A stretch of 47,122 bases of DNA. Source: an uncultured Bacteroidales bacterium (GTDB taxonomy: Bacteria; Bacteroidota; Bacteroidia; Bacteroidales; Muribaculaceae). The translations under genes and the position numbers were made by a program. This document shows positions 1 to 47,122 of this stretch, in pieces. How positions within the stretch are numbered: position 1 is the first letter of the stretch; every line of letters starts with the position of its first letter. The stretch covers positions 1 through 47,122 of the forward strand of contig CACWID010000024.1 in NCBI GenBank assembly GCA_902760865.1. Direction: 5' to 3'. The notes beneath the pieces are model-generated. The model had not been told where the DNA came from. It did not search any database and saw only the letters and a list, made by a program, of their open reading frames with translations.

Positions 1-225
1 GGTGATCTGCTTGATGCGGTCCCAGTAGATGGTCTGCAGCGTGCCGTCATCCTCCTGGATGACCAGCGAGTCGAGCGGAGCATAGGTCACAATCTTGCCC
101 CTCACTTGGTGCCCGTTTTTCAACTTTACCACCTCTTGTTTCTCTTTCTTGTTCTGCGTTTGCGCTTGTACAAAGGCCGTACCGCCCATCAGGCACAATG
201 CCAGAATGATGATGATTCGTTTCAT
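1..225 (-). CDS. Secreted protein, N-terminal part (runs off window)
   Basis: This is the first 75 codons of a minus-strand gene that continues past the left edge. It was read by hand because the frame has no stop inside the window. The protein starts MKRIIIILALCLMGG and has a clear Sec signal peptide, cleaved near AQA-QT (residues 20-23). The mature part begins with a Lys/Glu/Gln-rich stretch, then a segment of the type LKNGHQVRGKI...LDSLVIQEDDG. That pattern (xLKNGxxxxGxI, then a DG turn) is common in secreted Bacteroidetes proteins with a small SH3/LSm-like beta barrel. The function is unknown. The weak -7 match upstream (TGCTTTTG, 259-266) has one mismatch. Confidence 0.75.
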   Translation of the reverse strand, partial: MKRIIIILALCLMGGTAFVQAQTQNKKEKQEVVKLKNGHQVRGKIVTYAPLDSLVIQEDDGTLQTIYWDRIKQIT

Positions 226-277
226 GAATTTATACGATGAAATGGTTGTTTTTTGTTGCAAAAGCAGGTGATAATCA

Positions 278-1306
278 TTATTTGGGAGGTAAGACGATGA
301 AGTCGACAATGCCGAAGTCGCTCAAGGGCTTTTCGTGCTCATCATCACCAGCGACATATCTCAACTCAATGCGTGCGCTCATGTCGATGGGCTCATGGCC
401 CTTATAGATTTGAGAATGGTCACCCTGGGTATTGGTGAGTACATACACATCGTTGCCATAACGCCGCATCAACCCACGCCACCAGTCATACTCGTCGTTG
501 TCCTTAAGGGGTCTATTGAGGGCGTATTTAAATCCATTGATGTACAGCAAGGCCTGGTCCATATCCCTATTTAATGCCAATATGTAAGAGTCGCCGCCCA
601 CAATCTTCGCTTGGCATACAAAGTAGGCAGATGGGATATGATGGGACTGCCCTTTGATTTGGTACCAAACGTTATCGTCATCATCACGAAAGACAAGCAG
701 ATCCTCTGTCCCCTCTCTTGCATAGGCTTCCAGTGCCACACGATCGAAGTAAGGATCTATGTCTAACGCCAGTTTATTGCCGTCCATCCAACAGGAGGGA
801 TAGCCCCATGCTCCACGAATGCCTGCTACAAGATGTCCATCCACCACGTCAAATGAATTATACGCGAAATCGCAGGTGTAAGTATCATATTTATAGAGCA
901 GTTGGTCGTTCTTATAAATAAAGTAGTTATCATAATTTTTATCATGCTGTAACGTATAGACATCGCCGTTCTCGACACACATGCCCTCGGCCGCGTAGGG
1001 TATCTGGAACTGTACAGCACCGTTTTTCAACACTTCATAGAGCACGGTATTATAATTATTATCATCATGCCTTGATCTGAGGGCATACCAGTCCTTGCCC
1101 TCACTGGCCAGTTTGAAGATGCGGGAGTTCTGAGGGCATTCATAGATGACATTTCCCTCGATGTCATGAACATAGCTATTAAATGTATCGCTGATTGCCA
1201 CGTAGATGCGAGGCGACTTGCTGTAATCGGGCTCGTCCTTACTATCCTTGCATCCCACCAGTGCCATCATCGCCAGCAATGCCAGCATTAAGAAAATCCG
1301 TTTCAT
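278..1306 (-). CDS. Hypothetical surface or periplasmic lipoprotein
   Basis: A 342-residue protein with a type II signal peptide: hydrophobic stretch ending in lipobox LVGC, with the lipidated Cys at residue 19. The residues after Cys (KDSKDEPD) are acidic, resembling the lipoprotein export signals that send Bacteroidetes lipoproteins to the cell surface; surface location is inference. The rest has recurring aromatic/acidic strands (for example ENGDVYTLQHD, GNDVYVLTNTQGD), suggesting a beta-propeller-like fold that reads as repeated V-Y-x-L strands. I do not recognise a named family. A -7 box (TATCTTTG on the minus strand, 1339-1346) lies just upstream, so the gene probably has its own promoter. 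Confidence 0.8.
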   Translation of the reverse strand: MKRIFLMLALLAMMALVGCKDSKDEPDYSKSPRIYVAISDTFNSYVHDIEGNVIYECPQNSRIFKLASEGKDWYALRSRHDDNNYNTVLYEVLKNGAVQFQIPYAAEGMCVENGDVYTLQHDKNYDNYFIYKNDQLLYKYDTYTCDFAYNSFDVVDGHLVAGIRGAWGYPSCWMDGNKLALDIDPYFDRVALEAYAREGTEDLLVFRDDDDNVWYQIKGQSHHIPSAYFVCQAKIVGGDSYILALNRDMDQALLYINGFKYALNRPLKDNDEYDWWRGLMRRYGNDVYVLTNTQGDHSQIYKGHEPIDMSARIELRYVAGDDEHEKPLSDFGIVDFIVLPPK

Positions 1307-1338
1307 GACTTCAGAGTATTTGATAGTGTTTTCTGGTG

Positions 1339-1346
1339 CAAAGATA
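1339..1346 (-). promoter_or_regulatory. Bacteroidetes -7 box upstream of the lipoprotein gene
   Basis: TATCTTTG on the minus strand fits TAnnTTTG exactly. The predicted start of transcription is near 1332, giving a leader of about 25 nt before the ATG at 1306. Confidence 0.5.
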
Positions 1347-1375
1347 GGACAAATCCGCTAATCAACCATTATTCT

Positions 1376-1541
1376 CCCATGTTTATCACACGAATGTCCA
1401 TAAATGGTCATGAATAAAATATTATATGGTCCGTTCGTGATGATTCGTGTTATATTCTGTTTCTGTTATATAAACACGAATGCCCATGAATGTTCATAAA
1501 TAAATAATATTTAATGGCCATTCGTGGTCATTCATGTTGAA
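1376..1541. repeat. AT-rich intergenic stretch with 'cacgaatg...cat' repeats
   Basis: The gap between the lipoprotein gene and the LRR gene carries about three degenerate copies of a motif like CACGAATGtCCATaAATG (near 1390, 1478 and 1513), in both direct and inverted order. This resembles the dispersed 'acgaatt' repeats found elsewhere in this window (34.36-34.58 kb). No gene was seen here. Confidence 0.5.
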
Positions 1542-1610
1542 TTTCGCTGAGGCTGGAGGGCAACTCGCCAGCACAGCCAGCGGCAGTGCTATCAGTCTCG
1601 TTGTCGTGTT
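1542..1610 (-). pseudogene. Remnant of a third LRR gene: signal-peptide coding start only
   Basis: Read on the minus strand, this stretch translates to NTTTRLIALPLAVLAS...PASA. It aligns with the signal peptide of the LRR protein at 5850 (NSTTKLMTLLLALLLPASA) and less well with that at 3551. The start codon has changed (ATG to TTA) and a stop follows within about 16 codons of the signal region. It sits just after the stop of the 643-residue LRR gene, in the same relative position as that gene's start behind the upstream copy. It is best explained as the leftover 5' end of a third tandem copy. Confidence 0.55.
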
Positions 1611-1619
1611 AAAATGCTT

Positions 1620-3551
1620 TTAGTCGTTTTTCAGGATGATGTCGATGATGGCATTGACATCGGCAATGCTGACTTCACCGTCGCCGTTGACGTCGGCGGC
1701 AGGTATGCGGGTGTGGCCGTTGTTGCCGCCCATGATGACAACATCGATTACGCTATTGGCGTCACCGATAGTGACCTTCCAAACGGGGGCATTGCGATAG
1801 CCCTCCACAGCACTGGCGGGAACATGCAAGGTGGCAGTTTCGTAGCATCGCTCATCGAAACTATCCTCTGTAATGAAAGGAGGAGGCGTCAGGGCTTGAC
1901 AAGTCACGCTCGTCAGCGAGATGCAATCATAGAAAGCATTGTTGTCAATCGCCCTGGTTGCGCTTGGAATGGTCACGCTCGACAGATTGCGGCATCCGGC
2001 AAATGCCCAATCCCATATTGTTTCGACTTGGTTGGGGATGATAACGCTCTCCAGTCTAATACAGTCAGAGAAGCAATTGGCTGGGATTGCTGTCAAGGAA
2101 TTGGAGATGTTTACACTCCTTAGGTTGCTGCAACTGTAGAATACTGATGCACCCATTTCGGTGACTGAGTTGGGGATGTCCACGCTTGTCAGGCTTGTGC
2201 AACCCGAGAACGCAGAATTGCCGATGCGGGTGACGGAATTGCCGATAGTCACACTCGTCATTTTGTTGCAATTGAAGAATGCATCATTACCGATGGTTGT
2301 AACAGAATTGGGAATCACCAGCCCCTTCAAACTGATGCAATTCAGGAACGCCGAATTGCCGAGGGTGGTGACCGAGTTACCGAGGGTCACATGCTCAATG
2401 TTCTCGCATTCATAGAATGCCCCATAGGCAATGGTAATGACGGCATCAGGAATAGTGACGTTCTTCAGGCTCTGGCAAAAATAGAACGCGGATTCGCCGA
2501 TAGAGGTGACGGAGTTGCCGATGGTCACATTTGCGAGGTCGAAGCACCTGTAGAATGCCTTATTACCAATTGAGGTCACCGAGTTGGGGATGACGATGCC
2601 CATCAGTTTGCGGCAATCATAAAAGGCATTATCACCTATCGCGGTCACTGAATTACCGATGGTCGCGCTCGCCAGGTTGTTGCACTCATTGAACACATAA
2701 CTGCCTAAAGTGGTCACCGAATTCGGGATGATGATGGAGGTCAGGCTCGAGCAATTGGAGAATGCCTTGTCACCGATGGCAGTGACAGAGTTAGGGATAT
2801 TGACACTCGTCAGACTGGTGCAACCATTGAAGCAGCTTCGGGGTATTGATGTGGCAGAGTTGCCAATCATCACGTTTGCCAAGCCGATGCAGCCATAGAA
2901 TGTGCTATCTCCGATGGTAGTTACTGAATTTGGAATGTTCATGCCCGTCAGTTTGCGACAATCATAGAATGCCCGTGGGCCGATGTCGGTGACTGTGTTG
3001 GGGAAGCTCACACTAGTCATGCTGCGGCATTGCGAGAAACAGCCTTTAGGGATTGATGTGACGCTATTGGGTATGGTCACGCTAGGTAGGCTTGCACATT
3101 CCAGGAACGCATATTGGCCGATGGAGTCCACCGAGTTGCCGATGCTCAGGTTTGTCAAGTATAGACAATGCGCAAAGGCATATTCCCCGATTTCGGTAAC
3201 CGAGTTAGGGATGATCACGCTCGTCAGGTCGCGGCAATTCTGGAACGCATTTTTGCTGATGGCTATGACCGGTGCTGTCAGATTGCGGGTTGAATAGATG
3301 GGGCTGCCCAGGTCGTCATATCCTGAAACATAGGTATATTCACAGGTCACCGAAGAAGCAATATCGGCGGCACCACTGAAATAATTGTTCACGCCCACTT
3401 TGGCGGAGTCACCTACTGCGCTGACACCAGAGCCAGAGAAATAGAATTCATAATTGATTCCATTATAAGTAAGCGTTTCATAACCTGCTGAAGCATGGAG
3501 CGCTGTTGTGATAACCAGCAGCAGTGTCATGAGTTTCTTTTTCGTGTTCAT
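1620..3551 (-). CDS. BspA-like LRR surface protein with C-terminal dockerin-like tail
   Basis: A 643-residue secreted protein. Residues 1-22 are a signal peptide (MNTKKKLMTLLLVITTALHA). Residues about 100-560 are roughly twenty BspA-type leucine-rich repeats (LRR_5) of 23 residues, pattern LTSVxIPNSVTxIGxxAFxxC. The repeats are followed by a bridging segment with LTPPPF and YRNAPVWKVTIGDANS, and the last 25 residues form one dockerin-like EF-hand (DVNGDGEVSIADVNAIID). BspA-like proteins of oral and gut Bacteroidetes bind host matrix or other cells; adhesion here is inference. Only 15 bp separate its start from the end of the neighbouring copy's dockerin sequence, and no promoter is visible in that gap, so co-transcription from the promoter at 5897 is likely. 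Confidence 0.85.
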   Translation of the reverse strand: MNTKKKLMTLLLVITTALHASAGYETLTYNGINYEFYFSGSGVSAVGDSAKVGVNNYFSGAADIASSVTCEYTYVSGYDDLGSPIYSTRNLTAPVIAISKNAFQNCRDLTSVIIPNSVTEIGEYAFAHCLYLTNLSIGNSVDSIGQYAFLECASLPSVTIPNSVTSIPKGCFSQCRSMTSVSFPNTVTDIGPRAFYDCRKLTGMNIPNSVTTIGDSTFYGCIGLANVMIGNSATSIPRSCFNGCTSLTSVNIPNSVTAIGDKAFSNCSSLTSIIIPNSVTTLGSYVFNECNNLASATIGNSVTAIGDNAFYDCRKLMGIVIPNSVTSIGNKAFYRCFDLANVTIGNSVTSIGESAFYFCQSLKNVTIPDAVITIAYGAFYECENIEHVTLGNSVTTLGNSAFLNCISLKGLVIPNSVTTIGNDAFFNCNKMTSVTIGNSVTRIGNSAFSGCTSLTSVDIPNSVTEMGASVFYSCSNLRSVNISNSLTAIPANCFSDCIRLESVIIPNQVETIWDWAFAGCRNLSSVTIPSATRAIDNNAFYDCISLTSVTCQALTPPPFITEDSFDERCYETATLHVPASAVEGYRNAPVWKVTIGDANSVIDVVIMGGNNGHTRIPAADVNGDGEVSIADVNAIIDIILKND

Positions 3552-3566
3552 AATGATATGTCGTTT

Positions 3567-3723
3567 TTAGTTGTTTTTCAGGATGATGTCGATGATGGCA
3601 TTGACATCGGCAATGCTGACTTCGCCGTCGCCGTTGACGTCGGCGGCAGGTATGCGGGTGTGGCCGTTGTTGCCGCCCATGATGACAACATCGATTACGC
3701 TATTGGCGTCACCGATAGTGACC
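3567..3723. repeat. 157-bp near-identical repeat of the dockerin-coding 3' end (other copy 1620-1776)
   Basis: The two 157-bp stretches align without gaps and I count two differences, while the LRR parts of the two genes are clearly diverged. A further 27 bp (3546-3572 and 5845-5871), spanning the start codon and the bases upstream of it, is identical between the two genes. This points to recent tandem duplication or gene conversion. Confidence 0.8.
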
Positions 3724-5850
3724 AACGGGGGTATTCCGATATGCGTCCACTACTTCGGCCGGGACGAATAATGTGGCTGTTTCATAGCACTCATCATCGA
3801 AACAGTTCTCGTTTTCCATCACGGGAGGCGTTGTTGCCAGGCAAGTTATCTCTTTCAATGCCGTGCATCCCGAGAAAGCAAATCCCTCAATTGTCTTGAC
3901 ACCGCTGCCGATGGTGACACTGGCCAGTGAAATGCACGCTGGATCCTCGAGCTGACCGTAAACATCTTCGGCGGCAAATGCCCGGTACTTGATGACCTCG
4001 ACAGAATTGGGGATGATAATCTCCTTCAGATTAGGACACCCCGAGAACATGTGCCGCCCTATTGACTTAACGCCCTCGTTGATCATGACATGGGTCAGAT
4101 TGGGGACCCATCCCAGGGCACAATTGCCCATGTCCTCAACACCGCTGCCAATGATGATAGTTTGCAGATTGGTACAATCGTCTAGGAAGGCATAGTCGCC
4201 GATATATCTGACCGAGTTAGGGATGGTTACTCTAAGGAGTCCCTCATAGTTGTCCTCAAGAGAAAACCGTTCACTACCGTAAAAGAGTCCGTCTCCCAGG
4301 CTGGTTGTGCCATCTGGTATGATGAAATCAGTGCTGTCGGGGATTCTGCCCTTGTAATGATAGGCTACTGGGCCAGCATAGACAAGGCCGTCGGGCTGCA
4401 TGTCATACCAAGCAGTGCCGCCAAAAGCACTTATGCCGACTGATTTGAGAGTGTTGGGGAAATCAAAATCCTGAATACTGGAGCAGCCGGCAAAAGCTTG
4501 ATAACCGATGGCCGTGACGGCGTCAGACATCTCAACGGACTCTAACCATGTGCAGAAGTAGAAGGCACGGGTACCGATGGCAGTGATGGTGTTGGGCATG
4601 ATGACCTGTACCACCCTTGGCTGTTCACTGAAGGCATAGTCAGCAATATATTTTGTGCCCGGCTTGATGTCAATGACGGTGTTCATGGGCATTTCACCCT
4701 TGTAGGTATAGGCGAACGGCCCGGCGTAGATGATGCCGTCGGGCTGATTATCAAACCATGCCGTCCAGCGGAATACATTCTGTCCAATGGCTGTCAATGA
4801 ATGAGGTATATAGATGTCAGCCAGATTGACACAACTGCTGAAGGCTTCATTACCGATCGACTGGAGTGTTTCAGGAAATGACAGTTCAGTTAAGCCAGTG
4901 CAACCATCAAAACAGTTTTCACCCACCGTGGTAACTGATTCGGGCATAGATAGACTTGAAAGCCCCTTGCACAAGAAGAATGCATGCGACCCGAGTGTGA
5001 CAATCGAATTGGGCAGGCTGACGCTACTGAGGTCAGAGCAGCCGCTGAAGGCATAATTGCCGATGGCTGTGACGGCATAGGTCATGCCCGAGTCGTCGGT
5101 GACCGCCTCGGGGATGACAATGTCGCCACTGTATTGCGGGGTGCCATAGATGAAGACATTGCTATTGGAGTAATTGACCACAGTGGCGGTGGCATCCTTC
5201 TTGTTCAAGATATAATAGATGCCGTCAACCTCAAGGTCAAAGGCCATGGCTTCTCCCCCTGCGTCGCCGATGATATGGACAAATTTGTTCCAGACGGGTG
5301 CATTGCGATAGCTCTCCACAGCACTGGACGGGACATGCAAGGTGACACTCTCGTAGTGGGGACTGTCAAAGCAATCCTCATAGTACATCGCAGGTGGTGT
5401 CGTTAAGGGACAGGTAATGGTTGCCAGTGCCGAACACATCGAGAAGGCATGTTTCTCAATGACAACCGTAGGGGTAAGAAGGTTGACGCAGGCCAAGCTT
5501 GTACACAGGTAGAAGGCCTCATCCTTGATGGTGGTGATGGATTCAGGGATGGTGATGCTCGTCAAACCCTGGCAGTAATTGAACGCATAATAGTCAATTG
5601 TCGTGACAGGGTAGGTCACGTCCTGATAAGTCACGGTAGCAGGGATAACCACGTCTCCATGGTAATCACTCAGGTGCATACCACTGCGGTATTCTTGAAA
5701 GGTGACACAAGCTTCATTGTCCACAATCTTATAATAGATGCCATCCACCGCAAACTCATAGTTGGTGTAGCTGTATGGGCAAAGGGCAAAGGCTGAGGCT
5801 GGCAGCAAGAGTGCCAGCAGCAGTGTCATCAGTTTCGTTGTCGAGTTCAT
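3567..5850 (-). pseudogene. BspA-like LRR protein, frameshifted before its dockerin tail (ORF 3709-5850)
   Basis: The intact frame (3709-5850) encodes 713 residues: signal peptide 1-22 (ending PASAFA), a short LRR module to about residue 190 that ends in a YRNAPVWNKFVHIIGDA bridge, then a second module starting at about 200 with another VDGIYYIL opening and many LRR_5 repeats. It therefore looks like two LRR proteins fused in frame. The frame ends VDAYRNTPVGHYR-stop. Compared with the paralogue at 1620-3551, five bases (TTCCA on the plus strand) are missing between 3723 and 3724. An intact dockerin coding stretch then continues out of frame to a stop at 3567-3569. The shortened protein would still be exported but would lack its tail. 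A sequencing error or switchable frame cannot be excluded. Confidence 0.75.
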
Positions 5851-5896
5851 AATGATATGTCGTTTTTAGTTATTGATTGCGATAGGATTTCACCTG

Positions 5897-5904
5897 CAAA
5901 GTTA
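5897..5904 (-). promoter_or_regulatory. -7 box for the LRR gene pair
   Basis: TAACTTTG on the minus strand matches TAnnTTTG. The predicted transcription start is near 5890, about 40 nt before the ATG at 5850. It is the same element, in the same module, as the -7 boxes of the two CotH genes. Confidence 0.55.
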
Positions 5905-5927
5905 TAACTAATTTGTCAAAAAACCGC

Positions 5928-6041
5928 CTCATTCCAATCTCATTTTCAAAAATGTAAAACGCTGGAAATCTTGCATGTAAAAAATAAAAATCTCATTTTG
6001 GGCTCATGGGCTCAAGAAAAAGGTGTAAAAGTTTCAATTTG
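5928..6041. promoter_or_regulatory. Regulatory module copy 1: paired CTCAT half-sites
   Basis: CTCAT occurs at 5928, 5939, 5992 and 6003, that is at offsets 0, 11, 64 and 75. The same spacing is found upstream of both CotH genes. The first half-site lies 23 bp beyond the minus-strand -7 box at 5897-5904, against 34 bp in the other two copies; the difference is 11 bp, one helical turn. The far end carries a degenerate divergent box (TCAATTTG, 6034-6041) where the third module has a functional-looking TAATTTTG. Confidence 0.6.
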
Positions 6042-6073
6042 CATCAAGATTTTTACAGTCTTCTGTCTTTTTC

Positions 6074-7417
6074 CTATTGGAACTCGTGCATATCAATGTA
6101 TGGTTGTTGCTCACTCCACTGGTTGTTGAGCCAGGCTACTTTCTTGTCAAAGCAGGGCTTCTCAAATGCTCTCATGCGGGCAGGGATATTGTCGCTGCTG
6201 TATTGCGGCCAGCGCTCATGGTCACAATTGCCAGCAGCCTCGATTCTAGCTGTAAATTCCTCCATGAAGGCATCCATTGTGGGATAAACATTCTGGTAGA
6301 AGCGTTTCCAGTGATACCTCACTCTTTCCTGGAAGTGAGTGAACTTGGCTATCTCTCTAATCCATCGTACACGGCAATAGCTAGGCAGATTTTCATAGAT
6401 GTATTCGTCAAACTGGTAGGTTGAGCCAAAACGCTGGAACGAGCTGCCGCAATCCCATAGCGGGCCGAATATCAGCTTTGTGTCTTCGCCTCGCTGTTTG
6501 TACATGTAGCAACTGCCCGAGAAGGCTTCGGGATTATCAACTACTTCCTGGATGATATAGAAAATCACCAGCGACTCGATGTCAATATACTTTTCCCACT
6601 CGGTGCTGCTTTTGTCGCTGCAATAGATGGCCTGGTCGGCTTCAATCAAGAAGTTGGTGATGAATTCACGTTGTTGTGGACTTAGGTACTCGGGTGAGTG
6701 TAATGATACCCAGAATGGCATGCCGTTACCCTCAATAAACGTAATATTATCAGGCTCAATGTAGTTATCTATTTCTAGCAGCCATCCGCCAGTAATGTGC
6801 TCTGGGTCGGTCTCGAAATCGTTCTGTTCTACGATGTTGACGCGGTCCTTGGCTACACGTATTTTCTCGGTCAAGAAGTACAGCCCGATATAGTCGCCGT
6901 TGAGCACGACTTCGACGGGTTGTATGCGTGGATTCCACGCCATACCCATGCGGCGCCCGATTTCAAATGGCAGCGCATCGTTCAACTGCCCCATCCAGTA
7001 CTCGGCGTTGGCCATCAGCACCCAGTGTCGACTCGATGGCATGCCCAGCACCTTGTGTTTCTCACCAAACTTGAGTCGATAGGGCTTTTTTTCTAGATTG
7101 GTCCATGTGGCATTTCCGCGGCCCTTGATTTCGGTTTTCAAGGGTCGTTTTCTTGATCCGATGGATTCAAAGCGTTTGTCACCCATGTTGTCCAGCCACC
7201 ATTCGGCATTGACGTACTCATCCTTGCTGTCAATCTTACAACTATCCTCGGTATTGATAAACAACACGGGCAACGTGCCCGAGTAGGGTATGTCCATAAT
7301 CACGGTATCCTCTGGTGTTGGAGGCTCAGGTTCTTGCTTTGGCATTTTAGGCTCATCCACACAAGCAGCAAACGCCAGTGCCATAATAATTGATATCAAG
7401 AGGCTTGTTTTGTTCAT
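6074..7417 (-). CDS. CotH-kinase-like lipoprotein, copy A
   Basis: A 447-residue protein of the CotH family (spore-coat kinase-like fold, widespread in secreted bacterial proteins). The start at 7417 (MNKTSLLISIIMALAFAAC) was chosen over an in-frame ATG at 7456 because the -7 box at 7454-7461 places transcription start near 7447. Residues 1-18 are a lipoprotein signal with Cys19, followed by a Pro/Glu linker. Recognisable CotH segments are IKGRGNATW...KKPYRLKF, the HWVLMAN stretch, YIGLYFLTEKIRV, and the metal/catalytic Asp region DNPEAFSGSCYMY...FGPLWDCGSSF. The substrate is unknown. Its last codons read EFQ-stop where copy B continues for several more residues; the sequence after the stop still matches copy B, so a nonsense change trimmed this copy. 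Confidence 0.85.
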   Translation of the reverse strand: MNKTSLLISIIMALAFAACVDEPKMPKQEPEPPTPEDTVIMDIPYSGTLPVLFINTEDSCKIDSKDEYVNAEWWLDNMGDKRFESIGSRKRPLKTEIKGRGNATWTNLEKKPYRLKFGEKHKVLGMPSSRHWVLMANAEYWMGQLNDALPFEIGRRMGMAWNPRIQPVEVVLNGDYIGLYFLTEKIRVAKDRVNIVEQNDFETDPEHITGGWLLEIDNYIEPDNITFIEGNGMPFWVSLHSPEYLSPQQREFITNFLIEADQAIYCSDKSSTEWEKYIDIESLVIFYIIQEVVDNPEAFSGSCYMYKQRGEDTKLIFGPLWDCGSSFQRFGSTYQFDEYIYENLPSYCRVRWIREIAKFTHFQERVRYHWKRFYQNVYPTMDAFMEEFTARIEAAGNCDHERWPQYSSDNIPARMRAFEKPCFDKKVAWLNNQWSEQQPYIDMHEFQ

Positions 7418-7453
7418 ATAAAATGGTATTATTAGAATGATTATTTCTCTCCA

Positions 7454-7461
7454 CAAAGTTA
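7454..7461 (-). promoter_or_regulatory. -7 box for CotH copy A
   Basis: TAACTTTG on the minus strand fits TAnnTTTG. The predicted start is near 7447, about 30 nt before the chosen ATG at 7417, and it rules out the longer in-frame start at 7456. Confidence 0.55.
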
Positions 7462-7495
7462 GAGACCAGAAATGTTAAATCGGCCCAAAAGTGGA

Positions 7496-7610
7496 TTCAT
7501 TCCAACCACATTTTTGAAAACACAAAATGCAGAAAATCAGCCATCTATAAAATATTATTCTCATTTTGCGCTCATTCGTTTAGATAATAAGCCTTAATGT
7601 GTTAATTTTG
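7496..7610. promoter_or_regulatory. Regulatory module copy 2: half-sites plus divergent -7 box
   Basis: Half-sites TTCAT 7496, CACAT 7507, CTCAT 7560 and CTCAT 7571 have the offsets 0/11/64/75 of the other copies; the first two have drifted by one base each. At 7603-7610 there is an intact plus-strand TAATTTTG, 32 bp from the last half-site exactly as in copy 3. Here, however, it points into the 3' end of CotH copy B (antisense) because no plus-strand gene follows. Confidence 0.6.
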
Positions 7611-7619
7611 CAACAAGAT

Positions 7620-9143
7620 TCACAGTCTTTTATCTTTTTTCTGTTTGGATTCAGACGCATCATTGTATGATAGTCGTGTGCTCCACTGCGACTGCAGCCA
7701 GACTACTTTCTTATGGAAATACTGTCGGCCATAGTGGTTGAGGCGATAAGTGATGTTGTTATTGTTATATTGGGGCCAGCGCACATAATCTGCATTTCCC
7801 GCCTGTTCGATTTTTGCGGCAAAATTGTCCAAGTAATTATCAATTTGCGGATAGATTTGTTCGTAGAACAATAACCATTTCTCCCTAACACAAGACTGGA
7901 AACGGGGAAACTTTGCAATCTCTGCAATCCAGCGACAATACCAATTGCTGGGCACATCCTCATAAATGAACTCGTCCTGATATTCACTGCTTTGACGATA
8001 GTAGGAGTGGTCACAATCCCATATTGGTCCAAATAAAAGTTTTGTACTATCGCCACGCTGCTTGTACATGTAACAACTGCCTGAAAACGCCTCCGGATTG
8101 TCGGCAATTTCCTGAACTACATAATAGGTAGCCAGTGATTCGATGTCAATATATTGTTCCCAGAGGGTACTGTACTTGTCGTTGCTATAGATGGCAGCAT
8201 CGGCATTTTTCAGAAAGTCAGTAATATACTCACGCTGCACATCACTCAAGTTTTTAGGAGAATGTGGCATTACCCAGAATATGTTTCCGTTCCCTTCGGT
8301 AAACGTGATGTTGCTGGGCTCGTCATAATTGTTAATCTCAAGCAGCCAGCCACCAGTCACTTTTCTGGGATTGACCTCATTATCATGCTGCTCGATGATG
8401 TTCACACGATCATCATCAACAGTTATTTTCTCAACAAGGAAATACATGCCGATGTACTGGCCGTTGAGGACAACCTCGACAGGTTCCATGTGGGGGTTCC
8501 AAGCCATGCCCATCCGTCGTCCGATTTCATAGGAAAGTGTGTTTTCAATCTGTCCCTTCCAACTGCCGGCATTGGCCAGCAGGGCCCAGTGTCTGTTAGC
8601 AGGCATCCCCAACATTTCTTGCTTGGCTAACAGTTTAAGTCTTAACGGTTTCTTGTCATAATGGTTCCACGAGTAATGACCGCGTCCCTTAATCTCCATC
8701 CTCTGTGGCTCACTTGCCGAACCTATGGACCCGTATCCCTCAATGCCCATATTGTCGAGCCACCATGATGCATTCAGATAATCCTCCTTGCTGTCGATGT
8801 CACGATGCCCCTCGGTATTGATAAACAACACGGGCAAAGTACCTGAATAGGAAGGCATGGGTGGCAATTCCTCGCCTAAAAGGGCATCAACTGCCATATT
8901 GATGTCGGCGATATTGATTTCCTTGTCGCCATTGAGGTCAAGGGCATAGGTATATAGCGAATGATAGCGCGTTCCTGTCATGATGGCATCAATCAGTATG
9001 TTGACATCAGCAACGGTCACCTCCCAATCACAGTTCACGTCGCCGCGCGGACGCAGTCCTGACTTTGACTGCACAGTCATGCAAGCAAGAACGAACAACG
9101 CCGTCACCAGCCCTGAATTGTAGTGCATCAGTGTTTTTCTCAT
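7620..9143 (-). CDS. CotH-kinase-like protein, copy B, with N-terminal dockerin-like pair
   Basis: A 507-residue paralogue of copy A. The start at 9143 (MRKTLMHYNSG) is preferred over 9182 because the -7 box covers 9180-9187. Residues 1-29 form a signal peptide with a weak lipobox (VLAC), so lipidation is possible. Unlike copy A, a two-hand dockerin-like domain follows at about residues 33-95 (GDVNCDWEVTVADVNILID and LDLNGDKEINIADINMAVD). The CotH domain comes next, with IKGRGHYSWN...KKPLRLKL, HWALLAN, YIGMYFLVEKITV and the Asp-containing FGPIWDCDHSYYR. Copies A and B share domain content over their full CotH parts and both follow the same upstream module. The unit duplicated is therefore probably promoter module plus gene, with the dockerin gained or lost afterwards. 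Confidence 0.87.
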   Translation of the reverse strand: MRKTLMHYNSGLVTALFVLACMTVQSKSGLRPRGDVNCDWEVTVADVNILIDAIMTGTRYHSLYTYALDLNGDKEINIADINMAVDALLGEELPPMPSYSGTLPVLFINTEGHRDIDSKEDYLNASWWLDNMGIEGYGSIGSASEPQRMEIKGRGHYSWNHYDKKPLRLKLLAKQEMLGMPANRHWALLANAGSWKGQIENTLSYEIGRRMGMAWNPHMEPVEVVLNGQYIGMYFLVEKITVDDDRVNIIEQHDNEVNPRKVTGGWLLEINNYDEPSNITFTEGNGNIFWVMPHSPKNLSDVQREYITDFLKNADAAIYSNDKYSTLWEQYIDIESLATYYVVQEIADNPEAFSGSCYMYKQRGDSTKLLFGPIWDCDHSYYRQSSEYQDEFIYEDVPSNWYCRWIAEIAKFPRFQSCVREKWLLFYEQIYPQIDNYLDNFAAKIEQAGNADYVRWPQYNNNNITYRLNHYGRQYFHKKVVWLQSQWSTRLSYNDASESKQKKDKRL

Positions 9144-9179
9144 GCTTTTGTTGTTGATAATGAGTTGTTTTTTCAACTG

Positions 9180-9187
9180 CAAAGTTA
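9180..9187 (-). promoter_or_regulatory. -7 box for CotH copy B
   Basis: TAACTTTG on the minus strand. The predicted start is near 9173, 30 nt before the ATG at 9143, the same geometry as for copy A. Confidence 0.55.
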
Positions 9188-9221
9188 GAGGATCAAAATG
9201 TTAAATTGCCACCGAAAGTGC

Positions 9222-9301
9222 CTCATTCCGACCTCATGTTTAAAAATGTAAACATCTGAATATTAAGCATATAACAAATAAAAATCTCATTCATACCTCA
9301 T
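9222..9301. promoter_or_regulatory. Regulatory module copy 3 between CotH-B and the TPR regulator
   Basis: CTCAT occurs at 9222, 9233, 9286 and 9297 (offsets 0/11/64/75). The spacers differ strongly from those of copies 1 and 2, but the half-sites and their spacing are kept. The first pair is about 49-64 bp upstream of the CotH-B start point. The second pair is about 42-57 bp upstream of the divergent regulator's start point. Both positions suit an activator that binds direct repeats on one face of the DNA. Confidence 0.6.
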
Positions 9302-9328
9302 CGATGAGAAGAAATGGCATTAAAGTGT

Positions 9329-9336
9329 TAATTTTG
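9329..9336 (+). promoter_or_regulatory. -7 box for the TPR-HTH regulator
   Basis: TAATTTTG matches TAnnTTTG. The predicted start is near 9343, ahead of both possible start codons (9362 and 9401). Confidence 0.5.
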
Positions 9337-9400
9337 CATCAGAATTATATCACATTTTTGTATGAATTTCGAGATATTCAAGCCAAAACATCGTTATCAA

Positions 9401-11122
9401 ATGATACATTTCAAGAACATTCTCATTGCATCAGTGGCAGTCTTTTTTCTGGTGATAGCTGGCTGTCACAACGACAACGCAACGATGCGGGAACTTTCCC
9501 GCATCGACTCGATGGTCTATCATCAGCAAGAAAAAGAGGCATTGCCCTTGCTGCAACAGATGGATACCAAACAATTGAGCAAGGAGGAACAGGCCTACCA
9601 TACCGTGCTGCTGTCGATGGCGATGTACAAGAACTACGTCCCGTGTACCAGCGATTCTGCCATCAATGAGGCCGTCGGCTATTATAGGAAGTCGGGTGAT
9701 GACTTGAAATATTTGAAGGCGCTCGTCGCCCAGGGTTGCGTCAATGAGGACATGGGCAAGCTGGAAAAAGCGGTTGAAAGTTACCATCAGGCCGAGGCCC
9801 TGCCGCTGGCTACCGACAGCTCGATGATCGCCTATGCCAAGTTGAGGCTGGGCGCCCTATACCAGTCACAGGTAATGGGGACTAATACCATCGCCCTGCA
9901 GAAGTACCAAGAGGCGATGCCTATCTTTAAGGCACTTGGGGACAAGCACTATGAGCAGGTGTGCCTTATGAGCATCGGCGGTATCTATCGCAATATCGAC
10001 GAGAAGCATGATTCGGCCGTGATCTATTTGAATGATGCCATTGACTTGGCCCTGGAATTGGGCGATGAATATCACGTTTTTGCCAACCGCTATACGCTGT
10101 CAGAATACTATCTGGTGAGGGAGCATAATTACGGGCTAAGCAAGAAATATGGCTTGCAGGCACTTTCGGTCAATCCTGCCGTCATCGACCATCCGCGGGC
10201 CCATTACCGTCTGGCCTCGTCCTACTTGTTCCTGGGACAAGGAGACTCAGCGATTTACTATCTGCAACAGGCTCCACAGCCCACCAATGCGCGGGACAGC
10301 ATCGTCTATTTCGAACTCATGTCCGAACTGGAGCACAGGTACTGGAAAGATGAGGAAAAGTCCAAAAACTACATCCAGCAGGCACATGCCATCGCCGATT
10401 CGTTGACAATCAATGGCCTGAACCATCGTCTGCTTGAGGTGGTGAAGAAATATGACGTGCAGTTGGCGGTGCTGAATCGTGTGCAAAGTGAAGCCCGATT
10501 AAATGAGGCCCTGCTGCTGGCGGCCTTGTTGGCATTGGCTCTATTGGCACTGGCCTTCCTGGTGTGGCGGTACAAGAACCAACTGAAGATGCGGCAGCAT
10601 GAGGTGGAGATGCTCAAGGCCGACCTTGACGGCTCGCTGACCAGCCTGCAGCAGATGCAGGCACGGCTTGACTCGCGTGAGCAGGACGATGAGGGGAAGG
10701 TACGCCAGAGCGACGAACTGCGTGCCATCATCAACCAGCAGATTGACGCCGTGCATCAGCTGATGGCGTGGTCCTACCAGTATGACAGCGAGAAGTTTGC
10801 GGCGAAGTTCAGGGAAATGATGACCGTGTCTGACATGGGTGACGACAGTAATTACTGGTCTCACCTGCAGGCGCTAGTCAATGAACTGCACGATAACGTG
10901 CTTGTCAAGGCCCAAGAAGAGGCGGGCGGCACGTTGACCGATAGCGAATTGAATCTGCTGGCGCTGTATTGTTGCGGATTCTCCCGCACGGTGATCATGG
11001 TGACGATGGGCTACAAGAGCATCGGCACGGTCTATAACAAGAAAATCCAGATTGCCAGGAAGCTGCACGTTGCCGACCTCGACGAGTTTGTGAACTCGCG
11101 TTGCTCGCAGGTTAGCGATTAA
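9401..11122 (+). CDS. Membrane-anchored TPR regulator with LuxR-like HTH
   Basis: 573 residues from the ATG at 9401; an in-frame ATG at 9362 would add 13 polar residues before the signal sequence and is less likely. Layout: N-terminal hydrophobic signal with lipobox-like VIAGC (Cys22); tetratricopeptide-type helices at about 30-370; one transmembrane helix at about 370-390, rich in Leu/Ala and ending WRYKNQLK; a cytoplasmic coiled coil at about 392-450; and a C-terminal helix-turn-helix at about 512-556 of LuxR type (LTDSELNLLALYCCGF...GTVYNKKIQIARKL). This is the Bacteroidetes design in which an outside TPR sensor is joined directly to a DNA-binding domain across the inner membrane. It diverges from CotH-B across a module with four CTCAT half-sites and is the natural candidate to act on it; that link is inference. 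Confidence 0.82.
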   Translation: MIHFKNILIASVAVFFLVIAGCHNDNATMRELSRIDSMVYHQQEKEALPLLQQMDTKQLSKEEQAYHTVLLSMAMYKNYVPCTSDSAINEAVGYYRKSGDDLKYLKALVAQGCVNEDMGKLEKAVESYHQAEALPLATDSSMIAYAKLRLGALYQSQVMGTNTIALQKYQEAMPIFKALGDKHYEQVCLMSIGGIYRNIDEKHDSAVIYLNDAIDLALELGDEYHVFANRYTLSEYYLVREHNYGLSKKYGLQALSVNPAVIDHPRAHYRLASSYLFLGQGDSAIYYLQQAPQPTNARDSIVYFELMSELEHRYWKDEEKSKNYIQQAHAIADSLTINGLNHRLLEVVKKYDVQLAVLNRVQSEARLNEALLLAALLALALLALAFLVWRYKNQLKMRQHEVEMLKADLDGSLTSLQQMQARLDSREQDDEGKVRQSDELRAIINQQIDAVHQLMAWSYQYDSEKFAAKFREMMTVSDMGDDSNYWSHLQALVNELHDNVLVKAQEEAGGTLTDSELNLLALYCCGFSRTVIMVTMGYKSIGTVYNKKIQIARKLHVADLDEFVNSRCSQVSD

Positions 11123-11145
11123 AGGTTAAAGATGCGGATATGACC

Positions 11146-11227
11146 TGTAGAGACGCAAATTTTGCGTCTCAAGGTATGGGCTTTGTGCTCTCTAACGATT
11201 TGAGACGCAAATTTTTGCGTCTCTACA
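11146..11227. repeat. MITE-like composite palindrome (GAGACGCAAA hairpins)
   Basis: Two hairpins, GAGACGCAAATTTTGCGTCTC (11150-11170) and a near-identical one at 11202-11223, are flanked by outer inverted ends TGTAGAGACGC and GCGTCTCTACA. The whole is an 82-bp inverted-repeat element. It begins 24 bp after the regulator's stop and could end its transcription. A related half-element lies inside polA (31316-31341). Confidence 0.7.
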
Positions 11228-11321
11228 ATGCTAGCGGGGCGGCCACGCCAAGGCGAAGCCCTACATCACGGATGCCCCTCAGAAGATTCAGATTAATCAG
11301 TTGTTTTTAAATCTTGGTGGC

Positions 11322-11864
11322 TTAGCTTGCGGTCTTGGCGGCAAGGGTGGCGAGGAGTTCGGCGGGGGTGCGGGCGACGATTGAGCGGTTGAGGTCCTTA
11401 CCGCGTCCGAAGGGGGAGTGGTATAAGACATCGAGTTGAGCAACCGTGGAATCGAACATGCCATCGAGGTCAGCGACGATGATGGGACGATGATCGTCAT
11501 TGCCGATACACATGATACAGAGGGTGGAAATCCACTCGTCAAGGGTGCCTATACCGCCAGGTAATACAACAAACACGTCGCCATGTTCAATCATGTACTG
11601 CTTGCGTTCTTGCAGGTCCCTTGTGGCAACCATCTCGTCACACAACGGTTCGGAAAGGTGAGAAAACACTGCCGGGAGCACGCCCACAATGCGACCGCCC
11701 GCTTCGTGGACAGCCTGGGCAGTGGCATGCATGAGCCCTTGATCGGCACCGCCATAAATCAACGTGTGCCCGTTTTCCCCTATCCACTGGCCCAACATAG
11801 TGGCCAATTGCAGATACTTATTGTCTAAATTGTCTTGTGCACTACAGTAAACGACGATATTCAT
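11322..11864 (-). CDS. LOG-family nucleotide 5'-monophosphate nucleosidase
   Basis: 180 residues, usual length for the LOG (lysine-decarboxylase-like, TIGR00730) family. Members cleave the N-glycosidic bond of nucleoside monophosphates, including cytokinin ribotides in plant-associated species. Visible hallmarks are the Rossmann-like start, YGGADQGLM at 37-45, the Arg-Lys pair at 87-88 and PGGIGTLDE at 102-110, where the Glu is catalytic. It probably acts in the cytoplasm in nucleotide salvage. It is the last gene of the minus-strand run porW-porX-tsaE-birA-LOG, separated from birA by 110 bp of repeat-like sequence. Confidence 0.85.
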   Translation of the reverse strand: MNIVVYCSAQDNLDNKYLQLATMLGQWIGENGHTLIYGGADQGLMHATAQAVHEAGGRIVGVLPAVFSHLSEPLCDEMVATRDLQERKQYMIEHGDVFVVLPGGIGTLDEWISTLCIMCIGNDDHRPIIVADLDGMFDSTVAQLDVLYHSPFGRGKDLNRSIVARTPAELLATLAAKTAS

Positions 11865-11867
11865 TTT

Positions 11868-11974
11868 TTTTAGTTTTTAGTCGCTAGTCACTAGTCGTTT
11901 GATTTTAGTTTTTAGTCCTTAGCTGGCATCGGCCAACATCTAACTCCTCACTTCTGACTTCTCACTCCTGACTT
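11868..11974. repeat. Degenerate 7-bp-period repeat between birA and the LOG gene
   Basis: The gap reads as successive heptamers of the forms GTCGCTA, GTCACTA, GTTTTTA and, further on, ACTTCTG, ACTTCTC, ACTCCTG, ACTTCTA. The same 7-nt rhythm occurs in other gaps of the window (12729-12845, 23280-23320, 41215-41280). Confidence 0.6.
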
Positions 11975-12727
11975 CTAAAGGCTAACGCCTGAGATGATGT
12001 GCTTGACTTGCTTAAAGAGGTAGTCGTGGCGGGTGCCGTCCTCGTGCTCGAGGGTGAGGGTGCCGTCGGGGGCGATGCCTGCCACGCTGGCCATGAAGCG
12101 GCGATCCTCGGCGTCCTCCCAGGGGTGCAGCTGGCCGTCGTTGCGATAGAGGGCGGCCATGTAGCGCCGGTGAAGGTCTCGTCGGGCCTCCTCATCGCCC
12201 AGGGAGTCTACCAGCTGCTCGATGCGTGAGCAGACGCGCTTGAGTAGCGACATCAGGTCGTGCTCGTGGCCGGTGATGTTGATGAGGGAGACAGGATTTG
12301 GGGCGTCGCTGACGAAGCGCTCCTGGTTAACGTTGATGCCGATACCCACGACGCAGGTGGCGATGTCGGTGCCGTCGAGGGAGTTCTCCAGCAGCATGCC
12401 GCAGGCCTTCTTGTCCTGCCAATAGACGTCGTTGGGCCACTTGACGGTGAAACCGTCGCCGGCCTCGGCCGCCAGAGCCTCGACGACTGCCAGCGCCGCC
12501 GCCTCACTCAGGTAGAACTGGTCACGGGCCTTGACGGGCGGCCGCTTGAGCAGCAGCGAGAAGGTCAGGTTCTTGCCGTCCTCACTCTCCCAGGAGTTGC
12601 CCTTCTGGCCCCGACCCGCGGTCTGGCTGGGTGTATAAATCACCGTACCGCCTGGCAGCGTTGCTGCCAAGCGGGACAGGTAGGTGTTGGTGCTCGCCGT
12701 CTGGCTGACCTTGATGTAGTGTGGCAT
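11975..12727 (-). CDS. birA: Biotin--[acetyl-CoA-carboxylase] ligase, short form
   Basis: 250 residues. It joins biotin to the biotin carrier domain of carboxylases through biotinyl-AMP. The ligase core is present: GRGQKGNSW at 38-46 (the biotin/ATP-binding glycine loop), KWPND at 96-100 and the following KKACGMLLE segment with the conserved Lys. GIGINVNQERF is also seen. There is no N-terminal winged helix, so unlike E. coli BirA it is not expected to act as a repressor. It lies between tsaE (123 bp) and the LOG gene (110 bp) on the same strand. Confidence 0.92.
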   Translation of the reverse strand: MPHYIKVSQTASTNTYLSRLAATLPGGTVIYTPSQTAGRGQKGNSWESEDGKNLTFSLLLKRPPVKARDQFYLSEAAALAVVEALAAEAGDGFTVKWPNDVYWQDKKACGMLLENSLDGTDIATCVVGIGINVNQERFVSDAPNPVSLINITGHEHDLMSLLKRVCSRIEQLVDSLGDEEARRDLHRRYMAALYRNDGQLHPWEDAEDRRFMASVAGIAPDGTLTLEHEDGTRHDYLFKQVKHIISGVSL

Positions 12728-12728
12728 T

Positions 12729-12845
12729 TTAGTTTTTAGTCGCTAGTCACTAGTCATTAGTCGCAAGTCGTTGGATTTTGGTCATTAGTTATTAGACATT
12801 AGACCTCAGACTATAGACTTTAGACATTTATCATTAGACTTTCTG
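12729..12845. repeat. Degenerate heptanucleotide tandem array between tsaE and birA
   Basis: Almost the whole gap parses into 7-mers: TTAGTCG, CTAGTCA, CTAGTCA, TTAGTCG ... TTAGTTA, TTAGACA, TTAGACC ... ATAGACT, TTAGACA, TTAGACT. About fifteen units share the core nTAGnCn. There is no coding potential. Confidence 0.7.
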
Positions 12846-12850
12846 TATTA

Positions 12851-13294
12851 TTAGGCGAGGTCGGGGAAGGTCATCTTCAGGGTGCGGCTCTCGTCGTCGT
12901 TGACGGTGATGTCCACGCGCACGGTGTCGTCGGGGAGCAGGCCGTCGATGCGCTCGGGCCACTCGATGAAGCAGAGGGCACCGCTGTCGAAGTAGTCCTC
13001 GGCACCGAGGTCAACGGCCTCTTCCTCCTTCTCGAGGCGGTAGCAGTCGAAGTGGTAGATCAGTTCGGCGGTGGTGTCGCTGCGGTACTCGTTGATGATG
13101 GCAAACGAGGGCGAGTTGGTCACGTCGCTCTCGACGCCCAGCTGCTTGCACAGCGCGTTGATAAACGTGGTCTTGCCGGCGCCCATCTCGCCATAGAAGG
13201 CATAGACGGTGAGGTCGCCCATCTCGGTCATGAACTTGTAGGCGGCATCGTCAAGTGCCTCCAGGTTGGGAATCGGTATTTCGATTGTTTTCAT
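12851..13294 (-). CDS. tsaE: tRNA threonylcarbamoyladenosine biosynthesis ATPase TsaE
   Basis: 147 residues, usual for TsaE, the ATPase that works with TsaB/TsaD to make t6A37 on tRNAs reading ANN codons. The Walker A loop GEMGAGKT is at 35-42, followed by the family's [11 protein letters not shown] segment, HFDCYRL and FIEWPERI. It lies directly downstream of porX (74 bp gap), an arrangement I recall from other Bacteroidetes. Confidence 0.93.
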
Positions 13295-13368
13295 ATTATT
13301 GTTTTAGTTGGCCGCGACATAGTCGCGGCATGGTGAACCTTAGTTGCTTGTAAATGGTGAACCTTTAA
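13295..13368. repeat. Short palindrome and direct repeat between porX and tsaE
   Basis: The gap holds the inverted repeat GCCGCGAC-ata-GTCGCGGC (13312-13330). A direct repeat follows, ATGGTGAACCTTagttgcttg / ATGGTGAACCTTtaattacttg. Neither is long enough to name. Confidence 0.45.
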
Positions 13369-14913
13369 TTACTTGGGGGAGAGGGTCACGATGGGCACGA
13401 GCATCTCTTCCATCGAGATGCCGCCGTGCTGGAACGTGTCGTTGTAATAGGAGACGTAGTAGTTGTAGTTGTTGGGATAGGCGAAGAAGTCCCTATTCAT
13501 CGCGAAGATGTAGGTGCTCGAGATGTTGGGGGCGGGCAGACCTACACGCTTGGGCTGCTTGATCTCATAGACCTGCTTGGGATTGTAGGTCAGGCTCTTG
13601 CCGACCTTGTAGCGCAGGTTGGTGTTGAGGTTCTTGTCGCCGATGACGTTGATGGGACGGTCCACCTTGATGGTGCCGTGGTCGGTGGTGAGGACGACTT
13701 TGTAGCCGTTCTCGGCCATGAGCTTGAAGATGTCGAGCACGTTGGAGTTCTTGAACCAGGAGACGGTGACCGAGCGGTAGGCCTCGTCGGTGTTGGCCAG
13801 CTCGCGGATCATCTTGGACTCGGTGCGGGCGTGTGACAGCATGTCAACAAAGTTGAATACCAGCACGTTGAGCTCGTAGTTCTTGAACATGCCGAAGTTC
13901 TGCATCATCTTCTCGCCGGCCGCACTGTCATTCATCTTGGTGTAAGAGAAGTGGACCTTGCGGCGGTAGCGGTCAAGCAGCGTCTGGATGAGAGGTGCCT
14001 CGTTCAGGTTCTTGCCCTCCTCGCTCTCCTCATCGACCCACAGGTCGGGGAACATCTTCTCGATGTCCACGGGCATCAGTCCCGAGAAGATGGCGTTGCG
14101 GGCATACTGTGTCGCCGTGGGCAGGATGGTGGTGTAGAGTTCCTCGCTCTCGACGTTATAGAAGTCGGCGAGCAACGGGCTGACCATCCTCCACTGGTCG
14201 AGCCTGAAGTTGTCGATGACGACAAAGCAGACCTTCTCGCCCTTGTCGAGCAGGGGCAGCACCTTGGTCTTGAACAACTCGTTGCTGCGCAGCGGGTGGC
14301 TGGGCTGCGTGAGCCAGTTCTCGTAGTTGCGGCGCACGAACTTGGCAAAAGCGCTGTTGGCTTCGGCCTTCTGCATCTTGAGCATCTCGTCCATCTTGGT
14401 GTCGGTGCTCGACAGGGTGAGTTCCCACCTCACGAGCGTGGAGTAGAGCTCATACCAGTCCTCGATGCTCTGTGCCGAGTTGATCATGTTGCCGATGCGC
14501 ATGAATTCCTGCTGATAGTCACCGGAAACTTTCACAGCGATGAGTTCGTCGCTGTGCAGGTTCTTCTTGATCGACAGCAGAATCTGCATGGGATTGACCG
14601 GCTTGATAAGGTAGTCGGCGATTTCGCTGCCGATGGCCTGGTTCATGATGTTTTCCTCCTCGCTCTTGGTGATCATGATGACGGGCACGTTGGGTTGCAG
14701 GATCTTGATTCGCTGCAGGGCCTCGAGGCCGCTGATACCCGGCATGTTCTCGTCGAGGATGATAAGGTTGAAAATCTGGTTGCCCAGTGCATCGATGGCG
14801 TCGCGTCCGTTGGTGACCGTCTCGACCTCATAGCCCTTGTTCTCGAGGAACAGGATGTGCGGCTTCAACAGGTCGATTTCGTCGTCGGCCCACAAAATTC
14901 TTTCTTTGCTCAT
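13369..14913 (-). CDS. porX: T9SS response regulator PorX (receiver + PglZ-type phosphatase fold)
   Basis: 514 residues. Residues 1-125 are a CheY-like receiver with acidic D10/D11, phospho-acceptor D54 (LIILDENMPG), the Thr in MITKSEE and Lys in YLIKP. The long C-terminal part has an alkaline-phosphatase/PglZ fold, with VVIDNFRLDQWRMV, the TTILPTATQYARNAIFSG segment and the metal-binding TTDHGTIKVDRP. PorX controls type IX secretion in Porphyromonas and related bacteria with PorY and the sigma factor SigP; neither partner is in the window. It follows porW by 63 bp, so the two T9SS genes are probably one transcription unit. It supports export of the sorting-tail proteins at 37.8-46.4 kb. Confidence 0.92.
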   Translation of the reverse strand: MSKERILWADDEIDLLKPHILFLENKGYEVETVTNGRDAIDALGNQIFNLIILDENMPGISGLEALQRIKILQPNVPVIMITKSEEENIMNQAIGSEIADYLIKPVNPMQILLSIKKNLHSDELIAVKVSGDYQQEFMRIGNMINSAQSIEDWYELYSTLVRWELTLSSTDTKMDEMLKMQKAEANSAFAKFVRRNYENWLTQPSHPLRSNELFKTKVLPLLDKGEKVCFVVIDNFRLDQWRMVSPLLADFYNVESEELYTTILPTATQYARNAIFSGLMPVDIEKMFPDLWVDEESEEGKNLNEAPLIQTLLDRYRRKVHFSYTKMNDSAAGEKMMQNFGMFKNYELNVLVFNFVDMLSHARTESKMIRELANTDEAYRSVTVSWFKNSNVLDIFKLMAENGYKVVLTTDHGTIKVDRPINVIGDKNLNTNLRYKVGKSLTYNPKQVYEIKQPKRVGLPAPNISSTYIFAMNRDFFAYPNNYNYYVSYYNDTFQHGGISMEEMLVPIVTLSPK

Positions 14914-14976
14914 ACGCGGTTTGTCTTAACTGTGTATTGTTGTTGTGTCAAATGTTCTTCCTGGACGCAGGCGGGG

Positions 14977-17900
14977 CTACGGAGTAGGTTTCTTGTCGGT
15001 ACCGTTGTCGTTGCCAGAGCCGTTGTCGTTGTTGTTCTTCTTGCCGGTGTCTTTGGACTGGTTCTTGCGTTCCTGTTCGCGGTCCTTGGCCTGCTGCTTG
15101 CGCTGTTCGGCTTTCTCTTTACGTTCCTGCTCGCGCTCCTTCTGACGCTGTTTGCGTTCCTGTTCGCGGGCCTTGGCCTGCTCCTTGCGCTCCTTCTGCT
15201 TGGCCTTGCGTTCACGTTCACGCTCCTTGGCCTTTTCCTTGCGCTCTTTTTCGCGCTGTTTAGCCAGTTCCTTGCGCTCTTTAGCCTTGTCCTTGCGAGC
15301 CTGCTCCTTAGCCTTCTTGGCATCCTTCTTGGCCTGTTCTGCGGCCTTGAAAGCAGCCTTGGCCGAGTCTTCTCGCCACTTGTAGTAGAAGTCGCGTTCC
15401 TTCTCTTTCTCCTTTTCGGCCTGCTCGATGGAGTCTTGCTCGGCTATCTCTTCCATACGTGCCAGTTTACGCTGGTATTTCTGCTCCTTCTTGATGCTGT
15501 CCTCAATCTCCTTCTGGCGCTTGCGCTCGGCCTTCTCGCGGGCCTTGGCTTCGCGTTCCAGTTGCTTGAGGTGCTCTTCCTCGGCGCGCTCCTGGGCCTT
15601 CAGTTCCTTCTCAGAGAGGTTCTGCAGGTTGGTGGTTCCGCCCGTGGTGGTCTTGCTGCGGTAGTCGCTGGCCTGGATCTGCTTGCGCTCGCTCTCTTGA
15701 CGGGCCTTCTCCTCGGCCTCGAGTCGAGCCTTCTCGGCGGCTTCGGCTTCAAGTCGGGCCTTCTCCTCAGCTTCCTCCTTGGCCTTCTCCTCAGCATCGC
15801 GCTTGGCGAGTTCTGCTGCCTCACGCTCCATCTGCTCAGCCTCGAGTCGAGCCTTTTCACGCTCCTGTGCTGCAAGGGCGTCGGCCTCTTCCTGTGCCTT
15901 CTTCTGCTCCTCGTCGAGTTCCTTCTTCTCGAGGTCGCTGTGCTCCTTGTCGTTCTTCTCCTCGAGGTAGTTGAAGTAGTCCTCGAAGGTGCGGCCCTCG
16001 TTGAGCAGCAGGTTGAAGTTATCGACGCTGATGATGACATAGTGCACCTGACGAGGTATGGTGATGCTCTGGTCCTGCTCGAAGGCAGTCCTGTAGTGGG
16101 TGGCTTCCTTGAAGTTGTCCAGGCCCTTGATGACCAGCAGTCCCAGTTCGCCGAAGTTCATTTGCTCGATGTCATAGTCCTTGACCTTAAAGGTGTTGAA
16201 GTTATGGCGAGCCACCTCATAGAGCAGCATGTTGCCGTTGATGCTGTCCGTCGGGTACAGCAGGATGAACACCTGAGGCTTGTCGTTGTCCTCGGCGAAG
16301 GGGGTGAAGGTCCGCTCGAGAGCCTCGGGGGTAGTATCGTTGCTCAGACGGGTCGTCCATAGCATGCCGCGCACGTTGCTGCCACCGCCCTCGAGCCTGC
16401 GGCCCTGGTTGAGCTGCTTGACAATCTCGGAGGCGACAGGCGTGATGTCGGTCTGTGGATAGCGCTGGAGCATGTCCTTGATGGTCTCCTTGAACTTGTC
16501 ATGGTTCTTCTCGGTGAGGTAACTCAGCGCGTCGATGAACATGAACTTGGGCATGATCTTGGACAACGGGTACTTGCGCATCATTTCGGCATAGGCATCA
16601 TGCACACCCTGATGGTTGTTGGCCAGGTAGTTGGCATAGGCCGCCTCATACATGTTCTCCTGGTCGCGGTTCATGTTCTTGAGGTTCTCCAGATAGTTGG
16701 GATCCTGCATGGCTATGCCGTACTTGGACTCCGGGAAGTTGACGAGAATGCTGTCGCGGTAGGGTTGTGCGTCGGCATCCTGCCCGTTGCGCATGTACAT
16801 CATGTACATATTATAGAACACGTCCAGGCGGTAGTCGTTCTCGGTGTAATCGTTCATCAGCCGGTTGAACTCAAAGGCTGCGGCATTATAGTCCTCCATC
16901 TTGTCCTTGAGGATGATGCCCATGTTATAGAGACCCTCCTGAATGATCTCGTGTGAAGACAGGATTTCATCTTCGGTCTTGGGAATCTGCTTCAGGTAGT
17001 ACTCCTCATAGTGCGGATCCTCGGCACGCTTCAAGGCCTCGACATCGAGCTTGACTGTGTCGCCGTTCTCGTTGACGACCATGCTGTCGGCCAGTGCCAG
17101 CAATGCGCTGTCGGTCTCCTCGTCGTTGAACGAGAAGGTCGTCTTGTTCCTGCGTCGCCAGTTGTCCTCGAGCTTGCGGCTGCCCCACAGTTTCTGGAAC
17201 TGGGTCTTGCCCGCGTTCTTGGTAGCGGTGTTATAGAAGTACCACGAGTTGTCGGTATTCATGGTGTAGGTGGAGGGGGCGTTGCCGCGTTCCTGAATCT
17301 GGCTGCCCTTGGCGCTCTGCTGTGCGAGGTATTCCTCGCGAGCGGCGTTCTCGGCCTCCTCCTTTTCCTTCTTCTTGAGGTCCTCGATGATCTTGGCGAT
17401 GACTTCCTTCTGCTGTTCGGGCGTCATGGCGGCCAGCTTGAGCAGCGAGTCCTGCAGGGTGACGTTCTGGGAATAGACGGCAAGCTCATCAAGCACATCG
17501 CTGCGCCTCTTGAGCATCTTGTAGTTGGGGTAATCCTCGTTGATCAGGGGGATGGCCTCGGCATAGCAGACCTGTGCCTCGTCATACTGTCGCCTATTGA
17601 AGTAGATGCCGCCCAGCGTGAGCTGGCTGATGGCCTTGTCCACACCATTGCGGGTGCTCTTCTCGGCAGCGAGTTTGTAGTTCTCGATGGCGCTCAGGGT
17701 GTCGCCGTGGGAGAGGTAGAGGTTGCCGATGGCGTAATATACCTGGTCCAGATAGTCCTTGTTGCGGTCATAGCGGGTCATGCGCTTCAGGGCCTTGACC
17801 TCGCTGGCGATATTGGCGCCCTCATAGACGGCGCTCTGCTTGATGCGTGCGTTGAACTTGGTGCGGTAGGTCGAGCCGCTGCTGCTGCCCGCCTGCTTGT

Positions 17901-18711
17901 AGGCCAGATAGGCATTGTGCTTGTCGCCCATGTCCTCGTAGAGCTGTCCCAGCAGGAACGACATTCTCACCTTCTCGTTGCCCTTGAATCCCTTGACAGC
18001 CTTGGCCAGATAGGGAATGGCCAGCTCGGGTTCCTGGGCCTTGATATGGTAGTCGGCAAAGGCCGCATTGGCCAGTGCGCGAATCCTCTTGTTGGTGATC
18101 TCGTCCAGATGTACATGGGAGAGCACGTTATCGGCCTCGGCCGACCATCCCATGGCGCAGTAGCACAGAGCCTCGCGTATCTGGCACTCTTGCACCAGGT
18201 CCTTCTTCCATGTGAAGTGGCGAGCGATGTAGCGGAAGGTGGCTGCCGCATCCAGGAAGTCACCCTTCATGTACTGTGCCTTGGCCAGCATGTACCACGC
18301 GTTGTGCAGGAAAGGGTTGTACTCGTCTCTCGAGAGCCACTCCTGGTACTTGGGGTCGCGGCCCTTGCCGCCCTTGCGTTTGGGTTTCTTCTTGATGGAG
18401 TGCAGGGTGATGGCCTTTTCCATCTTCTCGATGGTGCGGTCGAAGCTGCCTCCGGGCTGTGGGGCCTTGGGGTTGCTACGTGCCTCGGCGGGGTGCATAT
18501 AGAGGTGCTGTGAGTAGTCGTCCTCATAGGCGTCCATCATCGCCTTCTCCTGCTCGTCATAGTTTTCCTTGCCGTGGAAATAGACGTTGTATTTGGTTGT
18601 GAACGATTGCCAGAAACGCGAACGAGCGGTGTTGGTCTTGTTGCTGCATGCTGCCAGCACAACCACCATCGCAATGATTAATAACGGTATTAAACGTCGT
18701 GTCCTGTTCAA
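14977..18711 (-). CDS. porW: T9SS-associated TPR lipoprotein, PorW/SprE-like
   Basis: 1244 residues. The type II signal ends VLAAC (Cys22), followed by the family's opening SFTTKYNVYFHGKENYDEQ. Residues about 150-450 are TPR units (for example ALANAAFADYHIKAQEPELAIPYLAKAV), with further TPR-like helices at about 560-760. From about 940 to the end the protein is a Lys/Glu/Arg/Gln-rich charged helix (REKARLEAEQMEREAAELAK-type), then a Gly/Asn/Lys tail. PorW/SprE is an outer-membrane-associated T9SS component needed for secretion and, in flavobacteria, gliding. Assignment rests on the N-terminal motif, size, architecture and the adjacent porX; the long charged tail is more extended than I would expect. 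Confidence 0.78.
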   Translation of the reverse strand: MNRTRRLIPLLIIAMVVVLAACSNKTNTARSRFWQSFTTKYNVYFHGKENYDEQEKAMMDAYEDDYSQHLYMHPAEARSNPKAPQPGGSFDRTIEKMEKAITLHSIKKKPKRKGGKGRDPKYQEWLSRDEYNPFLHNAWYMLAKAQYMKGDFLDAAATFRYIARHFTWKKDLVQECQIREALCYCAMGWSAEADNVLSHVHLDEITNKRIRALANAAFADYHIKAQEPELAIPYLAKAVKGFKGNEKVRMSFLLGQLYEDMGDKHNAYLAYKQAGSSSGSTYRTKFNARIKQSAVYEGANIASEVKALKRMTRYDRNKDYLDQVYYAIGNLYLSHGDTLSAIENYKLAAEKSTRNGVDKAISQLTLGGIYFNRRQYDEAQVCYAEAIPLINEDYPNYKMLKRRSDVLDELAVYSQNVTLQDSLLKLAAMTPEQQKEVIAKIIEDLKKKEKEEAENAAREEYLAQQSAKGSQIQERGNAPSTYTMNTDNSWYFYNTATKNAGKTQFQKLWGSRKLEDNWRRRNKTTFSFNDEETDSALLALADSMVVNENGDTVKLDVEALKRAEDPHYEEYYLKQIPKTEDEILSSHEIIQEGLYNMGIILKDKMEDYNAAAFEFNRLMNDYTENDYRLDVFYNMYMMYMRNGQDADAQPYRDSILVNFPESKYGIAMQDPNYLENLKNMNRDQENMYEAAYANYLANNHQGVHDAYAEMMRKYPLSKIMPKFMFIDALSYLTEKNHDKFKETIKDMLQRYPQTDITPVASEIVKQLNQGRRLEGGGSNVRGMLWTTRLSNDTTPEALERTFTPFAEDNDKPQVFILLYPTDSINGNMLLYEVARHNFNTFKVKDYDIEQMNFGELGLLVIKGLDNFKEATHYRTAFEQDQSITIPRQVHYVIISVDNFNLLLNEGRTFEDYFNYLEEKNDKEHSDLEKKELDEEQKKAQEEADALAAQEREKARLEAEQMEREAAELAKRDAEEKAKEEAEEKARLEAEAAEKARLEAEEKARQESERKQIQASDYRSKTTTGGTTNLQNLSEKELKAQERAEEEHLKQLEREAKAREKAERKRQKEIEDSIKKEQKYQRKLARMEEIAEQDSIEQAEKEKEKERDFYYKWREDSAKAAFKAAEQAKKDAKKAKEQARKDKAKERKELAKQREKERKEKAKERERERKAKQKERKEQAKAREQERKQRQKEREQERKEKAEQRKQQAKDREQERKNQSKDTGKKNNNDNGSGNDNGTDKKPTP

Positions 18712-18765
18712 CTCTTCGGTTCTCAGTTTTTTTGTCAGTATCTAATAAACGAGTCCAACGGGATT

Positions 18766-19212
18766 TTATTGCCCCAGGGGGGCATGTTGTTCGGCTGCAA
18801 GTTGTAAAAACTCTTCACGGATGGCGGCAGGCATCGTCAGGCCGCGGTGCTTGATGCTCTGTCCCCAGCCCAGCAGGTCGGCGGGCTGCAGCGTGTAGAG
18901 CACGTCTCGCCACTGCTCCATTTCCTGATCGGTATAGTCGTTCTCGCCGCGTCCGGCAAAGGCGTCCAGTTCCTCGTCGTCATAATAGGTGGCCTCCTGC
19001 CGGCACACCCCGGCGAGGATTTGTTCGCTGGGGCAGATGGAGCGAATGCCGCACGACTCGTCGGTGCAGCCCTGCTTGGCTGTCACCGCTTCCTGCCCGG
19101 TTTCATCGGCAGTTAGGGCCGCATCCTGCTTGTGGTAGAACAGGCGGTCGATAATCCACACGATGGCCCCGCCCAGGACCAGTATCGCCAATAATATCAA
19201 TGCCGGTTTCAT
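18766..19212 (-). CDS. Small membrane-anchored protein with Cys cluster
   Basis: 148 residues from the ATG at 19212. The longer frame (to 19278) is rejected because a -7 box lies at 19237-19244 and puts transcription start near 19230. Residues 1-22 are one transmembrane helix (MKPALILLAILVLGGAIVW); the rest is soluble. It contains a cysteine group CTDESCGIRSICPSEQIL...VCR at about 49-72, an acidic patch (YYDDEELDAF) and a C-terminal helical segment with DLLGWGQSIKHRGLTMP. I recognise it as a type seen in Bacteroidales next to housekeeping genes but know no established function. It lies 54 bp upstream of porW on the same strand, so the two may share this promoter. Confidence 0.75.
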   Translation of the reverse strand: MKPALILLAILVLGGAIVWIIDRLFYHKQDAALTADETGQEAVTAKQGCTDESCGIRSICPSEQILAGVCRQEATYYDDEELDAFAGRGENDYTDQEMEQWRDVLYTLQPADLLGWGQSIKHRGLTMPAAIREEFLQLAAEQHAPLGQ

Positions 19213-19236
19213 CTGTGTTGTCTCTGATTGTTGATG

Positions 19237-19244
19237 CAAAGGTA
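19237..19244 (-). promoter_or_regulatory. -7 box upstream of the 148-residue membrane protein and porW
   Basis: TACCTTTG on the minus strand matches TAnnTTTG; predicted start near 19230. It diverges from the plus-strand promoter at 19413 across about 170 bp. Confidence 0.5.
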
Positions 19245-19412
19245 ATGCTTTTTTCTGACTCGCAGGGCTGGTTGGCACATTTCCTTTGAAATGGGCCGGT
19301 CCTCGTGGCTCCCTCCTCCAAATTGTCTAAAATTTTGACACTTGAGCGTAAAAATAATAGACAATCTGCATTATTTTGCTTGAAATTCTTGGTGTCATGC
19401 AGCCAAATCATA

Positions 19413-19420
19413 TACCTTTG
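19413..19420 (+). promoter_or_regulatory. -7 box upstream of the M16 peptidase gene
   Basis: TACCTTTG, with a TTGG about 20 bp upstream as a possible -33 element. It implies a leader of about 165 nt before the ATG at 19592. The rest of the 380-bp gap (19213-19591) shows no gene. Confidence 0.5.
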
Positions 19421-19591
19421 TGGCATGAGAGCACCCGAAGCGGGTGCCGGCATCAACTTGAATTGAGAACAATCGACAACAAAAGCTGGCAAGACGATAA
19501 AACAGCAATTTCACATACTATTGCTCACGGTGATTGCCGCCTGATTTAAGAAGAACAACGTACTTCAATATTCATTAAAACCTAAACGATT

Positions 19592-22432
19592 ATGAGAAAA
19601 ACCAAGAGATTTTTGCTTGTTCTGCTGCTCATGTTAGCGGCATTCAGCACCAACGTGATGATGGCCCAAGGTACGGGAATGACCATCCCCATCGACGAGG
19701 CCGTACGTATCGGCAAGCTGGACAACGGCTTGACCTATTACATCCGTCACAACAATTATCCCGAGCACCGTGCCAACTTCTACATCGCCCAGCGCGTGGG
19801 CGCCATGCAGGAGGAGGACAACCAGAACGGTCTGGCCCACTTCCTGGAGCACATGGCCTTCAACGGCAGTGAGCACTTCAACGGCGAGGGCAACGGCATT
19901 ATGGACTTCATCCAGAGGATCGGTTTGAACTTCGGTGCCGATGTGAATGCCTACACCTACTTCACCGAGACCGTCTATAACATCGACAACGTGCCCACCG
20001 CTCGCCAGAGCACCCTCGACTCGTGCCTGCTCGTGCTCAAGGATTGGAGCCACGGCCTGCTGCTCACCGACGAGGAGATTGACAAGGAGCGCGGCGTGAT
20101 CCATGAGGAGTGGCGCCTGGGCCGCGATGCCAGCGAGCGCATGCGCAACCGTCAGCTGGAGAACCTGTTCCCCGGCTCAAAGTATGCCAAGCGCGACGTA
20201 ATCGGCTCGATGGACGTCGTGGACTACTTCCCCTATCAGGTGCTGCGCGACTACTACCACAAGTGGTATCGCCCCGACAACCAGGCCCTGATCATCGTGG
20301 GCGACGTTGACGTGGACTACACCGAGGCCAAGATCAAGGAGATGTTCAAGGACATCCCCGCACCCGGTCCTGATGCCGCCAAGGTGGAAACCTATCCTGT
20401 ACCTGACACCGACGAGCCCATCGTCATCATCGAGAAGGACGTGGAGCAGCAGCTCAGCCTCGTCCAGCTCATGTTCAAGCATGACATTGTCGAGAAGGAA
20501 GAGAAGAGCGACGTCAACTATCTCGTTTACCTCTATGCACAATACTTGGTAAATTCCATGCTCAATCAGCGCTTGCAGGAGCAGGCTCAGGATCCCGATT
20601 GCCCCTTCATTCAGGCCTATGCCTATGACGGCAGCTATATGGGTGCCAATACCAAGGCTGCATTTGACCTGATTCTCGTTCCCAAGGATGGTATGATCGA
20701 GGCCGCAACTCAGGCAGGCTTGACCGAGGTGCTGCGTGCCGCCAAGTACGGTTTCACGGCCACCGAGTATGCCCGTGCAAAGGAAGACTACATGAGTGCT
20801 GTTGAGCGCACCTATAACGAGCGCGACAAGATTCACAACAGGACCCATACCCAGAAGTGTTATCGTCACTTCCTGGACAACGAGCCCATCATGGATCCCG
20901 AGTATTATTACCAGACCATGAACATGATCGTTCCCAACATCCCCGTCGAAGCCGTCAACACCATGCTACCTAATCTCATCAGTACCGACGGCAAGAACCT
21001 GGTGGTGCTGAACTTGAACCAAGAGAAGGAAGGCGCCGTCTATCCCAGCAAGGAAGGCCTGATGGCCGCTGTCAATGCCGCCGAGAAGGCCGATATTGCC
21101 CCCTATGTGGACAACGTGAAGGATGAGCCGCTCATCGCTAACCTGCCCAAGGCCGGAAAAATCGTCAAGGAGAGCTACAACGAGACGTTGGGCTTCAAGG
21201 ATCTGGAGCTGAGCAACGGCGCACGCGTGCTGCTCAAGCCCACCGATTTCAAGAAAGACGAAATCTTCATGATGGCTCAGCAGCGCGGCGGCAGTTCGCT
21301 GTACGGCGAGAGTGACTGGGCCAACACCGAGTTGTTTGATGCCGCTATTCAGTACAGCGGTCTGGGTGGCTTCAGCAACATGGAGTTGCAGAAGGCCCTT
21401 GCCGGCAAGCGCGTGGGTGTCAACCAGTCGATGAGTACCGATATGGACTATGTGACCGGCCATTCCACGGTCAAGGACCTGGAGGCCATGTTCCAGCTGG
21501 CTTATCTCCAGTTTACCGATGTCACCAAGGACGAGAAGAACTATAACAACCTGATCAATGCCCTTGAGATCTCGCTCAAGAACAAGGATTTGGATCCCGA
21601 CAACGTATATAGCGACTCGCTCAACTACATCCTAAACAACTACAGCTGGCGCAACAAACCCTACAAGGTTGAGGATATCCAGAAACTTAACTATGACCGT
21701 ATCCTGGAAATCTCCAAGGAGCGCACCGCAAACGCCGCCAACTACACCTTCCTGTTCGTCGGAGCATTTGACGAGGCTGTCATCCGCCCGCTCATCGAGC
21801 AGTACATCGCTTCGTTGCCCGCCAAGAAGGGTGTGAAGTCCAATTGGGTCAATGTTGCAGAGTCTCCCATGGGTCAGACCATCAAGCACTTCAGCCACAA
21901 GATGGAGACCCCCAAGACCACCGTCTTCATCAGTTGGTTTGACACCGAGATGCCCTTTAGCCTGGAGAACAACATCAAGGCTCAGCTGCTGGGTAAGGTG
22001 CTGAACCGCATCAACCGCGACAAGATCCGCGAGGATGCCGGTGCGGCCTACTCGATCAGTACTTACGGAAACTCAAGCATGGAAGGCGACAGGTCCTATA
22101 CTTCGATTAGTGCCTATGCTCCGCTCAAGCCTGAGTTCACCGACATGGCCCTCCAGATCCTGAACGAGGAGATGGCCAAGGCCTGCGAGAGCATCGATGC
22201 CGCCAGCCTCGAGGACTTCAAGAAGGCTATGCTCAAGGATCACGAGACCCAGCTCAAGGAGAACGGCTACTGGTACGGCGTTATCGGAGCCTATGTCAAC
22301 CGCGGTCTGGACAACCACACCGGCTATGAGGACATTGTCAATGCCCAGACGCCCGAGTCGATTGCCGCCTTTGCCCGCAAGCTGGTTGCTGCCGGCAACA
22401 AGGTCGAGGTGGTGATGACCCCCGAGCAGTAA
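19592..22432 (+). CDS. M16-family zinc metallopeptidase, secreted
   Basis: 946 residues. Residues 1-25 are a signal peptide (MRKTKRFLLVLLLMLAAFS..AQG). The inverted zinc motif HxxEH is at 83-87 (HFLEH), followed by MAFNGSEHF; the third ligand should fall in the EEIDKERGVIHEEW segment about 75 residues on. The protein is the usual length for the two-half M16 enzymes of Bacteroidetes, with an active N-terminal half and a second M16 half from about residue 530 that keeps the AGAAYSIS motif near 810. It probably degrades peptides in the periplasm; the substrate is unknown. It is followed by a perfect inverted repeat that may end transcription, so it is probably a single-gene unit. Confidence 0.92.
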   Translation: MRKTKRFLLVLLLMLAAFSTNVMMAQGTGMTIPIDEAVRIGKLDNGLTYYIRHNNYPEHRANFYIAQRVGAMQEEDNQNGLAHFLEHMAFNGSEHFNGEGNGIMDFIQRIGLNFGADVNAYTYFTETVYNIDNVPTARQSTLDSCLLVLKDWSHGLLLTDEEIDKERGVIHEEWRLGRDASERMRNRQLENLFPGSKYAKRDVIGSMDVVDYFPYQVLRDYYHKWYRPDNQALIIVGDVDVDYTEAKIKEMFKDIPAPGPDAAKVETYPVPDTDEPIVIIEKDVEQQLSLVQLMFKHDIVEKEEKSDVNYLVYLYAQYLVNSMLNQRLQEQAQDPDCPFIQAYAYDGSYMGANTKAAFDLILVPKDGMIEAATQAGLTEVLRAAKYGFTATEYARAKEDYMSAVERTYNERDKIHNRTHTQKCYRHFLDNEPIMDPEYYYQTMNMIVPNIPVEAVNTMLPNLISTDGKNLVVLNLNQEKEGAVYPSKEGLMAAVNAAEKADIAPYVDNVKDEPLIANLPKAGKIVKESYNETLGFKDLELSNGARVLLKPTDFKKDEIFMMAQQRGGSSLYGESDWANTELFDAAIQYSGLGGFSNMELQKALAGKRVGVNQSMSTDMDYVTGHSTVKDLEAMFQLAYLQFTDVTKDEKNYNNLINALEISLKNKDLDPDNVYSDSLNYILNNYSWRNKPYKVEDIQKLNYDRILEISKERTANAANYTFLFVGAFDEAVIRPLIEQYIASLPAKKGVKSNWVNVAESPMGQTIKHFSHKMETPKTTVFISWFDTEMPFSLENNIKAQLLGKVLNRINRDKIREDAGAAYSISTYGNSSMEGDRSYTSISAYAPLKPEFTDMALQILNEEMAKACESIDAASLEDFKKAMLKDHETQLKENGYWYGVIGAYVNRGLDNHTGYEDIVNAQTPESIAAFARKLVAAGNKVEVVMTPEQ

Positions 22433-22478
22433 GGCCTGACTGGCGAGGCCGTCCATGCATAGTGGCAGCGGCCTTTTG

Positions 22479-22539
22479 AACCACAGATTGCGCCAATCCG
22501 ACGAGATAGATTTCGTGCGAATTGGCGCAATCTGTGGTT
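22479..22539. terminator. Perfect 19-bp inverted repeat after the M16 gene
   Basis: The arms AACCACAGATTGCGCCAAT (22479-22497) and its exact reverse complement (22521-22539) flank a 23-bp loop. It lies 46 bp after the peptidase stop. The size and lack of a strong T-run make it either a Bacteroidetes terminator-like hairpin or a mobile palindromic repeat. Confidence 0.55.
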
Positions 22540-22632
22540 ATTATATAGTTAAATAGTGTTAAATGAACTAAAAATTTGTGCAGTTATTGGGGCTTTTATA
22601 CATTAAATATTGCGAGAATGGCGGGAAAATAG

Positions 22633-22640
22633 TACTTTTG
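22633..22640 (+). promoter_or_regulatory. -7 box for the rimP-nusA-infB operon
   Basis: TACTTTTG with TTGC 19 bp upstream (22610-22613) as -33 element. The predicted start near 22647 gives a 125-nt untranslated leader before rimP. No named riboswitch or leader motif was recognised. Confidence 0.5.
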
Positions 22641-22771
22641 CGCCAGCATTCGTGAGAGGGGGCAATCGGGCTTCCTCATTTTTATTATAAGTTTTCGATT
22701 TCAGTGACTGTTTTCGGGGGTCTTCCTCTAACGGGCTGAAACGAGAAAGCTAACAACTAGAGAATAGAGAT

Positions 22772-23233
22772 ATGATAGACAAAACCGCACTGGAACAAGT
22801 GATCAACGAGGCCCTGGAGGGCACCAAGATGTATCTGGTTACCCTGAAGGTGAGCAAGGACAACGTCATCGATGTCGCCCTCGACAGCGACGAAGACATC
22901 ACCATCGACGACTGCGTGGCCGTGAACGATGCCGTGCTGGCGGCCTTTGACCGCGACGAGGGAGAGGACTATGAGTTGACAGTCGGTTCCTATGGCATCA
23001 CGTCGCCGCTGTTGCTGCCGCGCCAGTACCGCAAGAGTGTGGGCGGCGAGGTAGAGGTCCTCACGTGCGACGGCCGCAAGCTGAAAGGCGTGCTGAGCGA
23101 TGCCGACGACGAGGGCTTCACCCTGACGACGACGGTCAAGCGCCGTCTCGAGGGCAAGAAGCGTCCCGAGCTGGTCGAGGAACAGGAGCGGTTTAATTAT
23201 AGTGACATCAAACAAACAAAGAATATCATTTAA
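22772..23233 (+). CDS. rimP: Ribosome maturation factor RimP
   Basis: 153 residues, the usual size. RimP binds the 30S head and is needed for late small-subunit maturation. The N-terminal domain has the DEDITIDDCVAVN segment (family pattern near a Ser/Asp-rich turn followed by C..V...V), the mid-protein ELTVGSYGITSPL (family: ..VSSPGLDRPL, with the Pro kept), and a C-terminal SH3-like barrel with GVLSDADDEGFTL. Position directly upstream of nusA and infB is the classical arrangement. Confidence 0.93.
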   Translation: MIDKTALEQVINEALEGTKMYLVTLKVSKDNVIDVALDSDEDITIDDCVAVNDAVLAAFDRDEGEDYELTVGSYGITSPLLLPRQYRKSVGGEVEVLTCDGRKLKGVLSDADDEGFTLTTTVKRRLEGKKRPELVEEQERFNYSDIKQTKNII

Positions 23234-23279
23234 ATTTGGCTTTCAGTGGCCAGCTCCCAGGTGTCGGCGGCATCCGCAC

Positions 23280-23320
23280 TCATCTGGAAACTGGAAAACT
23301 GAAGACTGAAAACAGGAAAA
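23280..23320. repeat. Short 7-bp-period tract between rimP and nusA
   Basis: Successive units CTGGAAA, CTGGAAA, ACTGAAG, ACTGAAA fill part of the 92-bp gap just before the nusA start. This is the same kind of heptamer rhythm as at 12729-12845 and 41215-41280. Confidence 0.5.
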
Positions 23321-23325
23321 TCATT

Positions 23326-24582
23326 ATGGCTAAAAGAGAAGAAGCGGTCAACATGACCGAACAATTTGCCGAGTTCAAAGAGCTGAAGGACATCGACAAG
23401 ACGACATTGATCGCCGTGCTGGAGGAGTCTTTCCGCAGTGTGCTGTCCAAGATGTTCGGCAACGACGATAACTTTGACGTGATTGTGAATCCCGACAAGG
23501 GTGACTGCGAGATCTACCAGAACCTGCTGGTCGTCGAGGACGGCGAGGTCGAGAATCCCAACAAGGAAATCTCGCTGAGCGAGGCCCGTGCCGACGAGGA
23601 TCCCGACTGCGAGGTGGGCGAGGACCATACCCGCAAGATTGACTTCACCAAGTTTGGCCGTCGCGCCATCCTGAACCTGCGTCAAACGCTGGCCAGCAAG
23701 ATTCTCGAACTGCAGAAGGATGCCATCTACAACAAGTTCAAGCCCCTTGAGGGACATCTGGTTGCCGGTGAGGTCTATCAGGTGTGGAAGCGCGAGGTGC
23801 TGCTGCTCGACGAGGACAAGAACGAGCTGATTCTTCCCAAGGAGGAACAGATTCCCACCGACATCTACCGCAAGGGCGATGTGGTGCGTGCCGTCATCGA
23901 GAGGGTGGACAACGCCAACAACAACCCCAAAATCATCGTCTCTCGCACCAGCCAGAATTTCCTGAGGCGCCTGTTCGAGCAGGAGGTGCCCGAGATCCAC
24001 GACGGTCTGATCGTCATCCGCGCCGTCGCCCGCATCCCGGGCGAGCGTGCCAAGATCGCCGTCGAGAGCTATGACGACCGCATCGATCCCGTCGGCGCCT
24101 GCGTCGGCGTCAAGGGTGCCCGCATCCACGGCATCGTGCGCGAGCTGCGCAACGAGAACATCGATGTGATTAACTACACGAGCAACCCGCAGCTCTTCAT
24201 CCAGCGTGCGCTGAGCCCTGCCAAGATCGGCTCGATGCGTCTGGATCCCGAGAACAAGCATGCCGAGGTGTTCCTCAAACCCGAAGAGGTGTCCCTGGCC
24301 ATCGGTAAGGGCGGCCTGAACATCAAGCTGGCCAGCATCCTCACGGGCTACAGCATCGACGTTTACCGTGACGTTGAGGACGAATCCGAGGAGGACATCT
24401 ACCTCGACGAGTTCAAGGACGAGGTTGACGAGTGGGTTATCGAGGCTCTCAAGAACGTGGGCTACGACACCGCCAAGTCGGTGCTGCGCGCTCCGCGTGA
24501 GGCCCTCATCGACAAGGCCGACCTCGAGGAAGGCACCGTGGACAACCTGCTGAACATCCTCAGTGCCGAGTTTGACGACTAG
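23326..24582 (+). CDS. nusA: Transcription elongation/termination factor NusA
   Basis: 418 residues from the ATG at 23326 (MAKREEAVNMTEQF). An upstream in-frame ATG at 23236 would code through the heptamer repeat and has no NusA similarity. NusA binds RNA polymerase and nascent RNA to control pausing, termination and antitermination. The order seen is an N-terminal RNAP-binding domain (to about 130), an S1 domain, and two KH domains containing DPVGACVGVKGARI and EVSLAIGKGGLNIKLA. It lacks the two acidic C-terminal repeats of E. coli NusA, as usual outside proteobacteria. Second gene of rimP-nusA-infB. Confidence 0.95.
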   Translation: MAKREEAVNMTEQFAEFKELKDIDKTTLIAVLEESFRSVLSKMFGNDDNFDVIVNPDKGDCEIYQNLLVVEDGEVENPNKEISLSEARADEDPDCEVGEDHTRKIDFTKFGRRAILNLRQTLASKILELQKDAIYNKFKPLEGHLVAGEVYQVWKREVLLLDEDKNELILPKEEQIPTDIYRKGDVVRAVIERVDNANNNPKIIVSRTSQNFLRRLFEQEVPEIHDGLIVIRAVARIPGERAKIAVESYDDRIDPVGACVGVKGARIHGIVRELRNENIDVINYTSNPQLFIQRALSPAKIGSMRLDPENKHAEVFLKPEEVSLAIGKGGLNIKLASILTGYSIDVYRDVEDESEEDIYLDEFKDEVDEWVIEALKNVGYDTAKSVLRAPREALIDKADLEEGTVDNLLNILSAEFDD

Positions 24583-24696
24583 TCCCCAGCGCCCGAAGGC
24601 ATCAACGAGTTAATTCAAGTTATTTTTAGTCACTCAACCGCAAATATATATTAGCCGAAGCATATTGCTGAAAGCCAACCGATAAAAGACATTATA

Positions 24697-27537
24697 ATGG
24701 CGATAAAGATCAGTAAAGTCATCGCAGATTTAAACGTGGGTAGGCAGACCATCGAGGAATTCCTCCACAAGAAGGGCATCGAAATCGACGCTAGCATCAA
24801 TGCGCGCATCTCGGACGATGTCTATGAAATGCTTGTGAAGGAGTTCAAGCCGGACATGGACCTCAAGTCGAAGTCCGACAAGATGGCCAACGAGCGCCAG
24901 AAGGAGAAGGCCAAGCAGAACGCTGCTGCCAAGGAATCGCACGAGATCAAGACCGTCGTGCCCGGGCAGAAGCCGAAGGTGCTGGGCAAGATTGACCTGA
25001 GCCAGGCCGGCAAACCCAAGCCTGTAGCCAAGCCCGAACCCGCTAAGCCCGCCGAAGAGACCAAGCCCGAGGCCGCTCAGCCGCAGGAACAGCCTGAACA
25101 GAAGGCCACTGTAGCTGAGGGTGGCGAGCAGCAACCGACCAAGAAGGTTCCCGAACAGCCGGCTGAGCCCGAGAAGAAGGAGGTAAAGGTCGAGCCCGTG
25201 GAGGCTCCGGCAAAGGTTGCTGAAGTGCCCGAAACACCTCAACCCGCCATCGTTGAACCCCAGGTGGATGAGGCCCCGGCCGAAGAGGACGGAGATGAAC
25301 CTGCCGTCTTCAAGCCCGTGTCGGAGACCGTAGGCGGTCCCCAGCTCAAGGTTGTGGGCAAGGTTGACCTGACATCTCTGAACCTGCAGACGCGCCCCCG
25401 CAAGAAGAGCAAGGAGGAGAAACGCAACGAGCGTATCGCCAAGGCTCAGGCCGAGGGTGCCGGCGGACGTCGCAAGCGCAAACGCATCGGCAAGGAGAAA
25501 GTCGATATCGAGAGCGCCGGCAAGCAGGCCGCCGCACAGGCCGGAAAGGGCCGTGGCGGTAAGGACGAACCGGCTTCAAAGAAGGACAAGAAGGACAAGA
25601 AGAGCAACCGCCGCCCGCTGCGCCCCGAGGTCAGCGAGGAGGATGTTCAGCGCCAGATGAAGGAGACGCTGGCACGCCTGATGTCCGCCAAGAGCGGCAA
25701 GAAGGCGGCCGCGACCCGTCGTCGCGAGCGTCGTGAGGAGCACCGCGAGGAGGCCCGTGAGGAGGCTGCAATGGCAGCTGCCCAGAGCAAGATCTTGAAG
25801 CTCACCGAGTTTGTGACTGCCAATGACCTGGCCAGCATGATGAACGTGCCCGTCAACAAGGTTATCGCCACTTGTATGAGTATGGGCGTGATGGTGAGCA
25901 TCAACCAGCGTCTCGACGCCGAGACCATCAACATCGTTGCCGATGAGTTCGGCTTCAAGACCGAATATACCAGTGCCGAGGTGGCACAGGCCATCAGCGA
26001 GGAAGAGGACGATCCCGCCGACCTGGTTCAGCGTCCGCCCGTCGTTACCGTCATGGGTCATGTGGACCACGGTAAGACCTCGTTGCTGGACTACATCCGC
26101 AACTCCAATGTGATTGCTGGTGAGGCCGGTGGTATCACCCAGCACATCGGTGCCTATAACGTGAAGCTGCCCAACGGCCGCCGCATCACCTTCCTGGACA
26201 CCCCTGGTCACGAGGCCTTCACGGCTATGCGTGCCCGCGGTGCCAAGGTGACCGATATCGTTATCGTCATCGTGGCTGCCGACGACAGCGTCATGCCGCA
26301 GACCATCGAGGCTCTGAACCATGCCTCGGCAGCTGGCGTGCCCATCATCTTTGCCATCAACAAGATTGATAAGCCCGGCGCCAACCCCGAGAAGATCAAG
26401 GAGGAGCTGGCCAATCTGAACTACCTGGTCGAGGACTGGGGTGGACAGTACCAGAGCCAGGACATCTCGGCCAAGAAGGGCATCGGCGTGAGCGACCTCA
26501 TGGAGAAGGTGCTTCTCGAGGCCGACATGCTTGACCTCAAGGCCAACCCCAACCGCAAGGCTACCGGTTCGATCATCGAGTCGTCGCTCGACAAGGGCCG
26601 CGGCTACATCGCTACCGTGCTGGTGGACAACGGCACGCTGCATGTGGGCGATATCGTGCTGGCCGGTACCCATTATGGTAAGGTAAAGGCCATGTTCAAC
26701 GAGCGCAATGTTCGCATCACCGAGAGCGGCCCCTCGACTCCGGCCCTGATTCTGGGTCTCGACGGTGCTCCCACGGCAGGTGACAAGTTCAATGTCATGG
26801 ACACCGACCAGGAGGCACGTCAGATTGCCAACAAGCGCGAGCAGCTGCAGCGTGAGCTGAACCGCCGCACGCAGCACCGTGTAAGTCTGGAGGACATCGG
26901 CCGCCGCAAGGCCCTGGGCGAGTTCCACGAGCTGAACATCATCGTCAAGGGTGATGTGGACGGTTCTATCGAGGCTTTGAGCGATTCGCTCATCAAGCTG
27001 TCGACCGACGAGGTTCAGGTGAACGTCATCCACAAGGCTGTCGGTGCCATCACCGAGAGCGACGTGACCCTGGCAGCTGCCAGCGATGCCTATATCGTCG
27101 GCTTCCAGGTGCGCCCGTCGGCTTCTGCCAAGCGTGCCGCCGAGCAGGACGGAGTCGATATCCGTCTCTACTCCATCATCTATGACGCCATCGAGGAGGT
27201 CAAGAGCGCTATGGAGGGTATGTTGCAGCCCGACATCAAGGAAGAAGTCACCGGCAGTGCCGAGGTGCGTCAGGTGTACCACATCAGCAAGGTGGGTACC
27301 ATCGCCGGCGCCATGGTTGTCGAGGGCAAGATCAAGCGCGGCAGCAAGGTGCGTGTCATCCGTGACGGTATCGTTATCCACACGGGTGATCTGGCATCTC
27401 TCAAGCGCTTCAAGGACGACGTCAGGGAGGTTACCAGCGGCTTTGACTGCGGTTTGAGCCTCAAGTCCTACAACGACCTTCAGGAGATGGACATCATCGA
27501 GGCCTTTGAGGAGATTGAGGTTCACAAGACCCTCTAG
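24697..27537 (+). CDS. infB: Translation initiation factor IF-2
   Basis: 946 residues. IF-2 is the GTPase that places fMet-tRNA on the 30S subunit and promotes subunit joining. Order: an N-terminal IF2_N helix bundle (residues 1-50, [20 protein letters not shown]); a long Lys/Pro/Glu/Ala-rich low-complexity linker to about 360; and the G domain from about 447 with [11 protein letters not shown] (G1), DTPGHEAF (G3) and NKIDKP (G4). The beta-barrel and C-terminal fMet-tRNA-binding domains follow, ending [10 protein letters not shown]. The large antisense frames over this gene are composition artefacts. folK begins 6 bp after the stop, so it is translationally close. Confidence 0.96.
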
Positions 27538-27543
27538 CGAGAC

Positions 27544-28008
27544 ATGAAGTATTACCTGAATATAGGTAGTAATATGGGCGATCGGCGCGATAATCTTTAT
27601 CGCGCCGTCGTTGCTCTTACGGCAGGAAGGAAAAACTATGCCGTCTCGAGTATTGTCGAGAGTGAGCCCTGGGGATTTGAGAGTGAAAACGGTTTCTTGA
27701 ACGTGGGGCTGAAACTGAGCAGCCGCATCGAGCCACACAGGATGCTTGAGCGCATCCATCGCATCGAGCGTCGGCTGGGCAGCGCGTCACACCGCGATGA
27801 GCAGGGCGGCTACGTCGATCGCGTGGTGGACATCGACATCGTGGCGATAGACGACATGGTGATCGAAACGCCCACCCTGCAGGTGCCGCATCCGCATCTG
27901 CCGGAACGCGACTTCTTCCTGAAACCGATGATGGAGCTGGCACCCGAGTGGCGACATCCCGTCACGGGCCTCACCGCTGCTCAGATGCTGGAAAAACTCC
28001 ATCAATAA
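27544..28008 (+). CDS. folK: 2-amino-4-hydroxy-6-hydroxymethyldihydropteridine pyrophosphokinase
   Basis: 154 residues, usual for HPPK. It transfers pyrophosphate from ATP to 6-hydroxymethyl-dihydropterin in folate synthesis. Diagnostic segments are LNIGSNMGDRRDNL at the start, VESEPWGFESENGFLN, RVVDIDIVAIDD (the two Asp ligands for Mg-ATP) and VPHPHLPERDFFLKPM. Only 6 bp separate it from infB, so it is probably read as the last gene of that operon. Confidence 0.95.
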   Translation: MKYYLNIGSNMGDRRDNLYRAVVALTAGRKNYAVSSIVESEPWGFESENGFLNVGLKLSSRIEPHRMLERIHRIERRLGSASHRDEQGGYVDRVVDIDIVAIDDMVIETPTLQVPHPHLPERDFFLKPMMELAPEWRHPVTGLTAAQMLEKLHQ

Positions 28009-28019
28009 AGCAACTGGCC

Positions 28020-28256
28020 TGGACGCTATACTTCCGCAATGCGTTTAGCTGCTTCGAGTGCTGCGCACTCCAGGCAGTAACCAAGCACAAGCGGGAAGTC
28101 GAGGACTTCCTGCTCGACAACACCTTGCCCTCGTACTTCCTCGGTGTGTGTTAGGACTTCAAGCACTTCGCTTTCTGCGTCTCGGTCGTCATCCTCAATG
28201 CTGAGGGCACGAGGATTGTACGACTGATCCGCAAGGAGGCCTGCTACTGCCGTGAT
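28020..28256 (+). pseudogene. Decayed coding fragment after folK
   Basis: In the frame containing TLYFRNAFSCFECCALQ the sequence shows gene-like codon use (many GAC, CTC, AAG, TTC codons) but no proper start, one internal TAG at about 28152 and no clean end. It runs into the 3' end of the AraC gene on the other strand. Visible pieces include REVEDFLLDNTLPSYFLG, and after the TAG, DFKHFAFCVSVVILNAEG. I do not recognise the family. It is probably a fragment left by a past insertion or gene loss. Confidence 0.35.
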
Positions 28257-29153
28257 TTACTTGCCGTAGTTGTTGGCTTTGCGGTAGTTGTTGGGCGAGA
28301 GGCCCAGGTGTTTTCTCACGTATTTTCCGAAGAAGGAGAGGTTGTCAAAGCCCATCTCGGTGGCTATTTCCTTGATGCTCATGTCGCTGTAGAGCAGCAA
28401 CTGCTTGATGCGGCCCACAATGGCGTTGGCGATGATTTCGCTGGCGGTGTAGTCGCCGTGGCGGCGGCAGACGCTGGTGAGGTATTTGGGCGAGACACAG
28501 AGCTCGTCGGCATAAGACTTGACGCTGCGGTTCACATTAGAGTTCTCGGACAGCAACAGCATGAAACGTCTGAAGATGCGGTCGCCCTGTCGCAGCATGT
28601 CGTCATCGTTGTCGGGCTCGAGGTCCTTGTTGATGTTGGCGAGCAGGTCATAGGCGAAGCAGCGGATGATGTCGCGCATGGTCTCGCGCCCGAAGTTCAT
28701 TTCCGGGTGATCCATCTTGAAGACGAGCAAGTCATGGTATTTGATCATCAGGTCCACCTCGTCCTGGGTCAGCTTGATGACCGGGTTGGCCATGATGTGC
28801 ATGATGGACTGCACCAGTCCCTTGTTGAAAAAGCCGAACCCCACGTCGGTGCTCATGGCGCAGATGATGCAGCTGAAGTTCTCGGTGTGCTTCACATTTT
28901 CAATCACTATCTTGCGGTCCACGAACAGCGAGTTGTTGGTGTCCAGCTGATGGGTGACGCCGTTCATGTCCAGCGAAAGTCTGCCCCGGGTAACAATGAC
29001 ATAGGCGATGAAATTGACCTTGAATTGCTTCATCAGGCCCGGAATGGACGTGATGTTATCGGCAAAATAGATCTCGCCGTCATTGTACTTGAGGTTGTGG
29101 TACACCTGCGGCACGTCGGTGATGTCCAATTGGGTGATATTCTTCTGTTGCAT
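28257..29153 (-). CDS. AraC-family transcriptional regulator
   Basis: 298 residues from the ATG at 29153 (MQQKNITQLDITDVPQVYHN). A longer frame reaching 29285 would run through the tRNA-Pro gene and is rejected. Residues 1-190 form a cupin-like sensing domain of the Bacteroidetes AraC type. The C-terminal 100 residues hold two helix-turn-helix motifs (VKSYADELCVSPKYLTSVCR and MSIKEIATEMGFDNLSFFGKYVRKHLGLSPNNYR). The ligand and targets are unknown. It lies 73 bp downstream of tRNA-Pro on the same strand and may be co-transcribed with it. Confidence 0.88.
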   Translation of the reverse strand: MQQKNITQLDITDVPQVYHNLKYNDGEIYFADNITSIPGLMKQFKVNFIAYVIVTRGRLSLDMNGVTHQLDTNNSLFVDRKIVIENVKHTENFSCIICAMSTDVGFGFFNKGLVQSIMHIMANPVIKLTQDEVDLMIKYHDLLVFKMDHPEMNFGRETMRDIIRCFAYDLLANINKDLEPDNDDDMLRQGDRIFRRFMLLLSENSNVNRSVKSYADELCVSPKYLTSVCRRHGDYTASEIIANAIVGRIKQLLLYSDMSIKEIATEMGFDNLSFFGKYVRKHLGLSPNNYRKANNYGK

Positions 29154-29226
29154 GACCGTAGAGGAATAGTGATAATGAAAAAAAAGAAGCAACAAGCTCT
29201 GGGTGAACTTGTTGCCCTTGCTTGAG

Positions 29227-29300
29227 TCGGGGTGAGAAGACTCGAACTTCCGGCCTCCACGTCCCGAACGTGGCGCGCTAACCAACTGTGCTACACCCCG
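29227..29300 (-). tRNA. tRNA-Pro (anticodon CGG)
   Basis: The 74-nt cloverleaf reads from CGGGGTGTAGC. The acceptor stem CGGGGTG pairs with CACCCCG, discriminator A. The anticodon arm is CCACG-TTCGGGA-CGTGG, so the anticodon is CGG (codon CCG). The T-loop GTTCGAG is present, and CCA is not encoded. A -7 box (TACCTTTG, 29320-29327) sits upstream. Confidence 0.95.
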
Positions 29301-29319
29301 AGGCTCATTTTTAGCGGTG

Positions 29320-29327
29320 CAAAGGTA
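29320..29327 (-). promoter_or_regulatory. -7 box for tRNA-Pro
   Basis: TACCTTTG on the minus strand with TTGC about 20 bp upstream. The predicted start is near 29313, some 13 nt before the tRNA 5' end. Confidence 0.55.
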
Positions 29328-29408
29328 CTGCTATTTTTTGAATATCAGCAATATTTTGCCGAAAATATTTTCTTTTCCTGTTTTTCTGGACAGTTCTGCA
29401 GAGTTTCG

Positions 29409-32261
29409 TTAGTGTGCGTCAAGCCAGTTGGTCGCTGTGCCGTGGCTGGCGGTGAGGCGCACGTTGCCCTTGTACACGCCCTCCATCTCCTCGATGACGA
29501 TGCGCTGCACGCGGTCGAGTTCGCTGGGGATGACGTCGAAGTTGAGTTCGTCATGCACCTGCAGGATCATGCGTGAGCGGATGCCCTCGTCCTGGAAGCG
29601 GCGGTAGATGCGCACCATGGCGAGCTTGATGACATCGGCAGCGGTCCCCTGGATGGGAGCGTTGATGGCGTTGCGCTCGCTGAAGCCCCTGACGACCGCA
29701 TTGCGCGAGTTGATGTCGGGCAGCATGCGGCGGCGACCGTACAAGGTGGTGACATAGCCCTTCTCGCGGGCCTGGGCGATGCTGCGGTCAATGTAGTCGC
29801 GCACCTGCGGGAAGGTGGTGTAGTAGCCGTCGATGAGCATTTTGGCTTCCTCGCGCGGGATGTTCAGCCGTTGTGCCAGGCCGAAGGCGCTGATGCCGTA
29901 CAGGATGCCGAAGTTGGCCGTCTTGGCCTTGCGCCGCTCGTCGCCGGTGACCTGCTCCAGTGGTTTGTGGTAGATGCGCGCTGCCGTGATGGCGTGGATG
30001 TCATGGCCGTGGGCAAAGGCATCGAGCATCGTCTGGTCGTGGCTCAGGTCAGCCACGAGGCGGAGCTCGATCTGTGAGTAGTCGGCGCTGAAGAACAGGT
30101 TGCCGTCGGCCGGGATGAATGCACGCCTGATTTCCTTGCCGTCATCGGAGCGAACGGGGATGTTCTGGAGGTTAGGATTGGTCGAGGACAGTCGTCCGGT
30201 GGCGGTGACCGTCTGGTTATAGGTCGTGTGGATGCGGCCCGTCTTGGGATTGATGAGGGCGGGCAGGGCGTTGACGTAGGTGGATAGCAGTTTGCGGATG
30301 CCCCTGAGCTGCAGAATCTTGTCCACCAGCGGGTGGCGGTCGCGCAGCTTGAGCAGGATGTCCTCGGTGGTGCTGTACTGGCCCGTCTTGGTCTTCTTGG
30401 CCTTGGGGTCAATCTTCAGGTGGTCGAAGAGCACCTCGCCCACCTGTGCCGGCGACGCCGTGTTGAAAGTCATGCCCGCCAGTTGGTGGCACTCGGCATC
30501 GAGGCGGTTCATCTGTTCGGTCAGGGTGACGGAGTATTCATTCAGGGCCTTGACGTCGATGCGTGCGCCCGCGAGCTCCATGCTGGCCAGCACGGGTACC
30601 AGGGGTAACTCGATGTCGGTGAGCAGTTTGTACAAGCCTTGCTCCTTGAGCGCCTTGTCCAGCACGTCGGGCAGTTGCAGGGTCAGGTCCGCCCCCTCAC
30701 AGACGAGGCGTGAGATGTCGGCCAGCGGAATCTGCTCCGGCTTGGCCTGGTTGCGTCCCTTGGGGCCCAACACGCTCTCGGGATTGATAGCGGTGTAGTG
30801 CAGCAGCTCATAGGCCATCTCGGCTGTACCGTGGCCGCGCTCGGGCTGCAGGAGGTAGTGTGCCACGGCGGTGTCATAGTAGGGTGCCGTGAACCGGATG
30901 CCGTGCTGGTCGAGGGCGACCATCATTCGCTTGATGTCGTTGCCCACGATGCAGGCCTTGCCGCTGAAGACCGGAGCTATCGTCTCGAGCATCCCAGGAA
31001 CGCCGTCACATTTCACGTAGTAGGCCTCGTGGGGCTTTGCGCACAGTCCGATTCCCAAAATCTTGAAGTCCATGGCATTGGCACCCGTCCCCAGCATGGT
31101 GACAGCGATGCGCTGTTCGCCGGCCAGGTCCTTGACCAGCGGAGCGGCGGCATCGGGACTGGTGATGACCGAGTAGTTGTACTTGACGTCGGTTAGTGCC
31201 AGGTTGGGCGTCACAGCCGTGGGTTCGGGTTCCTCTAGGTCGAAGAGCGAGAGCTGCTGGCCGGATGCCGGACGGGCTTTAACTGACGGAGCGGCAGGCT
31301 TGGATTCGGTGGCGGGAGACGCAAGATTTTGCGTCTCTACAGGAGGTTGACTGTTCTGGATTGTGTTCCCCAGGCCGACGTTGGCCTCGCCGCCGTCGAT
31401 GAGGCGCTGGGTGAGGGTGCGGAACTCCAGCTCGGTAAACACCTGCCTCAGGGCGTCCATGTCCACGGCCTTGCGGCTCATCTCGTCGGCGTCAAGCGTG
31501 ATGGGCACATCGGTGATGATGGTGGCCAGCCACTTGGACATGCGTATTTGCTCGGCGTTCTCCTCGATGCGCTGTTTCTGCGCGCCCTTGAGTTCGCCGG
31601 TGTGCTCCAGCAGGTTCTCGATGGAGCCGAACTGCTGGATGAGTTTCTCGGCATTCTTGGGACCGACGCCGGGACAGCCCGGGATGTTGTCGGCCGAGTC
31701 TCCCATCAGGCCCAGGATGTCGATGAGTTGGGTTGGGGACTGTATGCCGTATTTGGCGTTGACCTCCTCGACGCCTAGGACTTCGTTCTTCTTGGGGTCA
31801 TAGACCTTGATGCTCGGGGTCACCAGTTGCCCGAAGTCCTTGTCGCCGGTGACCATATAGGTGAAGAACCCCTGCTGCTCGGCCTGGTGCGAGAGGGTGC
31901 CGATGACGTCGTCGGCCTCAAAGCCCTCGACCTCATAGATGGGGATGCCGTAGGCCTGCAGGATGCGCTTGATGAAGGGGACGGCGACGAGAATGCCCTC
32001 GGGCGTCTTGTCGCGGTTGGCCTTGTATGGCTCGTAGTTCTTGTGGCGGAATGTGTTGCCTCCCGGCGGGTCGAAGCACACGGCGATGTGGGTGGGCTGT
32101 TGGCGCTTGAGCAGGTCCTGCAGCGTGTTGACAAAGCCGAACACGGCCGACGTGTCGATGCCCGTGGAGGTGACGCGCGGGCTACGTATCATTGCATAGA
32201 ATGCCCTGAAAATCAATGCATAAGCATCTAGGAGGAGTAGTTTCTTGTTGTTTTCCATCAT
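29409..32261 (-). CDS. polA: DNA polymerase I, proofreading site apparently lost
   Basis: 950 residues. Order: 5' nuclease/FEN domain (1-290, with EADDVIGTL, VTGDKDF and GDSADNIPG), a linker (about 295-350), a 3'-5' exonuclease-like domain (350-540) and the polymerase domain (550-950). Polymerase motifs are intact: DYSQIELR (D727), the O-helix RRKAKTANFGILYG and VHDEL (903-907). In the exonuclease part the usual DxE site reads IAVTMLGTG (about 385), the second Asp position reads KRMM (about 444) and the third reads CEGADLT (about 521). The acidic metal ligands are therefore missing and this domain is probably inactive, as in Taq polymerase. The linker residues VETQNLASPA (308-317) are coded by a dispersed palindrome. 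The protein serves in repair and Okazaki-fragment processing. Confidence 0.95.
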   Translation of the reverse strand: MMENNKKLLLLDAYALIFRAFYAMIRSPRVTSTGIDTSAVFGFVNTLQDLLKRQQPTHIAVCFDPPGGNTFRHKNYEPYKANRDKTPEGILVAVPFIKRILQAYGIPIYEVEGFEADDVIGTLSHQAEQQGFFTYMVTGDKDFGQLVTPSIKVYDPKKNEVLGVEEVNAKYGIQSPTQLIDILGLMGDSADNIPGCPGVGPKNAEKLIQQFGSIENLLEHTGELKGAQKQRIEENAEQIRMSKWLATIITDVPITLDADEMSRKAVDMDALRQVFTELEFRTLTQRLIDGGEANVGLGNTIQNSQPPVETQNLASPATESKPAAPSVKARPASGQQLSLFDLEEPEPTAVTPNLALTDVKYNYSVITSPDAAAPLVKDLAGEQRIAVTMLGTGANAMDFKILGIGLCAKPHEAYYVKCDGVPGMLETIAPVFSGKACIVGNDIKRMMVALDQHGIRFTAPYYDTAVAHYLLQPERGHGTAEMAYELLHYTAINPESVLGPKGRNQAKPEQIPLADISRLVCEGADLTLQLPDVLDKALKEQGLYKLLTDIELPLVPVLASMELAGARIDVKALNEYSVTLTEQMNRLDAECHQLAGMTFNTASPAQVGEVLFDHLKIDPKAKKTKTGQYSTTEDILLKLRDRHPLVDKILQLRGIRKLLSTYVNALPALINPKTGRIHTTYNQTVTATGRLSSTNPNLQNIPVRSDDGKEIRRAFIPADGNLFFSADYSQIELRLVADLSHDQTMLDAFAHGHDIHAITAARIYHKPLEQVTGDERRKAKTANFGILYGISAFGLAQRLNIPREEAKMLIDGYYTTFPQVRDYIDRSIAQAREKGYVTTLYGRRRMLPDINSRNAVVRGFSERNAINAPIQGTAADVIKLAMVRIYRRFQDEGIRSRMILQVHDELNFDVIPSELDRVQRIVIEEMEGVYKGNVRLTASHGTATNWLDAH
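31316..31341. repeat. GAGACGCAA palindrome inserted in frame in the polA linker
   Basis: The 9-bp arms GAGACGCAA and TTGCGTCTC flank GATT, followed by TACA. This is the same sequence as the right half of the composite element at 11202-11227. It lies in the hydrophilic linker between the nuclease and exonuclease-like domains, where an insertion of about nine codons is tolerated. Confidence 0.7.
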
Positions 32262-32668
32262 CGTGACGTTTTTTTACAGGGCATAAAGGTAGTGAAAAGT
32301 TTTTTTAGTTGTAGATTTTTGGCTGGTAGTTTTTAGGTTGTCGGGTGGTGAGGTGGTGCGATTTTCTGAAAAAAAATCGGGGGGGGGAATGTTAAATTAT
32401 TGTTAACTTTTCGGTTAATTGATTGGTTGTCAAGCGGAAATGTGTTTTTTAGTGGTACGAGCCAGCGGCTCGTAATACTGGGACAGCACGGTAGCCGTGG
32501 TGTCTTGTTGCGAAGATAGGGAACCGGGGGGCGGTTGTCTAGTGTGAAAAGGTTTTTTCTTGCCGGGGATTTAAGGTCTTTAAGGTCGATGGGGGCGGTG
32601 GGGGCGGTTATTGTGGGGTTATCTTAAAAATTACTGTCAAAATTGGTGACACTCCCGAGAATTATTGT
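32262..32668. other. Intergenic gap between polA and the prenyl synthase with small hairpins
   Basis: 407 bp without a gene. Next to polA there is a near -7 match (TACCTTTA, minus strand, 32284-32291). Further on are ACGAGCC-agc-GGCTCGT (32458-32474) and CACGG-tag-CCGTG (about 32488-32500), then G-rich runs. These look like non-coding repeat elements rather than a structured RNA I can name. Confidence 0.4.
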
Positions 32669-32676
32669 TACCTTTG
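32669..32676 (+). promoter_or_regulatory. -7 box immediately before the prenyl synthase start codon
   Basis: TACCTTTG with TTGG about 22 bp upstream. If the usual spacing holds, transcription starts near 32683, one base before the ATG at 32684, so the mRNA would be leaderless. Confidence 0.55.
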
Positions 32677-32683
32677 CACCCTA

Positions 32684-33661
32684 ATGGAAACCACGTTAGA
32701 ACATATCCAGAATCAACTGCGGACCGAGCTGGATGCGATGAACACGATCATCGCAACCACCTTGACGAGCAAGAGCGAGTTGACTAACAGCATCGTGACG
32801 AGCTATCTCAAGAGCAAGGGCAAGATGCTGCGTCCCATTGTGACGCTGCTGAGCGCCAAGTTCTTTGGCGGCATCAACGAGAAGGCGCTGCAAGGCGCTG
32901 CCGCGCTTGAGATGCTGCACAACGCATCGCTCATCCATGACGATGTCATCGACCAGGCGACCGAGCGCCGCGGCCTTCCGACCATCAACAAGGTGTGGAG
33001 CAACCATGTGGCGGTGCTGGTGGGCGACTTCTTTGTCACGGGCGCCCTGCGCTGCGGTGTCGCCACGGGCGACGGCCGCATCCTCAGTGCGCTGGCCGAC
33101 ATGGGCCGTGATCTGTCCCTCGGCGAGATTGACCAGGTGGACATCGCCCGTCACCGCTCGATCGACGAGGTAACGTATATGGAGATCATTCGTGCCAAGA
33201 CGGCATCGCTGTTTGAGTGCTGCGCAGTCGTGGGCGGCTATGCCAATGATGCGCCCCAGACGGCCATTGACGAGCTTCGCCGCTTTGCCCGCCTGCTGGG
33301 TATCTGTTTCCAGATCAAGGATGACATCTTCGACTACTACAACGATCCCATCATCGGCAAGCCGACGGGCAACGACCTGCGTGAGGGCAAGGTGACGCTG
33401 CCGCTGATTTACGCCCTGAGCCGCACCGACCTTCCCGAGCATGATGAGATGCTGGCCCTGGTGAACAAGGAGACGCTGGACGGCGAGGACATCGACCGCC
33501 TTATCGAGTTTGCCAAGGAGGCCGGCGGTATCGACTATGCCTACGAGGTGATGGAGCGCTTGCGCGACGAGGCCAACGACGTGCTCGTGCCTTATTCTCC
33601 CGACGAGTCGATCGACCAGTTCAGGGAGATCTTCAACTACGTGATTGAACGCAAGCTGTAG
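32684..33661 (+). CDS. Long-chain trans-polyprenyl diphosphate synthase (octaprenyl type)
   Basis: 325 residues, the normal length for IspB/IdsA-type enzymes. They extend farnesyl diphosphate with isopentenyl units to make quinone side chains (menaquinone in Bacteroidales). Both aspartate-rich motifs are present: DDVID at 86-90 with flanking ASLIHDD, and DDIFD at 213-217. The basic KMLRP (47-51) and GNDLREGKVTLPLIYAL segments also fit. A small residue at -5 from the first motif suits a long-chain product; exact length cannot be read from sequence. The gene probably starts at 32684, although that leaves almost no leader; the next Met is residue 19. Confidence 0.92.
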   Translation: METTLEHIQNQLRTELDAMNTIIATTLTSKSELTNSIVTSYLKSKGKMLRPIVTLLSAKFFGGINEKALQGAAALEMLHNASLIHDDVIDQATERRGLPTINKVWSNHVAVLVGDFFVTGALRCGVATGDGRILSALADMGRDLSLGEIDQVDIARHRSIDEVTYMEIIRAKTASLFECCAVVGGYANDAPQTAIDELRRFARLLGICFQIKDDIFDYYNDPIIGKPTGNDLREGKVTLPLIYALSRTDLPEHDEMLALVNKETLDGEDIDRLIEFAKEAGGIDYAYEVMERLRDEANDVLVPYSPDESIDQFREIFNYVIERKL

Positions 33662-33720
33662 TGGCTATAGTAGCTATAGTGACTATAGGGGCAATAGAAA
33701 ATTAATAGCATCATTATAAT
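33662..33720. repeat. 9-bp-period CTATAGTNN repeats
   Basis: Units CTATAGTAG, CTATAGTGA and CTATAGGGG lie in the 62-bp gap between the prenyl synthase and rnhB. No function was recognised. Confidence 0.45.
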
Positions 33721-33723
33721 CTC

Positions 33724-34338
33724 TTGCTGCAACCTTATCTCATAGAGGGGCGCATCGAGGCTGGCTGTGACGAGGCCGGCCGCGGTTGTCTGGCGGGTCC
33801 TGTGACGGCGGCTGCCGTCATCCTGCCGGCCGACTTCCATAACGACTTGATCAACGACAGCAAGCAGCTGACTGAGCGTCAGCGCGAGCAGTTGCGGCCT
33901 GTCATCGAGCGCGAGGCTGTGGCCTGGGCCGTGGCGATGGTGTCGCCCGAGGAGATTGACCGCATCAACATTCTGCGGGCCTCGATTACCGCGATGCACC
34001 GTGCGCTGGACCAGCTGCAGGTGAGACCTGAGGGCATCCTCGTGGACGGCAACCGCTTCTTCCCTTATCACGATATTCCTTACACGACCATCATCAAGGG
34101 CGACGGCAAGATGCTGAGCATCGCTGCCGCGTCGATTCTGGCTAAGACCCACCGTGATGAGCTGATGCGCCGGCTGGATGAGCAGTATCCCCAGTATGGC
34201 TGGGCCCGCAACAAGGGTTACCCGACGCCCGACCACCGTGCTGCCATTGCACAGTATGGGGCTACGCCCCTGCATCGCCACACGTTCCAGCTCTTGCCGC
34301 AGCCGACGCTGTTCGATGGTCTGGACGATCTGGATTGA
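33724..34338 (+). CDS. rnhB: Ribonuclease HII (TTG start)
   Basis: 204 residues. It cleaves RNA in RNA-DNA hybrids, including single ribonucleotides in DNA. The catalytic acids are visible: D16-E17 in [10 protein letters not shown]108 in GILVDGN and D145 in KTHRDELM. The start is TTG at 33724; the resulting MLQPYL N-terminus is what I would expect from Bacteroidetes relatives, and no ATG is available upstream in frame. It lies 62 bp after the prenyl synthase and may be in the same transcript. Confidence 0.93.
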
Positions 34339-34359
34339 CAAAAGGCATCCGCATTCCTC

Positions 34360-34580
34360 TTAAAAACTACGAATTACACGAATTGAACTAATTGGCATCC
34401 GCGTTCCTCTTAAAAACTACGAATTACACGAATTAAACTAATTGGCATCCGCAGACTTATTTTATCTAATTTCGCGAATTGCATCCGCCGAGACGTTCTT
34501 TCTTTAAACTACGAATTACGCGAATTGAACTAATTGGCATCCGCCTACTTATTTTATCTAATTTCGCGAATTGCATCCGC
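34360..34580. repeat. Tandem 'acgaatt' / 'catccgc' intergenic repeats
   Basis: Two 53-bp units of the form CCTCTTAAAAACTACGAATT...CTAATTGGCATCCGC follow each other from about 34355. Then come two longer blocks alternating TTATTTTATCTAATTTCGCGAATTG and AACTACGAATTACGCGAATTG, each ended by CATCCGC. Units contain short inverted parts (AATTACGCGAATT). This is non-coding repeat DNA downstream of rnhB. Confidence 0.7.
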
Positions 34581-34620
34581 TTTCAATGGACTTTGTAATA
34601 TAATATGTTCGTGAAATTAA

Positions 34621-34679
34621 TGCTCTTGGGGCGTCAACGCCCCCCGGCCCCCTCTAATCTTAGAGGGGGAGTTGCTGGC
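34621..34679. repeat. GC-rich double-hairpin dispersed repeat, copy 1
   Basis: CTCTTGGGGCGTCAACGCCCC is followed by CCCCCTCTAATCTTAGAGGGGG, two adjacent hairpins. Other copies are at 46787-46816 (cut short), 46928-46980 and 47012-47050. Confidence 0.7.
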
Positions 34680-34696
34680 ACGTTGATTGTGGTTTC

Positions 34697-34739
34697 AAAA
34701 AAAATCAGGGTCCTGCATATGCAGGATCCTGATTTTTTA
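34697..34739 (-). terminator. Rho-independent terminator after the 920-residue protein gene
   Basis: On the minus strand, a stem ATCAGGATCCTGCATATGCAGGACCCTGAT (one mismatch pair) is followed by a run of eight Ts, 18 bp beyond the stop codon at 34758. Confidence 0.8.
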
Positions 34740-34757
34740 GTGGGTTGTGGTTCTGAA

Positions 34758-37520
34758 TCAATCGGGCCACTGTTTGCTCAGGATGTAGTTGATCAGAGCG
34801 GTAACATCGCTGATGTTCCACTTGCCATCCTTGTTGCAGTCAGCATTGGCGCTGTTGAAGTTGTCAGCATCGGTGTAGTCGCTCATCAGCACGTGGTTGA
34901 TGAGGGTGGTAACGTCGGCAATGGTAACAAAGCCGTCGTTGTTCACGTCGCCACGGAGACCCTGAGGCTCAACCTCGGTTACGCTGATGATGTAGAGCTG
35001 GGGCTTCTCGTTGTAAACGGTAACGGTACCGATTACATCGTAGGTCTTACCATCCTCGATGGTGAACTCAACGCCGAACTGGTTGTACAGTACGAGGCTG
35101 TCAGCACCAGTGTAGTAGTACTTCTGGTAGTCCTCAACGGTCTGGTCGGTCTCGGCATAGATGCTCAAACCCTTCATGATGACGTACTCGTTAACGTTGC
35201 TCAGCTCGAGAGTCTCGCGCTCAAAGGGCTCAACAGTCTGGACGGGCTCGTCCTCAGCAGCCTTCACGTTGTTGGGATACTGGAACTCGGGAACGAGACC
35301 ACCACGGAAGTCATACTTCTGTGCATCCCACTCCTCGGCCAGAACGGTACCCTGTTCAAAAGCGGGAACCTGGTTGCCGTAGATCAGACCGCTGCCGCTG
35401 GCGTCGCGGATCCACAGGTTGCGGCCATTCTGATAGGTAACAACTACGTTGCCGTAGAAGATGAAGTCGGTCTTGTTGTCCAGAGCGTTGGCCTGGGCGA
35501 TGGTGCTCACCTCAGCAAGCTTGATGTACTTAGCACTTACGATAGAGCTGGTAACACCATTGAGTTCGGCATAAGCCTTCACAGTGGTGGTTTCAGTGAT
35601 GCGGAAGGGCGCGTTGTAAACCTGATATACACTGTCGGTGGTGTAATAGATGGTAGCACCCTCGGTAGCGCAGGTGATGGTTACATCCTGCTGGCCGACG
35701 AACTTGGTGTTGTGAGCAGGATCGAGAACGGGAGCCACAACAGTTACAACGGGAGGAACATCGCCGGTAGCCTTGTAGATGTAAACAGGCTCCTGCTTGT
35801 TAACTGCAGCATAGCAGGAGAACAGCACGGGGTTGTTGGTAGCATTGTAGCGAATCACGTTGCGGGTGTTGCTGCCCTGGAACACGATGATAGCGCTATC
35901 GGTGTCGATGCTGATGGCAGCGATGGCATTGCTGTCAACCTCAGCCTTATACTTCAGCTGGTTGGCGGTGTTGCTGGCAGCATACAGGTAACCTTCATTG
36001 GCCTTGAGAGCCCAGTTGTCGCCCTGAGCTTCGAGGGTGATGACGTTGGCATCGTCGGTAACGATGATGTTGTCGTTGATTTCCACGTCAACAGCACCAA
36101 AGTTGCTGGTGCGGGCAGCGCCCATGGCCTTCTTTGCCTCGTTGTTCACCAGGATGATCTTGTCGCCATCGTTGAGATTGGCAGCGTCAGTTACCAGCTC
36201 GAAGGTGGTACTCTCGACGGGAGGCTCAACACTGGAGTTATAGTCGCTCTCGATGAAGTAGAGCTGCAGAGCGCCATTGTAGATGCTCACGATACCGGTG
36301 ATGGAGCAGTCCTTGTCGGTGAACTCGGGAATGGTAACACCGGTGAAGCGGTTGTACAGGGCAACGGTCGTGCCGTCGGTCAGGGTGGCGGTGGTACCGC
36401 TGATGCTCTTCACGTGCTCGATCTTCACATAGGCGTTGATCATGTCGGCCATCTGGTTAGCCTCGATGGTCTGTACAGCAGCGAGTGCGCTGTTGGTCAC
36501 ACCGCTGGCAGATACATTGGCAGGATGCTGGTACTCAACCAGGTCCTTATAAGTGGTCTTTTGTGCAGTCCAGTTCTGGCTCAGAACAGTACCGTTGGCA
36601 AAGTTCTCGGCGGGAGCTGTGCTATAATAAATGAGGCCATAGCCACTAGCGTCGCGCAGGAAGAGGTACTTGCCATCATGGAAGGTAACAACAGCGTCAC
36701 CAGTGAAGGTGAAGTTATCGCCATCGTCAAGGCCGTTAGCCTGTGCCAGGGTAGCAACACCACTAGCGGGCTCAACCTTGGTGTAGGTAGCGCTTACGGT
36801 ACGGCTGTCAACACCGTTCTTGGTAGCCTTGGCATAGACGGTGGTGGTCTCGGTGATCACGATGGGCTGGGTATAAGCCTGCCATGCCTGACCGTCAGTG
36901 CTGTAGGACAGGGTAGCACCTTCCTCATTGTTGGTGATGGTAACGGTGAAGGTGTCGGTGGTGAAGTCCTGTGTCTCGGGCAGGGTGGGAGCAGCAACGG
37001 TCACAACGGGAGCACTGCCTTCCTGCTTGTACAGGGCGATAGCCTTCTGGCCGGTGTAGGTGCTCGACTTGAAGTAACGGAAACGCTCCTGGCCGCTGGA
37101 TGCATTGTAGCGCAGGTAAGCACCACCACTAGCAACGATAACGGCGTTGCCGTCATTGTCAATCGAGATGGTGTTGGTCATAGCATCGGCGCCGTAGGTC
37201 AAGCCATTGGAGTCACCGGTGCGACCGATGTAGCTGCCGCTTGCGCTCAGGATAGTGCCTTCAGTCATGTCGATGGTGAAGGTAGCAGCATTAACATCAG
37301 CGCTGGAAGCGATCTTGCCGTCGGCGATGGTGACAGCAATCGTGTTCTGAACAGCGTCAAGCACTTCCAGACCGCCATTGAATGCGAGTGAGCCTTCTTC
37401 ATAGACGATCAGGTAAGTACCGCTGGTGAGGTCAGCATCAGCAGTTACCTTAACGTAGTCAGCGGCCCAAGCCGACATGGTCAGCAGGGCTAACGCGAGG
37501 AGAGAAAATAATTTCTTCAT
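34758..37520 (-). CDS. Secreted multidomain protein with chitobiase-like modules and dockerin pair
   Basis: 920 residues with signal peptide 1-19 (MKKLFSLLALALLTMSAWA). Two modules begin with a jelly-roll-like opening, followed by a chitobiase C-terminal-type Ig module (for example EEGATLSYSTDGQAW...ITETTTVYAKA, and EGATIYYTTDSVYQVYNAPFRITETTTVKAYA). Each of these is followed by an OB-like segment with FLRDASGYGLIY or WIRDASGSGLIYG. The C-terminus is a full dockerin-like pair: DVNNDGFVTIADVTTLIN and DCNKDGKWNISDVTALIN. It has no enzyme motif I recognise and is probably a surface or secreted binding protein. The promoter is at 37615-37622 and the terminator at 34697-34739, so it is a single-gene unit. 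Confidence 0.82.
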   Translation of the reverse strand: MKKLFSLLALALLTMSAWAADYVKVTADADLTSGTYLIVYEEGSLAFNGGLEVLDAVQNTIAVTIADGKIASSADVNAATFTIDMTEGTILSASGSYIGRTGDSNGLTYGADAMTNTISIDNDGNAVIVASGGAYLRYNASSGQERFRYFKSSTYTGQKAIALYKQEGSAPVVTVAAPTLPETQDFTTDTFTVTITNNEEGATLSYSTDGQAWQAYTQPIVITETTTVYAKATKNGVDSRTVSATYTKVEPASGVATLAQANGLDDGDNFTFTGDAVVTFHDGKYLFLRDASGYGLIYYSTAPAENFANGTVLSQNWTAQKTTYKDLVEYQHPANVSASGVTNSALAAVQTIEANQMADMINAYVKIEHVKSISGTTATLTDGTTVALYNRFTGVTIPEFTDKDCSITGIVSIYNGALQLYFIESDYNSSVEPPVESTTFELVTDAANLNDGDKIILVNNEAKKAMGAARTSNFGAVDVEINDNIIVTDDANVITLEAQGDNWALKANEGYLYAASNTANQLKYKAEVDSNAIAAISIDTDSAIIVFQGSNTRNVIRYNATNNPVLFSCYAAVNKQEPVYIYKATGDVPPVVTVVAPVLDPAHNTKFVGQQDVTITCATEGATIYYTTDSVYQVYNAPFRITETTTVKAYAELNGVTSSIVSAKYIKLAEVSTIAQANALDNKTDFIFYGNVVVTYQNGRNLWIRDASGSGLIYGNQVPAFEQGTVLAEEWDAQKYDFRGGLVPEFQYPNNVKAAEDEPVQTVEPFERETLELSNVNEYVIMKGLSIYAETDQTVEDYQKYYYTGADSLVLYNQFGVEFTIEDGKTYDVIGTVTVYNEKPQLYIISVTEVEPQGLRGDVNNDGFVTIADVTTLINHVLMSDYTDADNFNSANADCNKDGKWNISDVTALINYILSKQWPD

Positions 37521-37614
37521 AAATGCTTGAAATTAAATTGAGTTAATGAAATATGTTAATAAACAAAAGTGTTCATTTTTAGTGCTTTAGTCAAGCGAGG
37601 TTCATTTCTCGCCG

Positions 37615-37622
37615 CAAAGGTA
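37615..37622 (-). promoter_or_regulatory. -7 box for the 920-residue protein gene
   Basis: TACCTTTG on the minus strand. The predicted start near 37608 gives a leader of about 88 nt before the ATG at 37520. Confidence 0.5.
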
Positions 37623-37695
37623 GTCACTATTGCGGACATTTGCAACACTTTCGCTCTAAATTGTTGTATAATCGGTTTCGGTTAAGGCAAAGCAA

Positions 37696-37757
37696 ACCCT
37701 GCCGCGGGAAAGTTCCGCGGCAGGGTAGTGCTGTGCCGTGACAGGGATCGTCACGGC
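37696..37757 (-). terminator. Double hairpin after the 978-residue protein gene
   Basis: Two perfect stems lie between the stop at 37780 and the next promoter: GCCGTGAC/GTCACGGC (37735-37757, 7-bp loop) and ACCCTGCCGCGG/CCGCGGCAGGGT (37696-37726, 7-bp loop). A T-rich stretch follows the second on the minus strand, so it is likely the terminator. Confidence 0.7.
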
Positions 37758-37779
37758 TGATGGGTGTTATGAGTGAGGC

Positions 37780-40716
37780 TTACTTCACCACCTTGGTGGT
37801 CGATGATGAGCCGTCGCTGTAGCGGGTGATGACGATGTTCATGCCGTCGAAGGGCTTGTCGCTGGTCAGACCCTGAGCGTTGACGTAGGTCGTGCTTACC
37901 TCGTTGGCAGCCTTGAGCTCGATGACGCTGGTGGGAACCTCGTTCCAGACAACGGAGTTCTCGACAACGTAGTAGAGCGGGGTGTCCTCGACGGTACCGT
38001 CGGCACGCATTCTCTCACCGCCCACCTTCTTGTAGTAGAAGCGAACGAGGAACTCGATGGTGGCGCGCTTGAGGGCACCGAAGCCGATCGGGTTCACGCT
38101 CCAGTCGCCACCGACCTCGAACGTAGCGTCGTCGCTGATGTTCTCATAGATGAGTACCCTGGGCGAGCGGTCGGCCGTCGGGTCGTTCTCGGGCTTGTCG
38201 CCGACCCACTTGTAGCCACGGATGTCGTCACAGAGCCTCCAGACGCGGAACATGAAGGGCTCGTACTCAACGCTGGCGTCGTCGGGCACGAAGCCGTCGG
38301 CGCTGACGGTCGGGTAGTAGATGCGGCAGGTCTTGCCGTTCTCGTCGGTCCACTCGTCGCGGGTAGCGTAGCCATCAACATTGGGGTTCACGTTGCCGAC
38401 GCCGGTCTTCCAGATGGGTGAACCGTAGCTGTTCTCGCCGTCCTGGTTGACGCGGTCGTTGCCGAAGGTCCAAACCACGGGCTGGTAAGCCATGAAGTCG
38501 CCAGGCGTGCCGACGATGATGTCGTTGTCCAGACGGTCAACGATGCCGGGCTCGGCCACGGTGTTGAAGTACTGGGGCAGCACGTCGAGCATCTCGAGGT
38601 AGGAGCCGTCGGTGCGGCGCTGCAGCTTGGAGATGGCCTCGTTAGGAGCGGTGTCGTTACCGCGCTCGAGGGTGTAGTAGTACACTGCGGGGTTGGGAGC
38701 CAGGGTCATCTTGACGTTGGCGTTCTTCACGCTTGCGGTCAGTTGTCCGTCCACGTCGTTCATCACCTCGTCGAGGGTGTAGAAGCCGTCGATGGTCGAG
38801 CTGGTCTTGAAGACGGGAACCTCGACGGTAGAACTGCTCTTCTCGTCGCCCATGAGGACGTAGCCGTAGCGGTTGGGGTGCAGGTTCTCGCTGGTGATGG
38901 CGTTGAACTGGTCAACGAACATGATGCTGCTCAGGTCGATGGCCTCGTCCTGGCCGAAGTGGCCCAGGTTGCCCTCGGTGGTGATGGGCACGCTGTAGCC
39001 TGCCAGGGGCTCCTGGTTGTCGTAGGTTACCTCATAGCGCACGTTACCCTGGGCGGTGAGGGTCAGTGTAGCCACGGGGATGAGCACGTCGGGCATGGCA
39101 GCGTCGAAGCGGTAGAGGATGAACTCGTTCTCGCCGTCGTTGATGCGTGCGGGAGTCAGCGCATTGACGATGTCCTCATTCTCGATGGTGAGGAAGTTGC
39201 GGTAGTAGTTGAGCTCCTCGTTGGCCACATAGTCGCTCTCGAAGTGGTCGAGCTTGAGTGCGAGGAAGTCGTTCCAGCCGGGGATGGTCACGCTGGCCTC
39301 GTTGGACCAAGCGACGAAGGCGTCATGCTCGCCATCGGCGGGCTGTCCGAACACGATGTAGGTCAGCGTGTAGCTGTGCTCGTCCTGAGGCACCTGGTAG
39401 GTGTAGGAGTTGTCCTGGGTGGCGACGATCTCGCTGTGCACCTCATTGCCCTCCTCATCGGTGAGCACGAGGTAGAGGATGTAGTTCTGGGGGACGTTCT
39501 CGTTGCTCAGGTTGTCGAGTGACGATGCCCATTCGAGTACAACGTTGTAGGTCTTCTCGGCATCAGCGTTCTCTGTGGCGCTGGCCTCGAGGTTGATGGT
39601 GTAGATACCTACCCTGGGAGAGAAGTTCTGGTTGTAGTTACCATAGTTGGCGCAGAGGTAGCTACGGTAATTGGTGTTGATGAATGAGGAACCGTTAACA
39701 TCCTTGTAGGGGTTCAGGGTGCGTCCGTCAACGGTGTAGTTGCGGTTGTTGTAGGTGTAGGTGTCCTCCCAGTACTTCAGGCGGTAGTCGGGGATGAAGA
39801 TGTTGAGACCCGTCAGTGAGTGGGGCTGGTGTTCATTCTTGCCGGCCATCGAGAAGTAGTGCTCAACCTCGATGACAGAAGCACAATCGTGGATGACGCG
39901 ATAGACGTCGCCACTGACCATGTGGCTATAGAAGTTCTCGGTCTCACTGTCAGGCAAGCCGCTGGTGGGGCTGAACTGCTCGAACATGAACTTGAAAGGA
40001 ACGCGCTCGCCGGCGATGATCTCATAGCCGGGGTAGCTGTTCTCGACACCAATAACCCAGGAGTCCTTCTCGCGGGCCTGACCCTTGCCGATCATGAAGA
40101 ATCGGTCATAGGTGCCGCTGACGTTGAAGGCGGTTCCTGCATCCTCACCGGAACCGATGCGCAGGCCGTCGGTGAGCAGCAGTACGCTGGAGACGTTGTC
40201 GCGGATGTAGCCGATCAGGTCGCTGGTGTTGGTGTAGAAGTTAGAGGCGAAGGTGTCATAGGTGGGACGGGGGAAGAGCCAACCGGTGGTACCGGTCTGC
40301 TGCTCGGTGTCGCCGCCGTAGAGGTTGAGGTTATCGTTAACGGCCACCATGAGGAGCGTGTAGCCGTCCTCATAGGGCGTGATGACGTCGTCGGCACTGA
40401 TGTCCCAGCCGCCGGCTACGGGGCCGTAGTACACGTCGCGCTCGCGGGCGCCGTCTTTAGCGTAAGCGCTCTGGTGCGGTCCGGGCAAGCGGGGGTCGCA
40501 ATAGATCTTCTTCAACAGGGCTACGATCTGGTAGGGGTCGGTGGCCTCCTCGGTGATGGCATTCTCGTGGGTCACGCCGTCGGCGCCGGTCCACGTGTAG
40601 GTGATGGCATCATAGTAGGCCTTGGGGTGAACGACGGGCTGAGCATCAGCCGACATCACTCCCAGCAACACGAACAAGGCTGCAATGGTGAAGCCAAAAA
40701 AGTTTTTTGCTTTCAT
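37780..40716 (-). CDS. Large secreted protein with T9SS-type C-terminal tail
   Basis: 978 residues with a signal peptide at 1-25 (ending SADAQP). The N-terminal domain opens with AYYDAITYTWTGADG and DPYQIVALLKKIY. Similar blocks recur in the neighbouring 1685-residue protein (DDITYEWRDANG, NPYQIAYLL), so the two are paralogues over their N-terminal, middle (ELNYYRNFLTIEN; ARINDGENEFILYRFD) and C-terminal parts. The last 35 residues, YVNAQGLTSDKPFDGMNIV...STTKVVK, have the features of a type IX secretion sorting domain: short beta strands, G at the turn, and a basic end KVVK. The protein is probably secreted or surface-attached; its role is unknown. The promoter box is at 40923-40930. Confidence 0.82.
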   Translation of the reverse strand: MKAKNFFGFTIAALFVLLGVMSADAQPVVHPKAYYDAITYTWTGADGVTHENAITEEATDPYQIVALLKKIYCDPRLPGPHQSAYAKDGARERDVYYGPVAGGWDISADDVITPYEDGYTLLMVAVNDNLNLYGGDTEQQTGTTGWLFPRPTYDTFASNFYTNTSDLIGYIRDNVSSVLLLTDGLRIGSGEDAGTAFNVSGTYDRFFMIGKGQAREKDSWVIGVENSYPGYEIIAGERVPFKFMFEQFSPTSGLPDSETENFYSHMVSGDVYRVIHDCASVIEVEHYFSMAGKNEHQPHSLTGLNIFIPDYRLKYWEDTYTYNNRNYTVDGRTLNPYKDVNGSSFINTNYRSYLCANYGNYNQNFSPRVGIYTINLEASATENADAEKTYNVVLEWASSLDNLSNENVPQNYILYLVLTDEEGNEVHSEIVATQDNSYTYQVPQDEHSYTLTYIVFGQPADGEHDAFVAWSNEASVTIPGWNDFLALKLDHFESDYVANEELNYYRNFLTIENEDIVNALTPARINDGENEFILYRFDAAMPDVLIPVATLTLTAQGNVRYEVTYDNQEPLAGYSVPITTEGNLGHFGQDEAIDLSSIMFVDQFNAITSENLHPNRYGYVLMGDEKSSSTVEVPVFKTSSTIDGFYTLDEVMNDVDGQLTASVKNANVKMTLAPNPAVYYYTLERGNDTAPNEAISKLQRRTDGSYLEMLDVLPQYFNTVAEPGIVDRLDNDIIVGTPGDFMAYQPVVWTFGNDRVNQDGENSYGSPIWKTGVGNVNPNVDGYATRDEWTDENGKTCRIYYPTVSADGFVPDDASVEYEPFMFRVWRLCDDIRGYKWVGDKPENDPTADRSPRVLIYENISDDATFEVGGDWSVNPIGFGALKRATIEFLVRFYYKKVGGERMRADGTVEDTPLYYVVENSVVWNEVPTSVIELKAANEVSTTYVNAQGLTSDKPFDGMNIVITRYSDGSSSTTKVVK

Positions 40717-40922
40717 AACGTAGATGAGTTAAAATGTTAATAAATAAATAATAGTCAAACAACATAATTGGTTATGCGCATCCTCTTCTTTTCCTGTTCT
40801 CTCCCGTCAAGGTGGAATTTGCACTTTTCTCAATTGCATCTGAGAGCATGTGGGGTAAATCATCAGCTAGCCCTGGGGAGATATCAGGATAGTTTCAGAC
40901 TCGGCATACGGTTTTCTGTGGG

Positions 40923-40930
40923 CAAAGATA
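40923..40930 (-). promoter_or_regulatory. -7 box for the 978-residue protein gene, long leader
   Basis: TATCTTTG on the minus strand. The predicted start near 40916 leaves about 200 nt before the ATG at 40716. The leader shows no named structure. Further right (40931-41232) is AT-rich non-coding sequence. Confidence 0.45.
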
Positions 40931-41214
40931 CTATCTTTTTCCGAAAAAAACAAATGAAAATTCAAAAGTTTTTTCATTGCAGCGAGCATTAATTGTCAGA
41001 ATAATGCTGAATACTGGAAATAATTGCAAGATTTTTTGCCCTGCTTTGTTGCGGATGCATCATCAGCGGCCCATATACATATAGAAAACAGCGGCGCGCT
41101 GTCTGCAGCGGGCCCCTGTCGCTTTACATTTTTATTTACTGTGGTTATAAAAAAATGTATCTTTAAAATTACTTGCCTTATTACTAATTTATAAATAATG
41201 TGTTTCCTCATTTG

Positions 41215-41280
41215 AGTTTTCAGGTCTCAGCTGTCAGTTTTCAGCCGTGAGGGCTGAAGACTGACAACTGATTGCTGAAA
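41215..41280 (-). terminator. Heptamer-rich hairpin after the 1685-residue protein gene
   Basis: The arms GTCAGTTTTCAGCC (41233-41246) and GGCTGAAGACTGAC (41252-41265) pair with one mismatch around GTGAG, about 30 bp beyond the stop codon. The whole tract also reads as 7-mers ending in CAG or CTGA (TTTTCAG, GTCTCAG, CTGTCAG, TTTTCAG), so the hairpin may have arisen within a heptamer array. Confidence 0.5.
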
Positions 41281-41295
41281 TGCGGGTCGGGGCGA

Positions 41296-44200
41296 TCAAC
41301 GAACCACCTTGGTGGTGCGGGTCGTGCCATCCGTGTAGCGGGTGATCACGACGTTGATGCCGTCGAAGGGCTTGTCGCTGGTCATACCCAGTGAGTTGAC
41401 GTAGGTCACGCTCTCGATCAAGCGGTTGAAGTCAATCTCGTTCAATGCTGTTGACGGGCCGGGTGTGAAGCCGTCGCCTTCAGCACCGTAACCGGCAGGA
41501 CCGTCGCCGCCGTCACGAGTTGAGCGAGAACCTGAGGTATCGAAGCCCTCAACGAGGTAGTAGAAGCGGACAACGATCGTCAGGTCTTCACCGTCGATGA
41601 ACTCTACACCTTCACTATTGGTCTGGATAAGATCCTCGATGGATGCGAAGATGGCGTTCTCCTTATCCTTGTCCCACTCGCCGCCTTCCTGGTTGCGGTC
41701 AACCTTATCCTTGTGGAAGGTAATGGTCACGGCGCCGTTGTCTTCACCCTGGCTGATGGTGACACCATAGTTCTCGTTGTTGGGATCGTTGACGTATCCG
41801 CTCCAGACGCACTGGAAGCTATCATCCTCGATGGGTGCGCCGACATAGTGCTCACCGGGCAGGTTGGCATCGACGCCAGCAGCTACAAGATTGTAACCGC
41901 GCAGCTTGCCGTTGTTACTCTTGACGAAGATGCGGAACATGTAGGGCACATAGTTCACATTGTTGACGGTAGGCATCTTGGCCACGGCCTCGATGTTGTC
42001 GAGCATGTAGAGGCTGCAATCCTCGCCGCCATAGGTCCACTTGGTCGAGGGATCATCCTGGCGCTGGGCAATGGCTGACATCAATTTGACATCGGCCACA
42101 CCAGTCTTCCAGATGGGAGCACCGTAGCTATTGTGCTTCTTCTCGGTGTCAAACTTCACGCGCCTGTTCTTCTGGTCACCATGGGTCCAGATGATGGGCA
42201 CATAGCTCATGTAGGAGTTGTAGCCACCTTGCTTAACGTCGTAGTTGTCATAGCGCTCAACAATCCACGGGGTGCTGGTGACTGCGGGGGCATTGTAGAT
42301 TGAATCCTCGTACTGGGGCAAGTTGTCATACATCTCTTGATAGGTATCGCCACCACGTTTCTGCAGCTTGGAGAGCTCTTCCCATGTTTGAGCCGTGTTG
42401 GGCTTGCGGTCCAGGGTGTAGTAGTAGATCTCCGGTTCACGAGACAGAGTCATGTTGACCTCAGCGTTCATGACGTTCTTCTCGAACAAGGGAGCTACGG
42501 TGTCGCCCTTAATCTCTTCCAGCGTGTAGTAGCCGTCCAACTTGGAATTGGTGTGCTGCACGGGAATCTCGGGCTTACCACTTTCCTCGCCGGTAGCATC
42601 AGACTTCAGCACATACTTGTAGCTGTAGGCATGGTCGTCATCCTTGGTCTCGGCCTTGAACTGGTCGACGAACTTGATGGCATCCAGGTTGAGGGCCTCA
42701 GTTTCGCCGATGCCACCAGTGCCACCTTGCACATAGACACGGATGTACTGGAAGTCAGGCGAGTAGTTATAGAGCGTGCTGCCGACGTTGTGGGTACCGG
42801 TAATGGTAATCATGTCACCGGCACTGATGTCGGTGAAGATACATTCACGATCGACGTTGCCCTCGGTCGTAGCGAAGGAGATGGTCTCGGTTTCGCCCGT
42901 CGACGAGGAGAGGGTGAAGGTACCGTCATGGTAAGCGCTACTGATCATTGCGTTGTGGATGACAAACTTGACGTTTGCATGGTTATAGCCAGGAGGCATG
43001 ATAAACCTGAGTTTGCCACCACTCTGGATCATAAAGTAACCAGCACTGGAACCAGCACTGCTATCCTGCAGCTTGACTTGGATAGACTTCCAGGGCAATT
43101 CGAATACGACAATACCAACTTGGGAGTAATTTGATTTGTCAAGGAAGGCATTCAGCAGTGTGTAACCGCCAGTTACATATGGATCCAATTTGTGTCCCTT
43201 GATAGTGATGGATGCAAAGCCAACGTAGCCATCGGTAGGACTAATCACGATGCCATTAGATGCATTTACATTGGTCCAAGTGTAATCGGCAAGCGTTGTG
43301 GAAACATTCTTTGATGAACCATTTACCGAGATGCTCTTGGTTTCGGATGCGACTTCGTCGTCCTTCTTGGCATTGATGATAACCTCATCAATGGTATAGC
43401 CATCCAATACACTGGCAGGAATGGTGATGGAACGTCCTGATGTCTGGCCTCCAAGGAAGTAAGTGCCATCTCCATTAGCAACAAAACTGTTATTTTCTGA
43501 TACTATCCAATCAGTAGGCAGTGCCGTGCCGTCGAGGGCTCCCGACCAGGCCCAAGTGTTGTACATGTAGACAGCGCCTTCGCCACCGGTCATGGTCTCG
43601 TAGGTCACGACGATGGACTTGCAATACAGCGCTCCAGTAGAACTGGTCTTAGAAATCCTTACAACGATATTGCCACTAGCCTCACCCTCGAAGGTGTATT
43701 CTGTGGCCGAAGTGGTCAGAGTCTTCTGCGTACCGAACGCATTGCCACCCACTGTTACATTAAGATAAGCAGCGGTGCTACCACCACGTGAAGCGTTAAC
43801 AACAATCTTCTTGATGGTGCCAGGAATGTCGCTTGTCGACAACTGCAGGTAGCTAACTCTTCTGTTACCAGTACCATAGTGGATACCTTGGGTGTTAATA
43901 AAATTAGACTCAGAGGCATCCGAGGTTACGGTCCATGAAGCTCCGTCATCGGCTGTACCTGATCCGCCACATGCAGATGTAAATACCAGGCTCGAGGTGT
44001 GGGTCTCATAGACAATGGGATCGGGAGGCGTGTCGCCACCGCCACCACCGAGGGTTGCGATGGTGCCTTCAGTCGGGCATCCCAACGCATCTGGGTCAGT
44101 ATAGCCCGTGATGGGATGGGAGACGCCATTGTCGTCGATATGTACCAGGTTCGCCTCATCGACATAGAACTGGTTGTCGTAATCAATGAAGTAATTAATC

Positions 44201-46353
44201 TTGTTATCATCTACCGAGAACAGCAGATCAGCAGCCTTGGTCAAGATCGGTTTGCCATTGTCGTCCAAATCTTCCGGGTCAAAACGGTAGAGCGTATAGA
44301 GGCCCTCACCGTCGATGATGCGCCTAGCGTTGAGCGCATTGTCGGGATTCTGGTTGGCCACCGTCAAGAAGTTGCGGTAGTAGTTGTGCTCAGCGTATTC
44401 GGGATCACCGTCAAGCACGAAGTCGCTCTCGTAGTGCTCGACGCCGAGCGAGAGGAAGTCTTTAGATCCCGGGATAAGCACGGGGTCAAGGTTACTCTGT
44501 GCGAAGAAGTCACCACCGCGAGCGAAGTTGTTAGTAGCAGCGGTAGGCCATCCCTTCACGCGATAGATGATGGTGTAGCTATCATCATATTGCGGTTCCT
44601 GATAGGTGTAGGTGGTGATGTCATGCAGATCGTCGGTCACCATGCGCTCCTCGACGGGGTTACCCTGCTCGTCATAGACGTAGATCCACAACTCATAGTC
44701 CTGCTCGACGGGGAAGTCGAGGATGGAGTTCAGCGACGATACCCATTCACAGGTCACGTCATACATGCCCGGCTGTGTCGCGCTGGGCACTGCGGTGGCC
44801 TCGAGGGTGATGGTGTACAGGCCGACGTGGGGCAGATACTCCTCGTCATAGTCACGGCCCCCATAAACACCGCGGTTGTCGGGAATCCAGAATACCAAGT
44901 TGCTGACTGACTTGTGATCATCACCTCCATCACCCGACATCGAGAAGTAGTGCTGGAAGTAGTTCATACCACGGCAGTCGTGGATGACGTTATAGGAGTT
45001 ACCATAGAGCAGCTTGGAGTAGAAGTCGTCGGTCTCGTCACCGATGTCAGTGGTAGTGGGGCTGAACTCCTCGTACATGTCATAGGTCGGAGCCATGTGG
45101 GGGTTTGCATCTGATTCCAAAGATCCCCACGGGTAATCATTACCCTTGCCGATGAAGTAGAACCTGTTCAGCTCACCGGAATAGGCGAACATGGTACCGG
45201 CATCGTCGGTGCCCTCGTTGAGGCGGGTACCGTCGGTCAGCAACTGAACCTCCTCGATGTAGGTATCGATATAGTTGATCAGGTTGTCCGAGCCAGAGTC
45301 CCAATTGTAAGTGAACTGAGGTGCAGCGCCCGTGCCGTCTTTTACCTTCACAAGGAATACTGTGTAACCATTCTCGTAGGGTTTGGTAACCGTTTTGGTA
45401 GTGCCATTGCTATTAATGGGCCAGTTTTCTGTAGAGTGGTTGGTGGTCAAATAGTTGCCCCGTTGTCCATTTACAACGACATATCGATAACCGGAGTTGC
45501 TGTAATTGTAGTCGTGGGCTTCAATTTGTACTGTTATGCTAGGGTACCCCATCAGCAAAGAACTTGAAACCACAATGGTGTTGGCAGCGTCATCTGTCCA
45601 AAGATATCCGTCGGTAACACTCCACTCACCATTAAGAACCCAACCTGATGGCAGGGTTAGGCCGTTAGTCGCATAATCCCAACTGGATATGACAGTATTG
45701 CCTGTGAGAATCTTAATGGAGTAAATCTCAACGTTTCCAACATAGTTGCCATTAGAGCAGTATGGAGCAATTGTGATGTTGGGATAGGTGGGAGCAGTGC
45801 CGCCAGTATAGTTCCACCTGGCATTGTTGGGGATATCCCATCCAAAATCGACGTTGGTGTAAGGATTGTCCATACCGGTAACTGCGGAGTACTTGAGTCC
45901 CGGAATGTTGGGGTTCATGTAGGTGGTGCCGAGCAGATAGGCAATCTGATAAGGATTGGTGACCGGTGTCGTGAGCTTGGCGGGGTTTTGAAGGTTGCCG
46001 TTGGCGTCCCTCCATTCGTAGGTGATGTCATCATACCAACTGTACACATGGGTAGCGCTGGCAGTGATGTCAGCGCGGCTAGGTGCGCGGTTAGGCGCGC
46101 GATTGGGCGCGCGTTTCAGTGCACGGTTGGTCACCTCAGTACCATCATCTGTAATGGTAAACAGCTTAAAGCTATCGCCCTTTTTCGTGAGCATTGCTTG
46201 AGAAGCAGGACCGCTCACATTGGATGCGGGCGACATGGCGCTCTTGACGAACTCCTTGGCAGGAGACTCGGCCTTGAGCTGTGCATGAGCCACGGTGGTC
46301 CAGCCCACTGCTAGCAACAGGCTGAACATCAAGATTGTAAATTTCTTTTTCAT
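41296..46353 (-). CDS. Giant secreted protein with T9SS-type C-terminal tail
   Basis: 1685 residues. The signal peptide is 1-24 (ending AHAQ), then a low-complexity stretch RALK-RAPN-RAPN-RAPS-RAD (77-95) from 12-bp DNA repeats. It shares blocks with the 978-residue neighbour: N-terminal DDITYEW/NPYQIAYLL, the EHNYYRNFLTVANQ and RRIIDGEGLYTLYRFD middle, and the C-terminal tail YVNSLGMTSDKPFDGINVV...RTTKVVR. Extra material has been inserted: at about 180-340 a beta-sandwich-like part, and at about 790-1210 modules with ASWTVTSDASESNFINTQG and GYFMIQSGGKLRFIM. They look like independent carbohydrate-binding or adhesin folds, not assigned. It is probably a T9SS substrate on the cell surface. The promoter is at 46632-46639. 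Confidence 0.82.
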   Translation of the reverse strand: MKKKFTILMFSLLLAVGWTTVAHAQLKAESPAKEFVKSAMSPASNVSGPASQAMLTKKGDSFKLFTITDDGTEVTNRALKRAPNRAPNRAPSRADITASATHVYSWYDDITYEWRDANGNLQNPAKLTTPVTNPYQIAYLLGTTYMNPNIPGLKYSAVTGMDNPYTNVDFGWDIPNNARWNYTGGTAPTYPNITIAPYCSNGNYVGNVEIYSIKILTGNTVISSWDYATNGLTLPSGWVLNGEWSVTDGYLWTDDAANTIVVSSSLLMGYPSITVQIEAHDYNYSNSGYRYVVVNGQRGNYLTTNHSTENWPINSNGTTKTVTKPYENGYTVFLVKVKDGTGAAPQFTYNWDSGSDNLINYIDTYIEEVQLLTDGTRLNEGTDDAGTMFAYSGELNRFYFIGKGNDYPWGSLESDANPHMAPTYDMYEEFSPTTTDIGDETDDFYSKLLYGNSYNVIHDCRGMNYFQHYFSMSGDGGDDHKSVSNLVFWIPDNRGVYGGRDYDEEYLPHVGLYTITLEATAVPSATQPGMYDVTCEWVSSLNSILDFPVEQDYELWIYVYDEQGNPVEERMVTDDLHDITTYTYQEPQYDDSYTIIYRVKGWPTAATNNFARGGDFFAQSNLDPVLIPGSKDFLSLGVEHYESDFVLDGDPEYAEHNYYRNFLTVANQNPDNALNARRIIDGEGLYTLYRFDPEDLDDNGKPILTKAADLLFSVDDNKINYFIDYDNQFYVDEANLVHIDDNGVSHPITGYTDPDALGCPTEGTIATLGGGGGDTPPDPIVYETHTSSLVFTSACGGSGTADDGASWTVTSDASESNFINTQGIHYGTGNRRVSYLQLSTSDIPGTIKKIVVNASRGGSTAAYLNVTVGGNAFGTQKTLTTSATEYTFEGEASGNIVVRISKTSSTGALYCKSIVVTYETMTGGEGAVYMYNTWAWSGALDGTALPTDWIVSENNSFVANGDGTYFLGGQTSGRSITIPASVLDGYTIDEVIINAKKDDEVASETKSISVNGSSKNVSTTLADYTWTNVNASNGIVISPTDGYVGFASITIKGHKLDPYVTGGYTLLNAFLDKSNYSQVGIVVFELPWKSIQVKLQDSSAGSSAGYFMIQSGGKLRFIMPPGYNHANVKFVIHNAMISSAYHDGTFTLSSSTGETETISFATTEGNVDRECIFTDISAGDMITITGTHNVGSTLYNYSPDFQYIRVYVQGGTGGIGETEALNLDAIKFVDQFKAETKDDDHAYSYKYVLKSDATGEESGKPEIPVQHTNSKLDGYYTLEEIKGDTVAPLFEKNVMNAEVNMTLSREPEIYYYTLDRKPNTAQTWEELSKLQKRGGDTYQEMYDNLPQYEDSIYNAPAVTSTPWIVERYDNYDVKQGGYNSYMSYVPIIWTHGDQKNRRVKFDTEKKHNSYGAPIWKTGVADVKLMSAIAQRQDDPSTKWTYGGEDCSLYMLDNIEAVAKMPTVNNVNYVPYMFRIFVKSNNGKLRGYNLVAAGVDANLPGEHYVGAPIEDDSFQCVWSGYVNDPNNENYGVTISQGEDNGAVTITFHKDKVDRNQEGGEWDKDKENAIFASIEDLIQTNSEGVEFIDGEDLTIVVRFYYLVEGFDTSGSRSTRDGGDGPAGYGAEGDGFTPGPSTALNEIDFNRLIESVTYVNSLGMTSDKPFDGINVVITRYTDGTTRTTKVVR
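46069..46125 (-). repeat. 12-bp tandem repeats coding RAPN units
   Basis: About four degenerate units of the type GCGCGC(GG/GA)TTnG code for RALK-RAPN-RAPN-RAPS-RAD. Slipped-strand change would add or remove four residues without changing the frame. Confidence 0.6.
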
Positions 46354-46631
46354 AACTCTCTACAAATAATTAATTATATGTTTGGGTTTACAATTTTCCC
46401 ATCTGTTATTTACGGCAAGTAAGTTCCACAACATAATCGTGCGGGGCTCGGTGTGCAGTAATCGTTGTCGTGCAATCCTGCGCATCAGCATGACTGGTAT
46501 GGATAAGCAAGGGCAAGTGAAATGTTACTCGAATTCTGGCAGCAGAGTCTTTTCAGGATGTGACATCCTTGGGCTTATACTTGCATCTTGGTTACTCATA
46601 CAAATCCGTGGAAGGAATTGCATTTGACTTG

Positions 46632-46639
46632 CAAATTTA
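46632..46639 (-). promoter_or_regulatory. -7 box for the 1685-residue protein gene, long leader
   Basis: TAAATTTG on the minus strand. The predicted start near 46625 gives a leader of about 270 nt. As with the paralogue at 40716, a long untranslated leader precedes the gene; nothing known was recognised in it. Confidence 0.4.
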
Positions 46640-46786
46640 CTACTTTTTCGGAATATGCAAGTAAAAATCAAAAAAATGCATTGATAACTACGGGAATGGG
46701 TAAGGGTGGCGGGGACGGCGCGAAGCTGGGGGGAAGTGTCGTAATTCGCCTTAGAATTTTTGGTCGGCCTAACGGCCGAGAAATTT

Positions 46787-47054
46787 GCTCTTGGGGTGTC
46801 ACCCCCCCCGGCCCAGTCTGATCCAACGTGAGATTGACGAAAATAAGTTGCTGATGCTCAACTTCTCCCCTAAGATAGGGGAGGTGGCGCGTAGCGCCGG
46901 AGGAGTATGATTCGCCCTCAAAGCAGTTGCTCTTGGGGCTTCAACGCCCCCCGGCCCCCTCTTATCTAAGAGGGGGAGCTGCTGGGAGTATGATTTGCGG
47001 TCAAAGCAGTTACTCTTGGGGTGTCAACGCCCCCCGGCCCCCTCTTATCTGAAG
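46787..47054. repeat. GC-rich double-hairpin repeats, tandem copies with 83-bp period
   Basis: A shortened copy is at 46787-46816. A related hairpin CTCCCC-taagata-GGGGAG is at about 46864-46882. Two full units (AGTATGATT...CAAAGCAGTT...CTCTTGGGG...CCGGCCCCCTCTTATCT) start at 46904 and 46987. The last copy is cut in its second hairpin by the insertion sequence beginning at 47055. No gene was seen in this stretch. Confidence 0.7.
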
Positions 47055-47122
47055 TGACCCCAAAAAGTTGGACGGGTTAAACATTATTGATTTAAGAGTA
47101 AAGAGTTCGGTATTGCACCGGG
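47055..47122 (-). mobile_element. IS3-family insertion sequence, terminal 68 bp (continues off window)
   Basis: The end TGACCCCAAAAAGTTGGAC is the inverted-repeat type of IS3-family (IS150-like) elements in Bacteroidetes. Inside it, on the minus strand, the frame codes for PVQYRTLYS-stop (stop at 47092-47094), the typical last residues of an IS3 OrfB transposase. The orientation is such that the transposase gene lies to the right and points left. The element has split a GC-rich hairpin repeat. Confidence 0.8.
47092..47122 (-). CDS. IS3-family transposase OrfB, last residues (partial)
   Basis: Only the final nine codons and the stop are in the window: PVQYRTLYS. This end is characteristic of the rve-type (DDE) integrase OrfB of IS3-family elements, which cuts and joins the IS ends. 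The rest lies beyond the right edge. Confidence 0.7.
   Translation of the reverse strand, partial: PVQYRTLYS

What the first reader, a model, noticed from the sequence alone, without database searches (positions are those of the whole stretch)
5897..9336. Three-copy regulatory module with four CTCAT half-sites in fixed spacing
Upstream of the LRR gene and of each CotH gene there are four CTCAT-like half-sites at offsets 0, +11, +64 and +75: 5928/5939/5992/6003, 7496/7507/7560/7571 and 9222/9233/9286/9297. The spacer sequences differ strongly between copies, while the half-sites (two one-base variants in copy 2) and their distances are kept, which looks like a selected binding footprint rather than simple recent duplication. 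The gap from the first half-site to the minus -7 box is 34, 34 and 23 bp, a change of 11 bp, one helical turn. Direct repeats with 11-bp period are typical of dimeric winged-helix or LytTR-like binding; here they would serve co-regulated surface proteins.
Basis: partly seen in the sequence, partly recalled or inferred. Interest (0 to 1): 0.85.

Follow-up and report, generated by a model that had tools for sequence, protein, structure and literature searches.

The report
Four-site operators of membrane-anchored regulators
The three CTCAT arrays look like switches read by the membrane-spanning regulator encoded beside them, and relatives of this gut bacterium carry many such switches, each with DNA letters that match the reading part of its own regulator.

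Summary
CTCAT half-sites at 0/+11/+64/+75 lie exactly where stated. Across 25 distinct regulator-adjacent CTCAT arrays, half-sites are 90% identical, columns outside half-sites, dyad and A-tract 61%. A profile of the array hits 49 of 101 genomes of the genus; 48 of these also have the TPR-TM-HTH regulator, and 50 genomes have neither.

Paralogous regulators have the same array with other letters (CTCAT, TTCAT, GTCAT, YTAAT), and the letters follow the recognition helix: both inner sites fit a three-residue rule in 70 of 88 regulators (rule drawn from the same data), and they follow it in natural sensor/HTH mosaics.

Outward -7 boxes sit at 23 or 32-34 bp on the target side (102 of 105 arrays) and at 27-29 or 38-39 bp on the regulator side (61 of 61 regulator-adjacent arrays), one helical turn apart. 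The centre is IHF-like.

Best reading: polar, autogenous operator of a membrane-anchored LuxR-type one-component regulator, probably an activator. The winged-helix/LytTR guess is not supported. There are no binding or expression data.

The parts
5928..6007 (.). Array copy 1 (upstream of the LRR gene): half-sites 5928-5932, 5939-5943, 5992-5996, 6003-6007, all CTCAT
   Evidence: profile hits
7496..7575 (.). Array copy 2 (upstream of the first CotH gene): TTCAT 7496, CACAT 7507, CTCAT 7560, CTCAT 7571
9222..9301 (.). Array copy 3 (between the second CotH gene and the regulator): CTCAT at 9222, 9233, 9286, 9297
5962..5972 (.). Central dyad (IHF-like core) of copy 1, alignment columns 47-57
7530..7540 (.). 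Central dyad of copy 2
9256..9266 (.). Central dyad of copy 3
5897..5904 (-). -7 box of the LRR gene, 23 bp from half-site 1
7454..7461 (-). -7 box of the first CotH gene, 34 bp from half-site 1
9180..9187 (-). -7 box of the second CotH gene, 34 bp from half-site 1
9329..9336 (+). -7 box of the regulator gene, 27 bp from half-site 4
7603..7610 (+). Probable relic of the regulator-side -7 box in copy 2, 27 bp from half-site 4; the stretch to its right is the 3' end of the second CotH gene
   Evidence: inference
9401..11122 (+). Regulator: lipobox-like signal, TPR repeats, one TM stretch (about residues 365-391), predicted long helix, C-terminal LuxR-type HTH
11021..11062 (+). Recognition helix, residues 541-554; residue 540 (S) just before it, 542 (G) and 545 (Y) in it go with the half-site letters
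3709..5850 (-). Target: BspA-type LRR protein
6074..7417 (-). Target: CotH protein
   Evidence: start (L072)
7620..9143 (-). Target: dockerin-CotH protein

Best explanation
The array is the operator of the regulator encoded beside it: a one-component, membrane-anchored transcription factor with a (probably periplasmic) TPR sensor, one TM helix, a long helical linker and a C-terminal LuxR-type HTH. Shown by sequence: (1) four half-sites form two direct-repeat pairs (11 bp within a pair, 64 bp between pairs, so on one helix face) around an IHF-like centre; (2) the array is polar, half-site 1 facing the target promoter and half-site 4 the regulator's own promoter, each promoter standing at one of two distances one helical turn apart; (3) the half-site letters go with the HTH recognition helix of the neighbouring regulator, also in natural mosaics. 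Inferred: HTHs of a regulator dimer fill each pair; an IHF/HU-type protein bends the centre so that the pairs meet; the complex contacts RNA polymerase at the target promoter (activation) and tunes the regulator's own promoter; a signal acts through the TPR part. Paralogues use other letters, so several such switches work side by side. My odds: operator-regulator pairing 0.88, activation rather than repression 0.7, IHF-like bend 0.5. The figure below is for the operator reading as a whole.
For: Arrays and regulators occur in the same genomes: 48 both, 2 regulator only, 1 array only, 50 neither, of 101. All 80 of 150 listed arrays that lie upstream of a regulator have the same orientation. Promoter distances are fixed to 23 or 32-34 bp (102 of 105) and 27-29 or 38-39 bp (61 of 61), with repeated one-turn jumps on the tree: 13 changes on the left (at least 8 forced by starred branches), 6 on the right (at least 5). 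Letters match the HTH rule at both inner sites in 70 of 88, at one in 10. In the mosaics L090 and L038 the operator follows the HTH, not the sensor; H540 with TAAT sites occurs in two separate places of the sensor tree. HTH model pLDDT 91.8 with LuxR-type matches. The centre matches the IHF consensus on both strands, with the IHF gap of 4 best of gaps 0-11.
Against: No binding or expression data. The recognition rule was drawn from the same 88 proteins, and class largely equals clade: mutual information did not single out HTH columns. 8 of 88 regulators fit at neither inner site (L007 with GTAAC; decayed or odd operators in L006, L096, L100, L102, L105, L110, L115), 10 at one only. L041/L139, L095, L138 and L145 showed no array within 420 bp upstream; G176 and G190 have a regulator but no array hit. 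The symmetry of the centre is imperfect (arms fully paired in 9 of 131), and another place (column 78, an A-run facing a T-run) scores higher as a palindrome, 3.34 against 3.07 of 5. L038 has a long branch, so its place in the tree is unsure.
Confidence: 0.82

Rival explanations
1. Same operator and same regulator, but repression: the two pairs hold a loop over both promoters, and the signal releases it.
For: The array lies between two divergent promoters, and a bend plus two paired sites suits a loop as well.
Against: Arrays stand upstream of the promoters at 23-39 bp rather than over the -7 boxes or start sites, with distances in steps of one helical turn, which is commoner for activators (recalled). 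Arrays away from a regulator keep half-site 4 with only one promoter present.
Confidence: 0.25
2. Another, diffusible transcription factor reads the arrays; the TPR-HTH regulators are only among its targets.
For: About half of the listed arrays (70 of 150) lie away from a regulator.
Against: The half-site letters vary with the HTH of the adjacent regulator, also in mosaics, and arrays and regulators share a genome distribution.
Confidence: 0.08
3. Leftover of tandem duplication without function.
For: The three window copies sit in tandem-duplicated DNA.
Against: The module is conserved above its flanks in orthologues and occurs at unrelated genes across the genus.
Confidence: 0.02
4. A recombination or mobile-element site, or an RNA element.
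For: Direct repeats around an IHF-like site recall phage attachment arms (recalled resemblance, not tested).
Against: Outward promoters at fixed distances flank it (128 of 131 on one side), so these promoters do not transcribe it; no Rfam match up to E 1 in window 5800-9500; its genome distribution follows the regulator. I did not search for recombinases near the arrays.
Confidence: 0.03

Closest known systems
NarL/FixJ/LuxR-type (GerE) DNA-binding domains, e.g. VraR, RcsB, FixJ, DosR
   Same: Four-helix HTH with the recognition helix after a T-V-like motif; 49 of 50 listed PDB matches of the model are of this type; the best sequence-profile matches in the PDB are VraR DNA-binding domains, E 0.14-0.6.
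   Different: Sequence similarity is below family cut-offs (Pfam GerE reached by 2 of 54 members at E up to 1, best 0.13). The domain hangs on a membrane-spanning TPR protein, not on a receiver or autoinducer domain.
Membrane-bound one-component regulators of the ToxR/CadC kind (recalled)
   Same: Outside sensor, one TM helix and a cytoplasmic DNA-binding domain in one protein.
   Different: Reversed order (sensor first, HTH at the C-terminus), TPR sensor with lipobox-like signal, LuxR-type instead of winged-helix DNA-binding domain.
IHF-assisted nucleoprotein complexes
   Same: A central site that fits WATCAANNNNTTR on both strands between protein sites spaced in helical phase; IHF bends are said to bring flanking sites together (PMC8942017, passages).
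   Different: Consensus is from enterobacteria; whether an HU/IHF protein of this organism binds there is unknown.
Bacteroidota primary promoters (TAnnTTTG at -7, TTTG near -33; PMC7366714, passages)
   Same: The flanking promoters carry TAnnTTTG.
   Different: I did not test for a -33 box; the activator sites would stand at or near its place.

Membership tests
NarL/FixJ/LuxR-type HTH domain | Four-helix HTH fold | tested here: met
   AlphaFold2 model of the last 92 residues, pLDDT 91.8; 49 of 50 listed PDB matches of this type, though E is 0.24 or worse
NarL/FixJ/LuxR-type HTH domain | Sequence match to the family profile (Pfam GerE) above its cut-off | tested here: not met
   2 of 54 members at E up to 1, best 0.13
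LuxR/NarL response regulator | Receiver or autoinducer-binding domain | tested here: not met
   Only TPR families matched
ToxR/CadC-like membrane regulators | N-terminal winged-helix DNA-binding domain before the TM helix | tested here: not met
   DNA-binding domain is C-terminal and four-helical; hydrophobic stretch at 365-391
LytTR regulators | LytTR domain (mostly beta) | tested here: not met
   No LytTR match in Pfam; all-helical model
IHF binding site | WATCAANNNNTTR | tested here: met
   At most one mismatch at the centre in 63 (+) and 54 (-) of 131 arrays, next best places 4 and 20; shuffled motifs reach this in 0.9% (better strand) and 0.03% (both strands)
IHF binding site | Bound and bent by an IHF/HU-type protein | not testable with these tools
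   Four PF00216 (HU/IHF family) matches in the genome; binding unknown
Membrane-anchored one-component regulator | Signal or lipobox, outer sensor, TM helix, inner HTH in one chain | tested here: inconclusive
   Lipobox-like motif in 76 of 89 sequences, TM-like stretch before the linker; topology itself not shown
Bacteroidota primary promoter | -7 box TAnnTTTG | tested here: met
   128 of 131 on the target side against 6.8 in shuffled flanks; 61 of 61 on the side of regulators

The most novel reading that the evidence does not exclude
A lineage-restricted family of orthogonal, membrane-embedded switches. Paralogous TPR-TM-LuxR regulators share one fixed nucleoprotein geometry (two direct-repeat pairs clamped over an IHF-type bend) and differ in a three-residue recognition code that sets the half-site letters (R542 with GTCAT, H540 with TAAT, S545 with TTCAT, Y545 with CTCAT). 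Sensor domains are exchanged in evolution while HTH and operator stay matched, so that new signals are wired to existing regulons such as LRR/CotH/dockerin surface proteins or TonB/serpin genes.
Probability: 0.5. Interest if true: 0.82.

Novelty: new variant of a known kind. Interest (0 to 1): 0.72.

Why it matters
It would give a regulatory logic to large sets of surface and envelope genes in uncultured gut bacteria, allow regulons to be predicted from sequence alone, and offer a natural protein-DNA recognition code with ready-made orthogonal pairs and natural domain swaps. It also poses a testable question: how a membrane-tethered factor builds a four-site complex on bent DNA.

Tried and rejected
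Winged-helix/LytTR reading: not supported by the model. RNA element: no Rfam match. Simple duplication explains the local copy number only. Mutual information between protein columns and half-site letters did not single out the HTH, because class and clade coincide; the tree and the mosaics were used instead. The first AlphaFold2 job, a longer C-terminal piece with 14 sequences, gave pLDDT 68 and no useful fold match; a shorter piece with 54 sequences worked. Outside the genus there were 5 weak hits in 5 genomes (E 2e-5 to 1e-3). Only L181 (genus g5) lies by a regulator-like gene, which is split over several reading frames, and its two inner sites are 46 instead of 53 bp apart; in L177-L180 the window regulator found no tblastn match. 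Paper searches listed nothing that by title and abstract start describes this regulator or operator; I opened none of those papers, and the library lacks most subscription journals.

Limits and dropped rows. R1 holds the three window copies and L005, so 4 of its 9 confident own hits were in the model; R2 holds copy 3, L005, L006, L009 and L076-L080. R2 was built from 71 rows: near-duplicates, low scorers and L062, L095, L008, L010, L110, L115, L117, L101 were left out (73 left), and I left L133 and L007 out of the list given. L062, L095, L008, L010, L041, L139, L145, L138 dropped, then 183 modules thinned to 131 by similarity; those eight plus L036, L009, L136 dropped, then 112 reduced to 88 different proteins. 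L135 had no upstream sequence. L014-L038 and L042-L068 are largely the same genomes from two collections. Modules were located by an ungapped profile, and sites 2 and 3 define the groups, so only sites 1 and 4 are unselected there. One search listed its best 150 arrays only; of 70 arrays away from the regulators, 60 were fetched, and some of these do have a regulator-like gene start beside them (e.g. L197, L199, L203). One search took the best-scoring array of a locus; for L224 this was the regulator's own array. Pfam scans took 23 of 28 (CTCAT), 20 of 20 (TTCAT) and 44 of 52 (GTCAT) target genes.
Full report
WHAT IS THERE. The four CTCAT-like half-sites stand at 0, +11, +64 and +75 in all three places named. 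Between the -7 box and half-site 1 the gap is 23 bp for the LRR gene and 34 bp for both CotH genes. The pattern with up to three mismatches is found nowhere else in the own genome (3.35 Mb, 61 contigs) and never with the reversed control. The three genes encode a BspA-type LRR protein, a CotH protein and a dockerin-CotH protein. The gene divergent from copy 3 encodes a protein with a lipobox-like signal, TPR repeats, a TM-like stretch and a C-terminal HTH.

DUPLICATION AND SELECTION. The modules sit in old tandem repeats that run into the CotH gene (families D1-D3). Copy 2 keeps a likely relic of the regulator-side promoter (TAATTTTG, 7603-7610). Between copies the half-sites share 18-20 of 20 bases and the rest 35-42 of 60. 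Sites 2 and 3 were used to choose that group; sites 1 and 4, not used, hold 1.28 and 1.60 bits against 0.88-1.01 in the spacers. So conservation is not confined to the half-sites: dyad and A-tract belong to the module.

A GENUS-WIDE FAMILY. A first profile of the module (R1) found nine places in the own genome at E below 1e-4, six of them outside this window; four of the nine were in the model. With the broader profile R2, 49 of 101 genomes of the genus have arrays at E up to 1e-4, and the regulator is found in 50 of 101 at E up to 1e-60. 48 genomes have both, 2 only the regulator (G176, G190), 1 only the array (G218), 50 neither; Fisher p 3e-25, not corrected for kinship. In a sample of 149 genomes of the family, regulator matches at 1e-60 come from 3 genomes, all of the genus, and arrays outside the genus are 5 weak hits. 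The 25 named loci are MAGs labelled Prevotellaceae, Muribaculaceae, Bacteroidales or Porphyromonadaceae; several titles name ruminant gut sites.

POLARITY AND PROMOTERS. Of the 150 arrays listed, 80 lie upstream of a regulator, all 80 in the same orientation; 77 of them within 309 bp, three at 911-1188 bp. An outward -7 box lies on the half-site-1 side within 75 bp in 128 of 131 distinct arrays (wrong strand 2; shuffled flanks 6.8 on average, 15 at most). Among the 105 arrays of the three main classes, 102 have it, at 23 bp (47) or 32-34 bp (55). On the other side all 61 regulator-adjacent arrays of these classes have a box at 27-29 (24) or 38-39 bp (37), against 4 of 44 arrays elsewhere. On the sensor-domain tree the left distance changes 13 times (at least 8 forced by starred branches) and the right distance 6 times (at least 5). 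Repeated jumps by one helical turn are what direct contact with polymerase would demand (inference). Arrays away from a regulator keep half-site 4 about as well as the others (1.78 against 1.53 bits for GTCAT, 1.51 against 1.60 for CTCAT, 1.46 against 1.35 for TTCAT), so the whole four-site array appears to be the working unit for the target gene.

THE LETTERS FOLLOW THE HTH. Paralogous regulators have the same geometry with other letters: CTCAT, TTCAT, GTCAT, CTAAT/TTAAT. In a model from 54 sequences (pLDDT 91.8) the C-terminal domain is a helical HTH, and 49 of the 50 listed PDB matches are NarL/LuxR-type proteins (E 0.24 and worse, a small domain). The recognition helix is residues 541-554. 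R542 goes with GTCAT, H540 with TAAT, S545 (with G or T at 542) with TTCAT, Y545 with CTCAT. In 88 distinct regulators both inner sites fit in 70, one in 10, none in 8. The rule was drawn from these same data and class largely equals clade, so this alone proves little; mutual information ranks many non-HTH columns as high. The stronger evidence is the mosaics. On the tree of sensor domains the class changes six times where three would suffice. L090 has a TTCAT-clade sensor (best identity 75-90% over residues 53-364, against 35-57% to the CTCAT clade) but a CTCAT-clade C-terminus (79-92% from residue 365 on, against 54-78%), and its inner sites are CTCAT. L038 (the same locus as L091) has a CTCAT-like sensor and, from residue 469 on, a more TTCAT-like C-terminus (81-87% against 71-74%), and its inner sites are TTCAT; its branch is long, so its place is less sure. 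L090 and L091 stand in one genome (G164). H540 occurs in two separate places of the tree, each time with TAAT sites. L133 combines R542 with Y545 and has GTCAT at site 2 and GTCAC at site 3. Against: L007 (GTAAC) is not predicted; several regulators of the GTCAT clade have odd or decayed own operators (L006, L096, L100, L102, L105, L110, L115); L041/L139, L095, L138 and L145 show no array within 420 bp upstream.

THE CENTRE. The array's midpoint is a near-palindrome, about YTGATTWTCAR. Extended, it matches the IHF consensus WATCAANNNNTTR on both strands: 63 and 54 of 131 arrays with at most one mismatch, next best places 4 and 20. Of gaps 0-11 the IHF gap of 4 is best on both strands (next best 27 and 39). 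Shuffled motifs do as well on the better strand in 0.9% and on both strands in 0.03% of 3000. Against: the arms pair fully in only 9 of 131 and at 4 of 5 in 43, and column 78 scores higher as a palindrome (3.34 against 3.07 of 5). The consensus and bends of up to 180 degrees were read in passages of PMC8942017; PMC6907758, also seen in passages, prints this consensus in the H-NS row of its table, apparently by a shifted row. The own genome has four matches to the HU/IHF family. The pairs are 64 bp, about six turns, apart, so a bend at the centre could bring them together on one face. This step is inference.

REGULONS. CTCAT-class targets (23 of 28 scanned): dockerin in 16, BspA-type LRR in 13, CotH in 5. 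TTCAT class (20 of 20): LRR in 17, dockerin in 16. GTCAT class (44 of 52): TonB C-terminal domain in 34, serpin in 11, tRNA synthetase in 3. For L221 and L223 my largest-ORF rule probably passed over a nearer gene, since L077, L212 and L242 have an exported protein of about 300 residues there. In the own genome the GTCAT arrays L076 (C26), L077 (C2), L078 (C7) and L080 (C16), and L079 (C6) with GTCAT at one site only, precede a TonB_C gene (L078), a serpin gene (L080) and three genes without a Pfam match (L076, L077, L079). The only own regulator seen with R542 is L006; the HTH of L009 is cut off by the contig end.

MECHANISM AND VERDICT. Shown: geometry, conservation, polarity, phasing, and the match of letters and HTH. 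Inferred: binding, dimers on each pair, bend, activation, signal through the TPR part. The system works like a membrane-bound one-component regulator (ToxR/CadC in logic, recalled) but has a LuxR-type HTH at the C-terminus and a TPR sensor. It is not a response regulator by its domains, and its HTH does not reach the Pfam GerE cut-off. I found no description in the paper library (listings only).

Noticed in passing
window 11150-11230: Two near-copies of a palindromic stretch (gagacgcaaa...tttgcgtctc) stand behind the regulator gene, like an intergenic repeat or terminator pair.
   Followed up: no
G164: L090 (C6:2705-4420) and L091 = L038 (C17:65258-66994): Two regulators of one genome look like reciprocal mosaics: each has the sensor type of the other's clade, while HTH and inner operator sites match.
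   Followed up: partly
L181 (G004, another genus), about 280-1620: A regulator-like gene split over several frames lies next to an array-like stretch with inner sites 46 bp apart; target-like gene on the half-site-1 side.
   Followed up: partly
L041/L139 (G060:C42) and L145 (G176:C34): Regulators of the same family with another recognition segment (YKNLASVTNKK) and no detectable array upstream; they may read a different operator.
   Followed up: no
all arrays, alignment columns 59-61 of A1 (+44 from half-site 1's CAT): A fifth CAT-like element, four times 11 bp from half-site 1, is common in the CTCAT class and weaker in the others.
   Followed up: no
target proteins of alignments A6 and A7: Many LRR and CotH targets carry dockerin type I domains (16 of 23 and 16 of 20), hinting at a cohesin-dockerin-like surface assembly.
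   Followed up: no
GTCAT-class targets, e.g. L080:1-1473: Serpins (protease inhibitors) stand under the same array class as TonB-type proteins, and the Pfam counts overlap (34 TonB_C plus 11 serpin plus 3 others of 44 scanned), so some proteins carry both domains.
   Followed up: no
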